Source: Lacipirellula parvula
Lineage (GTDB): Bacteria; Planctomycetota; Planctomycetia; Pirellulales; Lacipirellulaceae
DNA length: 64,000 nt
Direction: 5' to 3'
NCBI RefSeq assembly: GCF_009177095.1
Contig: NZ_AP021861.1
Location: forward strand, 4,880,501-4,944,500
The position numbers were made by a program, and so were the translations under genes. Positions 1 to 64,000 of this stretch are shown here, in pieces. Below the pieces are notes generated by a model. It was not told the origin of the DNA, did not search any database, and worked only from the letters and a program-made list of their open reading frames with translations. The first letter of the stretch is position 1; every line of letters begins with the position of its first letter.

Positions 1-1
1 C

Positions 2-781
2 ACGCAGAACTCGTTTGCGTACGACATCGGCGATAGCCAGTACGCCGCCACCGGCCGCATCACCTGCGTCCCATGGTCCGACTGCGACGATCGCGAGCTC
101 ATCCACCTCGCCGTTGCCGGTTCGTACCGCGGCCTCGATCAGGAAGAGGAAGTCTCGACCGGCAACATCCGCGTCCGCAGCCGCGCGTCGCTCCGTAACG
201 GCCCCGGCCCGCTCAACCCAACGATCGCCGACACCAACTTCGCCGGCCGCATCTTTGCTGACAACCAGTTGCTGCTGAACCCCGAGTTCGCCTACGTCCA
301 CGGCCCGTGGCTCTTCCAGAGCGAATACTGCGGCGGCTGGATCAACGGCGGCACGTTCACGCCGATCGGCGGCGCCCCCATCGACCCCGGTCAGGTCTTC
401 TTTCAAGGAAGCTACGTCAACGTCCTTTACTTCCTCACCGGGGAGCACCGCGCCTACGACCGCCACGAAGCCCGCTTCGGCCGCGTGATCCCCAACGAAA
501 ACGCGATGCGACTCCGCGACGGCACGCTCACGGGCCTAGGCGCCTGGCAAATCGGCGCCCGCTACGGCTTCCTCGACCTCAACGACGCCGGTATCGCCGG
601 CGGCTACATTCAAGATTTGACGCTCGGCCTCAACTGGTTCCTGAACCCGCACGCGAAGCTGCAGTTCAACTACATCGCCGACCACGTCGACAATCGCCTC
701 CGCAACAACGCCGGCGTCGTCACTGCGGTGAACGACGCCTTCCTCACCGGCTTCGGGGTGCGGTTCGCTTGCGATTTCTAG
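2..781 (+). CDS. Phosphate-selective porin (OprO/OprP-like) outer-membrane protein, 5' truncated by window edge
   Basis: The frame is open from base 2 to a TAG at 779-781, so only the C-terminal 259 or so residues are visible and the start lies outside the window. The visible part carries the AYDIGDSQYAATGR and RITCVPW type strands and ends in an aromatic residue (CDF), as expected for a 16-strand outer-membrane porin of the OprO/OprP type found in many planctomycetes. The stretch LTLGLNWFLNPHAKLQFNY is a typical late beta-strand hairpin of this family. Its role would be diffusion of anionic solutes across the outer membrane. Substrate specificity cannot be judged. No terminator is evident after the stop. 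Confidence 0.75.
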   Translation, partial: TQNSFAYDIGDSQYAATGRITCVPWSDCDDRELIHLAVAGSYRGLDQEEEVSTGNIRVRSRASLRNGPGPLNPTIADTNFAGRIFADNQLLLNPEFAYVHGPWLFQSEYCGGWINGGTFTPIGGAPIDPGQVFFQGSYVNVLYFLTGEHRAYDRHEARFGRVIPNENAMRLRDGTLTGLGAWQIGARYGFLDLNDAGIAGGYIQDLTLGLNWFLNPHAKLQFNYIADHVDNRLRNNAGVVTAVNDAFLTGFGVRFACDF

Positions 782-1200
782 CGGCAACCGACGTCTGAAC
801 GGCGGTATTAAACTCTCCGCGAAGTCGAAGCCGCGATTTCATCAAACCAGACTGACGACAGGCGTCGTCCATCTGATCCGCGCGCAGCCGCACTCAAGCC
901 GGTCGGACCGGTAATTCCGCCTTGGCGCTTCTGCGCGTCTGCCGACCATGAACATGGTTGCACGACGCTCATGCTATCGCGCTTCGCTCGATTGAGCATG
1001 AACGCTAAGCGCTCACTCGTCGCACGTCGCCATTTGAACGGTCGGAAGCCCCCTCCGCATTTCAGTGCGGCATAGCCGTTGCTCCTAATGAAAACGAACT
1101 GATGTCGTGCATCAGCTCGTGTGAAGCTTGCCTCGCAATCGACAGCGTGCAAGACGGAACAATGCAACAGACCAACGACAACGACTAGGGAGAAGCGGCG
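782..1200. other. Intergenic region without a supported gene
   Basis: This 419-base gap separates the porin from the PDZ gene. A 119-codon frame on the minus strand exists but has no recognisable protein features. A purine-rich ribosome binding site (AGGGAGAAG) lies at about 1187-1195, just ahead of the next start. Confidence 0.5.
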
Positions 1201-2316
1201 ATGAAATCGAATACGACCAAGCGACTAGGATTTATCTTCGCGGCTGCAGCCGCCCTGCTCATGGCGACGCCCGATTCCGCCTTCGCGCAACGCGGCGGCG
1301 GCGGTGGGCGTGGAGGCGGCGGACATGGAGGAGGCGCCCATGGCGGTGGCCCCGGTCGCGGCGGCGGTGGAGGGGGCGGCGGTTTCCACGGCGGAGGTGG
1401 GGGCGGCCCGCGCGGCGGTGGTAACCACGGAGGCGGCAACCACGGCGGCGGAGGTCCGCAGGGCCCATCCGGACCAGGCGGCCACTCTCACGCGAACCCA
1501 GGCGGGCCGGGCCGCGGCCCAGGGAACGGCAACCACGGCGATCCTCGCGGAGGGCATGGCGGTTATGGAAACAATTGGAACTCCGGCCCAGGCCGCGGCC
1601 TCAGCAACTTCTACGGCGGCAATTTTTATCGCTCGCCGTACGGCTATGGACCGAACCGTTACGGATCAGGCTACCGCGGCTACGGCAACTTCGGTCGCCC
1701 TGGCTACGGCATGGGCCTAGGCGTCGGCTACGGAAACTACGGCTACGGCTACTTCCCTTGGTACGCCGGACTCGCCGCGTACGGACTCGGCGCAGGACGG
1801 GGCTACGGCAGCGGCACGTTCATTGGGCAAAGCTACTCGACGAACTCCGCTCCAGTTGTGGTTGAGCAAGCCCAGACGGCGCAAAGCGTCGCAGCGGAGA
1901 ACGACTATGTGCCGCAGTTCAACGACACCGTCGCCGAGCTTGGCACGCGCGTCGACGGCGGCGCGGCCTTGGGCATCACCATGGATCCGGAATACCCCAA
2001 CGCGGCTGTGGTCAGAACAGTGACGCCTGGCAGTGCGGCGGCGAAGGCTCGCCTGCAGCCTGGGGACATGATCGCGTCAATCGACTCGATGCAGATCAGC
2101 AGCCCCACGGATGTGACGAACCTGATCGGAAGCATGCAACCGGGCGCCCGAGTCGGAATCCAGTTCGTGCGTCCGATTTTGCGATCGGAAGTTAGAGAGG
2201 CGGCGCCCGAGCGATTTCAAGCGCCTGCTGCTGTCGCGGCGCAGCAGCCCGAAGCCGCGCAGCCAACGCCCGTTCCTCCGTCGGCCCCGCAACCAGAGGA
2301 GCTACCTTCGCAATAG
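1201..2316 (+). CDS. Secreted glycine-rich protein with C-terminal PDZ domain
   Basis: The 371-residue product starts with a clear Sec signal peptide (residues 1 to about 30, ending AFAQ). A low-complexity region follows to about residue 215: first Gly/His-rich, then Gly/Tyr-rich. Residues about 255-325 form a PDZ domain (GALGITMDPEYPNAAVV, then SAAAKARLQPGDMIASID), the fold used by periplasmic proteases and scaffolds to bind C-terminal peptides. No protease domain is present, so this is probably an envelope scaffold or adaptor rather than an enzyme. The tail is Pro/Ala/Gln-rich. The ATG follows an AGGGAGAAG site by 5 nt. Glycine-rich regions of this kind often sit at the cell surface, but the actual role is unknown. 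Confidence 0.75.
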   Translation: MKSNTTKRLGFIFAAAAALLMATPDSAFAQRGGGGGRGGGGHGGGAHGGGPGRGGGGGGGGFHGGGGGGPRGGGNHGGGNHGGGGPQGPSGPGGHSHANPGGPGRGPGNGNHGDPRGGHGGYGNNWNSGPGRGLSNFYGGNFYRSPYGYGPNRYGSGYRGYGNFGRPGYGMGLGVGYGNYGYGYFPWYAGLAAYGLGAGRGYGSGTFIGQSYSTNSAPVVVEQAQTAQSVAAENDYVPQFNDTVAELGTRVDGGAALGITMDPEYPNAAVVRTVTPGSAAAKARLQPGDMIASIDSMQISSPTDVTNLIGSMQPGARVGIQFVRPILRSEVREAAPERFQAPAAVAAQQPEAAQPTPVPPSAPQPEELPSQ

Positions 2317-2360
2317 TTCCACGAGCGTGAACTAGCCGGCGGTTCGACTTGAAGCGTGTG

Positions 2361-2396
2361 AGCCCGGGACTCTCAAAAGGAGTTCCGGGCTTTTTT
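2361..2396 (+). terminator. Rho-independent terminator of the PDZ gene
   Basis: An AGCCCGGGACTC / GAGTTCCGGGCT stem with a 7-nt loop is followed by six T residues. It lies 45 nt after the stop codon of the PDZ gene. Confidence 0.85.
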
Positions 2397-2482
2397 GCTG
2401 CACCGCTAACTGAGGCGATGCTTGTCCCCGCCTTCGCAGGAAGCCAACCGGAAGCGTGCAGATTTATGTCTACGTAACAAAA

Positions 2483-2514
2483 AATGGGGGCTCCGGATCA
2501 CCGGAACCCCCATT
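2483..2514 (-). terminator. Terminator of tRNA-Pro (minus strand)
   Basis: AATGGGGGCTCCGG pairs with CCGGAACCCCCATT. On the minus strand the stem is followed by a T-run (the A-run at about 2478-2484 on the plus strand). It lies directly 3' of the tRNA. Confidence 0.8.
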
Positions 2515-2520
2515 CAAAAG

Positions 2521-2594
2521 TCGGGCCGACAGGATTCGAACCTGCGACCTTTTGACCCCCAGTCAAACGCGCTACCAGCCTGCGCTACGGCCCG
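2521..2594 (-). tRNA. tRNA-Pro (anticodon GGG)
   Basis: The reverse complement folds as a 74-nt cloverleaf. The 7-bp acceptor stem is CGGGCCG/CGGCCCG with discriminator A. The D-arm contains GCGCAGGCTGGTAGCGC. The anticodon stem is TTTGA/TCAAA around the loop CTGGGGG, giving GGG, which reads proline CCC/CCU. The T-arm contains GGTTCGAATCC. No CCA is encoded. Confidence 0.93.
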
Positions 2595-2863
2595 AACTTT
2601 TCTAGAAATCCCTCGACCGGCCGGCTCGCAGATCCAGCCAGCGAAGGACGGCCCAGCACGGAATGCCGGGCGGCGTGTAGTCCGGCTAGTTTATCAGCGG
2701 CCCGGTTTGCCGGCAATGGAGGGCTGCCGGCGGGTGTTTTCGCCAGCGCAGGGCGATTACAATCGGTCCATGCCTCAAGCGGCCCCTTTTCCGAGGTAAC
2801 TTTCAGATAACCGCCTCGCACCGGCCGTTCACTCGCCTTCGATTCGCCCCGGAGCCGTTCATC

Positions 2864-4144
2864 ATGCGTCGCCCCGTTCGTCTTCGCGTTTGCTTCTTGC
2901 TTGGCCTGCTATCGCTCCCCGCTGCCGCTCGCGGCGACGACAAGATCGACTTCGCCACGCAGATCCAGCCGATTCTGGTCGCCAAGTGCGCCGGCTGCCA
3001 TGGCGAAAAGAAGGCGGCCGCCAAGCTACGGCTCGACTCGGCCGACCAGATCAACGCCTTTGGCGAGAAGGACCACCTGCTCGTCGCCGGCAAGCCGGAT
3101 GAAAGCGAACTGTACCAACGGCTCGTCCTGCCGGCCGACGACAAGAAGCGGATGCCCAAGGGCCCCGACGGGCTCCCCGACGCAGAGATCGCGCTGATCA
3201 AGCAGTGGATCGAGCAGGGCGCCGTGCTGGCCGTGGCCGCCGCGGCGACGCCAGCCCCCGCTCCCGCCGATGCCCCGATGGCTGCGGACGAAGCCGCGAA
3301 GAAGAAAGCGGCCGAAGAAGCTAAGGCTGCGGAAGCAGCGCTGAAGGCCGCCGACGAAGCGGAACTCGCCAAGGTGACGGCCGCCCCGGCCGAAGCCATC
3401 GAGAAGGTCAAGCAAGCCGGTGGCAGCGTGATGCCGCTCTACGGCGAGAGTCCGCTGCTACAAGTGAGCTTTGCCCGTTCCGATTCCCCCGCAGGCGACG
3501 CGGCCCTCGCCGCGCTCGCAGGCGTCGCCGACCAAGTGGTGTGGCTCGACCTGAGCGGCGCCCAAGCGACCGGCGCTGGCTGGGGACAAGTGGCGGCGCT
3601 GAAGAACCTCAATCGCCTCCATCTCGAAAAGTCTAGCGTCGACGATGCGAGCCTCGCCGGGATCGCAGCACTGCCGCGGCTGGAGTACCTCAACCTCTAC
3701 GCCACCGGCGTTACCGATGCGGGGCTTGAGCATCTGAAGGCCGCCAAACGACTCCGCAAGCTCTACCTATGGCAAACAAAGGTCGGCTACGATCCGGCCC
3801 TCGCGCTGCAGGGGGCGACGCCTGGCCTCGAAGTGAATCTCGGCTGGGATCACCCTGGCGTCGTGAAGGCGCGGCTGACGAAGGAACTCGAAATCGCCAA
3901 GAAGTCGGTCGAGGAATCGACCGCCAAGGCGACCGAAGCTCAGAAGACGCTCGAAGCGGCCAACGCCGAGAAGACGGCCGCCGAAGCGAAGCTGAAGGAA
4001 GTCGACGACCAGCTGAAGGCGCTCGAAGCACCACCGGTTGCCGAAGCGACGACGCCGGCCGCAGAAGCGGCCGCCCCAGCGCCGGCGGCTGAAGCGGCGC
4101 CTACTGCGGAAGCAGCTCCAGCCGAGCAAGCCGCGGCGAAATAG
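2864..4144 (+). CDS. Secreted c-type cytochrome-domain / leucine-rich-repeat / coiled-coil protein
   Basis: The product has 426 residues. Residues 1-24 are a signal peptide. Residues about 28-125 form a planctomycete-type cytochrome c domain with one haem site, CAGCH at 42-46, and a likely distal methionine in RMPKGPDG. An Ala/Lys-rich linker follows. Residues about 185-320 contain degenerate leucine-rich repeats (LVWLDLSG, LNRLHLEKS, LEYLNLYATGVTDAGLEHL, LRKLYLWQT). Residues about 335-385 are a charged coiled coil, and the last 40 residues are an Ala/Pro/Glu tail. The haem domain suggests an envelope electron-transfer or redox-sensing role; the LRR suggests protein binding. This combination is common in planctomycetes but its function is not established. 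Confidence 0.8.
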   Translation: MRRPVRLRVCFLLGLLSLPAAARGDDKIDFATQIQPILVAKCAGCHGEKKAAAKLRLDSADQINAFGEKDHLLVAGKPDESELYQRLVLPADDKKRMPKGPDGLPDAEIALIKQWIEQGAVLAVAAAATPAPAPADAPMAADEAAKKKAAEEAKAAEAALKAADEAELAKVTAAPAEAIEKVKQAGGSVMPLYGESPLLQVSFARSDSPAGDAALAALAGVADQVVWLDLSGAQATGAGWGQVAALKNLNRLHLEKSSVDDASLAGIAALPRLEYLNLYATGVTDAGLEHLKAAKRLRKLYLWQTKVGYDPALALQGATPGLEVNLGWDHPGVVKARLTKELEIAKKSVEESTAKATEAQKTLEAANAEKTAAEAKLKEVDDQLKALEAPPVAEATTPAAEAAAPAPAAEAAPTAEAAPAEQAAAK

Positions 4145-4171
4145 CGGCGATCAAACGTGCCGTTCGCCAAC

Positions 4172-4255
4172 TAGCCCCGGGCTCCGCCCGGGGGTCGCCT
4201 TCCATTCCGATAGGCTGCGTCGCGCGTTGTGCTACCCCCGGGCGGAGCCCGGGGC
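4172..4255. repeat. REP/BIME-like palindromic element, copy 1
   Basis: The two arms, TAGCCCCGGGCTCCGCCCGG and its inverted partner GGGCGGAGCCCGGGGC, flank about 38 nt. Each arm also folds on itself (CCCCGGGC-TCC-GCCCGGGG). Further copies lie at 6290, 10938, 40321 and 41768. The element covers the stop codon of the converging minus-strand DinB-like gene. Confidence 0.9.
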
Positions 4256-4801
4256 GAAAAAAGACGCGCTTCCCCACGACTGCTCGTTGTACGCTGCCGA
4301 TCCCCCACGGGGGATGGTGAGCGTCGTCCACTGCTCGCCCGCCCAGTGCCGCGCTAGGATCACGATCTGCCCCACATGGTACGAGGCGTGCGCCAGCGAC
4401 CGCTGAATTGCCAGCGGCACGGAGTGGGACTCGCCTCGAACAGCGACTGTTCGCTCCAAATCAGTCGGCGAGAGCGCCGCCAGCGTCGTAAACAACTGGT
4501 TCCAAGCCGCGTCCCACGTGGCAAGCAGTTCCGCGCGTCCGACGTTCGCATCGACAAACTCGCGGTCGCGGTTCCGCCACGGCTTTTCGCCGTCGCTCGT
4601 GAGGAAGTCGGTCCAGCGCGAGGCGAGATTTCCCGACAGATGTTGCACGATCAGAGCGATCGAGTTCGTCTCGGCGTCGAGCGTGCGATGGAGCGCCTCG
4701 TCGCTCACTTGCACGATAGCCCGGTCGGCCAACGACTTGTGGTATTGAAATGATAGCTGCGTTGCTTCCAACCAATGCAACGCGACGGCGGATGAATCCA
4801 T
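4232..4801 (-). CDS. DinB-like / DUF1572 family four-helix protein
   Basis: Starting at the ATG at 4799-4801 the product has 189 residues. The frame is open further upstream, but that part is low quality and would run into the next gene. It resembles DinB/DUF1572 proteins: a four-helix bundle with HHH-type metal ligands, seen here in IVQHLSGNLASRW, FTTLAAL and LAHASYHVGQIVILAR. The HVGQI motif is the family signature. Members include metal-dependent thiol transferases and damage-inducible proteins; the substrate here is unknown. The last residues (FFAPGSARG) and the stop codon lie inside the REP element at 4172-4255, so the C-terminus looks altered by repeat insertion. Confidence 0.75.
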   Translation of the reverse strand: MDSSAVALHWLEATQLSFQYHKSLADRAIVQVSDEALHRTLDAETNSIALIVQHLSGNLASRWTDFLTSDGEKPWRNRDREFVDANVGRAELLATWDAAWNQLFTTLAALSPTDLERTVAVRGESHSVPLAIQRSLAHASYHVGQIVILARHWAGEQWTTLTIPRGGSAAYNEQSWGSASFFAPGSARG

Positions 4802-4865
4802 TTTCGACCTCGACGATGCTCGGCGTTTTTCAAAGCGTAATTCACCACGCGCCAGTCGAGAGTAG

Positions 4866-6140
4866 TCAAGTCTGCAACGCGCGCCAGCGACGCGAGCCTG
4901 CCAGTGTCGCCAACGCAAACAGCATGGCTCCCCATCCAGCCGGCTCAGGCACGCTCGCCGGAATCGCACTTCCAAACTGCGTTCCAAGCGCCGTTCGCCA
5001 CGAGACGAGGTCCCGCCCGTTAACGAATCCGTCTCCATTCGCATCGCCGGCGCCATTGTTTACTTGGCCGCTAAGCCCGCTGTTGCGTTGCCAAATGAGG
5101 AAGTCGGCGCCGTCGACGACGCCGTTGTAGTCAAAATCAGCTGGCCCCGCGCTTGCCGCGTAGGCGGTCACGTAACTCGACGCACGCCAATAGCCGTAGC
5201 CGCTGCTATCGCCCGGGCGAATGCCGTCGATCTGGTACTCAACCGTGTGCCGCTTCCCAGGGGTTAGGTACTGGGTGACGTCGATTTGAATCGGATCGAC
5301 GTCGTCGCCAGGAATCCAGCCGGCGCGATCGAGGTCAGACGACCACACGTCGCCCCATCGCCCCGAGGTCGGATTCACGCTGCGAAAGTTGCGACCGTCG
5401 GTCCGCCACGGGATGCCCTGCCAGACTTGCGTCCCGTCGATAAGGATGCGGTGGGTCCGCTGCGTGAATTCGTCGCCGCCGTTGCCGTCGCTGGCATGGC
5501 CGGAGGGAAGATAGTTGAGAATCACTTTGCCAACTGAATTCGGCACGCCGATGAAGCTCACCGAATTCCGCCCGTTGGGATACTCCCCCGCCCGCCAGTC
5601 TTGATCGTTCATCAGCGGTCGGCCCCATATAGGAGCGCGATTCGCCGTTTCGTCCGTTATGGTCAAACTAAAGTCGAGGGTACGTGCGGCTTGCACCCAC
5701 GTGTCAACGAACGCTCTGATTTTGAGTTGTCCGTTCCGCAACGTGGGAATCAGCGCGGTGATGTCTTGCTGGTGGGTCGTCGTCCCGCCGAACGCCGTGA
5801 TGAACTTATGCAGTTCCACGTCTCCCGCGGCGGTGGCGACGTAGATGTTGCCCGCGCGATCCCAGGCGTCGCTTCCGGCGGTGAGTTTCAGATTCGTCGT
5901 GACGCGCGAGAACGGACCGAGTTCCGGCAGCGTGATCGTCCGCTCGATAATCCGGCCGTTATCAAGAATAGACACGCCTGGTTGCGCGTTCCAACTGGCA
6001 TTGCCGCCGAATTGGATGCCGGCGTTCTTGAAAACGTCAATCGTGGTCTGCGCCGCGTTGGCCGTCGCCGACCATGTCGATCCGATAGCCGCCGCGATCA
6101 GCGCGAAGAGCCTCGCGCGAGTCTTCCTGTGAAGTCTCAT
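4866..6140 (-). CDS. PNGase F-like domain protein with dockerin-type repeats and PEP-CTERM anchor
   Basis: The chosen ATG at 6138-6140 (MRLHRKTRAR) gives 424 residues with a signal peptide ending near ANAAQ and a GAGGCGGC-type ribosome site. The body (TTIDVFKNAGIQFGG, then LPELGPFSRV, RNFRSVNPTSGRWGDVW, GWIPGDDVDPI, GYWRASSYVTAY) resembles the paired jelly-roll domains of peptide-N-glycosidase F, which removes N-glycans from glycoproteins. A dockerin-like EF-hand pair follows (DFDYNGVVDGADF, GDANGDGFVNGRD). The protein ends with a PEP-CTERM signal (VPEPAGW, hydrophobic helix, RRWR). It is probably exported and then processed by an exosortase. The glycosidase assignment is moderate and the catalytic residues were not verified. 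Confidence 0.65.
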   Translation of the reverse strand: MRLHRKTRARLFALIAAAIGSTWSATANAAQTTIDVFKNAGIQFGGNASWNAQPGVSILDNGRIIERTITLPELGPFSRVTTNLKLTAGSDAWDRAGNIYVATAAGDVELHKFITAFGGTTTHQQDITALIPTLRNGQLKIRAFVDTWVQAARTLDFSLTITDETANRAPIWGRPLMNDQDWRAGEYPNGRNSVSFIGVPNSVGKVILNYLPSGHASDGNGGDEFTQRTHRILIDGTQVWQGIPWRTDGRNFRSVNPTSGRWGDVWSSDLDRAGWIPGDDVDPIQIDVTQYLTPGKRHTVEYQIDGIRPGDSSGYGYWRASSYVTAYAASAGPADFDYNGVVDGADFLIWQRNSGLSGQVNNGAGDANGDGFVNGRDLVSWRTALGTQFGSAIPASVPEPAGWGAMLFALATLAGSRRWRALQT

Positions 6141-6289
6141 GTGCCGCCTCTGACTGCCGAAGAGATGCCTGTTCCGAGGCTGCATTTTAGCTGCCGTCGC
6201 TCGACGTTGCATCACGTCGTTGTGGCTCAATTGGCTTTGCGATCGGTTGGCATTCGCGTTCTTTGCGCGAGCGCGAATGGCATCGATTC

Positions 6290-6375
6290 TAGCCCCGGGC
6301 TCCGCCCGGGGGTCGGCATCCATTCAAGTGGGCTCCGTCGCGCGTAGTGCCACCCCCGGGCGGAGCCCGGGGCTA
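6290..6375. repeat. REP/BIME-like palindromic element, copy 2
   Basis: It has the same double-hairpin structure as the element at 4172. It lies between the PNGase-like gene start and the 3' end of the aminotransferase gene. Confidence 0.9.
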
Positions 6376-6400
6376 GACTCGACGGCAAACTTGGCGTCTC

Positions 6401-7300
6401 TCAAACGACGACCTCGCCCGTCGTCGCCGTCAGCTCGCGGAACAGCTGCTGCAATCTCGCAAGCACCGGCCGCTCGTTCGATCGCCCGATCGCGCGGCTG
6501 TCGACCTCCACCACTGGCGTCAGCTCGCCCATCGTGCCAGTGCAGAAGGCTTCGTCGGCGCGGTAGAGTTCCGCCAAACTAAAATCGCCTTCGCGAGACG
6601 GGATGCCATGCTCCGCGCACAGTTGCAAGACAACCGAGCGCGTAATCCCTTCGGGACAAGCGACCGTCGTCGGCGTCTGCGCGACGCCATCGGCAACGAA
6701 GAAAATGTGCGTCGCGTTCGTCTCGGCGATAAAGCCTCGGCCGTCGAGCATCAGCGCATCGTCGGCGCCGGCGAAGTTTGCTTGGATCTTCGCGAGAATC
6801 GAGTTCAGCAGATTGTTGTGGTGAATCTTCGGATCGAGCACGTCAGGCCCCGGCCGGCGATAGCCCGACGTGATCAGCCGAATCCCCGACTGGTCGTAGA
6901 CTGGCGGCTTGAACTCAGCCAATACGATGAGCGTCGGCCCCGCTTGGTTCAGCCGGACATCCATCCCGCTGGTGATTTTCACGCCTCGCGTCAGCGTCAG
7001 ACGAATGTGCACGCCATCGTGCATTTGGTTCGCAGCGAGCGTGCGGCGGATCTCCGCGATAATTTGGTCGTGACTCGGTATCTGCGCGAACGCCAACGCT
7101 TGTGCCGAGTGCACGAGCCGATCGAGATGCTCGCGCAGCTTGAAGATCCGCCCGTTGTAGAGCCGCAGCCCTTCCCACACGGCGTCGCCTCCTTGCACCG
7201 CAGAATCAAAGGGACTAATCCCCGCCTCGTCGCGATGAACCAGCCGGCCGTTGATATTCACCTGCAAGTTGCGGTTGCGTTCGTCATATTTCTGCAGCAT
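6401..7300 (-). CDS. Class IV PLP aminotransferase (branched-chain / D-amino-acid type)
   Basis: The product has 299 residues from the ATG at 7300; an upstream start at 7333 is possible but less likely. It is a fold-type IV PLP enzyme. The Schiff-base lysine is K158 in LDPKIHHNN, and the cofactor-binding glutamate lies in FIAETNATHIF. CPEGITR and GTMGELTPV are the usual phosphate-binding and C-terminal motifs. It would transfer an amino group between a branched-chain or D-amino acid and a 2-oxo acid; which one cannot be told from sequence. The sulfotransferase-like gene upstream on the same strand (7533-8261) is a recurrent partner: plants carry the two domains in one protein. Confidence 0.85.
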   Translation of the reverse strand: MLQKYDERNRNLQVNINGRLVHRDEAGISPFDSAVQGGDAVWEGLRLYNGRIFKLREHLDRLVHSAQALAFAQIPSHDQIIAEIRRTLAANQMHDGVHIRLTLTRGVKITSGMDVRLNQAGPTLIVLAEFKPPVYDQSGIRLITSGYRRPGPDVLDPKIHHNNLLNSILAKIQANFAGADDALMLDGRGFIAETNATHIFFVADGVAQTPTTVACPEGITRSVVLQLCAEHGIPSREGDFSLAELYRADEAFCTGTMGELTPVVEVDSRAIGRSNERPVLARLQQLFRELTATTGEVVV

Positions 7301-7323
7301 GGCGTTGCCCTGAAAGCGAATAC

Positions 7324-7516
7324 TTTTAACCACGAAAAGGACGAAAGGAACGAAAGGGGAGGTGAGAAGAAATACTTCTACCGCGAATCACGCGAATTGA
7401 CGCGAATAAAATGCGATTGAAGTTACCTACTCATTATTCGCGCAGATTCGCGTAATTCGCGGTCCCCTCTTCTGCATTTCTAACTTTTCGTTCATTTCGT
7501 GTGTTTCGTGGTTAAA
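7324..7516. repeat. Compound inverted-repeat element (AACCACGAAA family)
   Basis: A perfect 14-bp terminal inverted repeat (TTTTAACCACGAAA at 7324-7337, complement at 7503-7516) encloses iterated ACGAAA units and an inner inverted set of CGCGAAT units. The element fills almost the whole gap between the sulfotransferase and aminotransferase genes and codes for nothing recognisable. Confidence 0.8.
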
Positions 7517-7532
7517 AACGCATTTCAAAAAC

Positions 7533-8261
7533 TCAACGCAAGCGATGCACATACAGTTGCTGATAAAGTCGCTCGCACTCGGCCAAGACGCCCGCCAGTC
7601 GCTCCGGCACCTCGACGCCCTTCGACTTGTATGGCGCGAACGTCGTCGTCTCGTACACCTTCGCGTACCAGAATGGCGCCCACGCGCCGTCGGTATCGCG
7701 CGGCCCCGGCGCCCACTGGAGCATCTCCTCGCGAAACGGCACGTCGACCGCATCGCAGAGCAGTGCGAGCATCCGCCGCGGGTTCCGCAACACGTCGGCC
7801 GCATCGAGCACCGGCGGCGTCAGCCCCGTGCGAGAGCGGACGCGCTCGAACAGCGCCGCCTGCTGCGGCAGGCCAGTGTCTTCGACGCGGGGATCAGGCA
7901 GAAACTCCAAGAGCGACGTGAGCATCTCGCGCGGATCGCGAATCAGAAAAGCGCTGGTGAGCCCGTCGATCCACTCCAACTCCACTTCCGGCAACAGATG
8001 GTGGGCCATCTGCTTCTGATAGAAAATCGGCCGCTCCTGCGGAATGGGCCCTGTGAGCCAGCGAATGACGCTCAAGAGTTCCGCGTCGTGGTTCGCAAGC
8101 GTTTCGTCGTAGCCGGGATGCCGCCGGTCGGCCGTCCTCGCGAGATAGTGGGCGTAGAGCGGTTCGTCGCACACCACGGCGTCGGCCCGGCTCCCCCAGG
8201 AGCGCATCATCGCCGTGGAAATGTTCCGCGGTCCCGACCACATGGCCAAACGAAGCGACAT
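7533..8261 (-). CDS. Sulfotransferase-like (PAPS-binding fold) protein
   Basis: From the ATG at 8259-8261 (MSLRLAMWSGPRN) the product has 242 residues, preceded by GGGGTGA. The P-loop-like SGPRNISTAMMRSW is the 5'-phosphosulfate loop of sulfotransferases. SAFLIRDPREMLTSLL matches the 3'-phosphate-binding region, and KSKGV near the end fits the C-terminal loop. It may transfer sulfate from PAPS to an unknown acceptor, or be a non-catalytic relative. It lies upstream of the class IV aminotransferase on the same strand, separated by about 230 bp of repeat DNA. Plant aminotransferase-like proteins with this domain at the N-terminus suggest a functional link. Confidence 0.75.
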   Translation of the reverse strand: MSLRLAMWSGPRNISTAMMRSWGSRADAVVCDEPLYAHYLARTADRRHPGYDETLANHDAELLSVIRWLTGPIPQERPIFYQKQMAHHLLPEVELEWIDGLTSAFLIRDPREMLTSLLEFLPDPRVEDTGLPQQAALFERVRSRTGLTPPVLDAADVLRNPRRMLALLCDAVDVPFREEMLQWAPGPRDTDGAWAPFWYAKVYETTTFAPYKSKGVEVPERLAGVLAECERLYQQLYVHRLR

Positions 8262-8538
8262 GCGTTCACCCCAAACCAGTTTGCGCAACGAAAAGCGGCA
8301 GACATTAACGACTAGCGAAACTCCACCGGCCAGTCGAGCGACGGCGAGATATCGCCTTTCGTCGTTCGGGCTTCGGCATTCGTCATTTCTGCCCTCGCCC
8401 CGACTTACATCGCCGGGGCGGGGAAATTACACTTTTACCCATTAGCTAGCAGCGCCGGCAATCTGCGCGCAAAGGATTTGCGCAAATGCCAGCGCGGCAG
8501 CCGCCTCGCTCCTCCATCCCGCACAAGAGGATGTTGCT

Positions 8539-9870
8539 TTGGTCGCCACTCGCCTATCGATCATGATGTTCCTCCAGTTCTTCACCTGGGGGGCGTGGTT
8601 CGTCACGCTCGGTCAGTGCTTGGGGGAGAATGGCCTGAAAGACTTCGGAGGCGGGGCCTATGGAAGCGCCCCGATTGCGGCCATCGTGGCGCCCCTCTTC
8701 CTGGGCCTCATCGCCGATCGCTTTTTTGCCTCTCAGATCGTGATGGGCGCGCTCATGGTGATTGGCGGCGGCATCCTCTGGATGGCGCCGGAATACGCCG
8801 CCGCGAAAAATGGCGACGCGCTCGTGTGGATCTTACGCGGACACATGCTCTGCTATATGCCGACGCTAGGCCTCGGCAACACGATCGTCTTCTCCAATGT
8901 CGCCGATCAATCGCAGTTCCCCAAGATTCGCGTGTGGGGAACGATCGGTTGGATCGTCGCGGGTCTTACCGTCGGCTATCTGGGGTGGTCGTCGAGCTTC
9001 AACATTTTCAAACTCGCCGCCATTTGCTCAGTCATCTTGGGCGTTTATTGCTTCACGCTGCCGCACACCCCGGCGCCGGCGAAGGGCAAGCCGATGGACA
9101 TTCGCTCGCTGCTCATGCTCGACGCATTCAAGATGCTCACGAACGTGCCGTTCTTTGTGTTCATCCTCTGCTCGACGCTGATCTGCATTCCGCTGGCCTA
9201 CTACTACGGCAACACTGCGAACTATCTCAGTCAGATTGGCTTCAAAGAACCAGCCTCGACGATGACGCTGGGGCAGATGAGCGAAATCGTTTTCATGCTA
9301 CTCGTTCCCTTCTTCTTCCGTCGCCTGGGCGTGAAGTGGATGATTGTCGTCGGCATGGCCGCGTGGGTCGTTCGTTACTTGCTCTTCGCATTCGGTGCGT
9401 CTGATCAAGTGATTTGGATGATTCTGGGCGCCGTCCTGCTCCACGGCGTCTGCTACGACTTCTTCTTCGTCACCGGCTTCATGTACACCGACAGCAAGGC
9501 CCCGAAAGAAATCCGCGGCCAAGCCCAAAGCATGCTTGTGTTCTTCACCCAAGGGATCGGCATGTTCTTCGGCTTTTGGATTGCCGGAGCAAAATTTACG
9601 CAAGCAGTCCCTAAGTACGAGGAACTAGTCAACGCGATCAAAGCGATTACGCCGGAGTCGAAAACGACATTCCTCCAATCGCTGACGCAAATGTTCTCGG
9701 TCGCCGATCGCAAAGGGGTCGACGCCGATTTGCTTCGCGAAACGATGCTCCAGTGGCGGGAATTCTGGCTGCTACCCGCGGGAATGGCCGCCGTCATCCT
9801 GGTCATCTTCCTCGCGGCGTTCCACGATCGCGACACCACGAAGCCGATCGACACGGAAGAAACGGCGTAA
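8539..9870 (+). CDS. NupG-like nucleoside:H+ symporter (MFS)
   Basis: The product has 443 residues with about 12 predicted membrane segments. It resembles the NHS family (NupG/XapB) of the major facilitator superfamily, which imports nucleosides with protons. Visible traits are the N-terminal FLQFFTWGAWFVTLG helix, the loop FLGLIADRFFASQ, and RVWGTIGWIVAGL after TM4. The start is taken as TTG at 8539 with AAGAGG eight bases upstream; an ATG pair at 8563 is the alternative. It stands alone between the divergently read sulfotransferase and a terminator, so it is probably a single-gene unit for nucleoside salvage. Confidence 0.82.
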   Translation: MVATRLSIMMFLQFFTWGAWFVTLGQCLGENGLKDFGGGAYGSAPIAAIVAPLFLGLIADRFFASQIVMGALMVIGGGILWMAPEYAAAKNGDALVWILRGHMLCYMPTLGLGNTIVFSNVADQSQFPKIRVWGTIGWIVAGLTVGYLGWSSSFNIFKLAAICSVILGVYCFTLPHTPAPAKGKPMDIRSLLMLDAFKMLTNVPFFVFILCSTLICIPLAYYYGNTANYLSQIGFKEPASTMTLGQMSEIVFMLLVPFFFRRLGVKWMIVVGMAAWVVRYLLFAFGASDQVIWMILGAVLLHGVCYDFFFVTGFMYTDSKAPKEIRGQAQSMLVFFTQGIGMFFGFWIAGAKFTQAVPKYEELVNAIKAITPESKTTFLQSLTQMFSVADRKGVDADLLRETMLQWREFWLLPAGMAAVILVIFLAAFHDRDTTKPIDTEETA

Positions 9871-9923
9871 GCAGTTTCCGCCCCGCTGCCGCAGCAAGAT
9901 CGACGGTAGCACCTGAATCGCTC

Positions 9924-9966
9924 AAAAGCCGCTGGTTTTCCCGAGAGAGGGACCAGCGGCTTTTTT
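9924..9966 (+). terminator. Terminator of the nucleoside transporter gene
   Basis: AAAGCCGCTGGT pairs with ACCAGCGGCTTT around a CCCGAGAGAGG-type loop, followed by a run of T. It lies 54 nt after the stop codon. Confidence 0.87.
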
Positions 9967-10150
9967 CGTCCTGCGAACGCGGCGGAGCAAGCTCCTGAAG
10001 CCAAAGACGCGGTGCGATGGACACGGCGCGCTCCTAACAATCTAATTGGGGAATCTTAGCGGCAATAGCGCCGCCTTTCCGCCAGTTTGCGGGCCTCGCG
10101 GAAGCTCGGCTTGCTCCCTGCGTTAATCTATCAGGAACAGGAACGCCTCG

Positions 10151-10963
10151 ATGACGGATCAATTGCGTGCACTGAAACTGGCGATCTCGTTACTCGCGCT
10201 CGCCTCGGTAATTAGAGGGACGCAGCCTTCTAACGGCGCCACCATCGATCTCTCAGTCACCGCCGCGCTCAACTTAGTGAGCGTCGTGCATCCCGAAGTC
10301 GAAATGGAATCGCCCCCGCACGTGTTGACGTCACTCGAGATTCCCTTGCCGGCGGTAACGCTAACCGGCGGCGACACGCTGCGCGTCGCCGTCGACTTCG
10401 CAGGCGGCCAGTACTTTCAGCGCATCGCTCCGCCAGACGGCGGATTCTCCGTCTTCTATTATGGCTTGTCTCTGCAGAACGATCGCCCCGAAGGCTCAGT
10501 GTCGATCGACGTGGGCAACCCCGGCCGACGGGCCGACTGGTTCGACGCGACTGGCAATCTCGCCTTGCAATCCCAGCCGTCGTCGTTCTTGTACGTCAAC
10601 CCGTCGAACAACGATCTGTGGAGAGCGGAGCTCCGCGAGGAAGTGGCCAGCAACTTTGCGGAACCAACGCCGCAGGCCGGCAGCAAATTCGTCTACGAGT
10701 GGACGATGCCGACGCAAGTGCCGGTCCATTTCATCATCCCCAATCCCCCGGCGTTCGGCACGCGAACATTCTCGAACAACAGCGTAAAGCTCTTGTTCCG
10801 GATCTCGAGCCCGTTCGGCACGACCCCGCTCCCGCATGCCGCCGTAGCGGTCCCCGAGCCAGCGGCCTGGTGGCTCGCTCTCGCCGCGTGCGGAGCGTGG
10901 GCAGCCTACTGCCGCGGCGCAGTACGTCGCAGCGCTTTAGCCCCGGGCTCCGCCCGGGGGTAG
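10151..10963 (+). CDS. Secreted PEP-CTERM protein of unknown function
   Basis: The product has 270 residues. The N-terminal helix (LRALKLAISLLALASVI) is a signal peptide. The body is beta-rich without a recognised domain. The C-terminus has the PEP-CTERM layout: VPEPAAWW, a hydrophobic helix, then basic residues (CRGAVRRS). The final residues (ALAPGSARG) and the TAG stop are encoded by the REP element starting at 10938, so the natural tail has been replaced or extended by it. It is likely to be anchored by exosortase processing and exposed at the envelope. Confidence 0.65.
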   Translation: MTDQLRALKLAISLLALASVIRGTQPSNGATIDLSVTAALNLVSVVHPEVEMESPPHVLTSLEIPLPAVTLTGGDTLRVAVDFAGGQYFQRIAPPDGGFSVFYYGLSLQNDRPEGSVSIDVGNPGRRADWFDATGNLALQSQPSSFLYVNPSNNDLWRAELREEVASNFAEPTPQAGSKFVYEWTMPTQVPVHFIIPNPPAFGTRTFSNNSVKLLFRISSPFGTTPLPHAAVAVPEPAAWWLALAACGAWAAYCRGAVRRSALAPGSARG

Positions 10964-11021
10964 CACCACGCAGGACGACGTCCACCGGAATGGTCGCCTA
11001 CCCCCGGGCAGAGCCCGGGGC
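10938..11021. repeat. REP/BIME-like palindromic element, copy 3
   Basis: This is a double-hairpin element of the family seen at 4172. It overlaps the last 26 bases of the PEP-CTERM gene. Confidence 0.9.
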
Positions 11022-11077
11022 TGCTAGCACGCGCCGCGCGAAGTTGAAGTTCGTAAACCCACCAGCGGCGCAAAAAC

Positions 11078-11118
11078 GAAAAAGGGAGTTACGCCCGTTG
11101 GACGTAACTCCCTTTTTC
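11078..11118. terminator. Bidirectional terminator between PEP-CTERM gene and tRNA-Cys
   Basis: GAAAAAGGGAGTTACG pairs perfectly with CGTAACTCCCTTTTTC. The A and T tracts inside the stem ends make it usable from both sides of these converging genes. Confidence 0.8.
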
Positions 11119-11124
11119 TATAAG

Positions 11125-11196
11125 AGGCGCCGGTGAGAGTCGAACTCACGATGTCGGATTTGCAATCCGATGCCTTAGCCACTTGGCTACGGCGCC
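11125..11196 (-). tRNA. tRNA-Cys (anticodon GCA)
   Basis: The reverse complement forms a 72-nt cloverleaf with acceptor stem GGCGCCG/CGGCGCC and discriminator T. The anticodon stem TCGGA/TCCGA encloses TTGCAAA, giving GCA for cysteine. The T-arm contains GAGTTCGACTC. No CCA is encoded. Confidence 0.93.
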
Positions 11197-11353
11197 GTCA
11201 CTGACTCTTAGGAAATTATGCAATCTGCCCGACCTGGTCAAGTGCAGGTCTTTTGCCGGTTGCGGCGACTTGGCAAACAGGGTTCGCCTTGCCGTGCGTA
11301 GCGGTAGTGCTTGTTTATCGGATTGGTTTGAAGCAACACATCACAAAAATTCG

Positions 11354-11770
11354 ATGAGCAATCACCGGAAAGGAAGCCCGGCCGAGGAACGCCCGTCGTT
11401 CCCCGGATTTTTCTCGAAAGGATTTCGCACGATGCTCGAACGATCCTTCGGAGTGGCGGCGCGGCGGCGCCGGACCCTCGACGCCCTCGTCCGCCATGTC
11501 GCCGAGGCCAGCGTCGAAGCCATCTGTCGGCTCGTCCAAGAACGCGTCGAAGCCATGGGCCCCTGCGAGACCCGCGGCTACGTCCGGGCCCGGGCCGCCC
11601 GCGAAATCCGCCAACAGACGCGGCTCGCGTTCTCGCAGCAGCCAGGCGTCGATCCCTCGTGGGAACTGCTGGTGGTTGTCCGCTCGACCGAGCGGGTCGT
11701 CCCGCTCGCCATGCGACAACTCGCCGCCGTTCGCCAGAACTGCGAAATGCCGCAACGCCGCGCCGCATAG
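11354..11770 (+). CDS. Conserved-looking hypothetical protein (basic, helical)
   Basis: The start at 11354 (MSNHRKGSPAEE) gives 138 residues; a later ATG at MLERSFG is possible, and the frame runs further upstream through the tRNA without plausible sequence. The product is helical and Arg-rich, with no motif that I recognise. It is followed after 18 bases by the next gene in the same direction, which suggests a two-gene unit. The later part (ELLVVVRSTERVVPLAMRQL) is well-formed protein-like sequence, so I think it is a real gene, but its function is unknown. Confidence 0.55.
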   Translation: MSNHRKGSPAEERPSFPGFFSKGFRTMLERSFGVAARRRRTLDALVRHVAEASVEAICRLVQERVEAMGPCETRGYVRARAAREIRQQTRLAFSQQPGVDPSWELLVVVRSTERVVPLAMRQLAAVRQNCEMPQRRAA

Positions 11771-11788
11771 ACTCCGCCGCAGATTGCC

Positions 11789-12130
11789 ATGGATACCACC
11801 GACTACCCCTCGCTGGGGCGGCTGGCCGTGCTCAATGCGCAGCTAGCCCGCCAGAACCTGTTCGTCAGCAGCATCGTCGACGAACAGCTCGACGGCGTCG
11901 AGCGGCTGTTTCGCGCCGCCGCCGTCAGCGACTGGCAGTCAGTCCTGACGATCAGCGAGCACTTGATTGCCCGCCTCCAAGACCCCGCCGACGCCGGCGT
12001 GGTTCGCTCGGCCGAGCAACTCTGCGATCAGCTCCGCCGCGATCCCGATCCCTCCGGAGCGAAAGTCTCCGTTCGCTTGGCGGAACTTCTCTCCGCTTGC
12101 CGGAGCCGGCAGTCGAGCTTCCCCGCGTAG
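11789..12130 (+). CDS. Hypothetical helical protein, possible HPt-like or adaptor fold
   Basis: The product has 113 residues and is predicted to be almost entirely alpha-helical (LAVLNAQLARQNLFVSSIV, then FRAAAVSDWQSVLTISEHLI). The helical pattern recalls histidine-phosphotransfer or four-helix adaptor proteins, but the usual HxxKG phosphorylation motif is absent, so that reading is weak. The gene lies 18 bp downstream of the previous hypothetical gene and probably shares its transcript. The stop is followed at once by a small REP-like hairpin. Confidence 0.55.
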   Translation: MDTTDYPSLGRLAVLNAQLARQNLFVSSIVDEQLDGVERLFRAAAVSDWQSVLTISEHLIARLQDPADAGVVRSAEQLCDQLRRDPDPSGAKVSVRLAELLSACRSRQSSFPA

Positions 12131-12227
12131 TTCAGGCTTTTCGCCTAACACGCCGTTCACTCGCAGCAGCGTTCTCGGGGCCCTCGCGCGCTCCATTTAA
12201 AAGCCACCGGCTCCGCCGGTGGACGAA
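12128..12227. repeat. Two short REP-like hairpins after the hypothetical operon
   Basis: The stop codon is followed by a CAGGCTTTTCGCCT-type hairpin. Then, at 12201-12227, comes AAGCCACCGGCTCCGCCGG extended by TGGACGAA. The same ordered pair occurs after the stop of the gene ending at 23850. Confidence 0.7.
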
Positions 12228-12321
12228 GCGCGAATTCGCCTCGTCTTTCGAACGAATCCACCGGCCAAAGTGAAAATCTTCACTCCCGCCCCGTCAGGCA
12301 AGAGTGCCCAACTCAGAAAAC

Positions 12322-12352
12322 AAAAAAGCCGCCGGTCAAACGACCGACGGCT
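12322..12352 (-). terminator. Terminator of the small secreted-protein gene
   Basis: On the minus strand AGCCGTCGGTCG pairs with the GACCGGCGGCT side and is followed by six T. It lies about 40 nt past the stop at 12394. Confidence 0.8.
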
Positions 12353-12393
12353 CGAGGGGGTGAATTCCTGCTCTTCGCGAAGCGATCCGCTCG

Positions 12394-12795
12394 TTAGCGG
12401 ACGACGCTCTCGGCGCCGAGATTATAGATCATGATCGGGCGGCTGCTGGTGTACCAAGCGAACGGCCGTCCGCCCGGTTGCTGCCACGCCGGGCTGTACA
12501 TCGTGGTGAACGGCATCCCCGAGGCGGTGGGGCGGCTGGCGGAGAAGCCGTACCAACGCATCGAATCGAGCCGAGCCATCCGCTGGGCGGCCCGCTCCAT
12601 CGCCTTCTGCTGAGCGATGGTCGGCTCCATGCTCCGCTTGTAGGTCGACGGGTAGAACGAATCGGGGGCCGTTGAGGTCGCCTCGGGCGCCGCCGGCTCG
12701 TCGAATTCCTGCGCCACAGCCGGCGATCCGGTGCTAAACGCGACCAATGCGGAGATCGTCGCGAGCTTGAGCCCGAAAGTACGGAGAGATTTCAT
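12394..12795 (-). CDS. Small secreted protein of unknown function
   Basis: The product has 133 residues. A signal peptide spans residues 1-28 (LKLATISALVAFSTGSPAVA, cleavage before QEF). The mature part is Pro/Ala-rich, then has a helical stretch (AQQKAMERAAQRMARLDSM) and a Tyr/Trp-rich C-terminus (MRWYGFSASRP, PFTTMYSPAWQQ). I recognise no domain. The gene has its own terminator and appears monocistronic. Such short aromatic secreted proteins are common in planctomycetes and may be envelope components. Confidence 0.65.
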   Translation of the reverse strand: MKSLRTFGLKLATISALVAFSTGSPAVAQEFDEPAAPEATSTAPDSFYPSTYKRSMEPTIAQQKAMERAAQRMARLDSMRWYGFSASRPTASGMPFTTMYSPAWQQPGGRPFAWYTSSRPIMIYNLGAESVVR

Positions 12796-13279
12796 GGGAC
12801 GGAGCGTCTCCTGCCAAGATATCGAAGGCGGGGGCGAACTACCCTCGGATGGATTCCGATTGGGTCGAGGCGGGGGCGAATCTGGGTCGCGTAGGATCCC
12901 GACATTGGTTCGCTAGACATTTCTTCGGTTGCGAGCGGGCATGGCGCTCAGACCGATCGCTGCGACAGGCGCAGTTTCCCAACCTTGACCCGATGGCCGT
13001 TCCGCTTGGCGAATCTGGCGGAACTTTGCCGCGCCGACAACGGCTTTCGGTCCCGCGTGCGCTCCGCCCCGGCGGTTCGTTCGACAGGGCAGGGGGCCGC
13101 AAAGTTTGCGCGACTGGACGTTCGCCGCCGCTGGATCGCGGAGAATTCGTCGCCTCGCCGGCAGGTGCGCCGGAGGCGGGTATACTTACGCAACGACGGC
13201 ATTCCGCACGAAGCCGTCCCATTCAACGAGTCGATTTGGTTGCCCCTTTCGGGGCGCTCACAAACAGGAGTTTTTTGGT
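12796..13279. other. Intergenic region without a supported gene
   Basis: These 484 bases hold the divergent starts of the secreted-protein and lipoprotein genes. Overlapping frames on both strands are Arg/Ser/Pro-rich and look like GC-driven open frames. An AGGAG site at about 13266-13270 serves the lipoprotein start. Confidence 0.5.
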
Positions 13280-13447
13280 ATGAAGACGTTCGCTTTGCTC
13301 GTGTGCTGCCTGACGCTGACCTTCGCGACCATCGGCTGCAAGAAGGAAGAGGCCAAGCCAACCGAACCAGCCGCCACCACGACCCCGGAAGCGACCCCCG
13401 CCGCTGAGCCCGCCGCCGAACCGGCTGCCGAAGCTCCGGCTCACTAA
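13280..13447 (+). CDS. Small lipoprotein with Ala/Pro/Glu tail
   Basis: The product has only 55 residues. The signal sequence (MKTFALLVCCLTLTFATIGC) ends in a lipobox with the acylated cysteine at residue 20, followed by KKEEAKPTEP and a tail of repeated Ala-Glu-Pro units. The ATG lies 9 nt after AGGAG. Small lipoproteins with this layout are frequent in planctomycetes; a structural or spacer role is a guess. A strong terminator follows the stop codon. The longer frame starting at 13106 adds only non-protein-like upstream sequence. Confidence 0.7.
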   Translation: MKTFALLVCCLTLTFATIGCKKEEAKPTEPAATTTPEATPAAEPAAEPAAEAPAH

Positions 13448-13473
13448 AGTTGGTTGAACATCTCGAAATGCAA

Positions 13474-13512
13474 ACGGGGCGGCTTCCCTCTGGAAGCCGC
13501 CCCGTCGTCGTT
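13474..13512. terminator. Bidirectional terminator between lipoprotein gene and uvrB
   Basis: ACGGGGCGGCTTCC pairs perfectly with GGAAGCCGCCCCGT around a CTCT loop, between two converging genes. The T-tract is weak on the plus side (GTCGTCGTTT). Confidence 0.75.
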
Positions 13513-13535
13513 TGCGGATTCGCCGCTAGCGGGCC

Positions 13536-15593
13536 CTAAGCGTTCTTCTTCGGCCGTGGCACGCGCCCCTTGCCGCCGCGCCCTCTCCCTTTCGGTTCCT
13601 TGATCTTCACCGAGTCGACCGACTCGCCAATCGAGCCCTGCATCTTCTCGATGCGATCGCGAATCGCCGCCGCCCGTTCGAACTCCAGCGCATCGGCCGC
13701 CGCGAGCATTTCCTCCTCGAGTTCCGCCAAGTACTCCGCCGTGATGTACTGCGTCTCGTCCGTCCGCCCCACGGCGGCGTTCGCCTGGGCATGCGCCGCA
13801 GCGACCGATTCAATCCCGCGATGAATTGCTTTCTTGATCGTTTCGGGCGTGATGCCGTTCGCCGCGTTGTACTCCTGCTGCAGTTTGCGGCGCCGTTCGG
13901 TCTCGTCGATCGAGCGCTGCATCGAGTTGGTCATCCGGTCGCCGTACAGAATTACCTTCGCGTTGACGTTACGAGCGGCGCGGCCGATCGTCTGCATCAA
14001 CGACGTTTCGCTGCGGAGGAAGCCCTCCTTGTCGGCGTCGAGAATCGCCACCAGCGAAACTTCCGGCAAGTCGAGGCCTTCCCGCAACAAGTTAACGCCC
14101 ACCAGCGCCTCGAAGCGGCCTTCACGCAGATCGCGCAAATGCTCCACCCGCTCGAACGCATCGAGCTCGCTATGCAGCCACTTGCAAGCGATGCCTTGCT
14201 CGACCAAGTAGTTCGACAAGTCTTCGGCGAGCCGCTTCGTCAGCGTCGTCACCAGCGTCCGCTCGCCAATCGCGACGCGAGCACGAATCTCCTCCAGCAA
14301 GTGCGGCACCTGGCCTCGCGCGGGAACGACTTCGATCACCGGGTCGAGCAGCCCAGTCGGCCGCACGACTTGCTCGATCACCTCGCCGCCTGTCTGCCCA
14401 AGTTCGTATTTGCCCGGCGTCGCCGAAACATAAATCGCCTGATCAACCCGCTCTCGCCACTCGTCGAACTTCAGCGGCCGATTGTCGAGCGCGCTGGGCA
14501 GCCGGAAACCATGCTCTACCAGCGTTTCCTTGCGGCTTCGATCACCAGCGTACATCGCGCCGATCTGCGGGATCGTTGCATGCGATTCGTCGATGAACAG
14601 CAAATAGTCCTTCGGAAAGAAGTCGAACAGCGTCGAAGGCGCCGACCCCGGCGGCTTGCCGCTCAGCGGCCGACTGTAGTTCTCGATCCCCGGGCAATAC
14701 CCCACCTCCATCATCATCTCGATGTCGAACCGCGTCCGCGCGTTGAGCCGTTGTGCCTCAAGCATCTTGCCGTTGCTGCGGAACTGTTCGAGTCGATCAG
14801 AGAGTTCCTTGCGAATCGAATCGACCGCATTGTGAACCCGCTCTTCAGGCAGCACGAAGTGCTTGGCCGGGTAGATATACATCTGCTCCAGATGGCTTAC
14901 CGCCTCGCCGCTCACCGGATTGATGATCGACAGCCGTTCGATTTCGTCCCCCCAGAACTCGATTCGGTAGGCGAACTCCTCATACGACGGCCAGATCTCG
15001 ACGCAATCGCCGCGGACGCGAAATTTGCCGCGGGCCGGATCGGCGTCGTTGCGGTCGTACTGAATATCGACCAGCCGCGCGAGCACGTCGTCGCGATCGA
15101 GCGTTTGCCCCACGCTCAGCCCGACCATCATCTGCTTGTAGTCTTCCGGCGAGCCCAAGCCATAGATGCACGACACGCTCGCGATGACGATCACGTCACG
15201 GCGACTCACCAGCGAACTGGTCGTCGCCAACCGCATGCGGTCGATCTCTTCGTTGATCGACGCATCTTTCTCGATGTAAATGTCGCGCTGCGGAATGTAG
15301 GCTTCCGGCTGGTAGTAATCGTAGTAGCTGACGAAGTAGCTCACCGCGTTGTGCGGAAAGAACTCTTTGAACTCCGAGTAAAGCTGCGCCGCGAGAGTCT
15401 TGTTGTGCGACAGGATGAGCGCCGGCCGCTGCACTTGCTGAATGACGTTCGCCATCGTGAACGTCTTGCCCGAGCCGGTGACGCCCATCAACATTTGCTC
15501 GCGCTGGCCATCCTTCAGGCCCTGCACCAGCGCTTTGATCGCCGCCGGTTGGTCGCCGGCTGGTTGAAACGGAGATTCGAGTTGAAACTGCAC
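13536..15593 (-). CDS. uvrB: Excinuclease ABC subunit B (UvrB)
   Basis: The 685-residue protein is full length for UvrB, the helicase-like damage-verification subunit of nucleotide excision repair that acts with UvrA and UvrC. Walker A is GVTGSGKT at 37-44. The DNA-clamping beta-hairpin region is YYDYYQPEAYIP. The DE-x-H box is DESHAT, and the C-terminal helicase motifs include GVNLLREGLDLPEVS and QTIGRAARN. The UvrC-interacting UVR motif (ALEFERAAAIRDRI) is near the C-terminus, followed by a basic tail (KGRGRGGKGRVPRPKK). It lies 32 bp after the ComEA-like gene on the same strand and may be cotranscribed with it. Confidence 0.97.
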   Translation of the reverse strand: MQFQLESPFQPAGDQPAAIKALVQGLKDGQREQMLMGVTGSGKTFTMANVIQQVQRPALILSHNKTLAAQLYSEFKEFFPHNAVSYFVSYYDYYQPEAYIPQRDIYIEKDASINEEIDRMRLATTSSLVSRRDVIVIASVSCIYGLGSPEDYKQMMVGLSVGQTLDRDDVLARLVDIQYDRNDADPARGKFRVRGDCVEIWPSYEEFAYRIEFWGDEIERLSIINPVSGEAVSHLEQMYIYPAKHFVLPEERVHNAVDSIRKELSDRLEQFRSNGKMLEAQRLNARTRFDIEMMMEVGYCPGIENYSRPLSGKPPGSAPSTLFDFFPKDYLLFIDESHATIPQIGAMYAGDRSRKETLVEHGFRLPSALDNRPLKFDEWRERVDQAIYVSATPGKYELGQTGGEVIEQVVRPTGLLDPVIEVVPARGQVPHLLEEIRARVAIGERTLVTTLTKRLAEDLSNYLVEQGIACKWLHSELDAFERVEHLRDLREGRFEALVGVNLLREGLDLPEVSLVAILDADKEGFLRSETSLMQTIGRAARNVNAKVILYGDRMTNSMQRSIDETERRRKLQQEYNAANGITPETIKKAIHRGIESVAAAHAQANAAVGRTDETQYITAEYLAELEEEMLAAADALEFERAAAIRDRIEKMQGSIGESVDSVKIKEPKGRGRGGKGRVPRPKKNA

Positions 15594-15625
15594 GTCGTAA
15601 TCCTTCTAACGGCGTTGCCCGGCGC

Positions 15626-16045
15626 TTAGCGACTGGCAACCTCCGATTCATCTGCAATGGGCAGGAGGTAGGGTCGAATCCGATCGATGGTCCGCGGACC
15701 GATGCCGTCGACGCGGCTCAATTCTTCCAAGCTGCGAAATTGGCCATGCTCTTCGCGCTCCGCGACGAGGCGCTCGGCGAGCGTCCGGCCGACGCCCGGC
15801 AGCTGAATCAGCTCGGGCCAATCGGCCTGGTTGACGTTTACTTGGAACTGAGCCGTTAGCGGCGGAGCCCGGTCGATGTCGATCACTCCCCCAGGTTGCC
15901 CCGAATGGCGCCACCAGCCCGCCGCCAACAACGCCAAAACACCGGCCGCCAACACGGTCGCCGTACGGCGTTCCGCCGGTCGAATGAGCAGGTCGTTCCG
16001 CGGTGGGGCAGGGGAGGGCATTGGGCCGGTCGTGGACGCAAGCAT
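15626..16045 (-). CDS. ComEA-like helix-hairpin-helix DNA-binding protein
   Basis: The start is taken at the ATG at 16043-16045, giving 139 residues; a later ATG at 16021 is possible. A membrane anchor (TATVLAAGVLALLAAGWW) is followed by a short linker and a tandem helix-hairpin-helix domain: VNVNQADWPELIQLPGVGRT, then FRSLEELSRVDGIGPRTIDRI. This is the C-terminal DNA-binding module of ComEA, which holds incoming DNA outside the membrane during uptake. No other competence gene is adjacent, so a role in transformation is only inferred from the family. Next downstream, 32 bp away, is uvrB. Confidence 0.8.
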   Translation of the reverse strand: MLASTTGPMPSPAPPRNDLLIRPAERRTATVLAAGVLALLAAGWWRHSGQPGGVIDIDRAPPLTAQFQVNVNQADWPELIQLPGVGRTLAERLVAEREEHGQFRSLEELSRVDGIGPRTIDRIRPYLLPIADESEVASR

Positions 16046-16106
16046 TCCGAGCGCGGTACAAAATCGAATCTGCAATTATAGCGAACCGCCCCTGCGAAGT
16101 GCGGAA

Positions 16107-16181
16107 GGGGTCGGAGGCATTTTGCCACTGGCGGCATTCCCAAGAGAAGAGAATCGCCAGTGGCAAAATGCCCCCGACCCC
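16107..16181. repeat. Imperfect 27-bp inverted repeat between comEA-like gene and nadC
   Basis: GGGGTCGGAGGCATTTTGCC at the left mirrors the right arm ending GCAAAATGCCCCCGACCCC, with a core of CACTGGCG and CGCCAGTG. The core GCCACTGGC motif links it to the elements at 27523, 29374 and 32281. Confidence 0.8.
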
Positions 16182-16213
16182 GCCTCTGCCAACCATCTCA
16201 GAAAGCCCCCCCG

Positions 16214-17146
16214 ATGAAACGCGATTTTCAACAAATTGAATGGGACGCCGCCACCATCGAGGATTGCCGGCAACTGGTGCGGCTGGCGGTTCGCGAAGAT
16301 CTCGAACGCCAACAAGACTGGACGACGCTCGCGACTGTCGCCCCCGAACGCCGCGGCGCCGCCGATATTGTTTCCCGCCAAGCCGGCTACGTCGCCGGCA
16401 TCCAAGCGACAGCCGTTGTCGTCGACGAGATGGGGGGCCGCCTGACGTTCGAAGCGTTCGCCGCCGATGGCGACCGCATCGAGGGCCGCACCACGCTCGG
16501 CCGCCTATCGGGCAGCGTCCGCGACCTGCTCACCTGCGAGCGGATCGTCCTCAACATCCTCGGCCGCATGATGGGCGTCGCCACGCTGGCGAGCCTGTAT
16601 GTTGAGAAGGTCGCCGGCACCAACGCCCGCATCTACGACACCCGCAAAACAACGCCCGGCTGGCGGCGGCTCGAAAAATTCGCCGTCCGCTGCGGCGGAG
16701 CCCACAACCACCGACTCGGGCTCTACGACGCCGTGCTCATCAAGGACAACCACCTCGCCCAATTCGCCGCGGCAGGCGAATCGCAATCGGCGACGGCGGC
16801 GCGAGCGGTGCAGCAAGCACGCAAATTCCTCGCCGAGTTGGGCGACATCGAACCTCTCCCTTCCGGTGGCCTCATCGAGATCGAAGTCGATTCCCTCGAG
16901 CAACTCGCCGCAGTGCTGCCCGAGCACCCGGAAATCGTCCTGCTCGACAACATGAGTTTGGAGCAACTGCGATCCGGAGTGGCGCTACGAAACTCGGTAG
17001 CTCCCGAGGTCGAACTCGAGGCATCTGGAGGCGTGAACCTGGAGACAGTCCGCGGCATCGCCGAGACAGGCGTCGACCGCATCAGCGTCGGCGGCATCAC
17101 CCACGCCGCCAAATCGCTCGACGTCGGCTTAGACTGGCACGCATAG
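16214..17146 (+). CDS. nadC: Nicotinate-nucleotide pyrophosphorylase (carboxylating), NadC
   Basis: From the ATG at 16214 the product has 310 residues, normal for NadC, which condenses quinolinate with PRPP to nicotinate mononucleotide in de novo NAD synthesis. Key motifs are RKTTPGWRRLEKFAVRCGG and NHRLGLYDAVLIKDNHLA, which hold the quinolinate- and PRPP-binding Arg, His and Lys residues. Later come IEIEVDSLEQL, VLLDNMS and ASGGVNLETV, then VDRISVGGITHAAKSLDVGL. The frame is open upstream to 16160 through the inverted repeat, but the ATG after CCCCCCCG fits the family N-terminus. The ribosome site is poor. Confidence 0.95.
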   Translation: MKRDFQQIEWDAATIEDCRQLVRLAVREDLERQQDWTTLATVAPERRGAADIVSRQAGYVAGIQATAVVVDEMGGRLTFEAFAADGDRIEGRTTLGRLSGSVRDLLTCERIVLNILGRMMGVATLASLYVEKVAGTNARIYDTRKTTPGWRRLEKFAVRCGGAHNHRLGLYDAVLIKDNHLAQFAAAGESQSATAARAVQQARKFLAELGDIEPLPSGGLIEIEVDSLEQLAAVLPEHPEIVLLDNMSLEQLRSGVALRNSVAPEVELEASGGVNLETVRGIAETGVDRISVGGITHAAKSLDVGLDWHA

Positions 17147-17801
17147 GCCGGACGCTCGCAACATCCCCCCGGACGACCGGCACAATTGGCATCTTCACCC
17201 CCATCAGAATTCGTACCTTGTCCGCTACATTCTGGTTGACACTCCCCCTTTCCCCGAATATCCTAGGCAGAGTGTGGGCAGCAATCCGCACGTATTCGTC
17301 AAACGTTTTATTTTATCGTTCTGATCGGGAAGTGGACCTCATGAACATTCGATCGGCGGCGAGTCGTCAGGACTCGGCTGCTGTCCGAACAGGCAACTCA
17401 ACCTCGCCTGGGTCCGCTTCACCTTCTTGGAAGAACGATCGTTAGTCTCACCGCTTCCTCGAGGCTAACTCTCCGAAGTATCCCTGCGTACAGGTCGCGT
17501 TGCCGCCAATTCGTGAGCTGCGAAGACTTTCTTCGCGTTCTGCCAGGACATGCGGCGCACCACTACCTGACTGCTCGGCCCCAACTTAGCTCGCGCATCT
17601 AGCGATGCGCGCTCGAAGAAGCTCCGTCGCTATGCGGCGCGGCTGGCCGATCGAATGCGGCCCCACTCGGCATGAATGCCGTGAGGGCCATCCCTGAGAC
17701 CCGCTCCTGATCGCTTCCGTGCACCGGAGTGATCGAAGACTGCCGTATCAGCGCTGCAAGGCGTCGCAGGTGATTGGCAGTGGAGTAGAGGACACCTCAC
17801 T
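17147..17801. other. Long structured leader/intergenic region upstream of a PEP-CTERM gene
   Basis: These 655 bases lack a convincing gene. They contain a good sigma70-like promoter at 17236-17264, a GCGCATC-TAGC-GATGCGC hairpin at about 17593-17610, a long hairpin at 17659-17689 and another at 17709-17734, all pointing toward the PEP-CTERM gene at 17802. A 34-codon frame from the ATG at 17341 is possible but unsupported. Confidence 0.5.
17236..17264 (+). promoter_or_regulatory. Candidate sigma70-type promoter
   Basis: TTGACA at 17236-17241 is separated by 17 nt from TATCCT at 17259-17264. The nearest recognised gene downstream begins at 17802, so the transcript would have a leader of about 530 nt or carry a small RNA or small frame. 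Confidence 0.45.
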
Positions 17802-18647
17802 ATGTCGCGAGTCAGCATCTTTGAATCTGTACGTTCGTTCGCGTTGCTCTTGGCGGCCGCAGCCGTCATCAGCGTTGGCCTCGGCGCCGGCGAAGCGCGG
17901 GCCGTCGTCCCGACCCCGACCGGCTTCACGCTTAACGTCTCTCCCTATGCTCGCGTGCTCGATTACCTCGGCACGCCGCAGTTCATGGACGTGCTGTGGG
18001 AAGAGTCGTGCGACAATCCCCACCTCCGCGTTCGCGCTCGCAACAAGCCGGCGATCATGCTGTCGAACAACGCCGACTCGGCGGCCCCCATCACCAGCTT
18101 CACGCTGAGCATGGATTCGTCGCAGCCTTACTTCTTCGGCACCGGCGACGCAGGCACGGACAACTTCACCGCCTACATCAAAGACACGATCTACACCGAC
18201 GCGGGCGTCTCGATCACCGGCAGTTCGATCTCGCCCGACGGCAAGACGCTGACGGTGAACTTCGACGGCCTCACCGCCGGTAAGAAGGCGATTTTCAACG
18301 TCGACTTCGACGCTGAAGACCCGGGCATGTTCCCGTTCCCCGACTACCGGATGGCCCTGCTCGGCGCCCCGTACCCGGGTGAGAACCCGACGACGCCCGC
18401 CACCTACGGCGCCACCTTCACGAACGCCGCCAGCCCGGTGCCGAACGCTCAAACCCTGTCGGCCAGCTTCACACAGATGATCGAAACGCCCACCTATCAC
18501 GACCTCGTGATCCGTCCCTACGGCGTCATGGACAAGGTCGAGATCATCCCCGGCGGCGGCGGTGAAGTTCCGGAACCGAGCAGTCTCGTGCTGGCACTCG
18601 GCGGCCTCGGCTTGCTGGCCGTCCGCCGTATCCGCGCGACTGCTTAA
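17802..18647 (+). CDS. Secreted PEP-CTERM protein of unknown function
   Basis: The product has 281 residues. Residues 1 to about 34 are a signal peptide (FALLLAAAAVISVGLGAG, then EARA). The mature region is beta-strand-rich and acidic without a recognised domain (SFTLSMDSSQPYFFGTGD, KTLTVNFDGLTAGKKAIFNV). The C-terminus is a textbook PEP-CTERM signal: VPEPSSLVLALGGLGLLAV followed by RRIRATA. It would be exported by Sec and processed by an exosortase, probably becoming glycosylated or surface-exposed. A long structured leader precedes it and a strong terminator follows, so it is monocistronic. Confidence 0.75.
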   Translation: MSRVSIFESVRSFALLLAAAAVISVGLGAGEARAVVPTPTGFTLNVSPYARVLDYLGTPQFMDVLWEESCDNPHLRVRARNKPAIMLSNNADSAAPITSFTLSMDSSQPYFFGTGDAGTDNFTAYIKDTIYTDAGVSITGSSISPDGKTLTVNFDGLTAGKKAIFNVDFDAEDPGMFPFPDYRMALLGAPYPGENPTTPATYGATFTNAASPVPNAQTLSASFTQMIETPTYHDLVIRPYGVMDKVEIIPGGGGEVPEPSSLVLALGGLGLLAVRRIRATA

Positions 18648-18735
18648 CGCGACCGCAGGCTGAGTCCCAGACGCCACGGGCCGGCGGAACTTCCGCCCGC
18701 CTGCTAGCGACCAGGCCTGAAACCGATCACTCCCG

Positions 18736-18769
18736 AGGCGGGGCAGCACTTGCTGTCCCGCCTTTTTTT
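18736..18769 (+). terminator. Terminator of the PEP-CTERM gene
   Basis: AGGCGGGGCAGC pairs with GCTGTCCCGCCT (one wobble) around ACTT and is followed by a run of seven T. It lies about 90 nt after the stop. Confidence 0.85.
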
Positions 18770-19108
18770 GTTGCGCTCGCCACGCGCTCGCTCATCGCAC
18801 GGCATCCAAGCCGCTAGCACGCGCCCAAAACCCCTCCGAGTTCCGGTTAGGAAACGCCGGTAAACTTTGCGGCTTCAACCGGTCGAAACGGTTGCTCCTA
18901 GCGTGCCGTTTCTGCGGATTTCTCCGGAAATGCGACAAGTGCGGCCTTCGCTCGTTCCGATTACTCGAATGGGCAAAACGTAGGTCGCGCTGCGAACCCG
19001 TAATCGCATCGAACGACGACCACGGCCCTGACGACGACTCGGGCGACCCTGCATCGAGTCGGGGGAAACGTCAGGGCTGATACGAACTTTTAGGGGGGGG
19101 AATTTGGA
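18770..19108. other. Intergenic region without a supported gene
   Basis: These 339 bases contain no gene that I can support. Near 18880-18905 there is a CCGGTCGAAACGGTTG segment with weak dyad symmetry. A G-rich ribosome site (AGGGGGGGG) lies at about 19092-19100, ahead of the next start. Confidence 0.45.
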
Positions 19109-20308
19109 ATGAAACTTCTGACCTGGGGGAGCGCTGCGCTCGCAGTTTGTCTCGCCATGGGAAGCGCTGCGCAATTGCACGCTCAAAGCGTGGGCGGCGT
19201 CGGAATTGGCGGTGGGGTTGGCGGCGGCGTTGGCATGGGCGGCGGCGGATCGCTTGGCGCCTCCGACTTCGGCTCGGCCATGGACGACTCCGGCTACGGC
19301 TCGTATAGCTCGGGCGGATCTTGCTCGACCGGCGACTCCGGCTTGTTCAGCCTCGTCGACCGCAACGCACAACTCGTCTTCGGCGCCGAATACATCTATG
19401 CTCAAGCCACCTTCAGCGAAGCACTCGCTTACGTTGAACAGAACGCCATCGACGGCGGCGAAACCTGGCACCAAATCGACTTCAACTACAACTCGTCGTA
19501 CAGCTTCTACGGCGGCGTCTATCTGCCCGATTGCGGCGGCTCGGTCATCTTCGACTTCACTCGCCTGACGAGCGACGGCGACTACTCCGCCAGCGAAACA
19601 ACCGGCGTCGACATCTTCGGCCCCTTTGAAATCGACGGCAACATCAACGGCCACGCCAGCGTCGACCTCAAGTCGTACGACTTGTCGTTCGCCAAGACGA
19701 TTCCGCTCGGCTGCCTCCTCGGCGGAGCCCCCTGCGGCGACTGCTGCGACGACGCCTGCTGCGGCGACGGCTCGTGCGGCAATGGCTGCGGCGGCGGATG
19801 GTGCCCCGCGTGGGACATCACTTGGTCCGGCGGCATTCGCTATGCGAACGTCGGCTGGAACAACGGCCTCACCGCCACCGACCCGCTCAGCGGCGCCTTT
19901 ATCGACTCGGCCAATACCTCGCTCAACTTCGACGGCTTCGGCGGTCGCGTCGGCATCATGGGCCGCCGCTACATCGGCAAGCGTGGTTTGTTCAGCGTCT
20001 ACGGTCGCGGCGATTGGTCGCTGCTGCTCGGCGACGTCGACATCAACACGACCATCACCAACCAAGCCGGCTCGGCCTTCCTCAAAACCAGCAACCAGAT
20101 CACCGTCCCGGTCACCGAAATCGAACTCGGCGCCTCGGCTCACCTCGGCCAACACGCCACGCTCTCGGCCGGTTACTTCTGGTCGGCGTGGCATGATCTC
20201 GGCATGAGCCCCGAGTACAACTTCGATCAGTTCCAGATCAGCCACTACGATGATTCGAACATCCTCGGCTGGAATGGTCTGTTCGGCCGCGTCGAAGTCG
20301 CGTTCTAA
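19109..20308 (+). CDS. Lpg1974/BBP7-like outer-membrane beta-barrel protein
   Basis: The product has 399 residues. A signal peptide ends near LHAQS, followed by a Gly-rich linker to about residue 60. The rest has the alternating pattern of a beta-barrel (NAQLVFGAEYIYAQATF, SYSFYGGVYLPDCGGS, VDLKSYDLSFAKTI) and ends in phenylalanine (VEVAF), the usual outer-membrane insertion signal. It resembles the Lpg1974 family of pore-forming major outer-membrane proteins, widespread in planctomycetes. One extracellular-type loop is extremely Cys-rich (CGDCCDDACCGDG), which may form disulfides or bind metal. It has its own ribosome site and a downstream terminator. Confidence 0.75.
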   Translation: MKLLTWGSAALAVCLAMGSAAQLHAQSVGGVGIGGGVGGGVGMGGGGSLGASDFGSAMDDSGYGSYSSGGSCSTGDSGLFSLVDRNAQLVFGAEYIYAQATFSEALAYVEQNAIDGGETWHQIDFNYNSSYSFYGGVYLPDCGGSVIFDFTRLTSDGDYSASETTGVDIFGPFEIDGNINGHASVDLKSYDLSFAKTIPLGCLLGGAPCGDCCDDACCGDGSCGNGCGGGWCPAWDITWSGGIRYANVGWNNGLTATDPLSGAFIDSANTSLNFDGFGGRVGIMGRRYIGKRGLFSVYGRGDWSLLLGDVDINTTITNQAGSAFLKTSNQITVPVTEIELGASAHLGQHATLSAGYFWSAWHDLGMSPEYNFDQFQISHYDDSNILGWNGLFGRVEVAF

Positions 20309-20367
20309 CTTCGACCGCCCTCAGCTGACGGGCCCAGCCGACAGCTGAGCTAACGATCGCAAACGAA

Positions 20368-20407
20368 AACAGGGCCAGTCGCTCCGCGGGAGTGACTGGC
20401 CCTGTTC
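20368..20407. terminator. Bidirectional terminator between barrel gene and rpsU
   Basis: AACAGGGCCAGTCGCTCC pairs with GGAGTGACTGGCCCTGTT around GCG-type loop bases. It serves the converging genes ending at 20308 (plus) and 20502 (minus). Confidence 0.82.
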
Positions 20408-20501
20408 GTTGTTTCGTATTTCGCGACGACGGACGCTTCGCGGCCATCGGGCGCGCAGCAACACAGCCGACGATGTTCGCAGAAGAGTGTGCGACAGATG
20501 C

Positions 20502-20705
20502 TTAGCGAGCGGTCGACGCCATCAAGCGGTCGCGGTGAGCGCGACGCTGGGCGCGAAGGCGGGCGCGACGCTTCGTCTCGCTCGGCTTCTCGTAGAACTC
20601 GCGGACGCGGATTTCCTTCTTGATCCCGCTACGCTCTACCAGCTTCCGAAACCGACGGACAGCCTCTTGGGCCGTCTCTTTGTCACGCAGTGTCAGCTTA
20701 ACCAC
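20502..20705 (-). CDS. rpsU: 30S ribosomal protein bS21
   Basis: The product has 67 residues, normal for bS21, a small basic protein at the 30S platform near the anti-Shine-Dalgarno end of 16S rRNA. The family pattern is clear: [20 protein letters not shown], the basic helix and [19 protein letters not shown]. The start codon is GTG at 20703-20705, which matches the usual N-terminus. No other ribosomal gene is adjacent, as is common for rpsU. Confidence 0.95.
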
Positions 20706-21002
20706 GCCGAATTGCCTTTCGTCCGAATCGACTTCACGCCGCCAACGCGCCCTACCGAGGGCTAACCCGTTGACGGGAAACTACTAAGGTAGCATCGGCG
20801 CTCCAGACCGTAAAGCCCGAGGAAACGCCGACCGCCGGGCCCCCGCCGAAAACTCCCCGCAGCCGGAACAACCGGCATTTCCCGGGCGGAACCGAAGCGC
20901 ACCGGGGCCAGTTCGAGTTCTCCGCCCGTCGCGACCAGGTCGATTCAACTCACCAGCCGGCGGTTGCCTTACCAATCGCCATTCCCCAAGCGGAAGCTGG
21001 CG
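20706..21002. other. Intergenic region between divergent rpsU and small hypothetical gene
   Basis: About 297 bases with no supported gene. This is the promoter region for rpsU (minus). I do not see a clear -35/-10 pair. Confidence 0.4.
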
Positions 21003-21179
21003 ATGAGCGACTCCGAACGCCTTAACCAACTGCATCAGCTCGACTTACGCCACGACGAGCTGCTCCAGATGCTCGCCGACCTCGATCAGCAGGTCGAAGC
21101 CGCGATCGCGATCATCCGCCCGCCAGCGGCAAAAGAACAGCCCGCCCAACCGCCGCGCAAAAAGCCCGCAGCCGCGTAG
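21003..21179 (+). CDS. Small coiled-coil hypothetical protein
   Basis: The product has 58 residues from the ATG at 21003; the upstream extension to 20964 (MPYQSPFPKRK) is less likely. It is helical and charged (LNQLHQLDLRHDELLQMLADL then DQQVEAAIAII), with a Pro/Lys/Ala tail. It probably forms a short coiled coil. A GGAAGCTGG stretch lies just ahead of the start. I do not recognise the family. It converges on the UbiB-like gene with only 28 bp between stops. Confidence 0.5.
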   Translation: MSDSERLNQLHQLDLRHDELLQMLADLDQQVEAAIAIIRPPAAKEQPAQPPRKKPAAA

Positions 21180-21207
21180 GCTGCTTCTCGCAACTCGCAA
21201 CTCCCGG

Positions 21208-22878
21208 CTACCGCCGGTCGAGGTGCCCCGACTTATTAATCGCCCGCAGCAGTCGCAGCCCCAGCATCCCACTGAGCACCATCCCCGCGACGCCCGGCGC
21301 CGACACCCCTTCGATCGGCCAGAACCAAAACGGCCACACGTTGTTCGTCACCAGCAGCACCGAGCCGATGAACAGGGCGCTCGTCATCATCCCCAGCACC
21401 AGCCGGTTGACCGAAGGCTCTAGCCCACGGTGATCAAGGTGGACGTCGAACCGCCCCGTCTGCACCTGCTGCAAAATATCGCGTATCCGCCGCGGAAAAA
21501 CCTCCGCGAGTTGCTCGAGCTCGTACGCAATCTGCCGCGCTTTGCGGAATTGCCGCTTCGGGGAAATCCGCCGTGCCATCATCTTCTTGCGGTACGGCTT
21601 CAGGATCTCCATCAAGCTGAAGTTGGGGACCAACCGCCGGCCGGTTCCTTCAAGCATCACCAACACCTTCAGCAACATCGTCATCGGCGCCGGCAGCACG
21701 ATGCGGTGCCGCCGCATCACTTCGAACATCTCGCGCAGCGCCGCCGCGAGCTCAAAACCTTCGACTTGCTGATGCCCAAACTGGGCGATGAAATCGGCCA
21801 GGTCGATTTGCAGCGCTGACTCGTCAAGCCCCGGCGGCGTGGCGCCGACGCGAATCACAATCGTTCCCAACCGCTGGCTATCCTGCTCCACGATCGCCAG
21901 CAGCAGTTCCTCAATTTCTTCCCGCAGCGAATCGTCAATCCGCCCAACCATGCCGTAGTCGAGCAGCCCGATCCCCTCGTTTCGCAGCAGCACCAAGTTC
22001 CCCGGGTGCGGATCGGCGTGATAAAAGCCGTTCTTAAAAATCATCTCCAGGTACAAGTCGGCGCCTTGCCGCGCAATCGCCGAGAGCTGGATGTCGCACT
22101 GCGCGAGTTTCTGCGGCGACGAAAGCGGAATCCCCTCCAGCCACTCCATTACGAGCACGCGATCGGTCGAGTAGTCGGCGAACGGTTTTGGAATCCGCAC
22201 GAGCGGGCTGCCGTTGAAGTTTCGCCGAAACTCCTCCATGTGGCGGCGTTCGCGATCGAAGTCGAGCTCCCGCCGCAGCGCTCGTTGAAACTCCGCGACG
22301 CTTGCCACCGGTTGGTACGGCGCGAGTTCCGGAATCATCTCGGCGAGTTGCGCAAGCCCCTGCAGAATATCGAGGTCCACCCGCACGCGTCGCGCGATGT
22401 CGCGCCGCTGCACTTTTACTGCCACCTCTTCGCCGGTGATCAGCCGCGCCTGGTGCACCTGCCCAATCGACGCCGAAGCAACCGGCGTCGTATTAAACTC
22501 CGCGAACATATCCGAGAGCGCGCAGCCCAGCTCTTCTTCCACCAGTTGCGTCACCACGTCCGACGCATCGGGCGGCACGCTCGTCTGCAGCTTCTCCAGT
22601 TCTTCCGCCAGTTCGGCCCCCACCATATCGGGCCGCGTGCTCATGATCTGGCCGAGCTTGATGAACGTCGGCCCCAGCTCTTCCATCGCGAGCCGAATCC
22701 GCACCTCGCGACTCGCATCGGCGAGAACCTGACCTTCGCGGTTTTTCAGCAGCCCGCGGCCGAATGAAAATTCAAAACGACTCAGCCAACCGGCGAGGCC
22801 GTACTTGCTGAGGATCGACAGAATCTCCCGCCAACGATTGACGTTGCGATAAACCTGGGGGATGGCGCCGATACGCAT
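21208..22878 (-). CDS. UbiB/ABC1/ADCK-family atypical kinase
   Basis: The start at 22878 (MRIGAIPQVYRN) gives 556 residues. The ADCK hallmarks are visible: the KxGQ motif (TFIKLGQIMSTRPD), the alanine-rich loop replacing the glycine loop (ASASIGQVHQA), the catalytic-type lysine (VAVKVQRRDIARR), ADPHPGNLVLL (catalytic loop) and LLDYGMVGRI (metal-binding DYG, equivalent to DFG). Two membrane segments are at the C-terminus (LVLGMMTSALFIGSVLLV, and VAGMVLSGMLGLRLL). Family members support ubiquinone or other isoprenoid-lipid metabolism through an ATPase activity. No quinone biosynthesis gene lies nearby, so the substrate is unknown. Confidence 0.9.
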   Translation of the reverse strand: MRIGAIPQVYRNVNRWREILSILSKYGLAGWLSRFEFSFGRGLLKNREGQVLADASREVRIRLAMEELGPTFIKLGQIMSTRPDMVGAELAEELEKLQTSVPPDASDVVTQLVEEELGCALSDMFAEFNTTPVASASIGQVHQARLITGEEVAVKVQRRDIARRVRVDLDILQGLAQLAEMIPELAPYQPVASVAEFQRALRRELDFDRERRHMEEFRRNFNGSPLVRIPKPFADYSTDRVLVMEWLEGIPLSSPQKLAQCDIQLSAIARQGADLYLEMIFKNGFYHADPHPGNLVLLRNEGIGLLDYGMVGRIDDSLREEIEELLLAIVEQDSQRLGTIVIRVGATPPGLDESALQIDLADFIAQFGHQQVEGFELAAALREMFEVMRRHRIVLPAPMTMLLKVLVMLEGTGRRLVPNFSLMEILKPYRKKMMARRISPKRQFRKARQIAYELEQLAEVFPRRIRDILQQVQTGRFDVHLDHRGLEPSVNRLVLGMMTSALFIGSVLLVTNNVWPFWFWPIEGVSAPGVAGMVLSGMLGLRLLRAINKSGHLDRR

Positions 22879-23001
22879 GCGATGGTCTCGTGTGGGCTCC
22901 ACGGCTTGCACGCCGGCGAGCGATGGAATCCATTGTACTCGGCTGGCCGTGGGGTCGCTATTTCAGGCCGTTGCCGATCGACTTGTCTTCGAGGAATCCC
23001 G

Positions 23002-23850
23002 ATGATTACGAGAATGCTCCCCATACTCGCGGCCGTTACGGTTCTCGCGATCGCTTCTACCGCCAACGCCGGCGAGCCCCTCAAGGCGATGACGTTCAAC
23101 ATCCGCCTCGCCACCGGCGACGACGGCGAGAATGTCTGGTCGAAACGCAGCGATCTGACAATCGGCGTCATTCGCGACGAAAAGCCCGCCGTCTTCGGCG
23201 TTCAAGAAGCCCATCCGATCCAGATTGAAGAACTAAACGCGTCATTGCCCGAATACATCAACGTCGGCGTCGGCCGCCGCGCCGACGGCAGCGACGAATT
23301 CTCCGCAATCTACTTCCGCCGCGACCGCTTTCACCTGAGCGACGCCGGCACGTTTTGGCTCTCTGACGAACCAACGGTGCCCGGCTCGCGGTCATGGGGC
23401 AACAACCTGCCGCGCATCGCCACCTGGGTCCGGTTGCTCGATCAGGCCAACAAACGTCGCATCGTCGCCCTCAACACCCACTGGGATCACGAGTCGCAAC
23501 CAGCGCGCCTCAACAGTGCGAAGCTAATTTGCGAGCAACTGAAGAAAATCAGCGGTGACGACGAGCCAGTGATCATCATGGGCGACTTCAACGCCCAACC
23601 AAACAACCCAGCAATGGTCGCGTTGGTTGAGCAGGGGGGCCTGCGCGACACGCTGAGCGTCGCTCACCCGGACGAAAAAAACATCGGCACGTTCCACGGC
23701 TTCGGCCGCGTCGAGAAGGGACCGAAGATCGACGCCGTACTCGTCTCGCCGCAGTGGCAAGTAAAGGACGCCACGATCATCCGCACGCATGACGGCAGTC
23801 GTTATCCCTCCGACCATTACCCCGTCACGGCGACGCTTGAGCTGCCGTAG
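23002..23850 (+). CDS. Secreted endonuclease/exonuclease/phosphatase-fold hydrolase
   Basis: The ATG at 23002, nine bases after GAGG, gives 282 residues with a signal peptide (ending STANAGEP). The fold motifs are present: LKAMTFNIRLATGDD (the active-site Asn), VFGVQEAH (catalytic Glu), LNTHWDHES, IIMGDFNAQPNN (Asp and Asn) and YPSDHYPVTATLEL (catalytic Asp-His). The metal-dependent EEP family includes nucleases, sphingomyelinases and inositol phosphatases. The export signal and similarity to the family often called endonuclease/exonuclease/phosphatase in planctomycetes argue for an extracytoplasmic phosphoesterase. Its substrate is not evident. Confidence 0.88.
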   Translation: MITRMLPILAAVTVLAIASTANAGEPLKAMTFNIRLATGDDGENVWSKRSDLTIGVIRDEKPAVFGVQEAHPIQIEELNASLPEYINVGVGRRADGSDEFSAIYFRRDRFHLSDAGTFWLSDEPTVPGSRSWGNNLPRIATWVRLLDQANKRRIVALNTHWDHESQPARLNSAKLICEQLKKISGDDEPVIIMGDFNAQPNNPAMVALVEQGGLRDTLSVAHPDEKNIGTFHGFGRVEKGPKIDAVLVSPQWQVKDATIIRTHDGSRYPSDHYPVTATLELP

Positions 23851-23906
23851 CTCGGGCTTTCAGCCCGGCGACCGCATCCAAGCCACCGGCTCCGCCGGTG
23901 GACGAA
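23848..23906. repeat. REP-like hairpin pair after the phosphoesterase gene
   Basis: The stop codon is followed by CGGGCTTTCAGCCCG, then by the hairpin AAGCCACCGGCTCCGCCGG at 23880, continuing TGGACGAA. It has the same arrangement as at 12128-12227. A CGGGCTTTCAGCCC-like unit also occurs inside the 3' end of the gene at 25636. Confidence 0.75.
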
Positions 23907-23944
23907 CTGCTAACTCGCCAACCTTCTCGAGAGAAATGTTTTGG

Positions 23945-24041
23945 CTCCCTCCCCCTTGAGGGGAGGGCTGGGGAGGGGGTAACGAACCCTGGTACCAGCC
24001 GCCGTCACCCCTCCCTAACCCTCCCCTTCAAGGGGAGGGGA
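23945..24041. repeat. CTCCC-type inverted repeat with 30-bp arms
   Basis: The left arm CTCCCTCCCCCTTGAGGGGA continues to GGGGAGGGGG. The right arm (about 24006-24041) is its inverse, ending CCCTTCAAGGGGAGGGGA. Each arm also carries an inner CCCTTGAGGGG hairpin. A single-arm relative lies at 25304-25338, so the two flank the acyltransferase gene. Confidence 0.8.
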
Positions 24042-24127
24042 CCTCAGGGTTTCATTTTCTCCGTGCTTCCCGCAGCTAGCCGTTGAGCAAGATTCTCTGC
24101 CGGTGGCTTCAACGAGTAGCTCTCCAA

Positions 24128-25297
24128 TCACAACTTCAAATAGACCCCATCCTTCTCCAACTTCCGCAAAAACGCCCACGTCACAGCAAAGTAAATCACA
24201 AACCCGCCCAAGACATACCACCCCGGCGAATCCCCCGGCAAAAATCGCTCCACCGAGTTCCCCACAATCCCGTGGAGCACATACGCCGCGAGCGCATTAG
24301 TGCCCAGCGTACGGAACAGCCCCAACCGCCAGCCCCACTCGTCGCACGCGATGAGAAACAGCGCGAACACGCCGAGCGACACGCCGGCCGCGAACAGGTG
24401 GTAACTCAACGTCGCCGCCCGCTGGCTCATCATCCAAAAATTCTCTTCCCGCAGCTCCGGCCCTGGCGGCGGCACGAACGGTGGCTCAATCGCCCGAAGC
24501 GAGTGAGTCGCCCACCGCTCGGCACTCGGCGCCATCGGGTCGACCGCCCACGTTTCCTGCGGATTCGAATCGGGCCGCTCTGGCGACACGTCGTATAACG
24601 ACGAACCGCACGACAACAGCCAACCGACCGCCATCAGCGCCACGCTCCAGCCGAACAACTTTCGCAACCGCCCAGCGGAATCGCCGCCCACCACGGCATC
24701 GCACGCCAGCGTGCCGACGATCATCGGCGTCGTCCACGCCAGAAACCCCAGCACCCCGCCGTCGATTCCGCCACGCTGCACCCACGCGAAGTAAAACCAG
24801 TGGGATAGCGCCGCGAACGCGATGGCCGACGCCACGGCATACGCCGCACGCACCAGCGCCCCGCTGCGAATCACCGGCAAGATCCACAGCGACGTCACCG
24901 CAATGTGCATGAGCGTCTGAAACCACGCCCGCACGCCGCGCTGCAGGACGCCGAGCGGCCCCAGCGCCACAAGTTCGCTCCAATGCTCCGCCACCGTCGG
25001 CGCCGCGCAAATCGCTAGCGCCACCAGCGCGAGCCCCAGCAATCGCCGCACCACATGCCCATACGCTTGCCGCAGCCCCGCGGTCTGCGCGCGCCGCCCA
25101 AACGTCAACCGAAACGCAAACCCCACCGCAAAGAAAAATTGCGGCATGATCGTGTCGGCGTAACTGCAGAAGTTGTTCTGATGCGTAAGCGCCACCGGCA
25201 TCGCGTCATACGAGCCAAGGAAGTTCACGACGAACATCCCCGCCACGGTGTACCCGCGAAACTGATCAAGCGATTCAATCCGACCAGCGGCTGCCAC
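24128..25297 (-). CDS. Membrane acyltransferase-like protein (DUF5009/HGSNAT-type)
   Basis: The product has 389 residues with about ten predicted membrane helices. The N-terminal signature SLDQFRGYTVAGMFVVNFLG matches the YeiB/HGSNAT (heparan-alpha-glucosaminide N-acetyltransferase-like) fold, and PQFFFAVGFAFRLTF is typical of the second helix. Proteins of this family transfer acyl groups to sugars across the membrane; in planctomycetes they are often called DUF5009. A long hydrophilic loop lies around residues 235-285 (SPERPDSNPQETWAVDP). The gene is flanked on both sides by CTCCC-type repeats, one just past its stop and one just ahead of its start. Confidence 0.72.
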   Translation of the reverse strand: MAAAGRIESLDQFRGYTVAGMFVVNFLGSYDAMPVALTHQNNFCSYADTIMPQFFFAVGFAFRLTFGRRAQTAGLRQAYGHVVRRLLGLALVALAICAAPTVAEHWSELVALGPLGVLQRGVRAWFQTLMHIAVTSLWILPVIRSGALVRAAYAVASAIAFAALSHWFYFAWVQRGGIDGGVLGFLAWTTPMIVGTLACDAVVGGDSAGRLRKLFGWSVALMAVGWLLSCGSSLYDVSPERPDSNPQETWAVDPMAPSAERWATHSLRAIEPPFVPPPGPELREENFWMMSQRAATLSYHLFAAGVSLGVFALFLIACDEWGWRLGLFRTLGTNALAAYVLHGIVGNSVERFLPGDSPGWYVLGGFVIYFAVTWAFLRKLEKDGVYLKL

Positions 25298-25303
25298 AGT
25301 TTT

Positions 25304-25338
25304 TCCCCCTCCCTTGAAGGGAGGGGCCAGGGGAGGGA
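25304..25338. repeat. Single-arm CTCCC-type repeat
   Basis: TCCCCCTCCCTTGAAGGGAG continues to GGGAGGGA. It has the same motif order and orientation as the left arm of the repeat at 23945. It lies immediately upstream of the acyltransferase start. Confidence 0.7.
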
Positions 25339-25635
25339 TTTATCACTTCGCGTAACGACGCTCTGCGCGGCACGCGTGCGATGCCTTCACGCCGAGTATC
25401 ATCTCGCATGCCGATACCCGCAGCCACAGCAATTCCCATCAGCCCGAACGACGAATCCCGCCGCGATCCTGACTCATCGGCCTGAGTCGCTTCAGCGACC
25501 AGGCGGCGCCACGCCCAGTTCCCCATCGCAACGCAGAGCATCCCCTGCGCACCAGTGAGAGTGCCCCCCACACCCCGCCCAAGTAAACTACACCTGTAGT
25601 TTCCCTGATCGACGCCGGCGGCTCCGAGGTCTCGC
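25339..25635. other. Intergenic region without a supported gene
   Basis: About 297 bases between divergent genes. Minus-strand frames here have no protein-like features. A TTGAT-like and TACACCTGTAGT segment near 25588-25600 may belong to the promoter of the next gene, but it is not a clear match. Confidence 0.4.
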
Positions 25636-27054
25636 ATGGTTCAACGGTTACGCCTTCTCGCACTCGCCGCAGCGATTGTTCCCGCCCCGGCAGCGCTCGC
25701 CGCCGACTTCGGCTTCTTCGGCCGTAGCGGCGACGCGATCGAAATCAATCTCGCCGGCCTCCCGGGAGTCTCGCCCGGTTCGACGTTCTCGGATCTCAAC
25801 CTCAGCAGCTTCACCGGTCATACGGTGCTCACGAGCGACCTCCTCACGGCTCAACCATTCGCCAATTCCGGACGATTTTGGGTCTTTCCGAACCCCGCCC
25901 GTAACACGGCCGCACTCGGCGATGTGAATACAACGGCGCGCGGCTTCCAAGGCGTGCTGAATGGCAGCCTGCTCGTCAACGGCGTGTCGCAAACGTTCAG
26001 CGTCACCGTGCAACCCGGCTATACGGGCGCCGGCGCCGGCTCGGTTGGCCAAAGCTCCGAAAGCCAAGGGCGGGCCGCAAACAATCCGCTCTTCGTCGCT
26101 CAACAGCAACAGCGGCTCCGCTACTTTGGATTCGTCAGCGAAGGGGGCGCCCCGGTCGCCGTCGACGCCGACTTCGGCGCAGGCACGGCCACGGCGCTCA
26201 AGACCTTTCAGGGCGCCTTCATCGGCGGCATCAACACGACGCAAGCCAACGCCGACGGCATCATCGGCCCCACCACGGCCGGCTGGCTGAACGCGCAGAA
26301 CGCGCCGACCTTCCAAAAAATCGTGCCGACTTCGGCATACACTGTCTCAGCCGTGTCGGAAAGTTACGCCACCAGTTGGACGCTCGACCTGATCGCCAAG
26401 GGATCGATCAACGCGAAAGCCGCGACGGGAATCACGCAACGCATTACTGCTCTCTCGACGGTCGACGGCTATGGCTCGTCTCAGTGGCACTCGACGCATC
26501 TCGTCGGCACCGACATCGATCTGGCGACGGCCGCTTCCACCCACAACTGGGGCAACGGCGTTACCAGCACCGACGAAGCGAACGTCATCAAGCACGCCGT
26601 CGCGTTCGCCGACACCGTGGCCAGCGGCCACGTCATCCGCTTCATCACGTCGAACCAAGACATTTACGACGGCATCCACGCGGCCCGGCCGAGCGTACCG
26701 TTGTACTACGACACCTCGGGCGGCCATCAAGACCACCTCCACATCGACGTCGGCCCGCCGACGCGCGTCGCCGGCCGCACGAACCTCATCGGCGACTTCA
26801 ATCTCGACGACGTCGTCAACGCGCAAGACCTCGCCGTTTGGGAACAGTACGTCGGCGCCAACTTCACGGGCGGCGACTTCCTCACCTGGCAGCGAAACTT
26901 CGGCCGTAGCCAGCCGGTAATCGGCGCTGAAGTAGCGGTGCAAAGCATCCCGGAGCCGAGCGCCGCACTCCTGCTCGCCCTCGCCGCCCCGCTGCTGGCC
27001 ACGCGTAGGTTGGGCTTTCAGCCCGACAGCCCCTCCGCAGCGTCCTCCCCCTGA
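25636..27054 (+). CDS. Secreted LAS-type metallopeptidase with peptidoglycan-binding, dockerin-like and PEP-CTERM parts
   Basis: The product has 472 residues. Residues 1-23 are a signal peptide. Residues about 155-222 resemble a peptidoglycan-binding domain (LRYFGFVSEGG, DADFGAGTATALKTFQ, GIIGPTTAGWLN). Residues about 240-375 contain the LAS (lysostaphin/D-Ala-D-Ala) zinc motif: STHLVGTDID (H288, D295) and HLH (H367, H369). It may therefore cut peptidoglycan cross-links. A dockerin-like stretch (GDFNLDDVVNAQDLAVW, DFLTWQRNFG) and a PEP-CTERM tail (IPEPSAALLLALAAPLLA) follow. The final residues (RRLGFQPDSP) are encoded by a REP-like CTTTCAGCCC hairpin, so the C-terminus beyond the anchor looks extended. 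Confidence 0.75.
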   Translation: MVQRLRLLALAAAIVPAPAALAADFGFFGRSGDAIEINLAGLPGVSPGSTFSDLNLSSFTGHTVLTSDLLTAQPFANSGRFWVFPNPARNTAALGDVNTTARGFQGVLNGSLLVNGVSQTFSVTVQPGYTGAGAGSVGQSSESQGRAANNPLFVAQQQQRLRYFGFVSEGGAPVAVDADFGAGTATALKTFQGAFIGGINTTQANADGIIGPTTAGWLNAQNAPTFQKIVPTSAYTVSAVSESYATSWTLDLIAKGSINAKAATGITQRITALSTVDGYGSSQWHSTHLVGTDIDLATAASTHNWGNGVTSTDEANVIKHAVAFADTVASGHVIRFITSNQDIYDGIHAARPSVPLYYDTSGGHQDHLHIDVGPPTRVAGRTNLIGDFNLDDVVNAQDLAVWEQYVGANFTGGDFLTWQRNFGRSQPVIGAEVAVQSIPEPSAALLLALAAPLLATRRLGFQPDSPSAASSP

Positions 27055-27080
27055 GTCCGCAAACGCGTATCAAGCTCCCC

Positions 27081-27503
27081 GTGAAACCTCGCGTCACTTT
27101 CATCACCCTTGGCGTCGACGACCTCGAACGAGCCGTCGCCTTCTACCGCGACGGCCTCGGCCTCGCGACGCCCGGCATCATCGGCCAAGAATTTGAGCAT
27201 GGCGCCGTGGCGTTCTTTGACATGCAGCCGGGCCTGAAACTCGCCCTCTTCCCGCGCGCCAGCCTCGCCCGCGACGCCACGATTCCACAGGGCCCGCGCA
27301 GCAGCACGGAGTTCGCGCTCGCGCACAACGTCGCCTCGCGCGAAGAAGCGGACGCGCTCATGCAGCAAGCCGTCGCCGCCGGCGCCGAGATCATCAAACC
27401 AGCCCAAGACACCTTCTGGGGCGGCTACGCCGGCTACTTCGCCGACCCCGACGGCCACCTCTGGGAAGTGGCGTGGAATCCGAATCTGCTGCCTGACGAC
27501 TGA
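27081..27503 (+). CDS. VOC-family protein (glyoxalase/bleomycin-resistance fold)
   Basis: The product has 140 residues, starting at GTG 27081, 26 bp after the previous stop. It has the paired beta-alpha-beta-beta-beta units of the vicinal oxygen chelate fold: VTFITLGVDDLERAVAFYRDGLGL in the first half and GYFADPDGHLWEVAWNP at the end, where the Glu is a typical metal ligand. Members act as glyoxalases, dioxygenases or drug-binding proteins; this subgroup is usually annotated only as VOC family. It may be cotranscribed with the gene upstream, but no functional link is apparent. Confidence 0.85.
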   Translation: MKPRVTFITLGVDDLERAVAFYRDGLGLATPGIIGQEFEHGAVAFFDMQPGLKLALFPRASLARDATIPQGPRSSTEFALAHNVASREEADALMQQAVAAGAEIIKPAQDTFWGGYAGYFADPDGHLWEVAWNPNLLPDD

Positions 27504-27522
27504 GGCACTTTCACTCTCCTTT

Positions 27523-27547
27523 GGGTGCCACTGGCATCTTGCCAGTG
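27523..27547. repeat. Short GCCACTGGC hairpin
   Basis: GGGTGCCACTGGCATCTTGC continues to CAGTG; CACTGGCA pairs with TGCCAGTG. It matches one end of the longer elements at 29374 and 32281 and lies between the converging VOC and lrgB genes. Confidence 0.75.
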
Positions 27548-27622
27548 CTGACGCGCCGAGTGAATTCTCACTTCAATTCAGATAGCGTGCGATAGCGTCC
27601 ACACAAACGTCCGCGACATTGA

Positions 27623-28330
27623 TCAAGAAATCCCAATCGCCTTCATCGCCAGCGGAATCAGCACCGCCGCCGCCACGGCATGCAGCCCGATCGCCAGGCC
27701 CGCAAACGCGCCGGTTTCATTCCCATCTTGAAACGCCCTCGCCACGCCCGCCCCGTGCGCCGACATCCCCAGCGCTAGTCCCTCCGCCGCCGCCGACGGT
27801 GGGCCGAGAACTCGCCCCGTTACGGCCAGCACGCCCGGAATCGTGATCGCGCCAAACACGCCGGTGATGATGACGATGCTCGCCGTCAGAGTTGGGTTGC
27901 CGCCGAACTGCTCGGCCACCGCCATCGCGACCGGAGTCGTCACGCTCCTGGGCGCCAGCGACGCGATGAGCGACTTCCCCGCTTTCGCTGCCAGCAACAT
28001 CCCGAGGGTGACGACCAAGCTCGTCACCGCGGCGGCCAATGTCGCGCCCGCCAGCGGCACGAGCACCGCTCGCACGCGTTGTCGCTGCTCGTACAACGGC
28101 ACCGCTAGTGCGATCGTTGCGGGCCCTAACAAGAAGTGCAGCAACTGGACGCCGGCAAAATAATCGCGGTACTCAATCCCACGCAGCAACAGGCACGGCA
28201 CAATCAGCGCCACCGCCCACAACAGCGGATTGAAAACCGCGCGCCGCCCCGACCAGCGGAATAGCGCTTCGGCAAGTTCGTAACAGACCAGCGTGATGGT
28301 CAGAGAGAACAGTGCGAGCTGCGAAATCAC
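27623..28330 (-). CDS. lrgB: LrgB-family membrane protein
   Basis: The product has 235 residues with about seven membrane segments and fits LrgB/CidB (YohK). Visible traits are FNPLLWAVALIVPCLLLRG, LHFLLGPATIALAVPLY, LAPRSVTTPVAMAVAEQFGG and the conserved GLALGMSAHGAGVARAF. It acts with LrgA in the inner membrane; the pair is linked in firmicutes to control of murein hydrolase export and cell death, and in other organisms to glycolate or pyruvate transport. The GTG start overlaps the stop of lrgA by four bases (28327-28330), so the two are translationally coupled. Confidence 0.92.
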   Translation of the reverse strand: MISQLALFSLTITLVCYELAEALFRWSGRRAVFNPLLWAVALIVPCLLLRGIEYRDYFAGVQLLHFLLGPATIALAVPLYEQRQRVRAVLVPLAGATLAAAVTSLVVTLGMLLAAKAGKSLIASLAPRSVTTPVAMAVAEQFGGNPTLTASIVIITGVFGAITIPGVLAVTGRVLGPPSAAAEGLALGMSAHGAGVARAFQDGNETGAFAGLAIGLHAVAAAVLIPLAMKAIGIS

Positions 28331-28692
28331 GAAGCCCCATCCTTTCGCCGCCCGCCAAGTGCATCAAACGTCAGCGCCGCTGCCAAGGCCGTCGCCCAGG
28401 TGGTCGCCACCAGCACCGCCAATAGCAGCGGCCCGTGGCTGGCAATGTCGCCGAAGATCGCCATGACGCCGACGCTCGCCGGCACGAAGAATAACAGCAT
28501 GTTCCGCAGCAGCGTGTGCGAAAACGGCGCGATCCGCGCATGCAATCCCGGTATGAGGCAAAGGGCCACGAATAGGCCAACGCCGCCAATCACCGTCCCC
28601 GGCACAGGTAACCCGCTGGCGCGCGCCGCCAATTCGCCGGCATACTGCGCCGAAACCAGCACCATGAACGGGAACACCGCGGAGAGATTCAT
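28327..28692 (-). CDS. lrgA: LrgA/CidA-family membrane protein
   Basis: From the ATG at 28690-28692 the product has 121 residues and four membrane helices. GLPVPGTVIGGVGLFVALCL is the conserved second-helix region of the LrgA/CidA (holin-like) family, and FFVPASVGVMAIFG is the third-helix region. It is the partner of LrgB encoded directly downstream with a 4-nt overlap. A TetR-type regulator is read divergently 75 bp away and probably controls this operon. Confidence 0.9.
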   Translation of the reverse strand: MNLSAVFPFMVLVSAQYAGELAARASGLPVPGTVIGGVGLFVALCLIPGLHARIAPFSHTLLRNMLLFFVPASVGVMAIFGDIASHGPLLLAVLVATTWATALAAALTFDALGGRRKDGAS

Positions 28693-28746
28693 GCCAAGCG
28701 GCCTGAGGCGGGGGAGGGTAGGGGAGGCGGGAAATGATCGCGTGCA

Positions 28747-28769
28747 ATTGTCAGCGGAGATCGTACAAT
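28747..28769. promoter_or_regulatory. Weak candidate TetR operator between lrgA and the regulator
   Basis: ATTGT (28747-28751) and ACAAT (28765-28769) form a short dyad in the 75-bp divergent region and overlap the regulator's start codon. This is position-based and the dyad is only 5 bp per arm. Confidence 0.25.
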
Positions 28770-29373
28770 GAACTTTATGCAAAAACAAGACGCATCGTCT
28801 CGTAATGCGGTTCGCCCCGGCCGCCCCCGCAGCGTTGCCACGCAGGAGGCCATCCTCGCCGCCTCGCTACGCCTCACCGAACGAGTCGGCTACGCCCAAC
28901 TCACCATCGAGGGAATCGCCGCCGAAGCTGGCGTCGGCAAACAAACGGTCTACCGCTGGTGGCCCTCGAAGGCGGCCGTCGTGCTGGAAGCCTTTGCCCG
29001 CGACGCCCGCGCCGTGGTGAAGGTCCGCGTCACCGGCAACCTAGAGATCGACCTCGAAAAGTTCCTCATCGCCGCGTACCGCCGCCTCACCGGCCCCCGC
29101 GGCGTCGTCTTCCGCAGCCTTCTCTCCGAGGCGCTCATCAACTCCGACTTCGCGCAGCAATTCTACGACGAGTACCTGCAAAGCCGCGTCGACGACCTCA
29201 AGACGGTACTGTCGAGCGGTGCAAACGAAGCAGAAGGGTTCGAAGTCCCCGCGGAACTCGTCGAAATGATCTACGGCGCCATCTGGTACCGAATGGCGAC
29301 GAACCAAAAGCTAACGCCCGCGGCCGCCCGCCAAGTCGCCGCCGCCGCCGTAAATCTGCTGAGAGAAACATAA
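28768..29373 (+). CDS. TetR-family transcriptional regulator, divergent to lrgAB
   Basis: The product has 201 residues. The N-terminal helix-turn-helix is clear: ILAASLRLTERVGYAQLTIEG, then IAAEAGVGKQTVYRWWPSKAA. The C-terminal half is a TetR ligand-binding/dimerisation domain, similar to the TetR_C_11-type tail (FRSLLSEALINSDFAQQFYDEY). The start at 28768 has GGAG nine bases upstream; an ATG at 28777 is an alternative. Its divergent position next to lrgAB suggests local repression of that operon in response to an unknown small molecule. Confidence 0.9.
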   Translation: MNFMQKQDASSRNAVRPGRPRSVATQEAILAASLRLTERVGYAQLTIEGIAAEAGVGKQTVYRWWPSKAAVVLEAFARDARAVVKVRVTGNLEIDLEKFLIAAYRRLTGPRGVVFRSLLSEALINSDFAQQFYDEYLQSRVDDLKTVLSSGANEAEGFEVPAELVEMIYGAIWYRMATNQKLTPAAARQVAAAAVNLLRET

Positions 29374-29515
29374 GGGTGCCACTGGCGTGTCGCCAGTGCA
29401 GAAGCACCACATCGGCGTGCCTAAGAACCGACCCACAAGCAGCCCGCAGTGAAAGGCATCCTGCTGCCTGCTAACCTTGTCACCGCCTCTCACTGGCAAG
29501 ATGCCAGTGCCACCC
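29374..29515. repeat. MITE-like element, 142 bp, with GGGTGCCACTGGC ends
   Basis: It begins GGGTGCCACTGGC right after the TAA of the TetR gene and ends GCCAGTGCCACCC. The interior shares order and words with the element at 32281 (GCGTGCCTAA, ACAAGCAGCC, CTGCTGCCTGC, TCTCACTGGCAAGATGCCAG). No coding potential. Confidence 0.82.
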
Positions 29516-29568
29516 ACTGCAACAGGACGGCACAGCCGCAAGAGGCTGCTCAACTTCACCCCGGACGC

Positions 29569-30948
29569 CTACTCCCCATAAAAATCAACCCGCTGAATCC
29601 TCATCCCCTCCGCCGGCGCCAGCGAAAAGAAGACCACTGACTCGCCACTCACCTCGATTCGTCCCGCGAGCCCACGCTCGGCCCGTACCTCAATCGCCGC
29701 CGTGTGAACTGCCAGTAGGGCCTTTCGCAGTTTCGCTAGCAGTTCCGTCAGATCCATATCGAGCGGCACGTTGTAAGCAAACAACTCCGCTGGCAGCGCC
29801 GCCGCATCGCTCCGCACCGCCGCCACAAGCGCCTCGCCGCGCCGCAGCACCAACTCTTCCCCATGCACCAGCGGTGCAATTGCCCGCGGCGAGTCGGCTT
29901 GAATCTCCAGCCACAACTCGCGACACAATTCATTCGCGGGGAAGTAAGTGACGTTCCCCAGCGCGATCACGCCAATCCCGCGCGTCTGCGACCAGCTCAT
30001 GTGGCTTCCAAACCCCGGCAGCCCGCCAGAGTGCCCCACGAACCACTCCTGCCCGATAAAGTTTCCGCGCAGGCCGTAGCCATAACCCATCGCATTCGTC
30101 GCGCGACCGACCGAATCGATCGGGTGCATCACGGCCGTTAGCCGCTCCATTTCTCGTCGTGAACTCGCCGCCAGCACTTGTTCGAATTGCGAACTGCGAG
30201 CGCTGTGCATTTCATGCGCATCAGTGAAGAACCCGACCCACCGCGCGAGGTCGCGCGACGTCGAACAAAGTCCGCCAAACACAGCCAAGTCCGACTCGAC
30301 GTGAAACTCCGTCTCCGCCCGAAACCCCTCGCCCGCCCGGCGAAACCCGGCGGCGCCGCGCGGCGTCCTATTGTCGCCCGTCGCATACTTCCAACTCGTC
30401 TGCTCCATCCCTAGCGGCCATAGCAACTCTCGCTCGATGTACTCAAGCGCACTCACCCCCGCGATATTCGAGATCACGCGACCGAGCAGCATGTACCCCA
30501 AGTTCGAGTACTGATACTCCTCGCCAGCGTCGTTGCTGAACTGCACGCCAGCGAACAGCTCCGCATTTAGAAACGCATCCGGCTCTCCCAACTTCCGATC
30601 AGCCCAAGGATCATCGGCCGCCGGCAAGCCGGAGCGCATCCGCAGCAGCCGTCGCACCGTCACGCGCTTCCACCGCTCATCAAGCCGCAACTCCGGCACA
30701 TACTCCGCCACGCTGCGATCGAGCTGCAACCGCCCCGCATCCCGCAATTTCAATATGGCCGCCGCCGCAAAACACTTCGTCATCGAAGCAATTCGAAACG
30801 GCGTCCCCGCGGGGTCGGCCAACTCGCCGAATTCGGCGTCGCTCTTCGACGCCACCTCCAGCAACTCGCCGTTACCACAAACCGCCGCCACGGCATGCGG
30901 CGCCGGATGCTTCTGCAGGAACTCGGCAAGCTGTGTTTTAAGAATCAT
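29569..30948 (-). CDS. Serine hydrolase of the class C beta-lactamase / D-Ala-D-Ala peptidase fold
   Basis: The product has 459 residues without an obvious signal peptide. The catalytic SxxK is SMTK at 55-58, the Tyr-x-Asn is YSN at 147-149 and the third motif is HSGG (in FVGHSGGLPGFG). Such proteins include AmpC, esterases and D-aminopeptidases. The C-terminal 90 residues form an extra beta-rich domain. Lack of an export signal argues for a cytoplasmic esterase or peptidase rather than a beta-lactamase. It has no close operon partner. Confidence 0.85.
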   Translation of the reverse strand: MILKTQLAEFLQKHPAPHAVAAVCGNGELLEVASKSDAEFGELADPAGTPFRIASMTKCFAAAAILKLRDAGRLQLDRSVAEYVPELRLDERWKRVTVRRLLRMRSGLPAADDPWADRKLGEPDAFLNAELFAGVQFSNDAGEEYQYSNLGYMLLGRVISNIAGVSALEYIERELLWPLGMEQTSWKYATGDNRTPRGAAGFRRAGEGFRAETEFHVESDLAVFGGLCSTSRDLARWVGFFTDAHEMHSARSSQFEQVLAASSRREMERLTAVMHPIDSVGRATNAMGYGYGLRGNFIGQEWFVGHSGGLPGFGSHMSWSQTRGIGVIALGNVTYFPANELCRELWLEIQADSPRAIAPLVHGEELVLRRGEALVAAVRSDAAALPAELFAYNVPLDMDLTELLAKLRKALLAVHTAAIEVRAERGLAGRIEVSGESVVFFSLAPAEGMRIQRVDFYGE

Positions 30949-31064
30949 CAGCAGGTTCGGCGCTCAGCCTGAGCATAGCACGCAACGGCCAGCGTCATCG
31001 CTCGGCGTCTTCATTACGAATTGGAAGCCCGACCGACGCCCTCGCCATTGCTCGAAGAAAAACA

Positions 31065-31202
31065 TTAGGGAACCGCCGCTTCCGGCGTGGCCCGATTTTC
31101 GATCGCACGCCCGAAGCGGTACTTCGAGTACCACAACCAACTGCTGAAGGTGAACGCTAAAATCGCAATCAACGCGATCGTGACCTTGGTTGATTTTTTC
31201 AT
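31065..31202 (-). CDS. Small single-span membrane protein
   Basis: The ATG at 31200-31202 gives 45 residues: MKKSTK, one membrane helix (VTIALIAILAFTFSSWLW), then YSKYRFGRAIENRAT. GGGAAAGCG directly precedes the start. The frame continues upstream in low-quality sequence, so I trust the short form. The function is unknown. The gene lies between the pseudouridine synthase (upstream) and the serine hydrolase, all on the minus strand, and may be cotranscribed with them. Confidence 0.5.
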   Translation of the reverse strand: MKKSTKVTIALIAILAFTFSSWLWYSKYRFGRAIENRATPEAAVP

Positions 31203-31263
31203 CGCTTTCCCACAAGTAAAAGATGAATCATCCGCGAGCGGCATGAACTCAGCCCGCAACTCG

Positions 31264-32154
31264 CTACTCGCTACTCGCAACCCACACCAGCCCCGCCAAC
31301 TCCGCCGGCAATGGCGATTCAAACCTCAGCACTTCCCCTGAGACCGGGTGCGGGAACTGCAGCATACTCGCGTGGAGCGCCAGTCGCCGCACCGGATTGG
31401 TGCGCGCGCCATATTTACCGTCGCCGACGACCGGACATCGCTCATCGGCCAAGTGGACTCGAATCTGATTCCGCCGCCCCGTTTTTAGAGTCAACTCGAC
31501 GAGCGCGTATTCCTCGCCGCGCTTCAGCACGCGATAGTGCGTCACCGCCGGCCGCGTCTGCTCGTTGGGTTGCCGCACGCTGTACACAAGGTAAGGTTGG
31601 CTCTCGTCCAAGTGCGACGAGATCACCCCCGCGCCAGCCGCCAGCTTTCCTTCGACAACCGCCAGGTAGCGTTTGTCGGCTTCATTCCATGCCCCTTGCA
31701 ACGCCTGCTTCATCTCCTCGGACCGCGCGAAGACCATCAGGCCCGACGTCTCGCGATCGAGCCGATGAACAATCCACACCCGCTCCTGGCTGCGGGGCGT
31801 ACCGTGGCGTACATACTCGATCAGGTGAGCGTAGGCCGTCCGTTCCCGCTCCGTCTCGTTCGCCATGCTCAACAAACCAGCCGGCTTGTCGATCACAATC
31901 AACGCCGCATCCTCGAACACAATCTTCATGCCGAACGGCAACAAGGCTTCGGCGCGAACTTCTTCCTTCCCCCGAATCGAGACCACATCCCCCGCCTGCA
32001 GCGGATGATTGAAACGAGTGGTCGACCGACCGTTCACCTGCACCGCCCCATGCTTGAGCCACTGCCGCACCTTCGCCTTTTTCACGTCGGCATGGCTCGA
32101 AAACAGAAAGGCCAACAGTTCGGCAGGTTGGTCAACAGTCAGAGGCGCAGGCAT
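31264..32154 (-). CDS. RluA-family pseudouridine synthase
   Basis: From the ATG at 32154 the product has 296 residues. An S4-like RNA-binding domain comes first (VRQWLKHGAVQVNGRSTTRF), then the RluA catalytic domain with HRLDRETSGLMVFAR, whose Asp is the nucleophile, and KTGRRNQIRVHLA, the conserved C-terminal motif. It isomerises uridine to pseudouridine in rRNA or tRNA; the target position cannot be inferred. An upstream frame to 32232 exists, but the S4 alignment favours the shorter start. Confidence 0.92.
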   Translation of the reverse strand: MPAPLTVDQPAELLAFLFSSHADVKKAKVRQWLKHGAVQVNGRSTTRFNHPLQAGDVVSIRGKEEVRAEALLPFGMKIVFEDAALIVIDKPAGLLSMANETERERTAYAHLIEYVRHGTPRSQERVWIVHRLDRETSGLMVFARSEEMKQALQGAWNEADKRYLAVVEGKLAAGAGVISSHLDESQPYLVYSVRQPNEQTRPAVTHYRVLKRGEEYALVELTLKTGRRNQIRVHLADERCPVVGDGKYGARTNPVRRLALHASMLQFPHPVSGEVLRFESPLPAELAGLVWVASSE

Positions 32155-32280
32155 GGCGGGTTGTGGAGCGAGGCAGGGCAGTGTGGTGGCCGGCGAGAGC
32201 TTACCAACCGGCAAGCGATCCAGTCTAACCACTCAGCCGCTCTTTTGCGTCGGTACGATCACGGCTCTGACCGGGGCGTC

Positions 32281-32431
32281 GGGTGCCACTGGCGTGCCGC
32301 CAGTGCGGAAGGACCTCAACGGCACGCCTAACGACCGATCCGCAAGCAGCCTGAAAGACGAGGTCTCCTGCTGCCTGCAATATAGGGCAAGCATTACCCC
32401 GTTTCTCACTGGCAAGATGCCAGTGGCACCC
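32281..32431. repeat. MITE-like element, 151 bp, sister of the one at 29374
   Basis: It starts GGGTGCCACTGGCGTGCCGC and ends GCCAGTGGCACCC. The interior motifs match those at 29374 in the same order (GCACGCCTAACGACCGA, GCAAGCAGCC, CTGCTGCCTGC, TCTCACTGGCAAGATGCCAG). Confidence 0.82.
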
Positions 32432-32521
32432 GAAATACCTCAGCCAATACTTCACCCAAACTCCACCGATGGTGGAGTCAACGCACGTCCTTGCATTGAG
32501 CGTCGCACGGCCTCACCACTA

Positions 32522-32567
32522 GGTGCCACTGACGTGTCGCAGTGCATAAGCCCCCCAACGACATGCC
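32522..32567. repeat. Decayed end of a GGTGCCACT element
   Basis: GGTGCCACTGACGTGTCGCA is followed by a decayed interior with CGACATGCCACT. Only one terminal arm survives. Confidence 0.55.
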
Positions 32568-32598
32568 ACTCGATTGAATTGCGAGCAACCCGGAAAAG

Positions 32599-33432
32599 CT
32601 ATCTACGTCTCACCGAAAGTTTTCGACGCCCCATTTCCTCAATTTGACGTGCGACACTCAGAACGCGATCGAGGCTAATATGTGGCACGTTTCTATTTTT
32701 GTCGCAGTAGCTTGCTAGGTACTCGTCGGACTTAGTCTCCAGACCAATTCGTTTGCAAACCAGATAACAAACCGACTCCGCCTCAAACTCCTCCACATCA
32801 TGCGAGAGGTTGCCGCGATCGGGCCACCATTTTGGATTTGGCGTCCCGAGATGGCCGCAATATAGGTGGGCCAATTCGTGCACAAGCGTCGAATACCTGG
32901 AAGATTCGTCGTGATTGGCGTTCATCAGTAGCTCGTACCTGAGCGGCACTTGAGTCTCACGGAATTCCACCGCCCCACCGTCAAACTGAGCTCGACGTAT
33001 TGATCCCGCCATTTGTGAGCCGTGTGCTGGCTGCGCCACCCTAACCCCATCTCGTCTTGCGTTCTCGATAGTAGAACTGAGTTGCGAACTAATTTTCCCT
33101 GATCGAATGCTGAACGGGGCTTCTACTTCAGCAGGTAGCGGAGCGCCCTCAGTCTCACTAACGTCGAACACAAACATTACTGGCCCCATCGGCTGCAGGA
33201 TTACGAGAGGCTGAGCATCGGGCCTGATTGTTCGTTTGTAATTCTTTCTCCATTGGTGAGCCGGCAGCACAAACCGCGCCCCTGGTTTTTGCACATGAAC
33301 AAGCATCGCATTGAATGGAGCGTACTTCCGAAATTTTGCGATGAACGCCATTAACTCGCGATAGCTTTGCGTCGTTCTATACTTTGACGCATTACTGAAA
33401 AGATCATCCAGTGCGCGCTTTCCTGCATCCAA
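32599..33432 (-). CDS. ArdC/ImmA-like protein with HELAH zinc motif, 5' end abutting an IS remnant
   Basis: The 277-residue frame uses a TTG at 33430-33432. An N-terminal ArdC-like region (MAFIAKFRKYAPFNAMLVHV, then LPAHQWRKNYKRTIRP) is followed by a zincin domain with HELAH at 185-189 and a later Glu-rich segment (DVEEFEAESVCYLV), resembling ImmA/IrrE and ArdC antirestriction proteins. ArdC proteins protect incoming DNA from host defence; IrrE-type peptidases cut repressors. The frame stays open for about 50 bases beyond the TTG up to the truncated transposase, and no ATG start or ribosome site is present, so the true 5' end may be lost. The gene is thus a likely mobile-element remnant. Confidence 0.6.
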   Translation of the reverse strand: MDAGKRALDDLFSNASKYRTTQSYRELMAFIAKFRKYAPFNAMLVHVQKPGARFVLPAHQWRKNYKRTIRPDAQPLVILQPMGPVMFVFDVSETEGAPLPAEVEAPFSIRSGKISSQLSSTIENARRDGVRVAQPAHGSQMAGSIRRAQFDGGAVEFRETQVPLRYELLMNANHDESSRYSTLVHELAHLYCGHLGTPNPKWWPDRGNLSHDVEEFEAESVCYLVCKRIGLETKSDEYLASYCDKNRNVPHISLDRVLSVARQIEEMGRRKLSVRRR

Positions 33433-33466
33433 CTCGTGCTCGCTAAGTGGAAATGCGTCGTTACCG

Positions 33467-34192
33467 CTAGCCTGAGACTGCCGTGCGCTTCATGCCCACT
33501 ATCTTGGCGGGGCTGTACTTGCGTTGTTCTTCCTTGCCCTGGCTGCCGAATATCTTCACCACTTGGCCGTAGTCGACCCGTTGGCCGAGGTTCCAAGCCA
33601 CAGCATGCTCGTAGGGAGCAAACCCATCGGTGGAGAGTTGGAACCGGCCCGACGTGGCGACGTGCAGCTTGCGGCAGAACGTGTTCGTGTCCTCCATCGT
33701 GCGGCGGCCCGAATGGAACGCGATCAAGAGTTTGGTGTGGCGTTCGATGGCCGTGAAGCAGTAGGTATCGCCGCAGCCGCCGACGTAGTTTTTGCGGGCG
33801 GCGGTCGCCTGCTTGCATAACACGTAGCTCCAGATTTCGTCTACTTGCACGTCATCGACCGGCACGCTCTTGATCTGTTCGGCCATGAACGCCTCGCAGC
33901 GCTCGCCAACGAGCGTCAGGAGCGAGAGGATGGTTTTCTTGCTGGTGTCCGTGATGCGCTCGATCGAGCGGACCGATATACCCTCGCAGAGCATTTCGAC
34001 GATCTGGGCAGCGCGGTCGAGGCCGATGCGGAGCCCGCCGAGGGTTTCGGTCGATTCCGTCCAGCTCTTGCCGCATTCCTTACAACGGAATCGCTTGGCT
34101 CCAGAGGCGGTTTTGCCGTTCGTGCGGCGGTTTTCGTGCTGACAAACGATGGCTATCACGGCTGACTTCCCACGGTTGGGAGCCAACGCCAT
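33467..34192 (-). pseudogene. IS1-like transposase, apparently truncated at the C-terminus
   Basis: The 241-residue frame carries an N-terminal zinc ribbon (CQHENRRTNGK, CKECGKSW), a helix-turn-helix (ISVRSIERITDTSKKTILSLL) and the start of a DDE domain (VDDVQVDEIWSYV, FQLSTDGFAPYEHAV). IS1-type transposases of this group normally continue after MKRTAVSG with a HIST/SYVERQNLTMR-type segment that carries the last catalytic residue. Here a TAG follows that glycine directly and the next DNA belongs to the ArdC-like frame. I therefore regard it as an inactive remnant. I see no clear terminal inverted repeats, and no second copy in the window. Confidence 0.75.
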
Positions 34193-34239
34193 AATTCAGT
34201 TCTCTAGGCTGGAATCAGGCGTAAGCTCGATTTCGGACG

Positions 34240-34278
34240 CCCCGTTGGAACCTTGCCGGGTTTCAGCGGGGTTTTTTT
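34240..34278 (+). terminator. Plus-strand terminator with no plus-strand gene upstream
   Basis: CCCCGTTGGAAC pairs with GTTTCAGCGGGG (two imperfect pairs) around CTTGCCGG and is followed by seven T. It lies between the IS remnant (minus) and the ribbon-helix-helix gene (plus), so it would insulate the latter from readthrough. Confidence 0.6.
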
Positions 34279-34323
34279 CGTGGTCTTGCCCGACCACTTG
34301 AATGCAATTATAGTAAAATCAAG

Positions 34324-34351
34324 TTGCACCGCAACATGAATTCGCTAATAA
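34324..34351 (+). promoter_or_regulatory. Candidate promoter of the ribbon-helix-helix gene
   Basis: TTGCAC at 34324-34329 and TAATAA at 34346-34351 are spaced by 16 nt in an AT-rich patch (about 34300-34360), which is unusual for this GC-rich window. Confidence 0.5.
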
Positions 34352-34369
34352 TTATTTCAAGGGAATGTC

Positions 34370-34573
34370 ATGGCTAAAAAAGCGCAGCATGGCGGTGCGC
34401 GGGATGGCGCGGGCCGGCCGCCCAAGCAGGACGGCAAGACGGTGGTGGTCTCAGTTAGCGTCCCTGAGGGGCTCGCCCAAGACCTGGCTGGCTACGCGGA
34501 GGCGCAGGGGCTGTCCAAGTCGGCGGTGGTGACGGAGGCTCTGAAAGGCTTCCTCGCTCGCAAGAAACGCTGA
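34370..34573 (+). CDS. Ribbon-helix-helix (CopG-like) DNA-binding protein
   Basis: The product has 67 residues: a basic N-terminus (MAKKAQHGGARDGAGRPPK), then TVVVSVSVPEGLAQDLAGYA and EAQGLSKSAVVTEALKGFLA, the beta-strand and two helices of a ribbon-helix-helix dimer. The Gly-Arg-Pro-Pro-Lys sequence resembles an AT-hook. Such proteins are antitoxins, plasmid copy-control or repressor proteins. No toxin gene is adjacent, so it is an orphan. It lies in an AT-rich patch inside the accessory island and has a purine-rich AAGGGAATG site ahead of the ATG. Confidence 0.75.
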   Translation: MAKKAQHGGARDGAGRPPKQDGKTVVVSVSVPEGLAQDLAGYAEAQGLSKSAVVTEALKGFLARKKR

Positions 34574-34757
34574 GCGGAGAGAGAGGGTTACGATCCCAGT
34601 CGGCGCATACCGACCCCCTACGGCAACTTATAAGGTTGCTGCGCCGCCAAGACGCGGGCCGCTCTCCAGAGACGGAGAGCAGAGACTAGGTAGCGGGGCT
34701 AAAAGCAAAATAGTGACATGATGACGTGAGGACAGAGGACTGCCTAAGACGGTTCAC

Positions 34758-35681
34758 TTAGTCATCTTTGGGCAGGAGTTTTCTGCGACGCTCAGCCGAC
34801 TCGTCTTGCGCAGCCTTTCTGGCGGGGTCGAAGACATCGCTATTTAGCAGTTCCAGAATGTCATCGTCAGGGACGACAAGAGCGATGCCCATATTTATCT
34901 GCTTTGAAACGTCCAAGCAATCTTCGATGTCATAGTGGCTCTTGACCAAGCCCAAAAAATGAATCGGCGTGGTGTAATTGAGGCCAAGATGAGTGAACAC
35001 CGGCGACCCACTCAGTCCTCCAATCGATCTGGCTTCAGCAAGGTATGCCCTTACAGTACCTTGGTCCGTCTCAATTGGCTCGATGGGCATGGCAGCAATG
35101 GTACCTGTCCGAATGATGGGGATATTAGATTTAGTTCCCTTATGCCGAACGAATAAACCGGGAAAAAACAGATCGGAGCCAGGGCCGATGCCGTGGGCGG
35201 TTTCCTGTGGATCACTGACAAACATCTTTTGTGGAATGCTCAAATGATCGTAAACCAAGAAATCTAAATCAATCGTGGCGATAGCGACATCAGCGCTGGT
35301 TTTCGGATGCTTAACCCAATCCGTTACTGGGATTGCCACATACTCCGCGTTTCCGTCTTTCCTGTTCAACCTAAAGTAAACCTTGCCATCGGTCCCTTTG
35401 CTCTTGGCTTTATCGATTACATGCTTAGCCGTCACTGCGAATAGAACACCTTCACCGGGTTGGCCGCCTGGAAATGTCTGCGAAACAAAAAAGGCCGTCC
35501 CCCTGTCTTCTTGGCCTGCTGCGGTGAGGCACGATAGAAACGCGACGCACTTCAGGATTTCGTCAGATACCTGCATCAGAGGTTCGCCCTGAGGGTGGAA
35601 GATACGGCGAGGACACCCGCCGAGGCGATTATCGTCGACTACCACCAAGGTGCGAATGGGGGAATGCTGCGATTCATTCAT
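34758..35681 (-). CDS. Trypsin-like serine protease, cytoplasmic-looking
   Basis: The start at 35681 is fixed by AGGGAGG eight bases upstream and gives 307 residues. The chymotrypsin-type triad is visible: H87 in AVTAKHVID, D131 in SADVAIATID and S226 in GGLSGSPVF. No signal peptide or membrane helix is seen, and the N-terminal 35 residues (MNESQHSPIRTLVV, RRIFHPQGEP) are hydrophilic. Proteases of this type occur as stand-alone effectors in mobile or defence loci as well as in housekeeping quality control. It lies alone between the RHH gene and recA, in lower-GC sequence than its neighbours, which suggests transfer. Substrate unknown. Confidence 0.7.
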   Translation of the reverse strand: MNESQHSPIRTLVVVDDNRLGGCPRRIFHPQGEPLMQVSDEILKCVAFLSCLTAAGQEDRGTAFFVSQTFPGGQPGEGVLFAVTAKHVIDKAKSKGTDGKVYFRLNRKDGNAEYVAIPVTDWVKHPKTSADVAIATIDLDFLVYDHLSIPQKMFVSDPQETAHGIGPGSDLFFPGLFVRHKGTKSNIPIIRTGTIAAMPIEPIETDQGTVRAYLAEARSIGGLSGSPVFTHLGLNYTTPIHFLGLVKSHYDIEDCLDVSKQINMGIALVVPDDDILELLNSDVFDPARKAAQDESAERRRKLLPKDD

Positions 35682-35913
35682 TGGTTTTCCTCCCTAGTTC
35701 TGGGGGTCGCACACTTACGACCCCACGACCCAATTTTGCCTCCCCTCCAAAACGATCCGCGTCCATCCGCCCAACCCGCGAAAAATCCGCGTTCCGTTCT
35801 TCGCTTCCTGAGTTCCCTCGCGCTGACCGGCTCGTGCGGGAGGCGCTCCGGCGGGTCGTTGACCCGCGGCTACAGGATGCTGCTAGCGTTCCAACAAAAA
35901 ACCTGAATTTCTC
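35682..35913. other. Intergenic region between protease gene and recA promoter
   Basis: About 232 bases. It contains the protease gene's ribosome site at its left edge and an AT-richer patch near 35880-35915 that leads into the recA promoter. No gene is supported. Confidence 0.45.
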
Positions 35914-35942
35914 TTGCACTAGCCACTGAACACTCATATAGT
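35914..35942 (+). promoter_or_regulatory. recA: Near-consensus promoter of recA
   Basis: TTGCAC at 35914-35919 and TATAGT at 35937-35942 are spaced by exactly 17 nt. The start of transcription would fall near 35949-35950, about 88 nt ahead of the recA ATG. Confidence 0.75.
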
Positions 35943-35950
35943 ATCCGTGC

Positions 35951-35959
35951 GTACAGTAC
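35951..35959. promoter_or_regulatory. GTACAGTAC dyad at the expected recA transcription start
   Basis: GTAC-A-GTAC is a perfect dyad placed at about +1 to +10 of the predicted recA promoter. This is where an SOS repressor would block transcription. It does not match the classical proteobacterial or firmicute LexA boxes. Confidence 0.35.
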
Positions 35960-36037
35960 AAAGATGAACGCCCGGCGGTCGTAGCCGGCCAATTCCGATC
36001 TCCCTTCTATTCTGCTATTAAATAGGGACCCCAAATC

Positions 36038-37231
36038 ATGGTTGCCGCTACAACCGCCAATCCAACGACCGCATCGAGAAACGGCATGGCTAAGAAGGAA
36101 AAAGAAAAGGCTCCCGCCAAGAAGGGCGAAAAAGCTGGCAAAGGAGCCGTCGACAAGAGCGCCAAGAAATCGGCCGCCGACATCATGCTCGAGGCCAGTT
36201 CGGAGCTTCGCAACACGGTCGCCGCTATCGAAAAGCAGTATGGCGAAGGCTCGATCATGCCCCTCGGCGCCGACAAGCAGCGGCGGATCGAGGGCATTCC
36301 GACCGGCAGCCTCTCGGTCGACCTCGCCCTCGGCGGCCAAGGCATCCCCCGCGGCCGCGTCATCGAATGCTTCGGCCCTGAATCGAGCGGTAAAACTACC
36401 CTCGCCCTCCACGTGATCGCCCAAGCCCAACGGGCAGGGGGCATCGCGGCGTTCATCGACGCTGAACATGCCCTCGACCCTACTTGGGCGAAGAAGCTCG
36501 GCGTCGACCTGGAAACCCTCCTGGTCAGCCAGCCCGACTCGGGCGAAGAGGCCATGACGATCACCGAAATGCTCGTCAAAAGCAACGCGGTCGACGTCAT
36601 CGTTGTCGACTCGGTCGCCGCCTTGGTGCCGAAGCGTGAACTCGAAGGCGAAATCGGCGATTCGCACGTCGGCCTGCAGGCCCGTCTGATGAGCCAATCG
36701 CTCCGCAAGCTGACCGGCGCCATCGCGAAGGCCAAAACCTCGGTCATCTTCATCAACCAGATCCGCGAAAAGATCGGCGTGATGTTCGGTAGCCCCGAAA
36801 CCACCCCGGGCGGCCGTGCTCTGAAGTTTTACGCCTCCTGCCGTATCGATGTCCGCCGCATTGGCCAGCTGAAGGAAGGCGAAGACGTCGTCGGCCAACG
36901 GGTCCGCGTGAAGATCGTGAAGAACAAGGTCGCCCCGCCGTTCCGCGTGGCTGAGTTCGACATGATGCATACCGACGGCATTAGCTACGAGGGCGATATC
37001 CTCGATCTCGGCATGGAGAAAAAGTTCGTCGCCCGAACCGGGGCCTGGTTCCGCTACGGCGAGATGCAACTCGGCCAAGGCAAGGAGAAGGCTCGCGAGT
37101 TCCTCAAGCAGAACCCGCAGATTGCCGAGGAGATCAAGCAAAAAATCATGGCTTCCGGCGGGATGGAAGACATGCCCGTCGGCAAAGGATCTAGCTCCAA
37201 CGACGAGGAAGACGCCGGCGACGAGTTTTAG
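36038..37231 (+). CDS. recA: RecA recombinase with extended basic N-terminus
   Basis: The product has 397 residues. RecA binds single-stranded DNA, drives strand exchange and activates LexA self-cleavage. Walker A is GPESSGKT at 113-120, followed by [30 protein letters not shown] and [14 protein letters not shown] with the DNA-binding loops L1 and L2. Compared with typical RecA (about 350 residues) it has about 45 extra N-terminal residues that are Lys/Ala-rich ([20 protein letters not shown]). A later in-frame ATG (MAKKEKEK, 36086) is possible. The C-terminus has the usual acidic tail ([10 protein letters not shown]). It has its own strong promoter. Confidence 0.96.
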
Positions 37232-37529
37232 TATTCGTCCGCGCCCGCGGAACCTTGGAAAAATTCGACTGCGAAACCTGCCAACGGGCGGGGGGCGACC
37301 AACGCCTCCCGCTCGTTCGCTTTAATCCCCCCGTTTTAACAAACGCCGCAGGCGCGGTTGGCGGTAGCATCGCGGACAACCGAACCTGCCTCACGCTTGC
37401 CCCGTACGGAGACCGAGCCCCTATAATGTGGCAAGGACGTGACGAAGTAGCATTCCCGACAAGTTGACGCTTTCCTGCTTAGGCACTTCGCCGGCATCGC
37501 GTCATCCTATGCGGAGTTCTGAACAGAGA
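37232..37529. other. Intergenic region after recA
   Basis: 298 bases without a supported gene or clear terminator. A TATAAT-like stretch (CTATAATGTGG at about 37421-37431) might be a -10 element for the following hydrolase gene. Confidence 0.4.
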
Positions 37530-38678
37530 ATGATTTCTCAAACCCTCCGGCGCTGGGCGCTGTTCGCCGCGCTACTTTCCATGCTTCCCATGGGCGCCAC
37601 GTCCGCCGATGATGCGACGTCGGAGGTCGCGATCGCCGCCGATGCTGCTGTCCACCTCGCCCTCAAGGTCGCCGACGACGTTGAGGCGACTTCCTCCGAT
37701 TCCGAGGAGAGCAAAGTTCTCGCCGTCTCGCAGGCCGTCGTCCGCGAAGCCACCGACTACAGCTTCCGCCGCTGGCTCCGCACCCGCGTGTGGGACGAAG
37801 AAGACGAAGCCCGCTACGGCATGACCTTCGACGACGATTGGGAAACAAAGGCCGCCGCCAATCCCAAACTGCCGCTCGTCGTGCTAGTCCATGGTTACAA
37901 CTCCAACCCGCTCAAGAACGCCGCCGTCATGGAGCCGGTTCGTAAGGCGGGCTATCCGTGTGCGACGTTCGCGTACCCCAACGACTGGGAGATCACCGAA
38001 TCGGCCGCCCGACTGTCGCAGCGGCTGAAAGAGATCGCCGCCGAACATCCGAACCAACGACTCGCGATCGTCACCCACTCGATGGGCGGCCTCGTCGCTC
38101 GCGCCTGCCTGGAAAACGCTGAGCTTGATCCCGGCAACGTCGACCGCTTGGTGATGATCGCACCGCCGACGCACGGCACAATGCTCGCCCACGTCGCCGT
38201 CGCGACCGACGTGTGGGAACACTGGCTCGGCCGTTCAGAAGGGGGCGGCTGGACCCGCTGGCGCGACTCGGTGATCGACGGCCTCGGCGAAGCAGCCGAC
38301 GACATGGTTCCCGGCTCGCCGTTTCTCACCGAACTCAATGCTCGTCCTCGCAATCCCAAAGTCCGCTATGCGATCTTCCTCGGCACCTCCGCCAAGGTCA
38401 CCGACGGCGAAGTGAAATGGATGCGCACCGCGCTCCAAGAAACCGGCGGCCGCTGCCCCGGCTTTCGCGACTGCACCGGCCGCGTCGACAACCTCCTTGC
38501 CGACATGGAAGAGCTCGTCGAAGGGAAGGGCGACGGCGTCGTTGCCTTAAAACGGGGCCGTCTCGACGGCGTCGACGACGTCGTCATCCTACCGTTCGGC
38601 CACCTCAACTGCACCGGCGTGTGCGACTGCGAAGCGGTGGAGCAACTCCAATCGGAACTGCTCGCTCGGCTTAAGTGA
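37530..38678 (+). CDS. Secreted alpha/beta-hydrolase (lipase/esterase-like)
   Basis: From the ATG at 37530 (MISQTLRRWALF) the product has 382 residues and a signal peptide ending near ATSADD; in-frame starts at 37464 and 37509 are alternatives. The oxyanion-region motif is VVLVHGYNSNP, the nucleophile elbow is THSMGG (Ser) and the catalytic His is probably in LPFGHLNCTG. It resembles PGAP1-like/lipase-class enzymes that hydrolyse lipid or ester bonds. Its substrate is unknown. A second alpha/beta hydrolase gene of different subgroup follows after about 34 bp on the same strand. Confidence 0.82.
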   Translation: MISQTLRRWALFAALLSMLPMGATSADDATSEVAIAADAAVHLALKVADDVEATSSDSEESKVLAVSQAVVREATDYSFRRWLRTRVWDEEDEARYGMTFDDDWETKAAANPKLPLVVLVHGYNSNPLKNAAVMEPVRKAGYPCATFAYPNDWEITESAARLSQRLKEIAAEHPNQRLAIVTHSMGGLVARACLENAELDPGNVDRLVMIAPPTHGTMLAHVAVATDVWEHWLGRSEGGGWTRWRDSVIDGLGEAADDMVPGSPFLTELNARPRNPKVRYAIFLGTSAKVTDGEVKWMRTALQETGGRCPGFRDCTGRVDNLLADMEELVEGKGDGVVALKRGRLDGVDDVVILPFGHLNCTGVCDCEAVEQLQSELLARLK

Positions 38679-38712
38679 TAGCCAACGTGATTCGCTTTTA
38701 GGAGTTGCAAGC

Positions 38713-39612
38713 CTGGAACAGCCTCCGCTCCCGCCGAAGCGCCGCTGGATCCGCTGGGGCGTTGGCGTCGCGGCAACGCTGCTGTTGGGAACGCTTGCCA
38801 CCGCCTGGTTTCTGGGAGGAAGCCTCCTCGCCTCGGCCAATGCGATCGTTGGATCGCCTCCGGCTGAACTGCCGTTCGAAACGCTGCCCCTTACGACCGC
38901 ACGGCAAACTCCGGTGGCGGCGTGGTACCTAGCGGCGCCCAACTCGACGGCGACTGTCATTCTGCTCCATCCAATCCGTGGCTCGCGGCTCACGATGCTT
39001 AGCCGAGCGAAACTGCTGTATCAGCATGGCTTCGACGTGTTGCTGATCGACATGCAAGCCCACGGCGAAACGCCGGGGGAAAAGATCACCCTCGGCTACC
39101 TCGAAAGCGCCGACGCAGTCGCCGCTGTGGCCTATGTTCGTAGTCGCATCCCCGGCCATCGAGTCGGCGTCGTCGGCCGATCGTTGGGAGGGGCGGCGGC
39201 GCTGCTTGCCTCTCCGCTGGGCATCGACGCCTTGGTGCTGGAATCCGTCTACCCGACCATTGAGGAAGCCATCTACGACCGGCTACGCATGCGGCTTGGG
39301 CCGTTCGCGGGCGTCGCGGCTCCGCTACTGCTCTGCCAAGTCGAACCGCGGTTGGGCATCGCCTGTTCGACGCTGCGTCCCATCGACCACATCGCGGCGG
39401 TCGGCTGTCCGGTGCTCATTATGTCGGGCACGAAAGACGAACATACGACCATCGCGGAGACGCGGCGGCTCTACCAAACGGCCGTAGAACCGAAGAGGTT
39501 GGTCGAATTTCCCGACGCCGCCCACGTTGACCTCTTCGCTGCCGATCCCGCGCTTTACGAAGAATCGGTTCTCCGTTTTTTACGTCGCTGGCTAGAAACT
39601 GGCCCAAATTAG
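38713..39612 (+). CDS. Membrane-anchored alpha/beta hydrolase, probable CTG start
   Basis: The body is a clear alpha/beta hydrolase: DMQAHGETPGEKITLGYLES, the nucleophile elbow GRSLGG, the acid region MSGTKDEHTT and the His in DAAHVDLFA, close to the YqkD/Bem46 group. An N-terminal KRRWIRW plus hydrophobic helix anchors it to the membrane. No ATG or GTG precedes this anchor in frame. The CTG at 38713 lies eight bases after AGGAG (38700-38704) and gives 299 residues. The next usable start, TTG at 38785, would cut the helix in half. I therefore favour CTG. The gene follows the lipase-like gene and may share its transcript. Confidence 0.7.
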   Translation: MEQPPLPPKRRWIRWGVGVAATLLLGTLATAWFLGGSLLASANAIVGSPPAELPFETLPLTTARQTPVAAWYLAAPNSTATVILLHPIRGSRLTMLSRAKLLYQHGFDVLLIDMQAHGETPGEKITLGYLESADAVAAVAYVRSRIPGHRVGVVGRSLGGAAALLASPLGIDALVLESVYPTIEEAIYDRLRMRLGPFAGVAAPLLLCQVEPRLGIACSTLRPIDHIAAVGCPVLIMSGTKDEHTTIAETRRLYQTAVEPKRLVEFPDAAHVDLFAADPALYEESVLRFLRRWLETGPN

Positions 39613-39796
39613 GCACTGCTGGGCAACGGTCCGCCTCCTCGAAGGGACCTGTCAGAGTTGCAAGTGTGTCAAGAGCGAATCCCGAAATAGCCGCCATCTG
39701 CTATCTATCCAGGGTGGTAGCGGCCGTTATACTGTCGGTCTAGTCCGCGGCATGGTCCGAGGCACGGTTTTTCGTTTTTCTCAGGGAGTCCCAATC

Positions 39797-40171
39797 ATGG
39801 GCAAGAAGTTATACGTAGGCAACTTGGCCTACGGTATCAGCGACAGCGATCTCGAGCAGCTCTTTTCGGCCTACGGCACCGTGCAGTCTGCTCAGGTGAT
39901 CATGGACCGCGACACCGGTCGTTCAAAGGGTTTCGGTTTCGTTGAAATGGGTTCGGACCAAGATGCTCAAGCTGCGATCACCGGCCTCAACGGCATGGAA
40001 TCGCAAGGTCGCGCGCTGACGGTCAATGAAGCCCGTCCGAAGGAACCCCGCAGCGGCGGCGGTGGCGGCGGCTACGGCGGTGGCGGCGGCTACGGCGGCG
40101 GCGGTGGCAAGCGCGGCGGCGGTGGCGGCGGCGGTTACGGCGGCGGCGGTGGCGGCGGTCGTCGTTACTAA
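39797..40171 (+). CDS. Glycine-rich RRM RNA-binding protein
   Basis: The product has 124 residues from the ATG at 39797, with CAGGGAG upstream. Residues 1 to about 85 are one RNA-recognition motif with RNP2 (KLYVGNLAY) and RNP1 (SKGFGFVEM), followed by a tail of Gly-Gly-Tyr repeats with Lys/Arg. This is the layout of the bacterial and plant glycine-rich RNA-binding proteins, often cold-induced and thought to act as RNA chaperones. A possible -10 element TATACT lies at 39728-39733 but the -35 is unclear. A strong terminator follows. Confidence 0.93.
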   Translation: MGKKLYVGNLAYGISDSDLEQLFSAYGTVQSAQVIMDRDTGRSKGFGFVEMGSDQDAQAAITGLNGMESQGRALTVNEARPKEPRSGGGGGGYGGGGGYGGGGGKRGGGGGGGYGGGGGGGRRY

Positions 40172-40246
40172 GCGACGCCTGCTACTGAGCAGCCTACTGG
40201 ATATCGCATCGGCCTCGGGCAGTGGCTGAAAGATTGAAAAACCAAA

Positions 40247-40285
40247 GAACCGCCTGCTGGTTTCCAGCGGGCGGTTTCTTTTTTT
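40247..40285 (+). terminator. Terminator of the RRM gene
   Basis: GAAACCGCCCGCTGG-type stem (GAACCGCCTGCTGG pairs with CCAGCGGGCGGTTTC) with a short TTT loop, followed by a run of seven T. Confidence 0.87.
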
Positions 40286-40320
40286 GCGCTGACGGTTTCA
40301 CGTCGCCGGCTGCGTTGCAA

Positions 40321-40405
40321 TAGCCCCGGGCTTCGCCCGGGGGTCGGCCTCCATACCAGTAGGCGTAGTCTCGCGTACTGCACCCCCGGGCGGAGCCCGG
40401 GGCTA
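40321..40405. repeat. REP/BIME-like palindromic element, copy 4
   Basis: It has the same double-hairpin structure as at 4172 and lies between the RRM terminator and the next gene. One base differs in the left arm (GGCTTCGCC). Confidence 0.9.
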
Positions 40406-40504
40406 TAACTCGCGAGACAAAACGCTCGCAACGCCGGCCTACCTGATATAGGATCAAGGCATCAGACTTATCCCCTCTTCAGGCGTCGACCGCAGGCAGG
40501 CCGG

Positions 40505-41758
40505 ATGCGACTCACCACGCGTGACTTGTTCGTCGCCATTACCTTCGCGGCCGTGATCGCTTGGTGCGCGAGCAAGGTCGGTTATGCCAGCCCGGAGTTT
40601 TGGCTCTCAGCCGCGGTCGCGTTCATGTTGGCTGCCGCGTTCGTTCGCTGGACCGCCGCGGAGCGAAGACAAACGGCGGCGATCTCCGTCGCGCTTCCCT
40701 TTATCGGCTTCTTCACGCTTTGCATCGGCGCCATCGCCACGCTCGTCGCCGCCGTTTTCTTGGTCGTCGCGGCGATTATGCTGGCATTCAGACCTCCGTC
40801 GTCGTTCAGCGCGCGAGTACGCATCGCGATGCTCTGCGTGTCTGTCACCTTCATTTACGCGTATATCTACGGAAACAGCAATGTGCGCCGCATTCTGGCA
40901 GCCCGCCAAGCATTTCCATTTCAATCGGTTGAAGACCGCTTGAGCTATGAAGTGCCGCGTGCCACTGCAAACACGCCGCCTCTCAGCGATGCTTCGATTC
41001 TCTCGACACTCAACGGCGACGAACAAGAATATGAAAGCAACGGCTGGCGGGCTCATCAACTGCGGCTCATCCATAGCGTGAAATATGAGCAGTTCATGCG
41101 TGCCGCAGGGTTCGGTCCGGTGCGGATGATCAGACCGCGTACGGAAACGCTCGTGCGCGTGCCCTTACGCGACATCGGATTCGACGACGCGGAGTTCACG
41201 GACGACGAATTCACCCCCAACTGGCGCGCCGGCGGAAGAGGCCTCGCCACCGGAGCGGTTCAGTCAGCGCACGAAGTGAGCCGCCGCGACTTTTTGGACG
41301 CCGAAGGATTTGGCTATGTTCAAACGCCTCGGACCGCGGTTGCGGGCTTCGTCGAGCATGCCTTCCACCAGAACCCGTTAGCTGGCGACAAGCTGTTGTC
41401 CAAGTGGCGATTGCAGCGGCTGGAGCTTGTCAGTCTCCTCAAGTTCGAAACGCCGCGCGTCTATGTGCTCGATCACCTGCCGCGAATGGATCAATTGAAT
41501 TCCAACGACATCCCAACCCGGGCTTCGGACGAGTTCGAAAGCGACTCGCTCGCGAAGCTGCAAGCGAACGCCGACGTCATCGTTTCCCACGACGGCAATG
41601 AGTACCGGATGCTCGGTTCGCTGAGAGCCGCGAAGCAGTGTCTTGATTGCCACAACGTGCAACGCGGCGAGTTGCTGGGAGCGTTTTCTTATCGGCTGAC
41701 GCTGGCGGATGAAAAGAGCGAGGAAGCGCCGCTAGCGGTTTCTGATACGCAGCCTTAA
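40505..41758 (+). CDS. Membrane protein with single C-terminal haem motif
   Basis: The product has 417 residues. Four hydrophobic helices occupy about residues 5-125 (LFVAITFAAVIAWCASKVG, AAVAFMLAAAFV, VALPFIGFFTLCIGAIATLV, IAMLCVSVTFIYAY). The remaining 290 residues are hydrophilic and contain one CxxCH motif (CLDCH, about residues 379-383) close to the C-terminus. This is a c-type haem site in a context (CLDCHNVQRGELLGAFSY) like mono-haem domains of DUF3365-type sensors. It may be a redox or haem-linked sensor of the envelope. No partner gene is adjacent. Confidence 0.7.
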   Translation: MRLTTRDLFVAITFAAVIAWCASKVGYASPEFWLSAAVAFMLAAAFVRWTAAERRQTAAISVALPFIGFFTLCIGAIATLVAAVFLVVAAIMLAFRPPSSFSARVRIAMLCVSVTFIYAYIYGNSNVRRILAARQAFPFQSVEDRLSYEVPRATANTPPLSDASILSTLNGDEQEYESNGWRAHQLRLIHSVKYEQFMRAAGFGPVRMIRPRTETLVRVPLRDIGFDDAEFTDDEFTPNWRAGGRGLATGAVQSAHEVSRRDFLDAEGFGYVQTPRTAVAGFVEHAFHQNPLAGDKLLSKWRLQRLELVSLLKFETPRVYVLDHLPRMDQLNSNDIPTRASDEFESDSLAKLQANADVIVSHDGNEYRMLGSLRAAKQCLDCHNVQRGELLGAFSYRLTLADEKSEEAPLAVSDTQP

Positions 41759-41767
41759 GGCTTTCCC

Positions 41768-41854
41768 TAGCCCCGGGGTCCACCCAGGGGTGAGCCTCGA
41801 TACCAATAGGCGTCGTCTCGCGTACCGCAACCCCCGGGCGGAGCCCGGGGCTAG
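41768..41854. repeat. REP/BIME-like palindromic element, copy 5 (degenerate left arm)
   Basis: The left arm is decayed (CCCCGGGGTCCACCCAGGGG) while the right arm is intact. It lies between the mono-haem gene and the GH127 gene. Confidence 0.85.
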
Positions 41855-41967
41855 AAGGTGGGGCACTTCCTAAGCCTTCCGCTGACTAAGAGACTCAATT
41901 CGTTGGAGACTCGCTGAGGATAAAATACAGGGTGCAAACATCCTCAGTCCAGGCGGAAGCTCTCCTC

Positions 41968-44454
41968 ATGGTTCGATCATATTTCTGTTTGGCGCTCGCT
42001 CTGCTCGCGGTTCCAGCGGCTGCCGCGGAGCGGACAGGTTACCCCGTGACGCCAGCTTCGTTTGAAGCGGTCACGCTCACCGACGAGTTCTGGCTGCCGA
42101 GATTGCAGACGCAGCGCAAGGTCCTCGTCCCTTACTCTTTCCAGCAAACGGAGCAGGCGCTCGGCGATCTAAAAGTCGCGGCCGCCATTCTGGCTGGCGA
42201 CAAACCGGAAAAGCTGCCGGCCCCGGAACGATTCCGAACGTCCGACCTCTTCAAAGTGATGGAGGGAGCGGCTTACCTGCTGGCTGTCGAGCGCGACCCG
42301 GAGCTTGAGCGGCAGATGGATAAGATCGTCGAGGTAATTGCCGCAGCACAGGAGCCCGACGGTTACCTTCACCCGGCCCGCACGCTCTACCCCCATCTTC
42401 AAATCGACATGATGGGCGACGGCAAGTACGCCTACGAAGACCATAGTCACGAGCTCTATATTTGCGGCCACCTCTACGAAGCCGCCGTGGCTTACTTCCA
42501 CGCGACGGGGAAGCGAGCGCTGCTCGATGTCGCGGAAAAAAATGCGCAGCACGTCGAGCGCGTCTTTTTCGCGGGCGACCCGGCTTATAACGACGGCAAG
42601 CCAGTAAACCAGGCGCCAGGGCATGAAGAAATCGAGCTGGCTTTGGTGCGGCTTGCGGAAGCAACGAAAAACCCTCGCTATCTAAAACTCGCCCAGCGGT
42701 TTCTGGACATCCGCGGCGTAACTCATCGGCCGGAAGGGGAGGGCGTCTTCTCACCGACGTACGCCCAGCAACATGCGCCGGTAACGAAACAGACGGAGCC
42801 GGTGGGGCATGCCGTGCGCGCGACCTACCTCTACGCCGGGATGGCCGACGTGGCGGCGATGCTTGGCGTTAACGCGTATGACGAGGCGCTCGACAAAATC
42901 TGGACGAACATCGTCGACACCCGCATGCACATCACCGGCGGATTGGGAGCGGTGCACGGCATCGAAGGCTTCGGTCCGGAATACGATCTCCCTAATGCCG
43001 ATGCGTTCAACGAAACGTGCGCGGCCGTGGGCAACGTCTTCTTCAACTTCCGCATGTTTCTGCTCGAACGCGACGCGAAGTATCTCGATGTGGCCGAGGT
43101 TGCGCTCTACAACAACGTCCTCGCGGGGGTGAACTTCGCCGGCGACCGTTTCTTCTATGTCAACCCGCTCGCCGCGGACGGCGCACGGCCGTTCAACCAT
43201 GGGCACGCCGGTCGCGCTCCGTGGTTCGGCACCGCTTGCTGCCCGACGAACCTCGCGCGCCTCATTCCGCAAGTACCGGGGATGATTTTCGCTAGCGACG
43301 ACTCGGGGCTCTATCTCGGCCTCTACGCCGCAAGCCGCACGAAACTCTCACTTGCCGGCACGCCCACGGAGGTAGTCGAAACGACGAAGTATCCGTACGA
43401 TGGCCGCGTCGAAGTCACGCTGCGGCCCGAGCGGCCGACGAAGTTCGCCGTGCGATTGCGCGTGCCAACATGGACGGCCGATCGTTTCGTTCCAGGAGAG
43501 CTGTACCACTACGCAAACTCAAACGAATCCGCCCCGCCGATAAGTGTCAAAGTGAACGGCGCGGAGGTGAAGTTTCAAACGACAAAGGGCTTTGCCATCG
43601 TCGAGCGCGAGTGGCAGGCCGACGACCGCATCGAGTTGCTGCTACCGATGCCGGTGCGTGCGAGTCGCTGTCGGAACGAAGTCGCCGCCGACCGCGGCCG
43701 CATTGCGGTGACGCGGGGGCCGCTCGTCTACTGCGCCGAGTCGCCTGACAACCAGGGGCACGTCTTTAATTACCTCGTCAGCGCTGAAAACGTCGCGGAC
43801 AGCGCAAACGAGAAGTTCGTTTCGATCGCCGGCGCCGAAGTTCTTAGCCTTTCGGTTGATGCGATACGTTCCACCAAGGCGGAGTCGCTGGAAGCCGCGC
43901 GGCTCACGCTCATCCCTTACTTTGCGTGGGACAATCGCGGGACCGCCTCGATGGAGGTATGGATCCCCGCCAACGAGGCGACGCTTCGCGCGAACGAAAT
44001 CAAGGTGAGCGACAACGCCGAGCAATTTAAGTCGGCCCACGCCAGTCACACGTTCGATCAAGATCGCGAAGCGGCGATTATCGACGGCCGACTGCCGAAG
44101 AATTCATTCGACACGACCATTCCCCGTTGGACGAGTTGGCCCGAGCGAGGCAAGCCGCAAACCGTGGAGCTTGAGCTAGCCAAGCCGACCGACATTCGCA
44201 CCGTCGAAGTCTACTGGTACGACGACCGCGGCGGCGTTCAGGCGCCGGAGAGTTGGATGATGGAGACCTACGCCGACGGGCAGTGGGCGCCGTTTGCTCT
44301 CTACAACACCGATGCCTATGGCGTGGCAACCGATCAGTTCAACGTCGTTCATCCTGCCGCGCCGCTTACAGCGGAGCGGCTGCGGCTGAACATCCAGCCA
44401 CGGCCCGATGCGGCGGCGGGAATCTTGGAAGTGGTCGTCACGCCGGAGAACTGA
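41968..44454 (+). CDS. GH127-family beta-L-arabinofuranosidase-like enzyme (DUF1680)
   Basis: The product has 828 residues from the ATG at 41968, with a signal peptide ending near PAAAAE. The family features are EFWLPRLQTQRKVLVPYSF near the start, APGHEEIELALVRLAE (the acidic residue of the helix core), HITGGLGAVHGIEGF and FGTACCPTNLARLIPQVPGM, with the Cys pair that binds zinc and supplies the nucleophile. A discoidin-like C-terminal domain follows (PKPTDIRTVEVYW-type region). GH127 enzymes release L-arabinofuranose from plant or algal glycans. The export signal suggests periplasmic or extracellular polysaccharide degradation. Confidence 0.92.
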   Translation: MVRSYFCLALALLAVPAAAAERTGYPVTPASFEAVTLTDEFWLPRLQTQRKVLVPYSFQQTEQALGDLKVAAAILAGDKPEKLPAPERFRTSDLFKVMEGAAYLLAVERDPELERQMDKIVEVIAAAQEPDGYLHPARTLYPHLQIDMMGDGKYAYEDHSHELYICGHLYEAAVAYFHATGKRALLDVAEKNAQHVERVFFAGDPAYNDGKPVNQAPGHEEIELALVRLAEATKNPRYLKLAQRFLDIRGVTHRPEGEGVFSPTYAQQHAPVTKQTEPVGHAVRATYLYAGMADVAAMLGVNAYDEALDKIWTNIVDTRMHITGGLGAVHGIEGFGPEYDLPNADAFNETCAAVGNVFFNFRMFLLERDAKYLDVAEVALYNNVLAGVNFAGDRFFYVNPLAADGARPFNHGHAGRAPWFGTACCPTNLARLIPQVPGMIFASDDSGLYLGLYAASRTKLSLAGTPTEVVETTKYPYDGRVEVTLRPERPTKFAVRLRVPTWTADRFVPGELYHYANSNESAPPISVKVNGAEVKFQTTKGFAIVEREWQADDRIELLLPMPVRASRCRNEVAADRGRIAVTRGPLVYCAESPDNQGHVFNYLVSAENVADSANEKFVSIAGAEVLSLSVDAIRSTKAESLEAARLTLIPYFAWDNRGTASMEVWIPANEATLRANEIKVSDNAEQFKSAHASHTFDQDREAAIIDGRLPKNSFDTTIPRWTSWPERGKPQTVELELAKPTDIRTVEVYWYDDRGGVQAPESWMMETYADGQWAPFALYNTDAYGVATDQFNVVHPAAPLTAERLRLNIQPRPDAAAGILEVVVTPEN

Positions 44455-44482
44455 TCCGTAGCGCTGCCGCCCGCGATACGAA

Positions 44483-44929
44483 TCACTTCGCGAGCGGAAA
44501 TTCAAATCGATTCTCACCGTCTACCGTCACCTTGGCGCTTAGCTCGCTGGCGTCGGTCGTCGCATATTTCGGAGGCAAAACATTCTTGGGAGGGATATTT
44601 GGCGCTGACTGCTCCGGCGTCGCTTGCAGTTTAGTAATAGCGACTTTGTAGTCGCCAGGCGGAAGACCTAGCTTCGCGGTCTTTCCCATGTCGAGATTGA
44701 TTTTCATCTCAAACGTTCCGTCGGGCCGAGTTATTGTCTGAGCACCGGAAATACCTGCGTCAGGCGACGTTGGCGTAAATTGTACGATCGCTCCATCGAC
44801 GGGAGCGCCGGCGAGCGTGACCACGCCGGTGACAGGATACGTCTCGGGGCCAGCGGATTTTGCACCGCACCCAATCGTAGGGAGTGTGATCAGCAACAGT
44901 GACAGTAGCGTCCAGACGGCGTCTCGCAT
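44483..44929 (-). CDS. Carboxypeptidase-regulatory-like lipoprotein
   Basis: The ATG at 44927-44929, preceded by GGGAGAAGCG, gives 148 residues. The lipobox is LLITLPTIGC, with the cysteine at about residue 21. The mature part has a transthyretin/Ig-like beta fold: YPVTGVVTLAGAPVDGAIVQF, then PDGTFEMKINLDMGKTAKLG and LPPGDYKVAITK. This layout is one of the most frequent small lipoproteins in planctomycetes and commonly sits next to a DUF1559 gene, as here (the DUF1559 gene ends 53 bp upstream). Its function is unknown. Confidence 0.82.
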   Translation of the reverse strand: MRDAVWTLLSLLLITLPTIGCGAKSAGPETYPVTGVVTLAGAPVDGAIVQFTPTSPDAGISGAQTITRPDGTFEMKINLDMGKTAKLGLPPGDYKVAITKLQATPEQSAPNIPPKNVLPPKYATTDASELSAKVTVDGENRFEFPLAK

Positions 44930-44982
44930 CGCTTCTCCCAAGCCGCTTGGCTTCCCGTTGATACGTCCGTTCGGCGTACAGA

Positions 44983-46134
44983 TCAGAACGATTCTGTAAC
45001 GTTTTCGCTATCAGAACGAGCGCCGAGCCGTTGGTAATTCGTATAGTCGATCGATTCGCTCAGAAAATGAGTCGACCCGTCGCAGAACACGAAGTTCGCC
45101 CCGCCGGCATGACGCGACTTGAACCCGTGAGCAGTGCTGAAGTCCTTATCCCACCGACGGCAAATCTCCGTCCTGCCCACGATCTCTGGATCAGTTTCGA
45201 AGTTGATCGGCCCGGTCGTCGCAAACCACATTCCCTCTGAGAGCGTCCAACCGTGAACCCAGTTGAAACCCGACGTCGATGGGCGAATCTCGCCCATCAT
45301 GATCGTATTGGAAGTTCCATCTTCGATTTCTCGAATTGACGCCGCCCAGGCACTGCGGCCGAAGACGCCGCTGATCGTCGCGGGGTCCGGACAGTCTCCA
45401 CGCGGATTGCCTGTTTGACCGCAAGCATTGGGAAGAGAGGTGGTGTTGAACCAATCGTCGCCGGGATAGATAGGGCTCATTCCGTAGACGCTTCCCGAGT
45501 AACCGACAAGGGTCTTAATATTGCACCCTTGCCACCCCATCAACTGAGCTCCCATCGAACCGCAGTAATTTGTGGTTGCGACGGGGCCCGGGCGATTATC
45601 AGCAAGGTAGAGCCAATCGTTCTCAAGGCCCGTGCCTCGATCAGGCAAAACGACGCCTGTCTTGTCATCGCTCGGGCAAGTAAGAATTGCGAGCGGCAGT
45701 TGCCTCAGAGGCACTCCCTGCACCAATTGATCTCCCGGAACGTTCGCCGCCTTGGGGCTCAAGTCGATTTGACCGTACAAGCCAGTTGCTTCTACGTACG
45801 GCGTCACCATCACGAGATGGGATGCCAAATCACGCCGGCCGGCCGTGCCGTTCTTATTCCACACGTATTGTTCGTTCTGAGCAAACCGCTTTTTCGCCGA
45901 CTCATGGTTCAACATCCCCAAGCCCAACTGCTTGAGGTTGTTCGTGCACTGGCTTCGCCGCGCCGCTTCACGCGCGGCCTGGACCGCGGGGAGCAGGAGT
46001 GCGACGAGCACGCCGATAATGGCGATGACGACGAGTAGTTCAACGAGCGTGAACGCCCGCGACCGCTGCTTCTCGCGTCCAACGCGTGAAATCAACGCAA
46101 CACTAGCGGATGAACAATACGGAAACGCGACCAT
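44983..46134 (-). CDS. DUF1559 pseudopilin-like secreted protein
   Basis: The ATG at 46132-46134 with GGAG nine bases upstream gives 383 residues. A prepilin-type N-terminus (RAFTLVELLVVIAIIGVLVA) carries the type IV pilin cleavage/methylation motif, followed by the DUF1559 body (LLPAVQAAREAARRSQCTNN) and the late FVFCDGSTHFLSES motif. DUF1559 proteins are highly multiplied in planctomycetes and are thought to be assembled or exported by type II secretion-like machinery. The lipoprotein gene downstream is the usual partner. Confidence 0.93.
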   Translation of the reverse strand: MVAFPYCSSASVALISRVGREKQRSRAFTLVELLVVIAIIGVLVALLLPAVQAAREAARRSQCTNNLKQLGLGMLNHESAKKRFAQNEQYVWNKNGTAGRRDLASHLVMVTPYVEATGLYGQIDLSPKAANVPGDQLVQGVPLRQLPLAILTCPSDDKTGVVLPDRGTGLENDWLYLADNRPGPVATTNYCGSMGAQLMGWQGCNIKTLVGYSGSVYGMSPIYPGDDWFNTTSLPNACGQTGNPRGDCPDPATISGVFGRSAWAASIREIEDGTSNTIMMGEIRPSTSGFNWVHGWTLSEGMWFATTGPINFETDPEIVGRTEICRRWDKDFSTAHGFKSRHAGGANFVFCDGSTHFLSESIDYTNYQRLGARSDSENVTESF

Positions 46135-46143
46135 CGCTTGCAC

Positions 46144-46589
46144 TCCAACTGAGGGGTGATTTGCAAACCGAGGCCGCTTGCATCACTGCAAGCGATGATT
46201 CGAAGAGAGTTGAGCGATCATTCGCTCGTATGAACAGACGCCGAGAAGACGCTCTTCATTATAACGAAACCATTGCTATCGCCAAAGGTTTCGCATTGTC
46301 GATCCGTCGCGAAACAATTCCTTTTAGTACGCTATTAATCGAGAAGCGCTATCGTGCGAGCCCTGCATTGCGAGCAAATGCGGTCACCCACCTTGCGATA
46401 TCAGACAGAGGTCGCGCCTGCCGCCCCAATCTGGCATGGACAGTTCGCCGTATTCAAGCTGCTCCACAGTGCAGATGCAGCGAAAGATGCTCTGGCCGCG
46501 GGCGGTTCCGTCTAATCCGGAATTTTGCCGAATCTTGGAATATTCAATGTAAGAGGAGGGCAAGCAGTTGCACATGCTCACGCAACTGC
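46144..46589. other. Intergenic region without a supported gene
   Basis: About 446 bases between the DUF1559 start and the stress-protein stop. It is lower in GC than its neighbours. Frames on both strands lack protein character. Nothing recognisable is seen apart from the presumed DUF1559 promoter region. Confidence 0.45.
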
Positions 46590-47192
46590 CTACGACGCGG
46601 CCGCCTCAACGGAGCGGCGTTCGACCGACGCCTGCCCCGAGGGGTAGGCCACCAATACCCGGCATGGCGCCGTTTGGATGACACGGAGCGTGACGCCGCG
46701 GCTGAGGCGCCACGGACGGGGGCGATCGCTGGCGCCGAGCACAATGACGTCGATTTCTTGCTCCAGAGCGTAGGCGGCAATCTCCGCCGCGACTTCTCCC
46801 GACCGCCAAGCGAATGACGCCTGCAGTTTGCCGCTCCAGGCGTCGGGAATCATCCGCTTCATTTGGCGGATGGCGGAGCCTTCGAGCCGGCGAAGTTGCA
46901 ATTCCTGATCTTCGTGTGAAGCGGCCGGTCCCGCCGGCGTCCGCAGCACGGAGTGGAGAAGGCCGATCGCGTCGAGCCCTGTTCGTTCGGGGACGACCAG
47001 CGGCGTCCTCGGCGAAACATGCAGGAATGTTACGTCGGCGCCCCACTGAGTCGCCAGTTCGATGGCCGTCAATCGCGACCGATGCGAGTCATCGTCGAAA
47101 TTGACCGGCGCCAAAACCTTGAGCGGCCTCGGTCTGCTGGCTTCGTCACTCCCGGCAGAATTCCAGTCGACGATCTCGTGCGAGCGGGGCAT
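46590..47192 (-). CDS. Universal stress protein (UspA family), divergent C-terminus
   Basis: The start at 47192 (MPRSHEIVDWN), with AGGAAGCG upstream, gives 200 residues. The Usp fold is visible: LKVLAPVNFDDDSHRSRLTA, then ATQWGADVTFLHVSP and IDVIVLGASDRP, followed by RGVTLRVIQTAPCRVLVAYP. The ATP-binding glycine motif (GxxGxxxxxxxxxG) of classical Usp is incomplete, so it may belong to the non-ATP-binding class. Usp proteins act in stress survival. It lies just downstream of the bestrophin gene's terminator region in the opposite order (both minus). Confidence 0.78.
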   Translation of the reverse strand: MPRSHEIVDWNSAGSDEASRPRPLKVLAPVNFDDDSHRSRLTAIELATQWGADVTFLHVSPRTPLVVPERTGLDAIGLLHSVLRTPAGPAASHEDQELQLRRLEGSAIRQMKRMIPDAWSGKLQASFAWRSGEVAAEIAAYALEQEIDVIVLGASDRPRPWRLSRGVTLRVIQTAPCRVLVAYPSGQASVERRSVEAAAS

Positions 47193-47259
47193 AGAAACGC
47201 TTCCTAGGAGCAGCCTCGACTCGTCAGGCATCGTCGATGGGCGCGGCAAAAACCAATGG

Positions 47260-47293
47260 AGAGGAGCGGCCAGTCGTTTAGCCGCTCCTCTCT
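47260..47293 (-). terminator. Candidate terminator of the bestrophin gene
   Basis: AGAGGAGCGGC pairs with GCCGCTCCTCT around CAGTCGTTTA. On the minus strand the stem follows the bestrophin stop (47303) and leads to CCATTGGTTTTT. Confidence 0.6.
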
Positions 47294-47302
47294 TCTAAAC
47301 TT

Positions 47303-48280
47303 CTAGCGACCGGCGGAAGCCAATTGGTGACCGACCCCCTGGCTGTCGGCATCGAACTTACGGCGGCCGTTCTTCATCGAGACGACCGCGTCGGCAGCGT
47401 CCTCTTCTGACGATCCGTCGTCGGCATGCTCCAGCGCCATCACGTTGCGCTGGATCTTGTCGCCAATATCTCCCAGCGGGAGATGGCTCAGGCGACGCAC
47501 CGAGAATGGATTCTCAAGCTCAATGCCGATCTGGTCGAGCGACAGTAACGGGAATGCGACCAACATCGTAAGAAACGGAGTCAGCATCCCGGACTTGTCG
47601 ACGATCGCCAGCGGCAACATCGCGAGATACAAGAAAATGAAGTGGCGGACCTTGATCGACATCACTTTCGCCAGCGGCGTGGCAAGAATCCGTTCGCAGG
47701 CGCCAATGTGGTCAATCAACTGCGCCCGTTGGTCGTCGGCGCGCATGAAGGCAAAGCCGTCCATCGCTTCGCTCTTGCGGGCGGACTGCAACATCTGCGC
47801 AACCTGGAGCGAGCAGTAGAGGGGAGCGTGATCCGCCCGCTCCAGCTGTTCGATCTCTTCCGGGGTCATCAGATCGTCGATATCCGAGAAGTCAGTTTCG
47901 CCGCGCAACGTGTGGCGCGCCAGATGAGGGAACACGGCGGTCCAGCGGAGGAACCGATTACGCCAGGCCGCATCGTCGGGCCCGTAGGCGATGCCGACGA
48001 CGCCAAGGTTCCGCGATTGATTGACGATGCCGCCCCACAACTTGCGACCTTCGTACCAACGGTCGTAGCCGGAGTTGGTGCGCAACACGAGCACGAGCGC
48101 CAGAATGGCGCCAATGATTTCGTACGGCGCGACGCCAAGCCCGGTCCGGACATGGGTGTAAGTGGCTACCCACCACACGAGGGCGCCATACAACCCGAAG
48201 ACCGCCACTCGCTTCAGAATGAACGGCGTGACCGAGCCGCTGAGAGCTACGACCTCACGCCAAAAATCTCTCCGCTCCAT
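47303..48280 (-). CDS. Bestrophin-family anion channel (UPF0187)
   Basis: The product has 325 residues with about four membrane helices. Family features are YGALVWWVATYTHVRTGLGVA, ILALVLVLRTNSGYDRWYEGR (the conserved RxNxxYDRWxE signature), FLYLAMLPLAIVDKSGML and LDQIGIELENPF near the C-terminus, the last being highly conserved in bestrophins. Bacterial bestrophins are pentameric anion or cation channels of the inner membrane. Upstream lies an apparent sigma54 promoter, and beyond it a histidine kinase/NtrC-type operon on the same strand, which suggests signal-dependent expression of the channel. Confidence 0.9.
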   Translation of the reverse strand: MERRDFWREVVALSGSVTPFILKRVAVFGLYGALVWWVATYTHVRTGLGVAPYEIIGAILALVLVLRTNSGYDRWYEGRKLWGGIVNQSRNLGVVGIAYGPDDAAWRNRFLRWTAVFPHLARHTLRGETDFSDIDDLMTPEEIEQLERADHAPLYCSLQVAQMLQSARKSEAMDGFAFMRADDQRAQLIDHIGACERILATPLAKVMSIKVRHFIFLYLAMLPLAIVDKSGMLTPFLTMLVAFPLLSLDQIGIELENPFSVRRLSHLPLGDIGDKIQRNVMALEHADDGSSEEDAADAVVSMKNGRRKFDADSQGVGHQLASAGR

Positions 48281-48376
48281 ATATCTATCCGCCCGTTGCC
48301 TGGTTCAGTTTTGTTGAGCCCGACCAGCTGCATCATGAAGCGACGCTGAGCGGGCCGGGGTGGGTTTAGAACGCAA

Positions 48377-48392
48377 CGCAGCAATCGTGCCG
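48377..48392 (-). promoter_or_regulatory. Candidate sigma54 (-24/-12) promoter of the bestrophin gene
   Basis: On the minus strand the element reads CGGCACGATTGCTGCG, that is GG-N10-GC, against the consensus TGGCACG-N4-TTGCW. It has the correct spacing and lies 97 bases upstream of the bestrophin start codon. Confidence 0.5.
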
Positions 48393-48511
48393 ATTTGCGA
48401 AGGGCTAGCGGCGCCCGCAAAACCTGCGATCTAGGCTTCGCAAATTGCCGAAAAGCCTCGGATGCCTGGGGATCCGCCGCTGTGAACCGCAGCGTGTGAG
48501 CATTCAGATCG

Positions 48512-48553
48512 CCAGAATCTGTACATCGCTTCGAGGGCCTGTACAGATTCTGG
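48512..48553. promoter_or_regulatory. Perfect 14-bp inverted repeat, candidate enhancer of the NtrC-type activator
   Basis: CCAGAATCTGTACA (48512-48525) and TGTACAGATTCTGG (48540-48553) are exact inverse complements with a 14-nt spacer. It lies about 120 bp upstream of the -24 box and 27 bp after the stop of the response-regulator gene. No T-run follows, so it is unlikely to be a terminator. Confidence 0.5.
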
Positions 48554-48579
48554 TCGCGCCTCGGGGGCGCGGAATCAGC

Positions 48580-50025
48580 TCAATCGCGGGCCGTTTCAGG
48601 ACGCGAAGGTACGCTTCCGCCAATTTCGAGCTCACTGAGCCGGTTGCGGAGCGTCGTCCGCGAGATGCCCAGCACCTGGGCCGCCTGCACCTGATTGCCG
48701 TCGACGTGGGCCAGCACTTGGTCAAGCAAAATGCGGTCGACCGCGCTGTGGATGTCGCGGTAGAGATTGCGATCGGTCCGCGCGAGTTGGTCTCGCACCA
48801 TCGAGGCGATTGCGGCGACGCCGTCGGCGGGGCCGGCAGTCGACCCCGTTTCGTCATGGTCGCCGCGCACGATCGGCGGCAGCGAACCGGAAGTGATCGC
48901 ATCGCCGACGGCATGGAGTAGGGCGTACTTCACGACCGCCTGCAATTCGCGAACGTTGCCGTACCAGCGGTACATCTCCAGCCGCCGCATCGCTTCGGGC
49001 GAGACGACGCGGACTTGCCTTCCCAGTTCGCGGTTAAAGATAGAGACGAAATGGGAGACGAGCGGTTCAAGATCTTCCAGCCGTTCGCGTAGCGGAGGAA
49101 CGTCGATGACGAACCCGCGGAGCCGGTAGTAGAGGTCTTCGCGGAACGTTCCTTCGGCGACCATCGCCTCGAGGTTGCGATTAGTGGCGGCGATAATGCG
49201 AACGTTGGCGCGGAGCGTTTCGTTGCTGCCGACGCGCTGAAAGCTGCCGTCCTGCAGCAGACGCAGAACCTTCGCCTGCATGACGCCCGACATGTCGCCG
49301 ATCTCGTCGAGAAACAGCGTGCCGCCGTCGACTTGCTCGAACTTGCCGATGCGGAGGCGATCGGCCCCGGTGAACGAGCCCTTCTCGTGGCCAAACAGCT
49401 CGCTTTCGAGAATCGTCTCGGAGATGGCGGCGCAGTTGATCGCGAGAAACGGGCCGGCCGCGCGGGCGCTGTGCGCGCAAATTGCCTCGGCGATCAGTTC
49501 CTTGCCGCAGCCGCTTTCGCCTTGAATGAGTACGGTGATGTCTTGCTGCGCAACGCGGCCGATCGCTTTGAAGACTTCTTGGATGGCGGGGGAGTGGCCG
49601 ACGATCCGCTGCTGCGAACGGGGCTCCTCGTTGGCGAGAATCGTCGATTCATCATTCGTGCGACTGATCTCGAGCGCACGTTCCACATGCTCGCGGAGCT
49701 TGTCGAGTTCGATCGGCTTGAGCAGATACTCGTACGCCCCGCGTTTCATCGCCTCGACGGCGGTTTCCATGCTCGAATACGCCGTGATGATGATCACGGG
49801 GATGCGGGGATCGATGGCATGGATCTCAGTGAAAACGTCGAGCCCCGAGGCGTCGGGGAGACGAACATCGAGGATGACCGCATGGGGCTGCTCGGAGCGA
49901 ACGAGTTCGATCCCCTGAGCGGCCGTGCCTGCATTGAGCACTTCAAGCGAGTCGTGCCGAAGCGCTTTGGTCATCGAGTAGAGAAGGTTCGGCTCGTCGT
50001 CGATGATGAGAAGTTTCTGAATCAT
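48580..50025 (-). CDS. NtrC-family sigma54 response regulator
   Basis: The product has 481 residues. Residues 1 to about 120 are a receiver domain (LLIIDDEP, phosphoacceptor D53 in VILDVRLPD). Residues about 140-370 form an AAA+ sigma54-activator domain with Walker A GESGCGKE at 169-176, the loop GSFTGA at 216-221, Walker B GGTLFLDEI and the arginine-finger region. A Fis-type helix-turn-helix follows (NQVQAAQVLGISRTTLRNRL). The usual loop is GAFTGA; the Ser variant occurs in other members. It lies 28 bp downstream of the kinase gene on the same strand. Confidence 0.95.
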   Translation of the reverse strand: MIQKLLIIDDEPNLLYSMTKALRHDSLEVLNAGTAAQGIELVRSEQPHAVILDVRLPDASGLDVFTEIHAIDPRIPVIIITAYSSMETAVEAMKRGAYEYLLKPIELDKLREHVERALEISRTNDESTILANEEPRSQQRIVGHSPAIQEVFKAIGRVAQQDITVLIQGESGCGKELIAEAICAHSARAAGPFLAINCAAISETILESELFGHEKGSFTGADRLRIGKFEQVDGGTLFLDEIGDMSGVMQAKVLRLLQDGSFQRVGSNETLRANVRIIAATNRNLEAMVAEGTFREDLYYRLRGFVIDVPPLRERLEDLEPLVSHFVSIFNRELGRQVRVVSPEAMRRLEMYRWYGNVRELQAVVKYALLHAVGDAITSGSLPPIVRGDHDETGSTAGPADGVAAIASMVRDQLARTDRNLYRDIHSAVDRILLDQVLAHVDGNQVQAAQVLGISRTTLRNRLSELEIGGSVPSRPETARD

Positions 50026-50053
50026 GGGGCCTCTGCAGCGTCTCCGGTCGCAC

Positions 50054-51598
50054 TCACGATTTTACATTCTCATTCGGCAGCGGAAGCTCGATCACCAAGA
50101 CCGCGCCGCTATAGTCGCCGCGACCGAGGGCCAGTTCGCCGCCGTGCGAGCGGACAATTCGTTGGCTGACGGCAAGCCCCAATCCCATGCCGGTCTCTTT
50201 CGTGCTGTAGAAGGGCTCGAAAATCCTGGTCGCTTCGCGGGGGCCGATGCCAGCTCCGTCGTCAGCGACCTTGATACGACAGGCGGGGCGTGTGCCGTCG
50301 GCGGTCGACTCGATGGTAATCCAAATGTTGCCCCCGTTCGGCGCTGCGTGGATCGCGTTGATCAACAGATTGAGCACCACCTGTCGAATCCGCGTCGCGT
50401 CGATCTCAAGCATCACCGGCTCCGCCGGCAGGTTGCAATGGAGCGATACGTCGCGTGCATCGGCCTGCCGATGAACGAAGTCGACGGTGCTTTCGACGAT
50501 ACCGCGGACGTCGACGATCGCCCGCTGAAGCGGCGTCGGACGGGCGAAGTCGAGAAACTCGGTCAGTAACTGCTCCAGTCGGCGGATCTCATCGTCGAGA
50601 ATCTGCAGGTCGCGGCCGTCGAGACGCCCCGCGTCTTGCTGCTGTCGAGCCGTTTGGACTAGCATCTTCATCGCCATGAGCGGATTGCGAATCTCGTGCG
50701 CCAGGCCGGCCGCAAGTTGGCCGAGACTCGCCAGCTGATCGGCGCGAACGATCTCGCGATGCCGGGCATGGAGTTGCTCGACGACTTCAGTCACTTCCGT
50801 GGAGACGCGTTGCAGGGCAGGGCCGAGGTCGTCGAGGTCCAGCTTGGTGGAAACGACGACGTCGCCAGCCACTTCGCTTAGTTTGCCCGCGACGTTCTGC
50901 ATGGGGATGCGGAGTTCGACGAGCGATTTGTGGATCGTTCGTGCGATGGCGTAGCCGGCGGCAAGCGCGGCTAGGGAACCGAAGACGCCTAAGAACAGCA
51001 GCATCCGAGCGAGCTTCTGCGATTGATTCGCCGCCTCCTGACGATTGGCTTCGAGAAGGGCTTCGTCGGCGCTCAGATACTCGCGAGCCGGGGGCAACAC
51101 GTGCTCGGCGAGAATTGCTTCAGCCTGTTCCGCGAGCGCAATTTTTTCATCGTCCAGGCTCGGCGTCTTCGCCAACAGGTCCATATGCCGATAGAACATC
51201 CCGAGCCCGTCGTGGACCTGCAGAATCAACTGCTCTTCCTTGCGTGTGTGGGCCGCGGCTTCGGCACGGTGGAGCCAGACATCAATGTCGGCACGTTCCG
51301 TCTTGAAGGCTTTCAGGTCGGTGAACTTGGTTTGTTCAAGTTCCGTCAGATTGTTTCGCCAGAGGTACAGGTCGAGTTGGTGGCGGAGCTCCTGAATGTG
51401 AAGTTCCAATTCCACCGCAGCGCGAATGCTCGCGACGTTCTGCGAAAGTATTTCCTCCGAGCGATTCTGCAGTTGCTTCACATGCCACGCACCATAGCTT
51501 GCTAGGACCAATAGCAACAAGCTGACGACGATGATCAGAACGTTGATCCGATCAGCGGTGCGAATTCGTTGGCCAAGTTTGTATGTGAAGGGGTTCAT
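50054..51598 (-). CDS. Membrane sensor histidine kinase, partner of the NtrC-type regulator
   Basis: The start at 51598 follows GGAGG by seven bases and gives 514 residues. TM1 (about 18-36) and TM2 (about 198-220) enclose a helical periplasmic sensor of about 160 residues, similar to four-helix-bundle chemoreceptor domains. A HAMP-like region and a coiled coil (VTEVVEQLHARHREIV) lead to the H-box LAAGLAHEIRNPL (His at about 301), then the N-box (VVLNLLINAIHAAP), the DDGAGIG and G-box motifs of the ATPase domain. It would phosphorylate the downstream response regulator. The ligand is unknown. Confidence 0.95.
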   Translation of the reverse strand: MNPFTYKLGQRIRTADRINVLIIVVSLLLLVLASYGAWHVKQLQNRSEEILSQNVASIRAAVELELHIQELRHQLDLYLWRNNLTELEQTKFTDLKAFKTERADIDVWLHRAEAAAHTRKEEQLILQVHDGLGMFYRHMDLLAKTPSLDDEKIALAEQAEAILAEHVLPPAREYLSADEALLEANRQEAANQSQKLARMLLFLGVFGSLAALAAGYAIARTIHKSLVELRIPMQNVAGKLSEVAGDVVVSTKLDLDDLGPALQRVSTEVTEVVEQLHARHREIVRADQLASLGQLAAGLAHEIRNPLMAMKMLVQTARQQQDAGRLDGRDLQILDDEIRRLEQLLTEFLDFARPTPLQRAIVDVRGIVESTVDFVHRQADARDVSLHCNLPAEPVMLEIDATRIRQVVLNLLINAIHAAPNGGNIWITIESTADGTRPACRIKVADDGAGIGPREATRIFEPFYSTKETGMGLGLAVSQRIVRSHGGELALGRGDYSGAVLVIELPLPNENVKS

Positions 51599-51659
51599 CA
51601 GCAATCCTCCACACTAGGTCAACGAATAGTCCGCAGCGCTGCTCAACTTCGGCAGAACG

Positions 51660-53420
51660 CTAATTCTTCCGCTTCCCGGCTGCTGCCTTACCAGGTACGC
51701 GCGGATCGTGGACGCCGATGAACTGCCCCTTCTCGTCAATCTCGATCGCCTGCGCGACAGCGCCGGAATCGATCAGATCAATTTTGTGTCCGCGCTTCTC
51801 AAGCTCTTTGACGATCTCGTCGGGCATCTTCTTTTCGACCGTCAGCACATCGGGCATCCACTGCTGGTGGATACGCGGCGAGCCGACGGCATCGGCGAGC
51901 GACTGGTCGAAATCGAGCCGCCGTAAAATCGCCAGCAGCACGGAGGTAATGATCTTCGGCCCGCCCGCGGCGCCGACGGTCATCACCGGCTTGCCGTCTT
52001 TGAGCACAATCGTCGGAGTCATGCTCGAGAGAGGCCGCTTGCCCGGAGCCACCGCGTTGTTCTCCGCGCCGATCAACCCGAAAGCATTCGGTTTACCCGG
52101 CTGCGCGGAGAAATCATCCATCTCGTTATTCAGCACGATGCCCGTGCCGGGAACGATCACCTTCGAGCCGAAGGTGGTGTTCACGGTCGCCGTGATCGCC
52201 ACCCAATTGCCATCGCTGTCAGCGGCAGTGATGTGCGTGGTGTGCTTCTTGCCGAAGACGTCTTCAGCCGCGGCGGGCGGCTCGCCGTGGCTCGGAACCG
52301 CCGTGGCTTTCTTCGGGTCAATCCGCTCGGCCAGCGCGACGGCATACCCCTTGTCGATCAGCCCGCGCGGCACGCCGACTTCATCGGGGTCGCCCAACCA
52401 GTAGGCGCGGTCGGCGAACGCGAGTTTCATCGCCTCGGCGATCAGATGAATCGCTTGGGCTGGGTTGTCCTTGTATTCCTTCTTCAGATCGAACGTTTCC
52501 AGCATGTTCAGCATCTGGGCGACGTGCACGCCCCCCGAACTCGGCGGCGGAAAACCGACGATTGTCCAGTCGCGGTAGGTCGTCTTGAGCGGCTCGCGTT
52601 CGACTGGCTGATAACTAGCGAAGTCAGCTGCAGTGATAATCCCGCCGTTGTCGGTCATCCACCGGGCCACTTTTTCCGCATATGGGCCACGATAGAACCA
52701 ATCGGTTCCTCCCTCGGCCATCGCTCGGTAGGAGCGAGCGAGATCTGGCTGCTTGAGGACGTCTCCTTCTTCGTAGGCGCCGCCATCGGCTTGCAGCAAC
52801 GCTCCACGGCTGCCGGCGAACTTGTCGAGCGTTTTGGCCGAGGCGCTGAGCTTGCCGGCGTAGATTCGATCAATCGGGAATCCGTCTTCCGCAATCTTCG
52901 CGGCAGGCAGCAGTAATTCTTTGATCGGCAACTTGCCATATTTCGACACGGCTAAATCGTAAGCAGCGAAGGCTCCCGGAATGCCAATCGCGAGCGGCCC
53001 CGTCTGGCTTAGTTCAGGCACTGCCTCGCCATCGCGGAGGAACATGTCGCGCGTGGCAGCGGCTGGCGCCTCTTCACGACCGTCGATGGCGACGAGCGTG
53101 CCGTCCGCCAGATGGATCAAGATGAAGCAGCCGCCGCCGAGGCCCGAGTTATGGTTATCGACGACGCCCAGAGTCACGGCAGTGGCAACTGCGGCGTCGA
53201 TGGCGTTCCCGCCGGCCTCGAACGCCGCCACTCCCGCTTCGGTCGCCAGCGGCTGCACCGAAGCGACCATGCAAACCGCCGTCTTTTCCGAGGCGGCCGC
53301 TGATGCGGCAGCCTTCTTCTCCTTCGGCGGAGCAGCCGACTGCGCACAACCGCAGACGAGCAGCAGGGAGGGAAGAATCAAGGCGATCCGCACAAGAGGC
53401 GACGTGGCTGCGAGTTTCAT
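51660..53420 (-). CDS. ggt: Gamma-glutamyltranspeptidase, lipoprotein form
   Basis: The product has 586 residues, starting at the ATG 53418-53420. The lipobox LLLVCGC indicates a lipid-anchored precursor. The family motifs are present: AGGNAIDAAVATAVTLGVV, NSGLGGGCFILIH, and KKHTTHITAADSDGN, in which the first Thr (about 393) becomes the N-terminal nucleophile after autocleavage, and PLSSMTPTIVLKDGKPV. The enzyme hydrolyses or transfers the gamma-glutamyl group of glutathione and related peptides outside the cytoplasm. It is divergent from the cysteine-peptidase-like gene. Confidence 0.95.
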   Translation of the reverse strand: MKLAATSPLVRIALILPSLLLVCGCAQSAAPPKEKKAAASAAASEKTAVCMVASVQPLATEAGVAAFEAGGNAIDAAVATAVTLGVVDNHNSGLGGGCFILIHLADGTLVAIDGREEAPAAATRDMFLRDGEAVPELSQTGPLAIGIPGAFAAYDLAVSKYGKLPIKELLLPAAKIAEDGFPIDRIYAGKLSASAKTLDKFAGSRGALLQADGGAYEEGDVLKQPDLARSYRAMAEGGTDWFYRGPYAEKVARWMTDNGGIITAADFASYQPVEREPLKTTYRDWTIVGFPPPSSGGVHVAQMLNMLETFDLKKEYKDNPAQAIHLIAEAMKLAFADRAYWLGDPDEVGVPRGLIDKGYAVALAERIDPKKATAVPSHGEPPAAAEDVFGKKHTTHITAADSDGNWVAITATVNTTFGSKVIVPGTGIVLNNEMDDFSAQPGKPNAFGLIGAENNAVAPGKRPLSSMTPTIVLKDGKPVMTVGAAGGPKIITSVLLAILRRLDFDQSLADAVGSPRIHQQWMPDVLTVEKKMPDEIVKELEKRGHKIDLIDSGAVAQAIEIDEKGQFIGVHDPRVPGKAAAGKRKN

Positions 53421-53492
53421 CACGGTTTAGAATGATCCTGGGGGCGACGAAGACAGGTGCTGGATTGTAGGCGATACGAGCCAAGGCTGAAA

Positions 53493-54143
53493 ATGACGCG
53501 AATCATCCTAACGTGCGGATTGCTGATGCTCTGGTCGCCTGGCCTCGCGCCGCTACAAGCGGCGCAACCCGCAAAACCGGGCGACGACGTCGTGGCAGCA
53601 GCACGAGAGATTCCCGACGGCGGGACCTACGTTTGGGCCGGCGAAAGCGGCGTTCCGCACGACATTCGCCACGACGGCGCGCTGATTCTCAAAGCCCAAA
53701 AGAAAGGGACGTTCTGCAGCGGCTTTACCTTCACGGTCGCTATGGAGGCCGCCCGCGACCGCGGATTACTCCGCGGAAAGAGCGCCGACGCCGTACGACA
53801 ATTCCAACAGGAGTGGTATGGCTCGAGCGAAGAAGCGGCTGAACGCCAGTGCGCTCTGGCTGTCGAGCGGCTGGGCATCGGCCACGAAGTGAAGTCGCTG
53901 GACGAAGTCCAGCCGGGCGATTTCGTCCAAATTTGGCGGACGAACAAGACAGGCCACAGCGTGCTCTTTCTGGAATGGGTGCGCGAAGGGGGCGAAGCGG
54001 TGGGCATCAAGTACCGCAGTTCGCAGAAGTCGACCGACGGCGTCGGCGACCGCGTCGAGTACTTCGCCGACGCCCAAGGGCACGACGGCAAGGTCGATCG
54101 CCGGCGGATCTACATCGCCCGTCTCGACCCGAAGCTCGAGTAG
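53493..54143 (+). CDS. Secreted NlpC/P60-like or amidase-like cysteine hydrolase
   Basis: The ATG at 53493 (MTRIILTCGLLML) gives 216 residues and a signal peptide ending near LQAAQ. A Cys in GTFCSGFTFTVAMEAA at the start of a helix and a His in KTGHSVLFLEW with the preceding VQPGDFVQIW match the Cys-His arrangement and the VxxGDxV strand of papain-like NlpC/P60 or CHAP hydrolases. It may cleave cell-wall peptides or amide bonds. An in-frame upstream start at 53457 is possible. It is divergent from ggt with a short shared promoter region. Confidence 0.65.
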   Translation: MTRIILTCGLLMLWSPGLAPLQAAQPAKPGDDVVAAAREIPDGGTYVWAGESGVPHDIRHDGALILKAQKKGTFCSGFTFTVAMEAARDRGLLRGKSADAVRQFQQEWYGSSEEAAERQCALAVERLGIGHEVKSLDEVQPGDFVQIWRTNKTGHSVLFLEWVREGGEAVGIKYRSSQKSTDGVGDRVEYFADAQGHDGKVDRRRIYIARLDPKLE

Positions 54144-54338
54144 CCGACGGGCGAGTTGCACTTCACCGCAGCGGGCTGAAAATGCGCATGTCGCCCAAAA
54201 GGCTGCGCAGAAGCGAGCAATTACTCGCGTTCTTTTGTTTCGAAAATGGCCGCGGCGATTACAATGCGCAGTGGGTCGTTGCGCAGCCGTGCGGCGATCC
54301 CTTCTCGTTTCGGAACAGACAGAGGAAGGCACGACGGC

Positions 54339-57300
54339 ATGGCTCGTTCGTTTAATCTATTGAGTTTTGCTGCGCGCGGTCATCGTCGGAAACCGCCGAC
54401 AACGGCCGCCAACCACAGCTTTCGCTTCGAAGCGCTTGAGCCGCGAATCGCTCTTGCCGCGGACGGTCTCGTGCCGGTCGGTTACCAACCAACAGGGCCG
54501 CTGACGGGCAAGATCGTCTACACGTCGGGCGGCCACGGCATCGAGTACGAGGGCGGGTCGACCAACAACGGCTGGCTCTCCGACCGGCCAGACTACAACG
54601 AGATCGTTGAAGACTTCGGCAATCAGGACCAACTCACCTATTTTGCCGACTACCTGCTCCGCGCTGGAGCGACGGTTGTGCCGATGCGACCGGTGGGGCA
54701 TCAACTAAACGAAGTGGTGCTTGATAACGACTTGCCTGCGGTGACCTACACCGGGACGTGGTCGAATAGCAGCAGTACTAGGTACTACGACGAAGACTAT
54801 GGTGCAACGGCCGATACGGTTCCGTACCGTTATGCGAGCACCGCCGTCGGCGCTGAAACCGCCGTCGCTACCTATACCCCGAACATCCCCGAAGAGGGTT
54901 TCTATCCGGTTTACACGTGGGTTCTCGCGGGAACGGATCGGACGTCGCAACTCTATAAAATCAATCATACGGGCGGGCAAACGCAGATCCGCGTCGACCA
55001 CAGCAAAGTTGGCAGCGGCTGGGTCTATTTGGGAACATACCACTTCGATGCAGGCAGTTCCGCCAGCATGGGCTCGGTCCAAATCAGCAACGAGGGTGCG
55101 GCCGGGAAGGTCGTCATCGCTGACGCCATTCGATTCGGCAACGGCATGGGCGACCTCCGCGAGGGCGCCGGCGGGTTCGGAACAGGAACCGTTTCGGGCT
55201 ACCCGCGCGAGGACGAAAGCTCGTATTTTTGGCTCTACCGCAGCATGGGCATGGGGATCACTCCCTCGTCAGTGTTAGGAACGGGCAATGTCTCGGCGCC
55301 ATCAAACATGGCGCAGTACATGAACCAGAACTCCAACCCGTTCGGAACCAGCGTTTACATCAGCTTCCATTCCAACGGCACGACGGGCGATCCGGCGACG
55401 GCGACCGCCCGCGGCGCCATGGGGCTCTACGATTCCAGCGCCGCGACCCCGCACCAGACTGACTTGGCGCTCTTCACCGGCCGACAAATTAACCAGGATC
55501 TGCAGGCGCTCAACGGCGTCTTCGAAAACAACTGGAGCAATCGAACCACCCACTCTAGTTCGGGCGACTTCGGCGAGATCGATCTCGGCCTCTCCGCCGA
55601 GATGGACGCCACCATCATTGAGGTTGGCTTCCACGACAACACGTTGGACTCGCAGATGCTCCGCGACCAGAAGGTTCGCGATCAAATCGGCCGCTCCACG
55701 TACGAAGCCGTTCTCGAATACTTCGACGCCTGGGGGGGATTGAATGCTCCCACCACGGTGGCCTCGGCGCCGAAGATTGCGTCCGCCGTTAGCAACTCGG
55801 CGGGCGAGGTGACGCTCACTTGGTCTGCCGGGCCCTCTGGAGGAGTATATGGCGCAGCGGCCACAGGCTACCGCATTTACGCCTCGGTCGATGGCTACGG
55901 CTTCGATGGCGGCACGCTCGTTTCAGGCGCCGGCACGACGACCGCAACGCTGGCCGGGTACGATCCGACCATTCCGTACTTCTTTAAGATTGTCGCCGTC
56001 AACGCCGGCGGCGAATCAAAGGCATCAGAAGTCCTGAACGTTCTGCCCAGCGGCGGGCCAAAGCAAATTCTCGTGGTCAGTGGTTTCGATCGTTTCGATC
56101 GCACGCAGAACGCCCGCTACCCGTACTACTCGCCGGCCGGAAACTTGGTCGATCGCGTTTGGGCCCGTTACAACAATAGCTTCGACTACACCGTGCAAGT
56201 CGCCGAAGCGATTCAAGCCTCGACGAGCGGCGTGCACGTCGCGAGCGCTAGCAACGAAGCGATCATCAGCGGCGCCGTCAATTTGGCCGACTACGACGCC
56301 GTGATTTGGATTCTCGGCAACGAGTCAACGACGAACCGCACGTTCGATGCGACCGAGCAAACAAAGGTTGAAGCGTTCATCGCCGGCGGCGGGCATCTGT
56401 TCGTCACTGGCAGCGAAATCGGCTGGGATCTCGATCAAGCCAACAACGGCCGTAGCTTCTTTGAAGGAACGTTGAAGTCGAACTACGTCGCCGACGATGC
56501 GAACACGTACAACGTCGTCGCTCCCGTTGGTGGGATATTCGCCGGTCTGACCTTCTCGTTCGACAATGGCGCGCAGTACTACAACGTGAGCTACCCTGAT
56601 GTGATCGCGCCGCAAGCCGGAGCGATTTCCGCGCTGACGTACAGCGGCGGAACCGGCGGCAGTGCAGGGGTCCAGGTCGCTGGAACCGGCGGTCGCGGCA
56701 ACATTGTCGTCTTCGGCTTTCCGTTTGAAACGATCACCACCACCGCTAACCGCGCCGCGGTGATGGACCGCGTGCTCGACTTCTTCGGCGTGGGCGCCGT
56801 CGTGCCGCCGACGCCCACGGGAGATTTCAACGGCGACGGCATCGTCGATGGGGCCGACTTCCTTGCGTGGCAGCGCGGCTTCGGCGCCGCCGCTCCGACG
56901 CTGGCCGAAGGCGACGCCGACCAGAACGGCGTCGTCGATGGCGCAGACCTGGAAACCTGGAAGACCCAGTATGGGAACGTCGCGGCCCCTCCGGCCGAGT
57001 CGTTCGCCATGAGCGGTGCTCAAGCGGCGCTGATGGCGGAGACTGACGTTGAAGAGCAAGCGGCTGCAGCGTCCGCCATCCCGACGTCCCTGGGGTGGCT
57101 TAGTCAACGGCCTTCGACGGTCGAAGTCGCGGTCGCAGAAGTCCCGCTCGCACTGATGAAGAGCCATCATGCGAAGGAAGTCCCCGCGCTGCAGCAAGTC
57201 GGCGAGGCGAAGGAGTCCGTCACGCCGCGACGCGCCCGAGGTTTCGAACCAGCGCGTTCCGCTGGCGCAACCGGCGCGAATGCCGTCGACCTCGCTTTCG

Positions 57301-57341
57301 AGGATCGATCATTGGACGGTGATTGGTCGCTGTTTCGCTAA
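54339..57341 (+). CDS. Giant surface protein: amidase fold with inserted golvesin-like domain, FN3, and dockerin-like repeats
   Basis: The start at 54339, after AGAGGAAGG, gives 1000 residues. Residues 33-43 are LEPRIALAADG, a variant of the LEPR-type N-terminal motif. The N-terminal half reads as an N-acetylmuramoyl-L-alanine amidase (GGHG at 64-67, YISFHSN, then IIEVGFHDN) interrupted by a golvesin-like beta domain (about 135-275: VPYRYAST, EEGFYPVYTWV, KVVIADAIRFGNGMGD). A fibronectin type III domain (about 470-565), a Rossmann-like domain (ILVVSGFDRFDRT onward) and two EF-hand dockerin repeats (DFNGDGIVDGADFLAWQRGF, DADQNGVVDGADLETW) follow. It is probably exported and acts on or binds peptidoglycan at the surface. 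The gene has a tandem paralogue downstream. Confidence 0.75.
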   Translation: MARSFNLLSFAARGHRRKPPTTAANHSFRFEALEPRIALAADGLVPVGYQPTGPLTGKIVYTSGGHGIEYEGGSTNNGWLSDRPDYNEIVEDFGNQDQLTYFADYLLRAGATVVPMRPVGHQLNEVVLDNDLPAVTYTGTWSNSSSTRYYDEDYGATADTVPYRYASTAVGAETAVATYTPNIPEEGFYPVYTWVLAGTDRTSQLYKINHTGGQTQIRVDHSKVGSGWVYLGTYHFDAGSSASMGSVQISNEGAAGKVVIADAIRFGNGMGDLREGAGGFGTGTVSGYPREDESSYFWLYRSMGMGITPSSVLGTGNVSAPSNMAQYMNQNSNPFGTSVYISFHSNGTTGDPATATARGAMGLYDSSAATPHQTDLALFTGRQINQDLQALNGVFENNWSNRTTHSSSGDFGEIDLGLSAEMDATIIEVGFHDNTLDSQMLRDQKVRDQIGRSTYEAVLEYFDAWGGLNAPTTVASAPKIASAVSNSAGEVTLTWSAGPSGGVYGAAATGYRIYASVDGYGFDGGTLVSGAGTTTATLAGYDPTIPYFFKIVAVNAGGESKASEVLNVLPSGGPKQILVVSGFDRFDRTQNARYPYYSPAGNLVDRVWARYNNSFDYTVQVAEAIQASTSGVHVASASNEAIISGAVNLADYDAVIWILGNESTTNRTFDATEQTKVEAFIAGGGHLFVTGSEIGWDLDQANNGRSFFEGTLKSNYVADDANTYNVVAPVGGIFAGLTFSFDNGAQYYNVSYPDVIAPQAGAISALTYSGGTGGSAGVQVAGTGGRGNIVVFGFPFETITTTANRAAVMDRVLDFFGVGAVVPPTPTGDFNGDGIVDGADFLAWQRGFGAAAPTLAEGDADQNGVVDGADLETWKTQYGNVAAPPAESFAMSGAQAALMAETDVEEQAAAASAIPTSLGWLSQRPSTVEVAVAEVPLALMKSHHAKEVPALQQVGEAKESVTPRRARGFEPARSAGATGANAVDLAFEDRSLDGDWSLFR

Positions 57342-57432
57342 CGCTGACATTGGTCGAGTTACAGGGAATCTCGCGAATCCCTCACACCGTGCCGTCGCCG
57401 CGGAATCACGCCTGAGTTGAAAAGGAAGCCAC

Positions 57433-60426
57433 ATGGGCTGGAACTGGGTCTCCAATCGCAACGCACGGAAACGCCGGGATTTCTTGACAAGCGCAACGCA
57501 CGGTCGTCGATCGCGATTGTTGGCAATGGAACCGCTTGAGTGCCGTATTGCCCTCGCAGCAGATGGGCTAGTCGACGTCGGCGTGCAACCAGACGGCGGC
57601 CTTGAGGGCAAAATCGTCTACCTCAACGCAGGCCACGGCAATCAGGCGGCCAACACAACCAACGGCGCCTGGTCTTGGCAACGACCGCGGTTGCTCAACA
57701 TGATTGAGGATCTCGGCAATCAGGATCAAATGTCGTTCCTGGCCGACTACCTGTTCCGCGCCGGCGCGACGGTCGTCCCCATGCGCCCCATTGGATACCA
57801 GCCGAACGAAGTCGTGCTCGACAACGTCGACGTCGGCGTCACGTTCTCGGGCGCTTGGTCGAACAGCAACTCGACGATTTATTTCGGCGAGGCAGGCGAG
57901 ACGCCCTACAAATACGCTTCGACTTCGGCGACCGAGACCGCCGTCGCCACCTATCGGCCGACCATCACCGTCGCCGGCTACTACCCCGTCTATGCCTGGA
58001 CCCGCTCCGGCTCCGATCGAGCGGCCGACCAGCTTTACCGCGTGAACCATTCAGGCGGCAGCACCGAGGTCACGGTTAACCACCGGATGGTCGGCAACGG
58101 CATGATCTATCTCGGCACCTACTACTTCGAAGCGGGGACGGCCGGCTCGGTTGAAATCAGCAATCGTTCGAGCGAGTCAGGCCGCGTCGTCATCGCCGAT
58201 ATGATTCGCTTCGGCAACGGCATGGGCGACACCGACCAAGGCGCCGGCGTCTCGGGACGCAGTCGCGAGGACGAACTCTCGCTCTACTGGATCAAGTGGC
58301 AAGTCGACCATTCGCAGGGCGTGCCCCTCAGTTCCTACCGATCGTCAAGCACGAACGTCGACGGCGAGGCCAACGTCGGCGCCAGCCCCCGTTACGCGGC
58401 GTATATGAACCGCGAGCAGGAAGGGACGCTCGCCGACCGTTTGTTGATCAGCTACCACAGCAATGCCGGCGGCGGTCGCGGCGTCACCGTGCTCCACAAT
58501 ACTGCGTCGGGGGGAGCCACGCCCAATCAACTCCAACTCGCGCAGATCTTGGGCACTGAAATCAACGGCGACCTGGTCGCGCAAAACGGTCAATTCGAGC
58601 ACGCCTGGTACAACCGCGGCTCCGACATTACCTATCAAGCTGATTTCAACTACGGCGAGTTAAACGACGGCTGGATTAACGGCGAGTTCGACGCCACGAT
58701 CATCGAAATCGCGTTCCACGACAACCAACTCGATGCCGAGTTGCTGCGCGACGCGCGCGTCCGCGACGCCGCCGCGAAGGCCAGCTACCACGGGATCGTG
58801 AAGTATTTCCGCTCTGTGGACGGCAATTCGACGCCGCTCACGATGTTGCCGGGGAAAGTCACTCAAGTTCGCACCGAAGGAACGGTCGCCGGCTCCGTGA
58901 AAATCACCTGGACGCCGCCAGCGTCCAACTCCTACAACGGTGACGCGCCGACAGGTTATCGAATTTATGGCTCCACCAACTGCTACGGCTTCGACGGCGG
59001 AACCTACGTCGTTGGCGGGGCGACGACCAGCTTTGTGATGACGGGACTCGATGCGGCTGCCGGCCCTTACTACTTCAAGGTCGTCGCGGTCAACGCGGGG
59101 GGCGAAGGAGCCGGGTCTGAAGTCGTCGCCGCGACGCCGGTTGCCTCCGCCAAGAAAGTGCTCATCGTCAACGGATTCGACCGCCTCGATCGCAACATGA
59201 ACCCGATCCAGACAGCAGCGGGCGGTCCGGTCGAACGAGTCCGCCCTCTACAAAGCAATTCGTACGACTACGCGGTGCAGCTTGCCTCCGCGATCAGAGC
59301 GAATGCTCCGAATCTGCAAATCGACGCCACGTCGAATGAGTACGTTTCCTCAGGCGCAATCAATCTCTCCGACTACGAAGCCGTCTTTTGGATTCTCGGT
59401 GAGGAATCTACGACCACGCGCACGTTCGACGCCCTTGAGCAGACGAAAGTCTCCGCCTACCTCTCAAGCGGCGGCATGCTGTTCTTATCCGGCTCAGAGA
59501 TCGGTTGGGATCTGGAAGCGCAAGGCGGCGGCGCTTCGTTCTACAACAACGTCTTGAAAGCCGACTACGTCGCCGACGATGCAGCCACCTATAGCGTCAC
59601 TGGCGCGGCTGGTTCGATTTTCGCGGGTCTCTCGGCGACCTTCGACAACGGCGCGCAAACCTACAACGTCGACTACCCCGATCGTATCGCGCCGCTCGGC
59701 GGCGCTGCCGCGGCGCTCAACTACGCGACGGGCGGCGCGGCTGCCATTCAATACACCGATGGCGCCTCCGGCTCGCAAATCGTGATGCTGGCGTTCCCCT
59801 TCGAAACCATCACCTCCCCAGCCATGCGTAACTCGGTGATGCAACGGGTAGTTGATTATTTCAACCTGCTCGCCCCGCCGACGCCCGTCGCCGACTTCAA
59901 CAGCGACGGGATGGTCGACGGAGTCGACTTCCTGGCCTGGCAACGCGGCTTCGGCAAAACTGACGCCGCCATGCAGGATGGCGATGCCGATTTCGACGGC
60001 ACCGTTGGAGGGAGCGATCTGGATGTTTGGAAAGCTCAATTCGGGGGCAGCCCGCCATCGCCCCTGGTCGCTTCCGTTGCTGCGATCAGTGCAGAAGAGG
60101 GAGACGCTCTCTCGCCAGTGCCGGAATCTTCTCAAATGCCTGCCCATCAATCCGCTAGCCTCGATGGTCTCGCGGGTATTCCCAGTTTGAGGACAGCCAG
60201 CGAATCTCCACGGCGTCGGACGGCTTCGCAAGACGCCCGTTGGTCGGAAGCTTCCGGATCCTCCAAATCGATGCTAACTGACGCTGCCGTAACAACGCTG
60301 GAAGGCCGCAAGAAGCCTTTGCCCGAGATAGAACTCGCCTCCGGAAACGCGGTCGATAATGCAGCCCGTACAGCGATCTTTGAAAAATTGGGGGGCAGCC
60401 CGCTTGAGTCGGCGCTCGCGCGATAG
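57433..60426 (+). CDS. Tandem paralogue of the giant amidase/golvesin surface protein
   Basis: The product has 997 residues and follows its paralogue after 91 bp in the same direction. All segments are present in the same order: LECRIALAADG (Glu-Cys-Arg replacing the paralogue's Glu-Pro-Arg), NAGHG, the inserted golvesin-like domain (AGYYPVYAWTRSG, RVVIADMIRFGNGMGD), ISYHSN and IIEIAFHDN of the amidase fold, a fibronectin domain, the Rossmann-like domain (VLIVNGFDRLDRN, AVFWILGEES) and dockerin repeats (DFNSDGMVDGVDFLAWQRGF). The Ser/Arg-rich tail differs. The pair probably arose by duplication. Confidence 0.75.
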   Translation: MGWNWVSNRNARKRRDFLTSATHGRRSRLLAMEPLECRIALAADGLVDVGVQPDGGLEGKIVYLNAGHGNQAANTTNGAWSWQRPRLLNMIEDLGNQDQMSFLADYLFRAGATVVPMRPIGYQPNEVVLDNVDVGVTFSGAWSNSNSTIYFGEAGETPYKYASTSATETAVATYRPTITVAGYYPVYAWTRSGSDRAADQLYRVNHSGGSTEVTVNHRMVGNGMIYLGTYYFEAGTAGSVEISNRSSESGRVVIADMIRFGNGMGDTDQGAGVSGRSREDELSLYWIKWQVDHSQGVPLSSYRSSSTNVDGEANVGASPRYAAYMNREQEGTLADRLLISYHSNAGGGRGVTVLHNTASGGATPNQLQLAQILGTEINGDLVAQNGQFEHAWYNRGSDITYQADFNYGELNDGWINGEFDATIIEIAFHDNQLDAELLRDARVRDAAAKASYHGIVKYFRSVDGNSTPLTMLPGKVTQVRTEGTVAGSVKITWTPPASNSYNGDAPTGYRIYGSTNCYGFDGGTYVVGGATTSFVMTGLDAAAGPYYFKVVAVNAGGEGAGSEVVAATPVASAKKVLIVNGFDRLDRNMNPIQTAAGGPVERVRPLQSNSYDYAVQLASAIRANAPNLQIDATSNEYVSSGAINLSDYEAVFWILGEESTTTRTFDALEQTKVSAYLSSGGMLFLSGSEIGWDLEAQGGGASFYNNVLKADYVADDAATYSVTGAAGSIFAGLSATFDNGAQTYNVDYPDRIAPLGGAAAALNYATGGAAAIQYTDGASGSQIVMLAFPFETITSPAMRNSVMQRVVDYFNLLAPPTPVADFNSDGMVDGVDFLAWQRGFGKTDAAMQDGDADFDGTVGGSDLDVWKAQFGGSPPSPLVASVAAISAEEGDALSPVPESSQMPAHQSASLDGLAGIPSLRTASESPRRRTASQDARWSEASGSSKSMLTDAAVTTLEGRKKPLPEIELASGNAVDNAARTAIFEKLGGSPLESALAR

Positions 60427-61397
60427 GGCCTCGCTGGTGGGCCGCTTCGTGAATGCGCATGCGGACGAACTCGATTCGCATTTTCAGGGGGAAAACTGAC
60501 AGCGCCTGCGCAAAGTAGTGAAAAAACTGCGCACCAAAGTTTCGTCTTTTTGCGGGCTGAAGTTATGATGAGACCCGTAGGCGGCTTGTTGGATCTTGCG
60601 GGGGCAGTGATCCGACAACGCGGCCGCACCAGCGGCTTCCTCAGCGATGAGGAAGCCGCCGGCGGCTTGCCGCCCCCTTTTCGACGTGCCTGCTGTGGCG
60701 GCCGGCGCGGCGGTCGAATGTGCAGTAGACAATTCGGTTCGTCGTGTTCGCCGTATCTCATATACGCCAAATCAGTCTGCAGTAGCATCGCGCATTGTCG
60801 ACCTCAGCCCGTCTCGCTACGGCGCCATGAGTCGACTCGTCTCTATGACCTTTCCACAATTCTCTGCAATGAGCCAGCTCATGCCCTCGCCGCGCCGGGT
60901 TGATGGAAACGGGTGCGTTGCGAATGGGAGACGGCGTGCGGAGAACAATGGTGGTTTGCCACAGTCACAAGAGCTTCGCGGGGCGCACTCACACGCCTCG
61001 AAGCTGACAATTTGGAAAGCTATGCGATCGCCGTTTGCCTGCGAGGGCCGGCCCGCGATTTCCTACGAATCAACTCACATTTTCACAAGTCTGGAAAGTA
61101 GGGCGTCGTCGCCGAGTATCAGCGACGTGCGCGTTGTAGAAAGCTCCGTTAGCAATTAGTTTGAATAGATAGCGCGTGATCCGCACAACGAGAATTTACC
61201 GTGAAATTTGCGCAATCCTTCGTTGAAGAAATGCCGCAACGAACTGTGAAGAGCTACTACTTCGAACTCGTATTCGCATCGTAAGCCAAGCAGCGATTAC
61301 AGAACGACGTCTGAGATTCAATCAACCGAAACGTGGTCCTCTGGAATTTGTCGAGCGTAAGGCCAATCCCGTCGGATCGGAGAAGTTTAAGGAGACT
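60427..61397. other. Long non-coding or leader region (971 bp)
   Basis: No frame here has protein-like sequence. The left part is AT-richer, and a perfect 11-bp hairpin GCGGCTTCCTC/GAGGAAGCCGC lies at 60632-60659, followed by a CGGCGGCTTGCCGCC hairpin and CCCCTTTT; these may end the upstream transcript. The right part (61160-61397) is AT-rich and should hold the promoter and long leader of the PEP-CTERM gene. Confidence 0.5.
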
Positions 61398-63149
61398 ATG
61401 ATGAAGCACCGCATCAAGTTGGTAGCCGCCGCCGTCGCGGCCTCGGGAGTGGCCGCGATCGCATCGCCGGCATTTGCCGTTTCGTACGCCTCGAACGTGA
61501 CGAAGACCGGGACAACGGTCAACTTCATCCTGAATTCGCCGGCTGACATTCTCAGCTACAGCATCAATGGCGGGGCCCCGATCACGCTCGACGGCACCAC
61601 CAAGGGCGCCAAGACGTTTAATCTTACCTCGGCCTCCGATACGTTTTCGATCATCGCCGATCGGACCGACGCGACCGGCTACACTAAGCTGACCGGCAAC
61701 ACGGTCGCCGGCGGCGGTAACGCACTCTTCACCGCCTCGCCGGAAGCGGGCCTCACGACGATTAGCGACGACACGAGCGTCCTCAATCGGTTCTCGAATC
61801 CTCGCGGCGTTAGCATCAGCAACAACCCGAACGCCCCGAACTTCGGGACGGTCTACATTGCCAGTAGCGCCGGCACCGTGACGCCGGGCACGCAAACGAT
61901 CGCCGCCAGCGGCGTCTACCCGGCGCGGACGGTCACCGGCAGCGGTCTTTACGCACTCCGCTCGGACGGCTCCGATGCCTACGGCCAAGGCGACGCCGCC
62001 AAGAATCCGATGGTCGACGGCTTCCCGGCTTGGGTCGATTCGAGCAACAACAGCCCATTCCGCAACTACGTCGCTGCCGACGGCACTGTCTACGTCAGCG
62101 ATTTCTCGGACGCCAACGGCAGCATTATCGCGGTTCAGCCTGACATGAATAGCGCGGCCGCAGTCCTCGCCGGCTTCGGCGGCCCGACGACGCTGCCCGT
62201 AGGTCAAAACCACGGCAGCACTCAAGCCGTCTATGTCGAAGGTTCGACTGCTGCTGGCAATTTGAAGGTCTACACTCTCGACGAAGACCTCACGAGCGCG
62301 CAGTTCGGCGGAGCGTCGACGACCGATCAAAACAGCATCTGGGAATACAACATCGGCTCCGGCCCGCTCTCGTCGACCGTGACTCCCACGCGGATCACCG
62401 ACGCCGGGATTCCGCTTGCCACGAGCGACATGCAACGTGGCGCCGACGGCAAGTGGTACGTCATGCAAACTCGCAACGGCGCCCTTAACTCGCCGACGTT
62501 GTATGTCGTTTCAGCTGACGGTTCGACCGTTTTGTTCAACTCGCTGGACGCCACCCGGACGCTCACTGCCAATCCGACGGCCGATCGCGACATCTTGCAA
62601 TATTGCAATGGCGTTGCCATCTCGCCCGACCAAAAGTGGATGGCAATGATCCTCAATATTGGCGACGTCGCCGTGATCCCGCTGATCGACGGCATTCCGG
62701 ACCTCGCCAACAAAGCGGTCGTCAGCACCACCCCGGACATCATCTCGGGCCGCGACATCGCCTTCGACGCTGCCGGCAATATCCACTACCTCAGCAGCGG
62801 ACAGGCGCTCTACCGCGTCCTCGCGCCCGGCGGTCACTCGATTGCCACGACGACCTGGAACGGCACTTCGTACGCCTTCAACGTGCAAAACATCACGACG
62901 CCCGTTGGTCTGCCTGGCGACTTCAACAGCGATAGCAAGGTCGACGGCGCCGACTTCCTCCTGTGGCAGCGCGGCGGCTCGCCGACCCCGCTGAGCCAAG
63001 CCGACCTCGATACTTGGAAGGCCAACTTCGGCACGTCGGCCGCGACGGTAGCGGCCTCCGCAGTGCCGGAACCTGCCAGCTTCGTCAGCGGTTTGACCGC
63101 GGCTGCCTTCGGCATGCTGGCGCTCCGTCGCCGGCAAGCCAAGAAGTAA
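61398..63149 (+). CDS. Secreted beta-propeller-like protein with dockerin and PEP-CTERM
   Basis: The product has 583 residues; AAGGAG precedes the start. Signal peptide residues 1-28 (VAAAVAASGVAAIASPAFAV). The body has repeated NHL/WD-like strands (RGVSISNNP, TVYIASSAG, NYVAADGTVYVSDF, KVYTLDEDL, RDIAFDAAGNIHYLSSG), which suggests a six- or seven-bladed propeller. A single dockerin-like repeat follows (GDFNSDSKVDGADFLLWQRG), then the PEP-CTERM tail VPEPASFVSGLTAAAFGMLA with RRRQAKK. It is presumably exported, processed by an exosortase and surface-anchored; the ligand is unknown. Another secreted gene follows after 95 bp. Confidence 0.75.
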   Translation: MMKHRIKLVAAAVAASGVAAIASPAFAVSYASNVTKTGTTVNFILNSPADILSYSINGGAPITLDGTTKGAKTFNLTSASDTFSIIADRTDATGYTKLTGNTVAGGGNALFTASPEAGLTTISDDTSVLNRFSNPRGVSISNNPNAPNFGTVYIASSAGTVTPGTQTIAASGVYPARTVTGSGLYALRSDGSDAYGQGDAAKNPMVDGFPAWVDSSNNSPFRNYVAADGTVYVSDFSDANGSIIAVQPDMNSAAAVLAGFGGPTTLPVGQNHGSTQAVYVEGSTAAGNLKVYTLDEDLTSAQFGGASTTDQNSIWEYNIGSGPLSSTVTPTRITDAGIPLATSDMQRGADGKWYVMQTRNGALNSPTLYVVSADGSTVLFNSLDATRTLTANPTADRDILQYCNGVAISPDQKWMAMILNIGDVAVIPLIDGIPDLANKAVVSTTPDIISGRDIAFDAAGNIHYLSSGQALYRVLAPGGHSIATTTWNGTSYAFNVQNITTPVGLPGDFNSDSKVDGADFLLWQRGGSPTPLSQADLDTWKANFGTSAATVAASAVPEPASFVSGLTAAAFGMLALRRRQAKK

Positions 63150-63244
63150 CGGCTAAGACTGGCATCGATTGTTTGGAGAGTAGCGGCGGCAACTTGTTTT
63201 CAACGTACTTCGTGCGTAGCAACTTTTGAGAAAGGACATGTCTA

Positions 63245-64000
63245 ATGACTCTGAGGAATTTGGCGTTAGCCGGTGCGCTCTGCGCCCTGGCCGGCGCGTC
63301 CGCGCAAGCGGCGACGCTGTATAGCGAAAATTTCGACGTCAATGTGACGCCCAACTGGACCGTCAACAGCAACGGCGCGGGAACGAACGCGGCTAACTTC
63401 TTCTACGACTACAGCGCCATGGGAATTCCCTCGGCGCCGAACTCGGGCGGAAGCACCGTGGGCATGAAGCTGCAGGCCAACATCAGCGGGACAGGCCCGG
63501 CCAGCGGGATCATCCCGGGAATTAGCGCATCGCCGACGGGGCAATCGTTCTCCGGCGATTACAAGTTGCAGTTTGATTGGTGGCAAAACTGGATCGGCGG
63601 GACTACGGGCGGCATCGGTAACACCGCTGGCGGTTCGGGTTCGACTCAGCTGTCAACCTATGGCATCATGTCGTCGGGCACGGTTTCCAACTATGCCGGC
63701 GCCGCCGACAGCGTCTTCTTCGGCGCGACGGGCGACGGAGCTTCCGCCGCGGACTTCCGTGCTTACTCTCCGGCGAAGACGACTGGTTACATCGTTGGCG
63801 ACGCCGCGGCCACCTACGCTGCCGCCAGCACGAACAGCAGCGCCGCCCTCTACCAAACGCTCTTCCCAGCCGGCGCCACGGTGCCGGCCGCTCAGAACAC
63901 CGCTTTCCCGACGACGCAGTTCGGAACTTCGGTGGCGGGAGCCGCTGGTTTCCGTTGGCACAACGTCGTCATCGAGAAAGTCGGCGCCATCGTCACCTGG
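63245..64000 (+). CDS. Secreted protein, 3' end beyond the window
   Basis: An ATG at 63245, preceded by GAGAAAGGAC, opens a frame that runs without a stop for 252 codons to the end of the window. A signal peptide (LALAGALCALAGASAQAA) is followed by beta-rich, Gly/Ser/Asn-rich sequence starting TLYSENFDVNVTPNWTVNSN, a pattern common in planctomycete PEP-CTERM proteins with a jelly-roll domain. Its C-terminus is not visible. It directly follows the propeller gene and may form an operon with it. Confidence 0.7.
   Translation, partial: MTLRNLALAGALCALAGASAQAATLYSENFDVNVTPNWTVNSNGAGTNAANFFYDYSAMGIPSAPNSGGSTVGMKLQANISGTGPASGIIPGISASPTGQSFSGDYKLQFDWWQNWIGGTTGGIGNTAGGSGSTQLSTYGIMSSGTVSNYAGAADSVFFGATGDGASAADFRAYSPAKTTGYIVGDAAATYAAASTNSSAALYQTLFPAGATVPAAQNTAFPTTQFGTSVAGAAGFRWHNVVIEKVGAIVTW

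Follow-up and report, generated by a model that had tools for sequence, protein, structure and literature searches.

Two tandem proteins of Lacipirellula parvula with a golvesin-type module nested inside an Amidase_3 fold, beside a gamma-glutamyltransferase

The locus and its genes

Two large genes, W1 and W2, lie in tandem in the stretch of Lacipirellula parvula DNA analysed here (the window, 64,000 nucleotides, to which all positions refer), next to a gamma-glutamyltransferase (GGT) gene. The features of the locus are as follows.

51660..53423, minus strand: gamma-glutamyltransferase (GGT), divergent from W1 (PF01019, 558 bits; TIGR00066 above cut-off)
53457..54143, plus strand: small exported protein of 228 aa between GGT and W1, without Pfam match, with an invariant Cys (CSGF) and His (GHSVL)
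54339..57341, plus strand: nested amidase W1 (P0001, 1000 aa; Pfam, LEPR-XLL call, AF2 models)
54504..54698, plus strand: N-terminal segment of the W1 amidase fold (residues 56-120; AF2 model, structural and profile alignment), with predicted zinc ligands His66 and Glu91, and Arg117
54699..55148, plus strand: inserted Golvesin_C/CBM35-like domain of W1 (residues 121-270; PF25275, E 1.1e-27; match to 6f2p)
55149..55736, plus strand: C-terminal segment of the W1 amidase fold (residues 271-466; PF01520 at 332-458), with His344, Glu428, Glu413 and His432
55764..56039, plus strand: fn3 of W1 (about residues 476-567; PF00041, 1.8e-06)
56064..56800, plus strand: GATase1-like (ThuA/DUF4960-related) domain of W1 (AF2 model, structure matches)
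56820..56954, plus strand: dockerin-like repeat pair of W1 (residues 828-872; PF00404 just under cut-off; calcium-loop motifs by eye)
57433..60426, plus strand: nested amidase W2 (P0002, 997 aa), with the W1 architecture but of another subfamily
57811..58215, plus strand: inserted Golvesin_C of W2 (residues 127-261; PF25275, 4.9e-33)

W1 consists, in order, of a LEPR-type N-terminus, a split Amidase_3 domain with an inserted Golvesin_C domain, fn3, the GATase1-like domain, the dockerin and a C-terminal tail; its start could also be an in-frame ATG at 54246. W2 is 47% identical to W1. The amidase motifs read GGHG (His66), SFHSN (His344) and IEVGFHDN (Glu428) in W1, and AGHG, SYHSN and IEIAFHDN in W2. 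When the proteins were searched against Pfam, Golvesin_C scored well over its cut-off of 31.6 bits in both W1 (residues 127-267, 97.2 bits) and W2 (114.4 bits). Downstream of it, the C-terminal half of Amidase_3 (profile positions 63-68 to 172-173 of 174) was matched at residues 332-458 and 335-456, respectively, with a score above the cut-off of 27 in W1 (29.8 bits) and one in W2 that was just below it in the protein scan (24.2) and reached 27.2 in the genome scan.

The preliminary description of this DNA, made from the sequence, had listed fibronectin, Rossmann-like and dockerin modules behind the amidase part. Fn3 was above the cut-off in both proteins, and the Rossmann-like part corresponds to the GATase1-like domain, whereas the dockerin stayed under its cut-off of 22.9 bits in W1 (21.3) and W2 (18.1); a third copy of the architecture in the genome scored 23.1. 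Matches to ThuA in W1 (22.4 bits, cut-off 33.4) and to DUF4960 in W2 were also under the cut-offs, and the domain of W1 was not classed as a ThuA enzyme. At the N-terminus, where a LEPR/LECR-type motif had been noted in both proteins, LEPR-XLL was called in W1 only (19.8 bits, cut-off 17); W2 has LECR at the same place with no profile call, and the LEPR match of the third copy (PF07595) was below cut-off. The absence of a PEP-CTERM anchor held, with neither protein matched. The LEPR and dockerin regions point to export and to assembly at the surface; the pair are putative surface or cell-wall enzymes, as the preliminary description had suggested.

A second AF2 model, of the C-terminal part of W1 (pLDDT 90.5), places a class I glutamine-amidotransferase-like fold after fn3; the best matches of this fold were GH42 GATase-like domains (Z 15-18) and the GATase1-like protein 3rht of Planctomyces limnophilus (Z 15.1). 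On reading the sequence, the usual nucleophilic Cys was not seen in the motif GSEIGWDL of this domain, so that a structural role is likely.

GGT has, by reading, a lipoprotein-like signal sequence, and the HTTH nucleophile motif occurs in its orthologues. A sigma-54-dependent response regulator and a histidine kinase (48580-51604, minus strand) adjoin it, are retained in the closest relatives (L041, L069, L093) and are possible regulators of the locus. The 228-aa exported protein is found in 18 of 43 Lacipirellulaceae genomes and, in the closest relatives, adjoins GGT and the nested amidase; its link to the locus is loose. The Cys and His of its motifs FCSGF and GHSVLF had raised the idea of an NlpC/P60- or CHAP-like peptidase, which was rejected: Pfam gave nothing relevant up to E 10, and a four-sequence profile searched against the PDB matched no cysteine peptidase. 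On the 3' side of the pair lies a 583-aa exported protein (61398-63149), retained in L069 and L093, that matches PEP-CTERM weakly, and the window also encodes a GH127 beta-L-arabinofuranosidase with a C-terminal F5/8 type C domain (41932-44454). A promoter and terminator scan of the locus remained at chance level.

A golvesin-type module within the Amidase_3 fold

The nested unit was modelled by AF2 from an alignment of 59 sequences from the window and from further loci, with a mean pLDDT of 92.8 and a pTM of 0.93. Amidase_3 enzymes of solved structure align over model residues 20-430 (protein residues 56-466) and over nearly their whole length. For example, C. difficile CD2761 (4rn7) superposes over 182 of its 186 residues with a Z of 22.6 and an rmsd of 2.0 Å, and comparable values were obtained with 5emi (Z 22.0), CwlD (7rag, Z 21.2) and CwlV (1jwq, Z 20.3). 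The family shares with the MurNAc-L-Ala amidases CwlV, CwlD, CD2761, AmiA (8c2o) and AmiC (4bin) the whole catalytic fold (Z 20-22.6), the H-E-H ligands and the catalytic Glu. It differs from them in two respects. First, about 195 extra residues, which include a complete CBM-like domain, lie between the Arg of the TR motif and the second zinc His; the spacing from Arg117 to His344 is 194-232 residues in 61 family members and 27-35 in canonical planctomycete Amidase_3. Second, the nested family has the extra invariant residues Glu413 and His432.

The insert occupies the loop that runs from the conserved Arg117, which follows the second strand, to the strand with the second zinc His (His344). 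Model residues 85-234 (protein 121-270) superpose on residues 901-1040 of Paenibacillus xanthan lyase (6f2p), in its C-terminal domain, with a Z of 16.6 over 136 residues and 32% identity; CBM35 modules (Z 9-10) and MiXBM (7ehg, Z 9.7) are also matched, and Foldseek and sequence-profile searches agree with this assignment. Unlike 6f2p and the Golvesin_C (PF25275) and CBM35-like modules, the insert is nested in an enzyme domain rather than placed at a terminus. Its likeness to CBM84 and xanthan-binding modules is the fold similarity to 6f2p and 7ehg only.

With the insert of W1 spliced out, the Amidase_3 score rose no further than from 29.8 to 33.4 bits, and Pfam still missed the N-terminal half, so that a profile-profile alignment was needed. 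When the family profile without the insert was aligned with canonical planctomycete Amidase_3, the probability was 99%, and His66, Glu91, His344 and Glu428 paired with H, E, H and E. These four residues are identical in all 61 homologues from Planctomycetota and Sumerlaeota, as are Arg83, Arg117, Arg290, Glu293, Glu413, His432 and Asp437, and the four can also be read in Bacteroidota homologues. Their equivalents in CwlD are His49, Glu65, His133 and Glu199, the roles of which are known (PMC8496864). By alignment and superposition, the predicted zinc ligands of W1 are His66, Glu91 and His344, with Glu428 as the predicted catalytic residue. In contrast, Glu413, His432 and Arg83 differ from canonical amidases; Glu413 and His432, which adjoin the catalytic motif, are invariant here all the same, and there is room for an altered substrate.

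The structural model together with 61 homologues with invariant ligands excludes a chance resemblance. The nesting that the preliminary description had proposed is therefore borne out: Pfam places Golvesin_C ahead of the C-terminal half of Amidase_3 in both proteins, and in the model of the unit a complete golvesin-type (CBM35/xanthan-lyase-CBM-like) module is predicted inside the Amidase_3 fold, with the flanking segments aligning as a single amidase domain. The expectation that the GHG, HSN and Glu residues form one zinc site is likewise in line with the superposition, from which they appear to converge.

Distribution of the family and its GGT partner

The third copy, about 0.44 Mb away, the GGT neighbour, the spread of the family and the GATase1-like identity of the Rossmann-like part go beyond the preliminary description. 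A fourth golvesin protein of the genome (L001, 1489-2580, minus strand) combines Amidase_2 with a C-terminal Golvesin_C, so that within one genome the module occurs with two unrelated amidase folds, nested in Amidase_3 and appended to Amidase_2. Full-length matches to the nested unit were found in several planctomycete classes, Sumerlaeota and Bacteroidota. Within Lacipirellulaceae the nested amidase is present in 32 of 43 genomes, and it is rare in the rest of the order; every Amidase_3 match reported in the 43 genomes is of the nested type (match start at profile position 47 or later, ORF of more than 800 aa).

The duplication suggested by the preliminary description was confirmed, but as an old one. 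In the tree, W1 and the third copy split from W2 with full support, and Sumerlaeota and other classes are placed around them. A recent tandem duplication was rejected, because each protein falls in its own supported subfamily; W1 and W2 are, on this phylogeny, old and distinct subfamilies. Other genera also have tandem pairs of the W1/W2 type. In a single assembly (G519), three copies lie in a row, two of them fused as a single 1953-aa ORF with two full domain sets; that ORF (L091, 6757-12618) has two nested units, each with fn3, GATase-like and dockerin parts, and the adjoining third copy has an ordinary signal peptide and is without dockerin. Many relatives have a second golvesin domain near the C-terminus, after the GATase-like part (L042, L048, L049, L051, L053, L054, L055, L061, L068 and others). 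Human-gut 'Bacteriophage sp.' records (MT835912, MT835805, MT836533) matched over 89-96% of the nested unit and may be Bacteroidota DNA mislabelled as phage.

Two Bacteroidota proteins named 'xanthan lyase', WP_154395863.1 and WP_195399325.1, are nested amidases with the golvesin insert at about 27-29% identity. WP_195399325.1 also resembles W1 and W2 in having fn3 (Pfam, just under cut-off) and, by reading, a 'GFDR' Rossmann part. Unlike W1 and W2, both are without LEPR or dockerin, and no GGT is among the annotated neighbours shown. Their name seems to be borrowed from the binding module.

A GGT orthologue of at least 54% identity occurs in all 32 Lacipirellulaceae genomes with a nested amidase and in 2 of the 11 without (Fisher p 1e-7, which is only indicative as the genomes are related), although paralogous GGTs occur elsewhere. 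Of the 26 genomes that have the nested amidase and GGT on one contig, 24 have the two gene starts no more than 7 kb apart; the two genes are split between contigs in six fragmented assemblies. In the tree and by GGT, the nearest relatives with names are Lacipirellula, Bythopirellula, Botrimarina, Aeoliella and Adhaeretor, and the family was accordingly treated as Lacipirellulaceae.

Such adjacency could also reflect slow rearrangement within Lacipirellulaceae, or inherited regulation, with no shared pathway, which concerns the GGT part of our interpretation only. All cases do come from this one bacterial family, and the flanking kinase and regulator have been kept in the closest relatives too. 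However, in distant genera no tested neighbour other than GGT is retained, the 24 pairs are 13 divergent and 11 co-directional, and the orthologue is scarce where the nested amidase is missing, although paralogues occur elsewhere. We consider this explanation improbable, yet a serious competitor. Adjacency kept despite varied orientation and the loss of other neighbours argues for a functional link between GGT and the nested amidase, as judged from genome comparison. No such linkage was observed in the Sumerlaeota, Bacteroidota and other planctomycete classes that were sampled, which counts against the GGT part.

Proposed function and its meaning for planctomycetes

We propose, with a probability of roughly 60%, that W1 and W2 are exported amidases of the MurNAc-L-Ala type, that their nested module keeps glycan at the catalytic groove, and that they work with the exported GGT on stem peptides. 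The zinc site would cleave the MurNAc-L-Ala bond of peptidoglycan, either of the cell's own remodelled wall or of dead or competing bacteria. The golvesin module, tethered at both ends, would bind a glycan strand and keep it at the groove, and the fn3, GATase1-like and dockerin domains may serve attachment or assembly. Exported GGT would then process the freed gamma-glutamyl stem peptides. A stem peptide with an L-Ala-capped Glu is no standard GGT substrate and would need prior removal of the L-Ala, which counts against this last step; the order of reactions given here is a presumed one.

Planctomycetes possess peptidoglycan (PMC4432640), and AmiA and AmiB have been reported absent from them (PMC5147048). 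Together with the finding that all Amidase_3 domains detected in the 43 genomes are nested, the reported absence supports the peptidoglycan reading. That the genome also joins the golvesin module to Amidase_2 is consistent with a ligand near the bond between MurNAc and the peptide. Three points count against this reading, namely the weak sequence similarity to Amidase_3 in the N-terminal half, the invariant Glu413, His432 and Arg83, which could mean another amide substrate, and the non-peptidoglycan polysaccharides bound by the solved relatives of the golvesin module.

The last two points lead to an enzyme for a different polymer: the golvesin module would recognise an exopolysaccharide or capsule, and the amidase would strip from it a substituent, acyl or peptide. 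Among solved structures the insert is closest to the xanthan lyase domain, with MiXBM matched as well, and the family-specific Glu413 and His432 stand beside the catalytic motif. We nevertheless regard this as unlikely, as nearly all matched Amidase_3 structures are annotated as peptidoglycan amidases or endolysins, the module is also found with Amidase_2, and the GGT linkage suggests peptide products. Another alternative is that the amidase fold has lost catalysis and has a structural role, as part of a surface scaffold or adhesin. This would suit a large exported multidomain protein that has fn3, dockerin and a GATase1-like domain lacking the usual Cys, but it is very improbable given the invariance of the four catalytic positions in all 61 homologues and their readability in Bacteroidota.

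A more far-reaching version of the peptidoglycan amidase reading, which we offer only tentatively, is that the nested amidase and GGT form a dedicated peptidoglycan-dismantling module that replaces AmiA/B/C-type amidases in the FtsZ-less Lacipirellulaceae. The CBM could make the amidase glycan-gated, with bound glycan opening or ordering the active site, and the tandem subfamilies might act as one complex, as suggested by the 1953-aa fusion in a relative. Budding planctomycetes divide without FtsZ (PVC review, PMC5147048).

In conclusion, we computed the fold, the nesting, the ligand conservation and the distribution of this family, as well as its linkage to and co-occurrence with GGT. Its single domains are known and the proteins are already in databases; we regard the nested enzyme as a variant of Amidase_3. 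No paper describing a nested golvesin-amidase enzyme was found in a literature search of incomplete coverage, in which 'golvesin' led mainly to a Dictyostelium Golgi/contractile-vacuole protein and 'xanthan lyase' with Bacteroides and peptidoglycan to nothing relevant. The nested family offers plausible candidates for the missing amidases of planctomycetes, which stayed hidden because the domain is split and Pfam hardly detects one half of it. Should the amidase reading be true, the 'xanthan lyase' label on the same architecture in human-gut Bacteroidota would be incorrect. In addition, the conserved GGT partner makes the proposed pathway directly testable.
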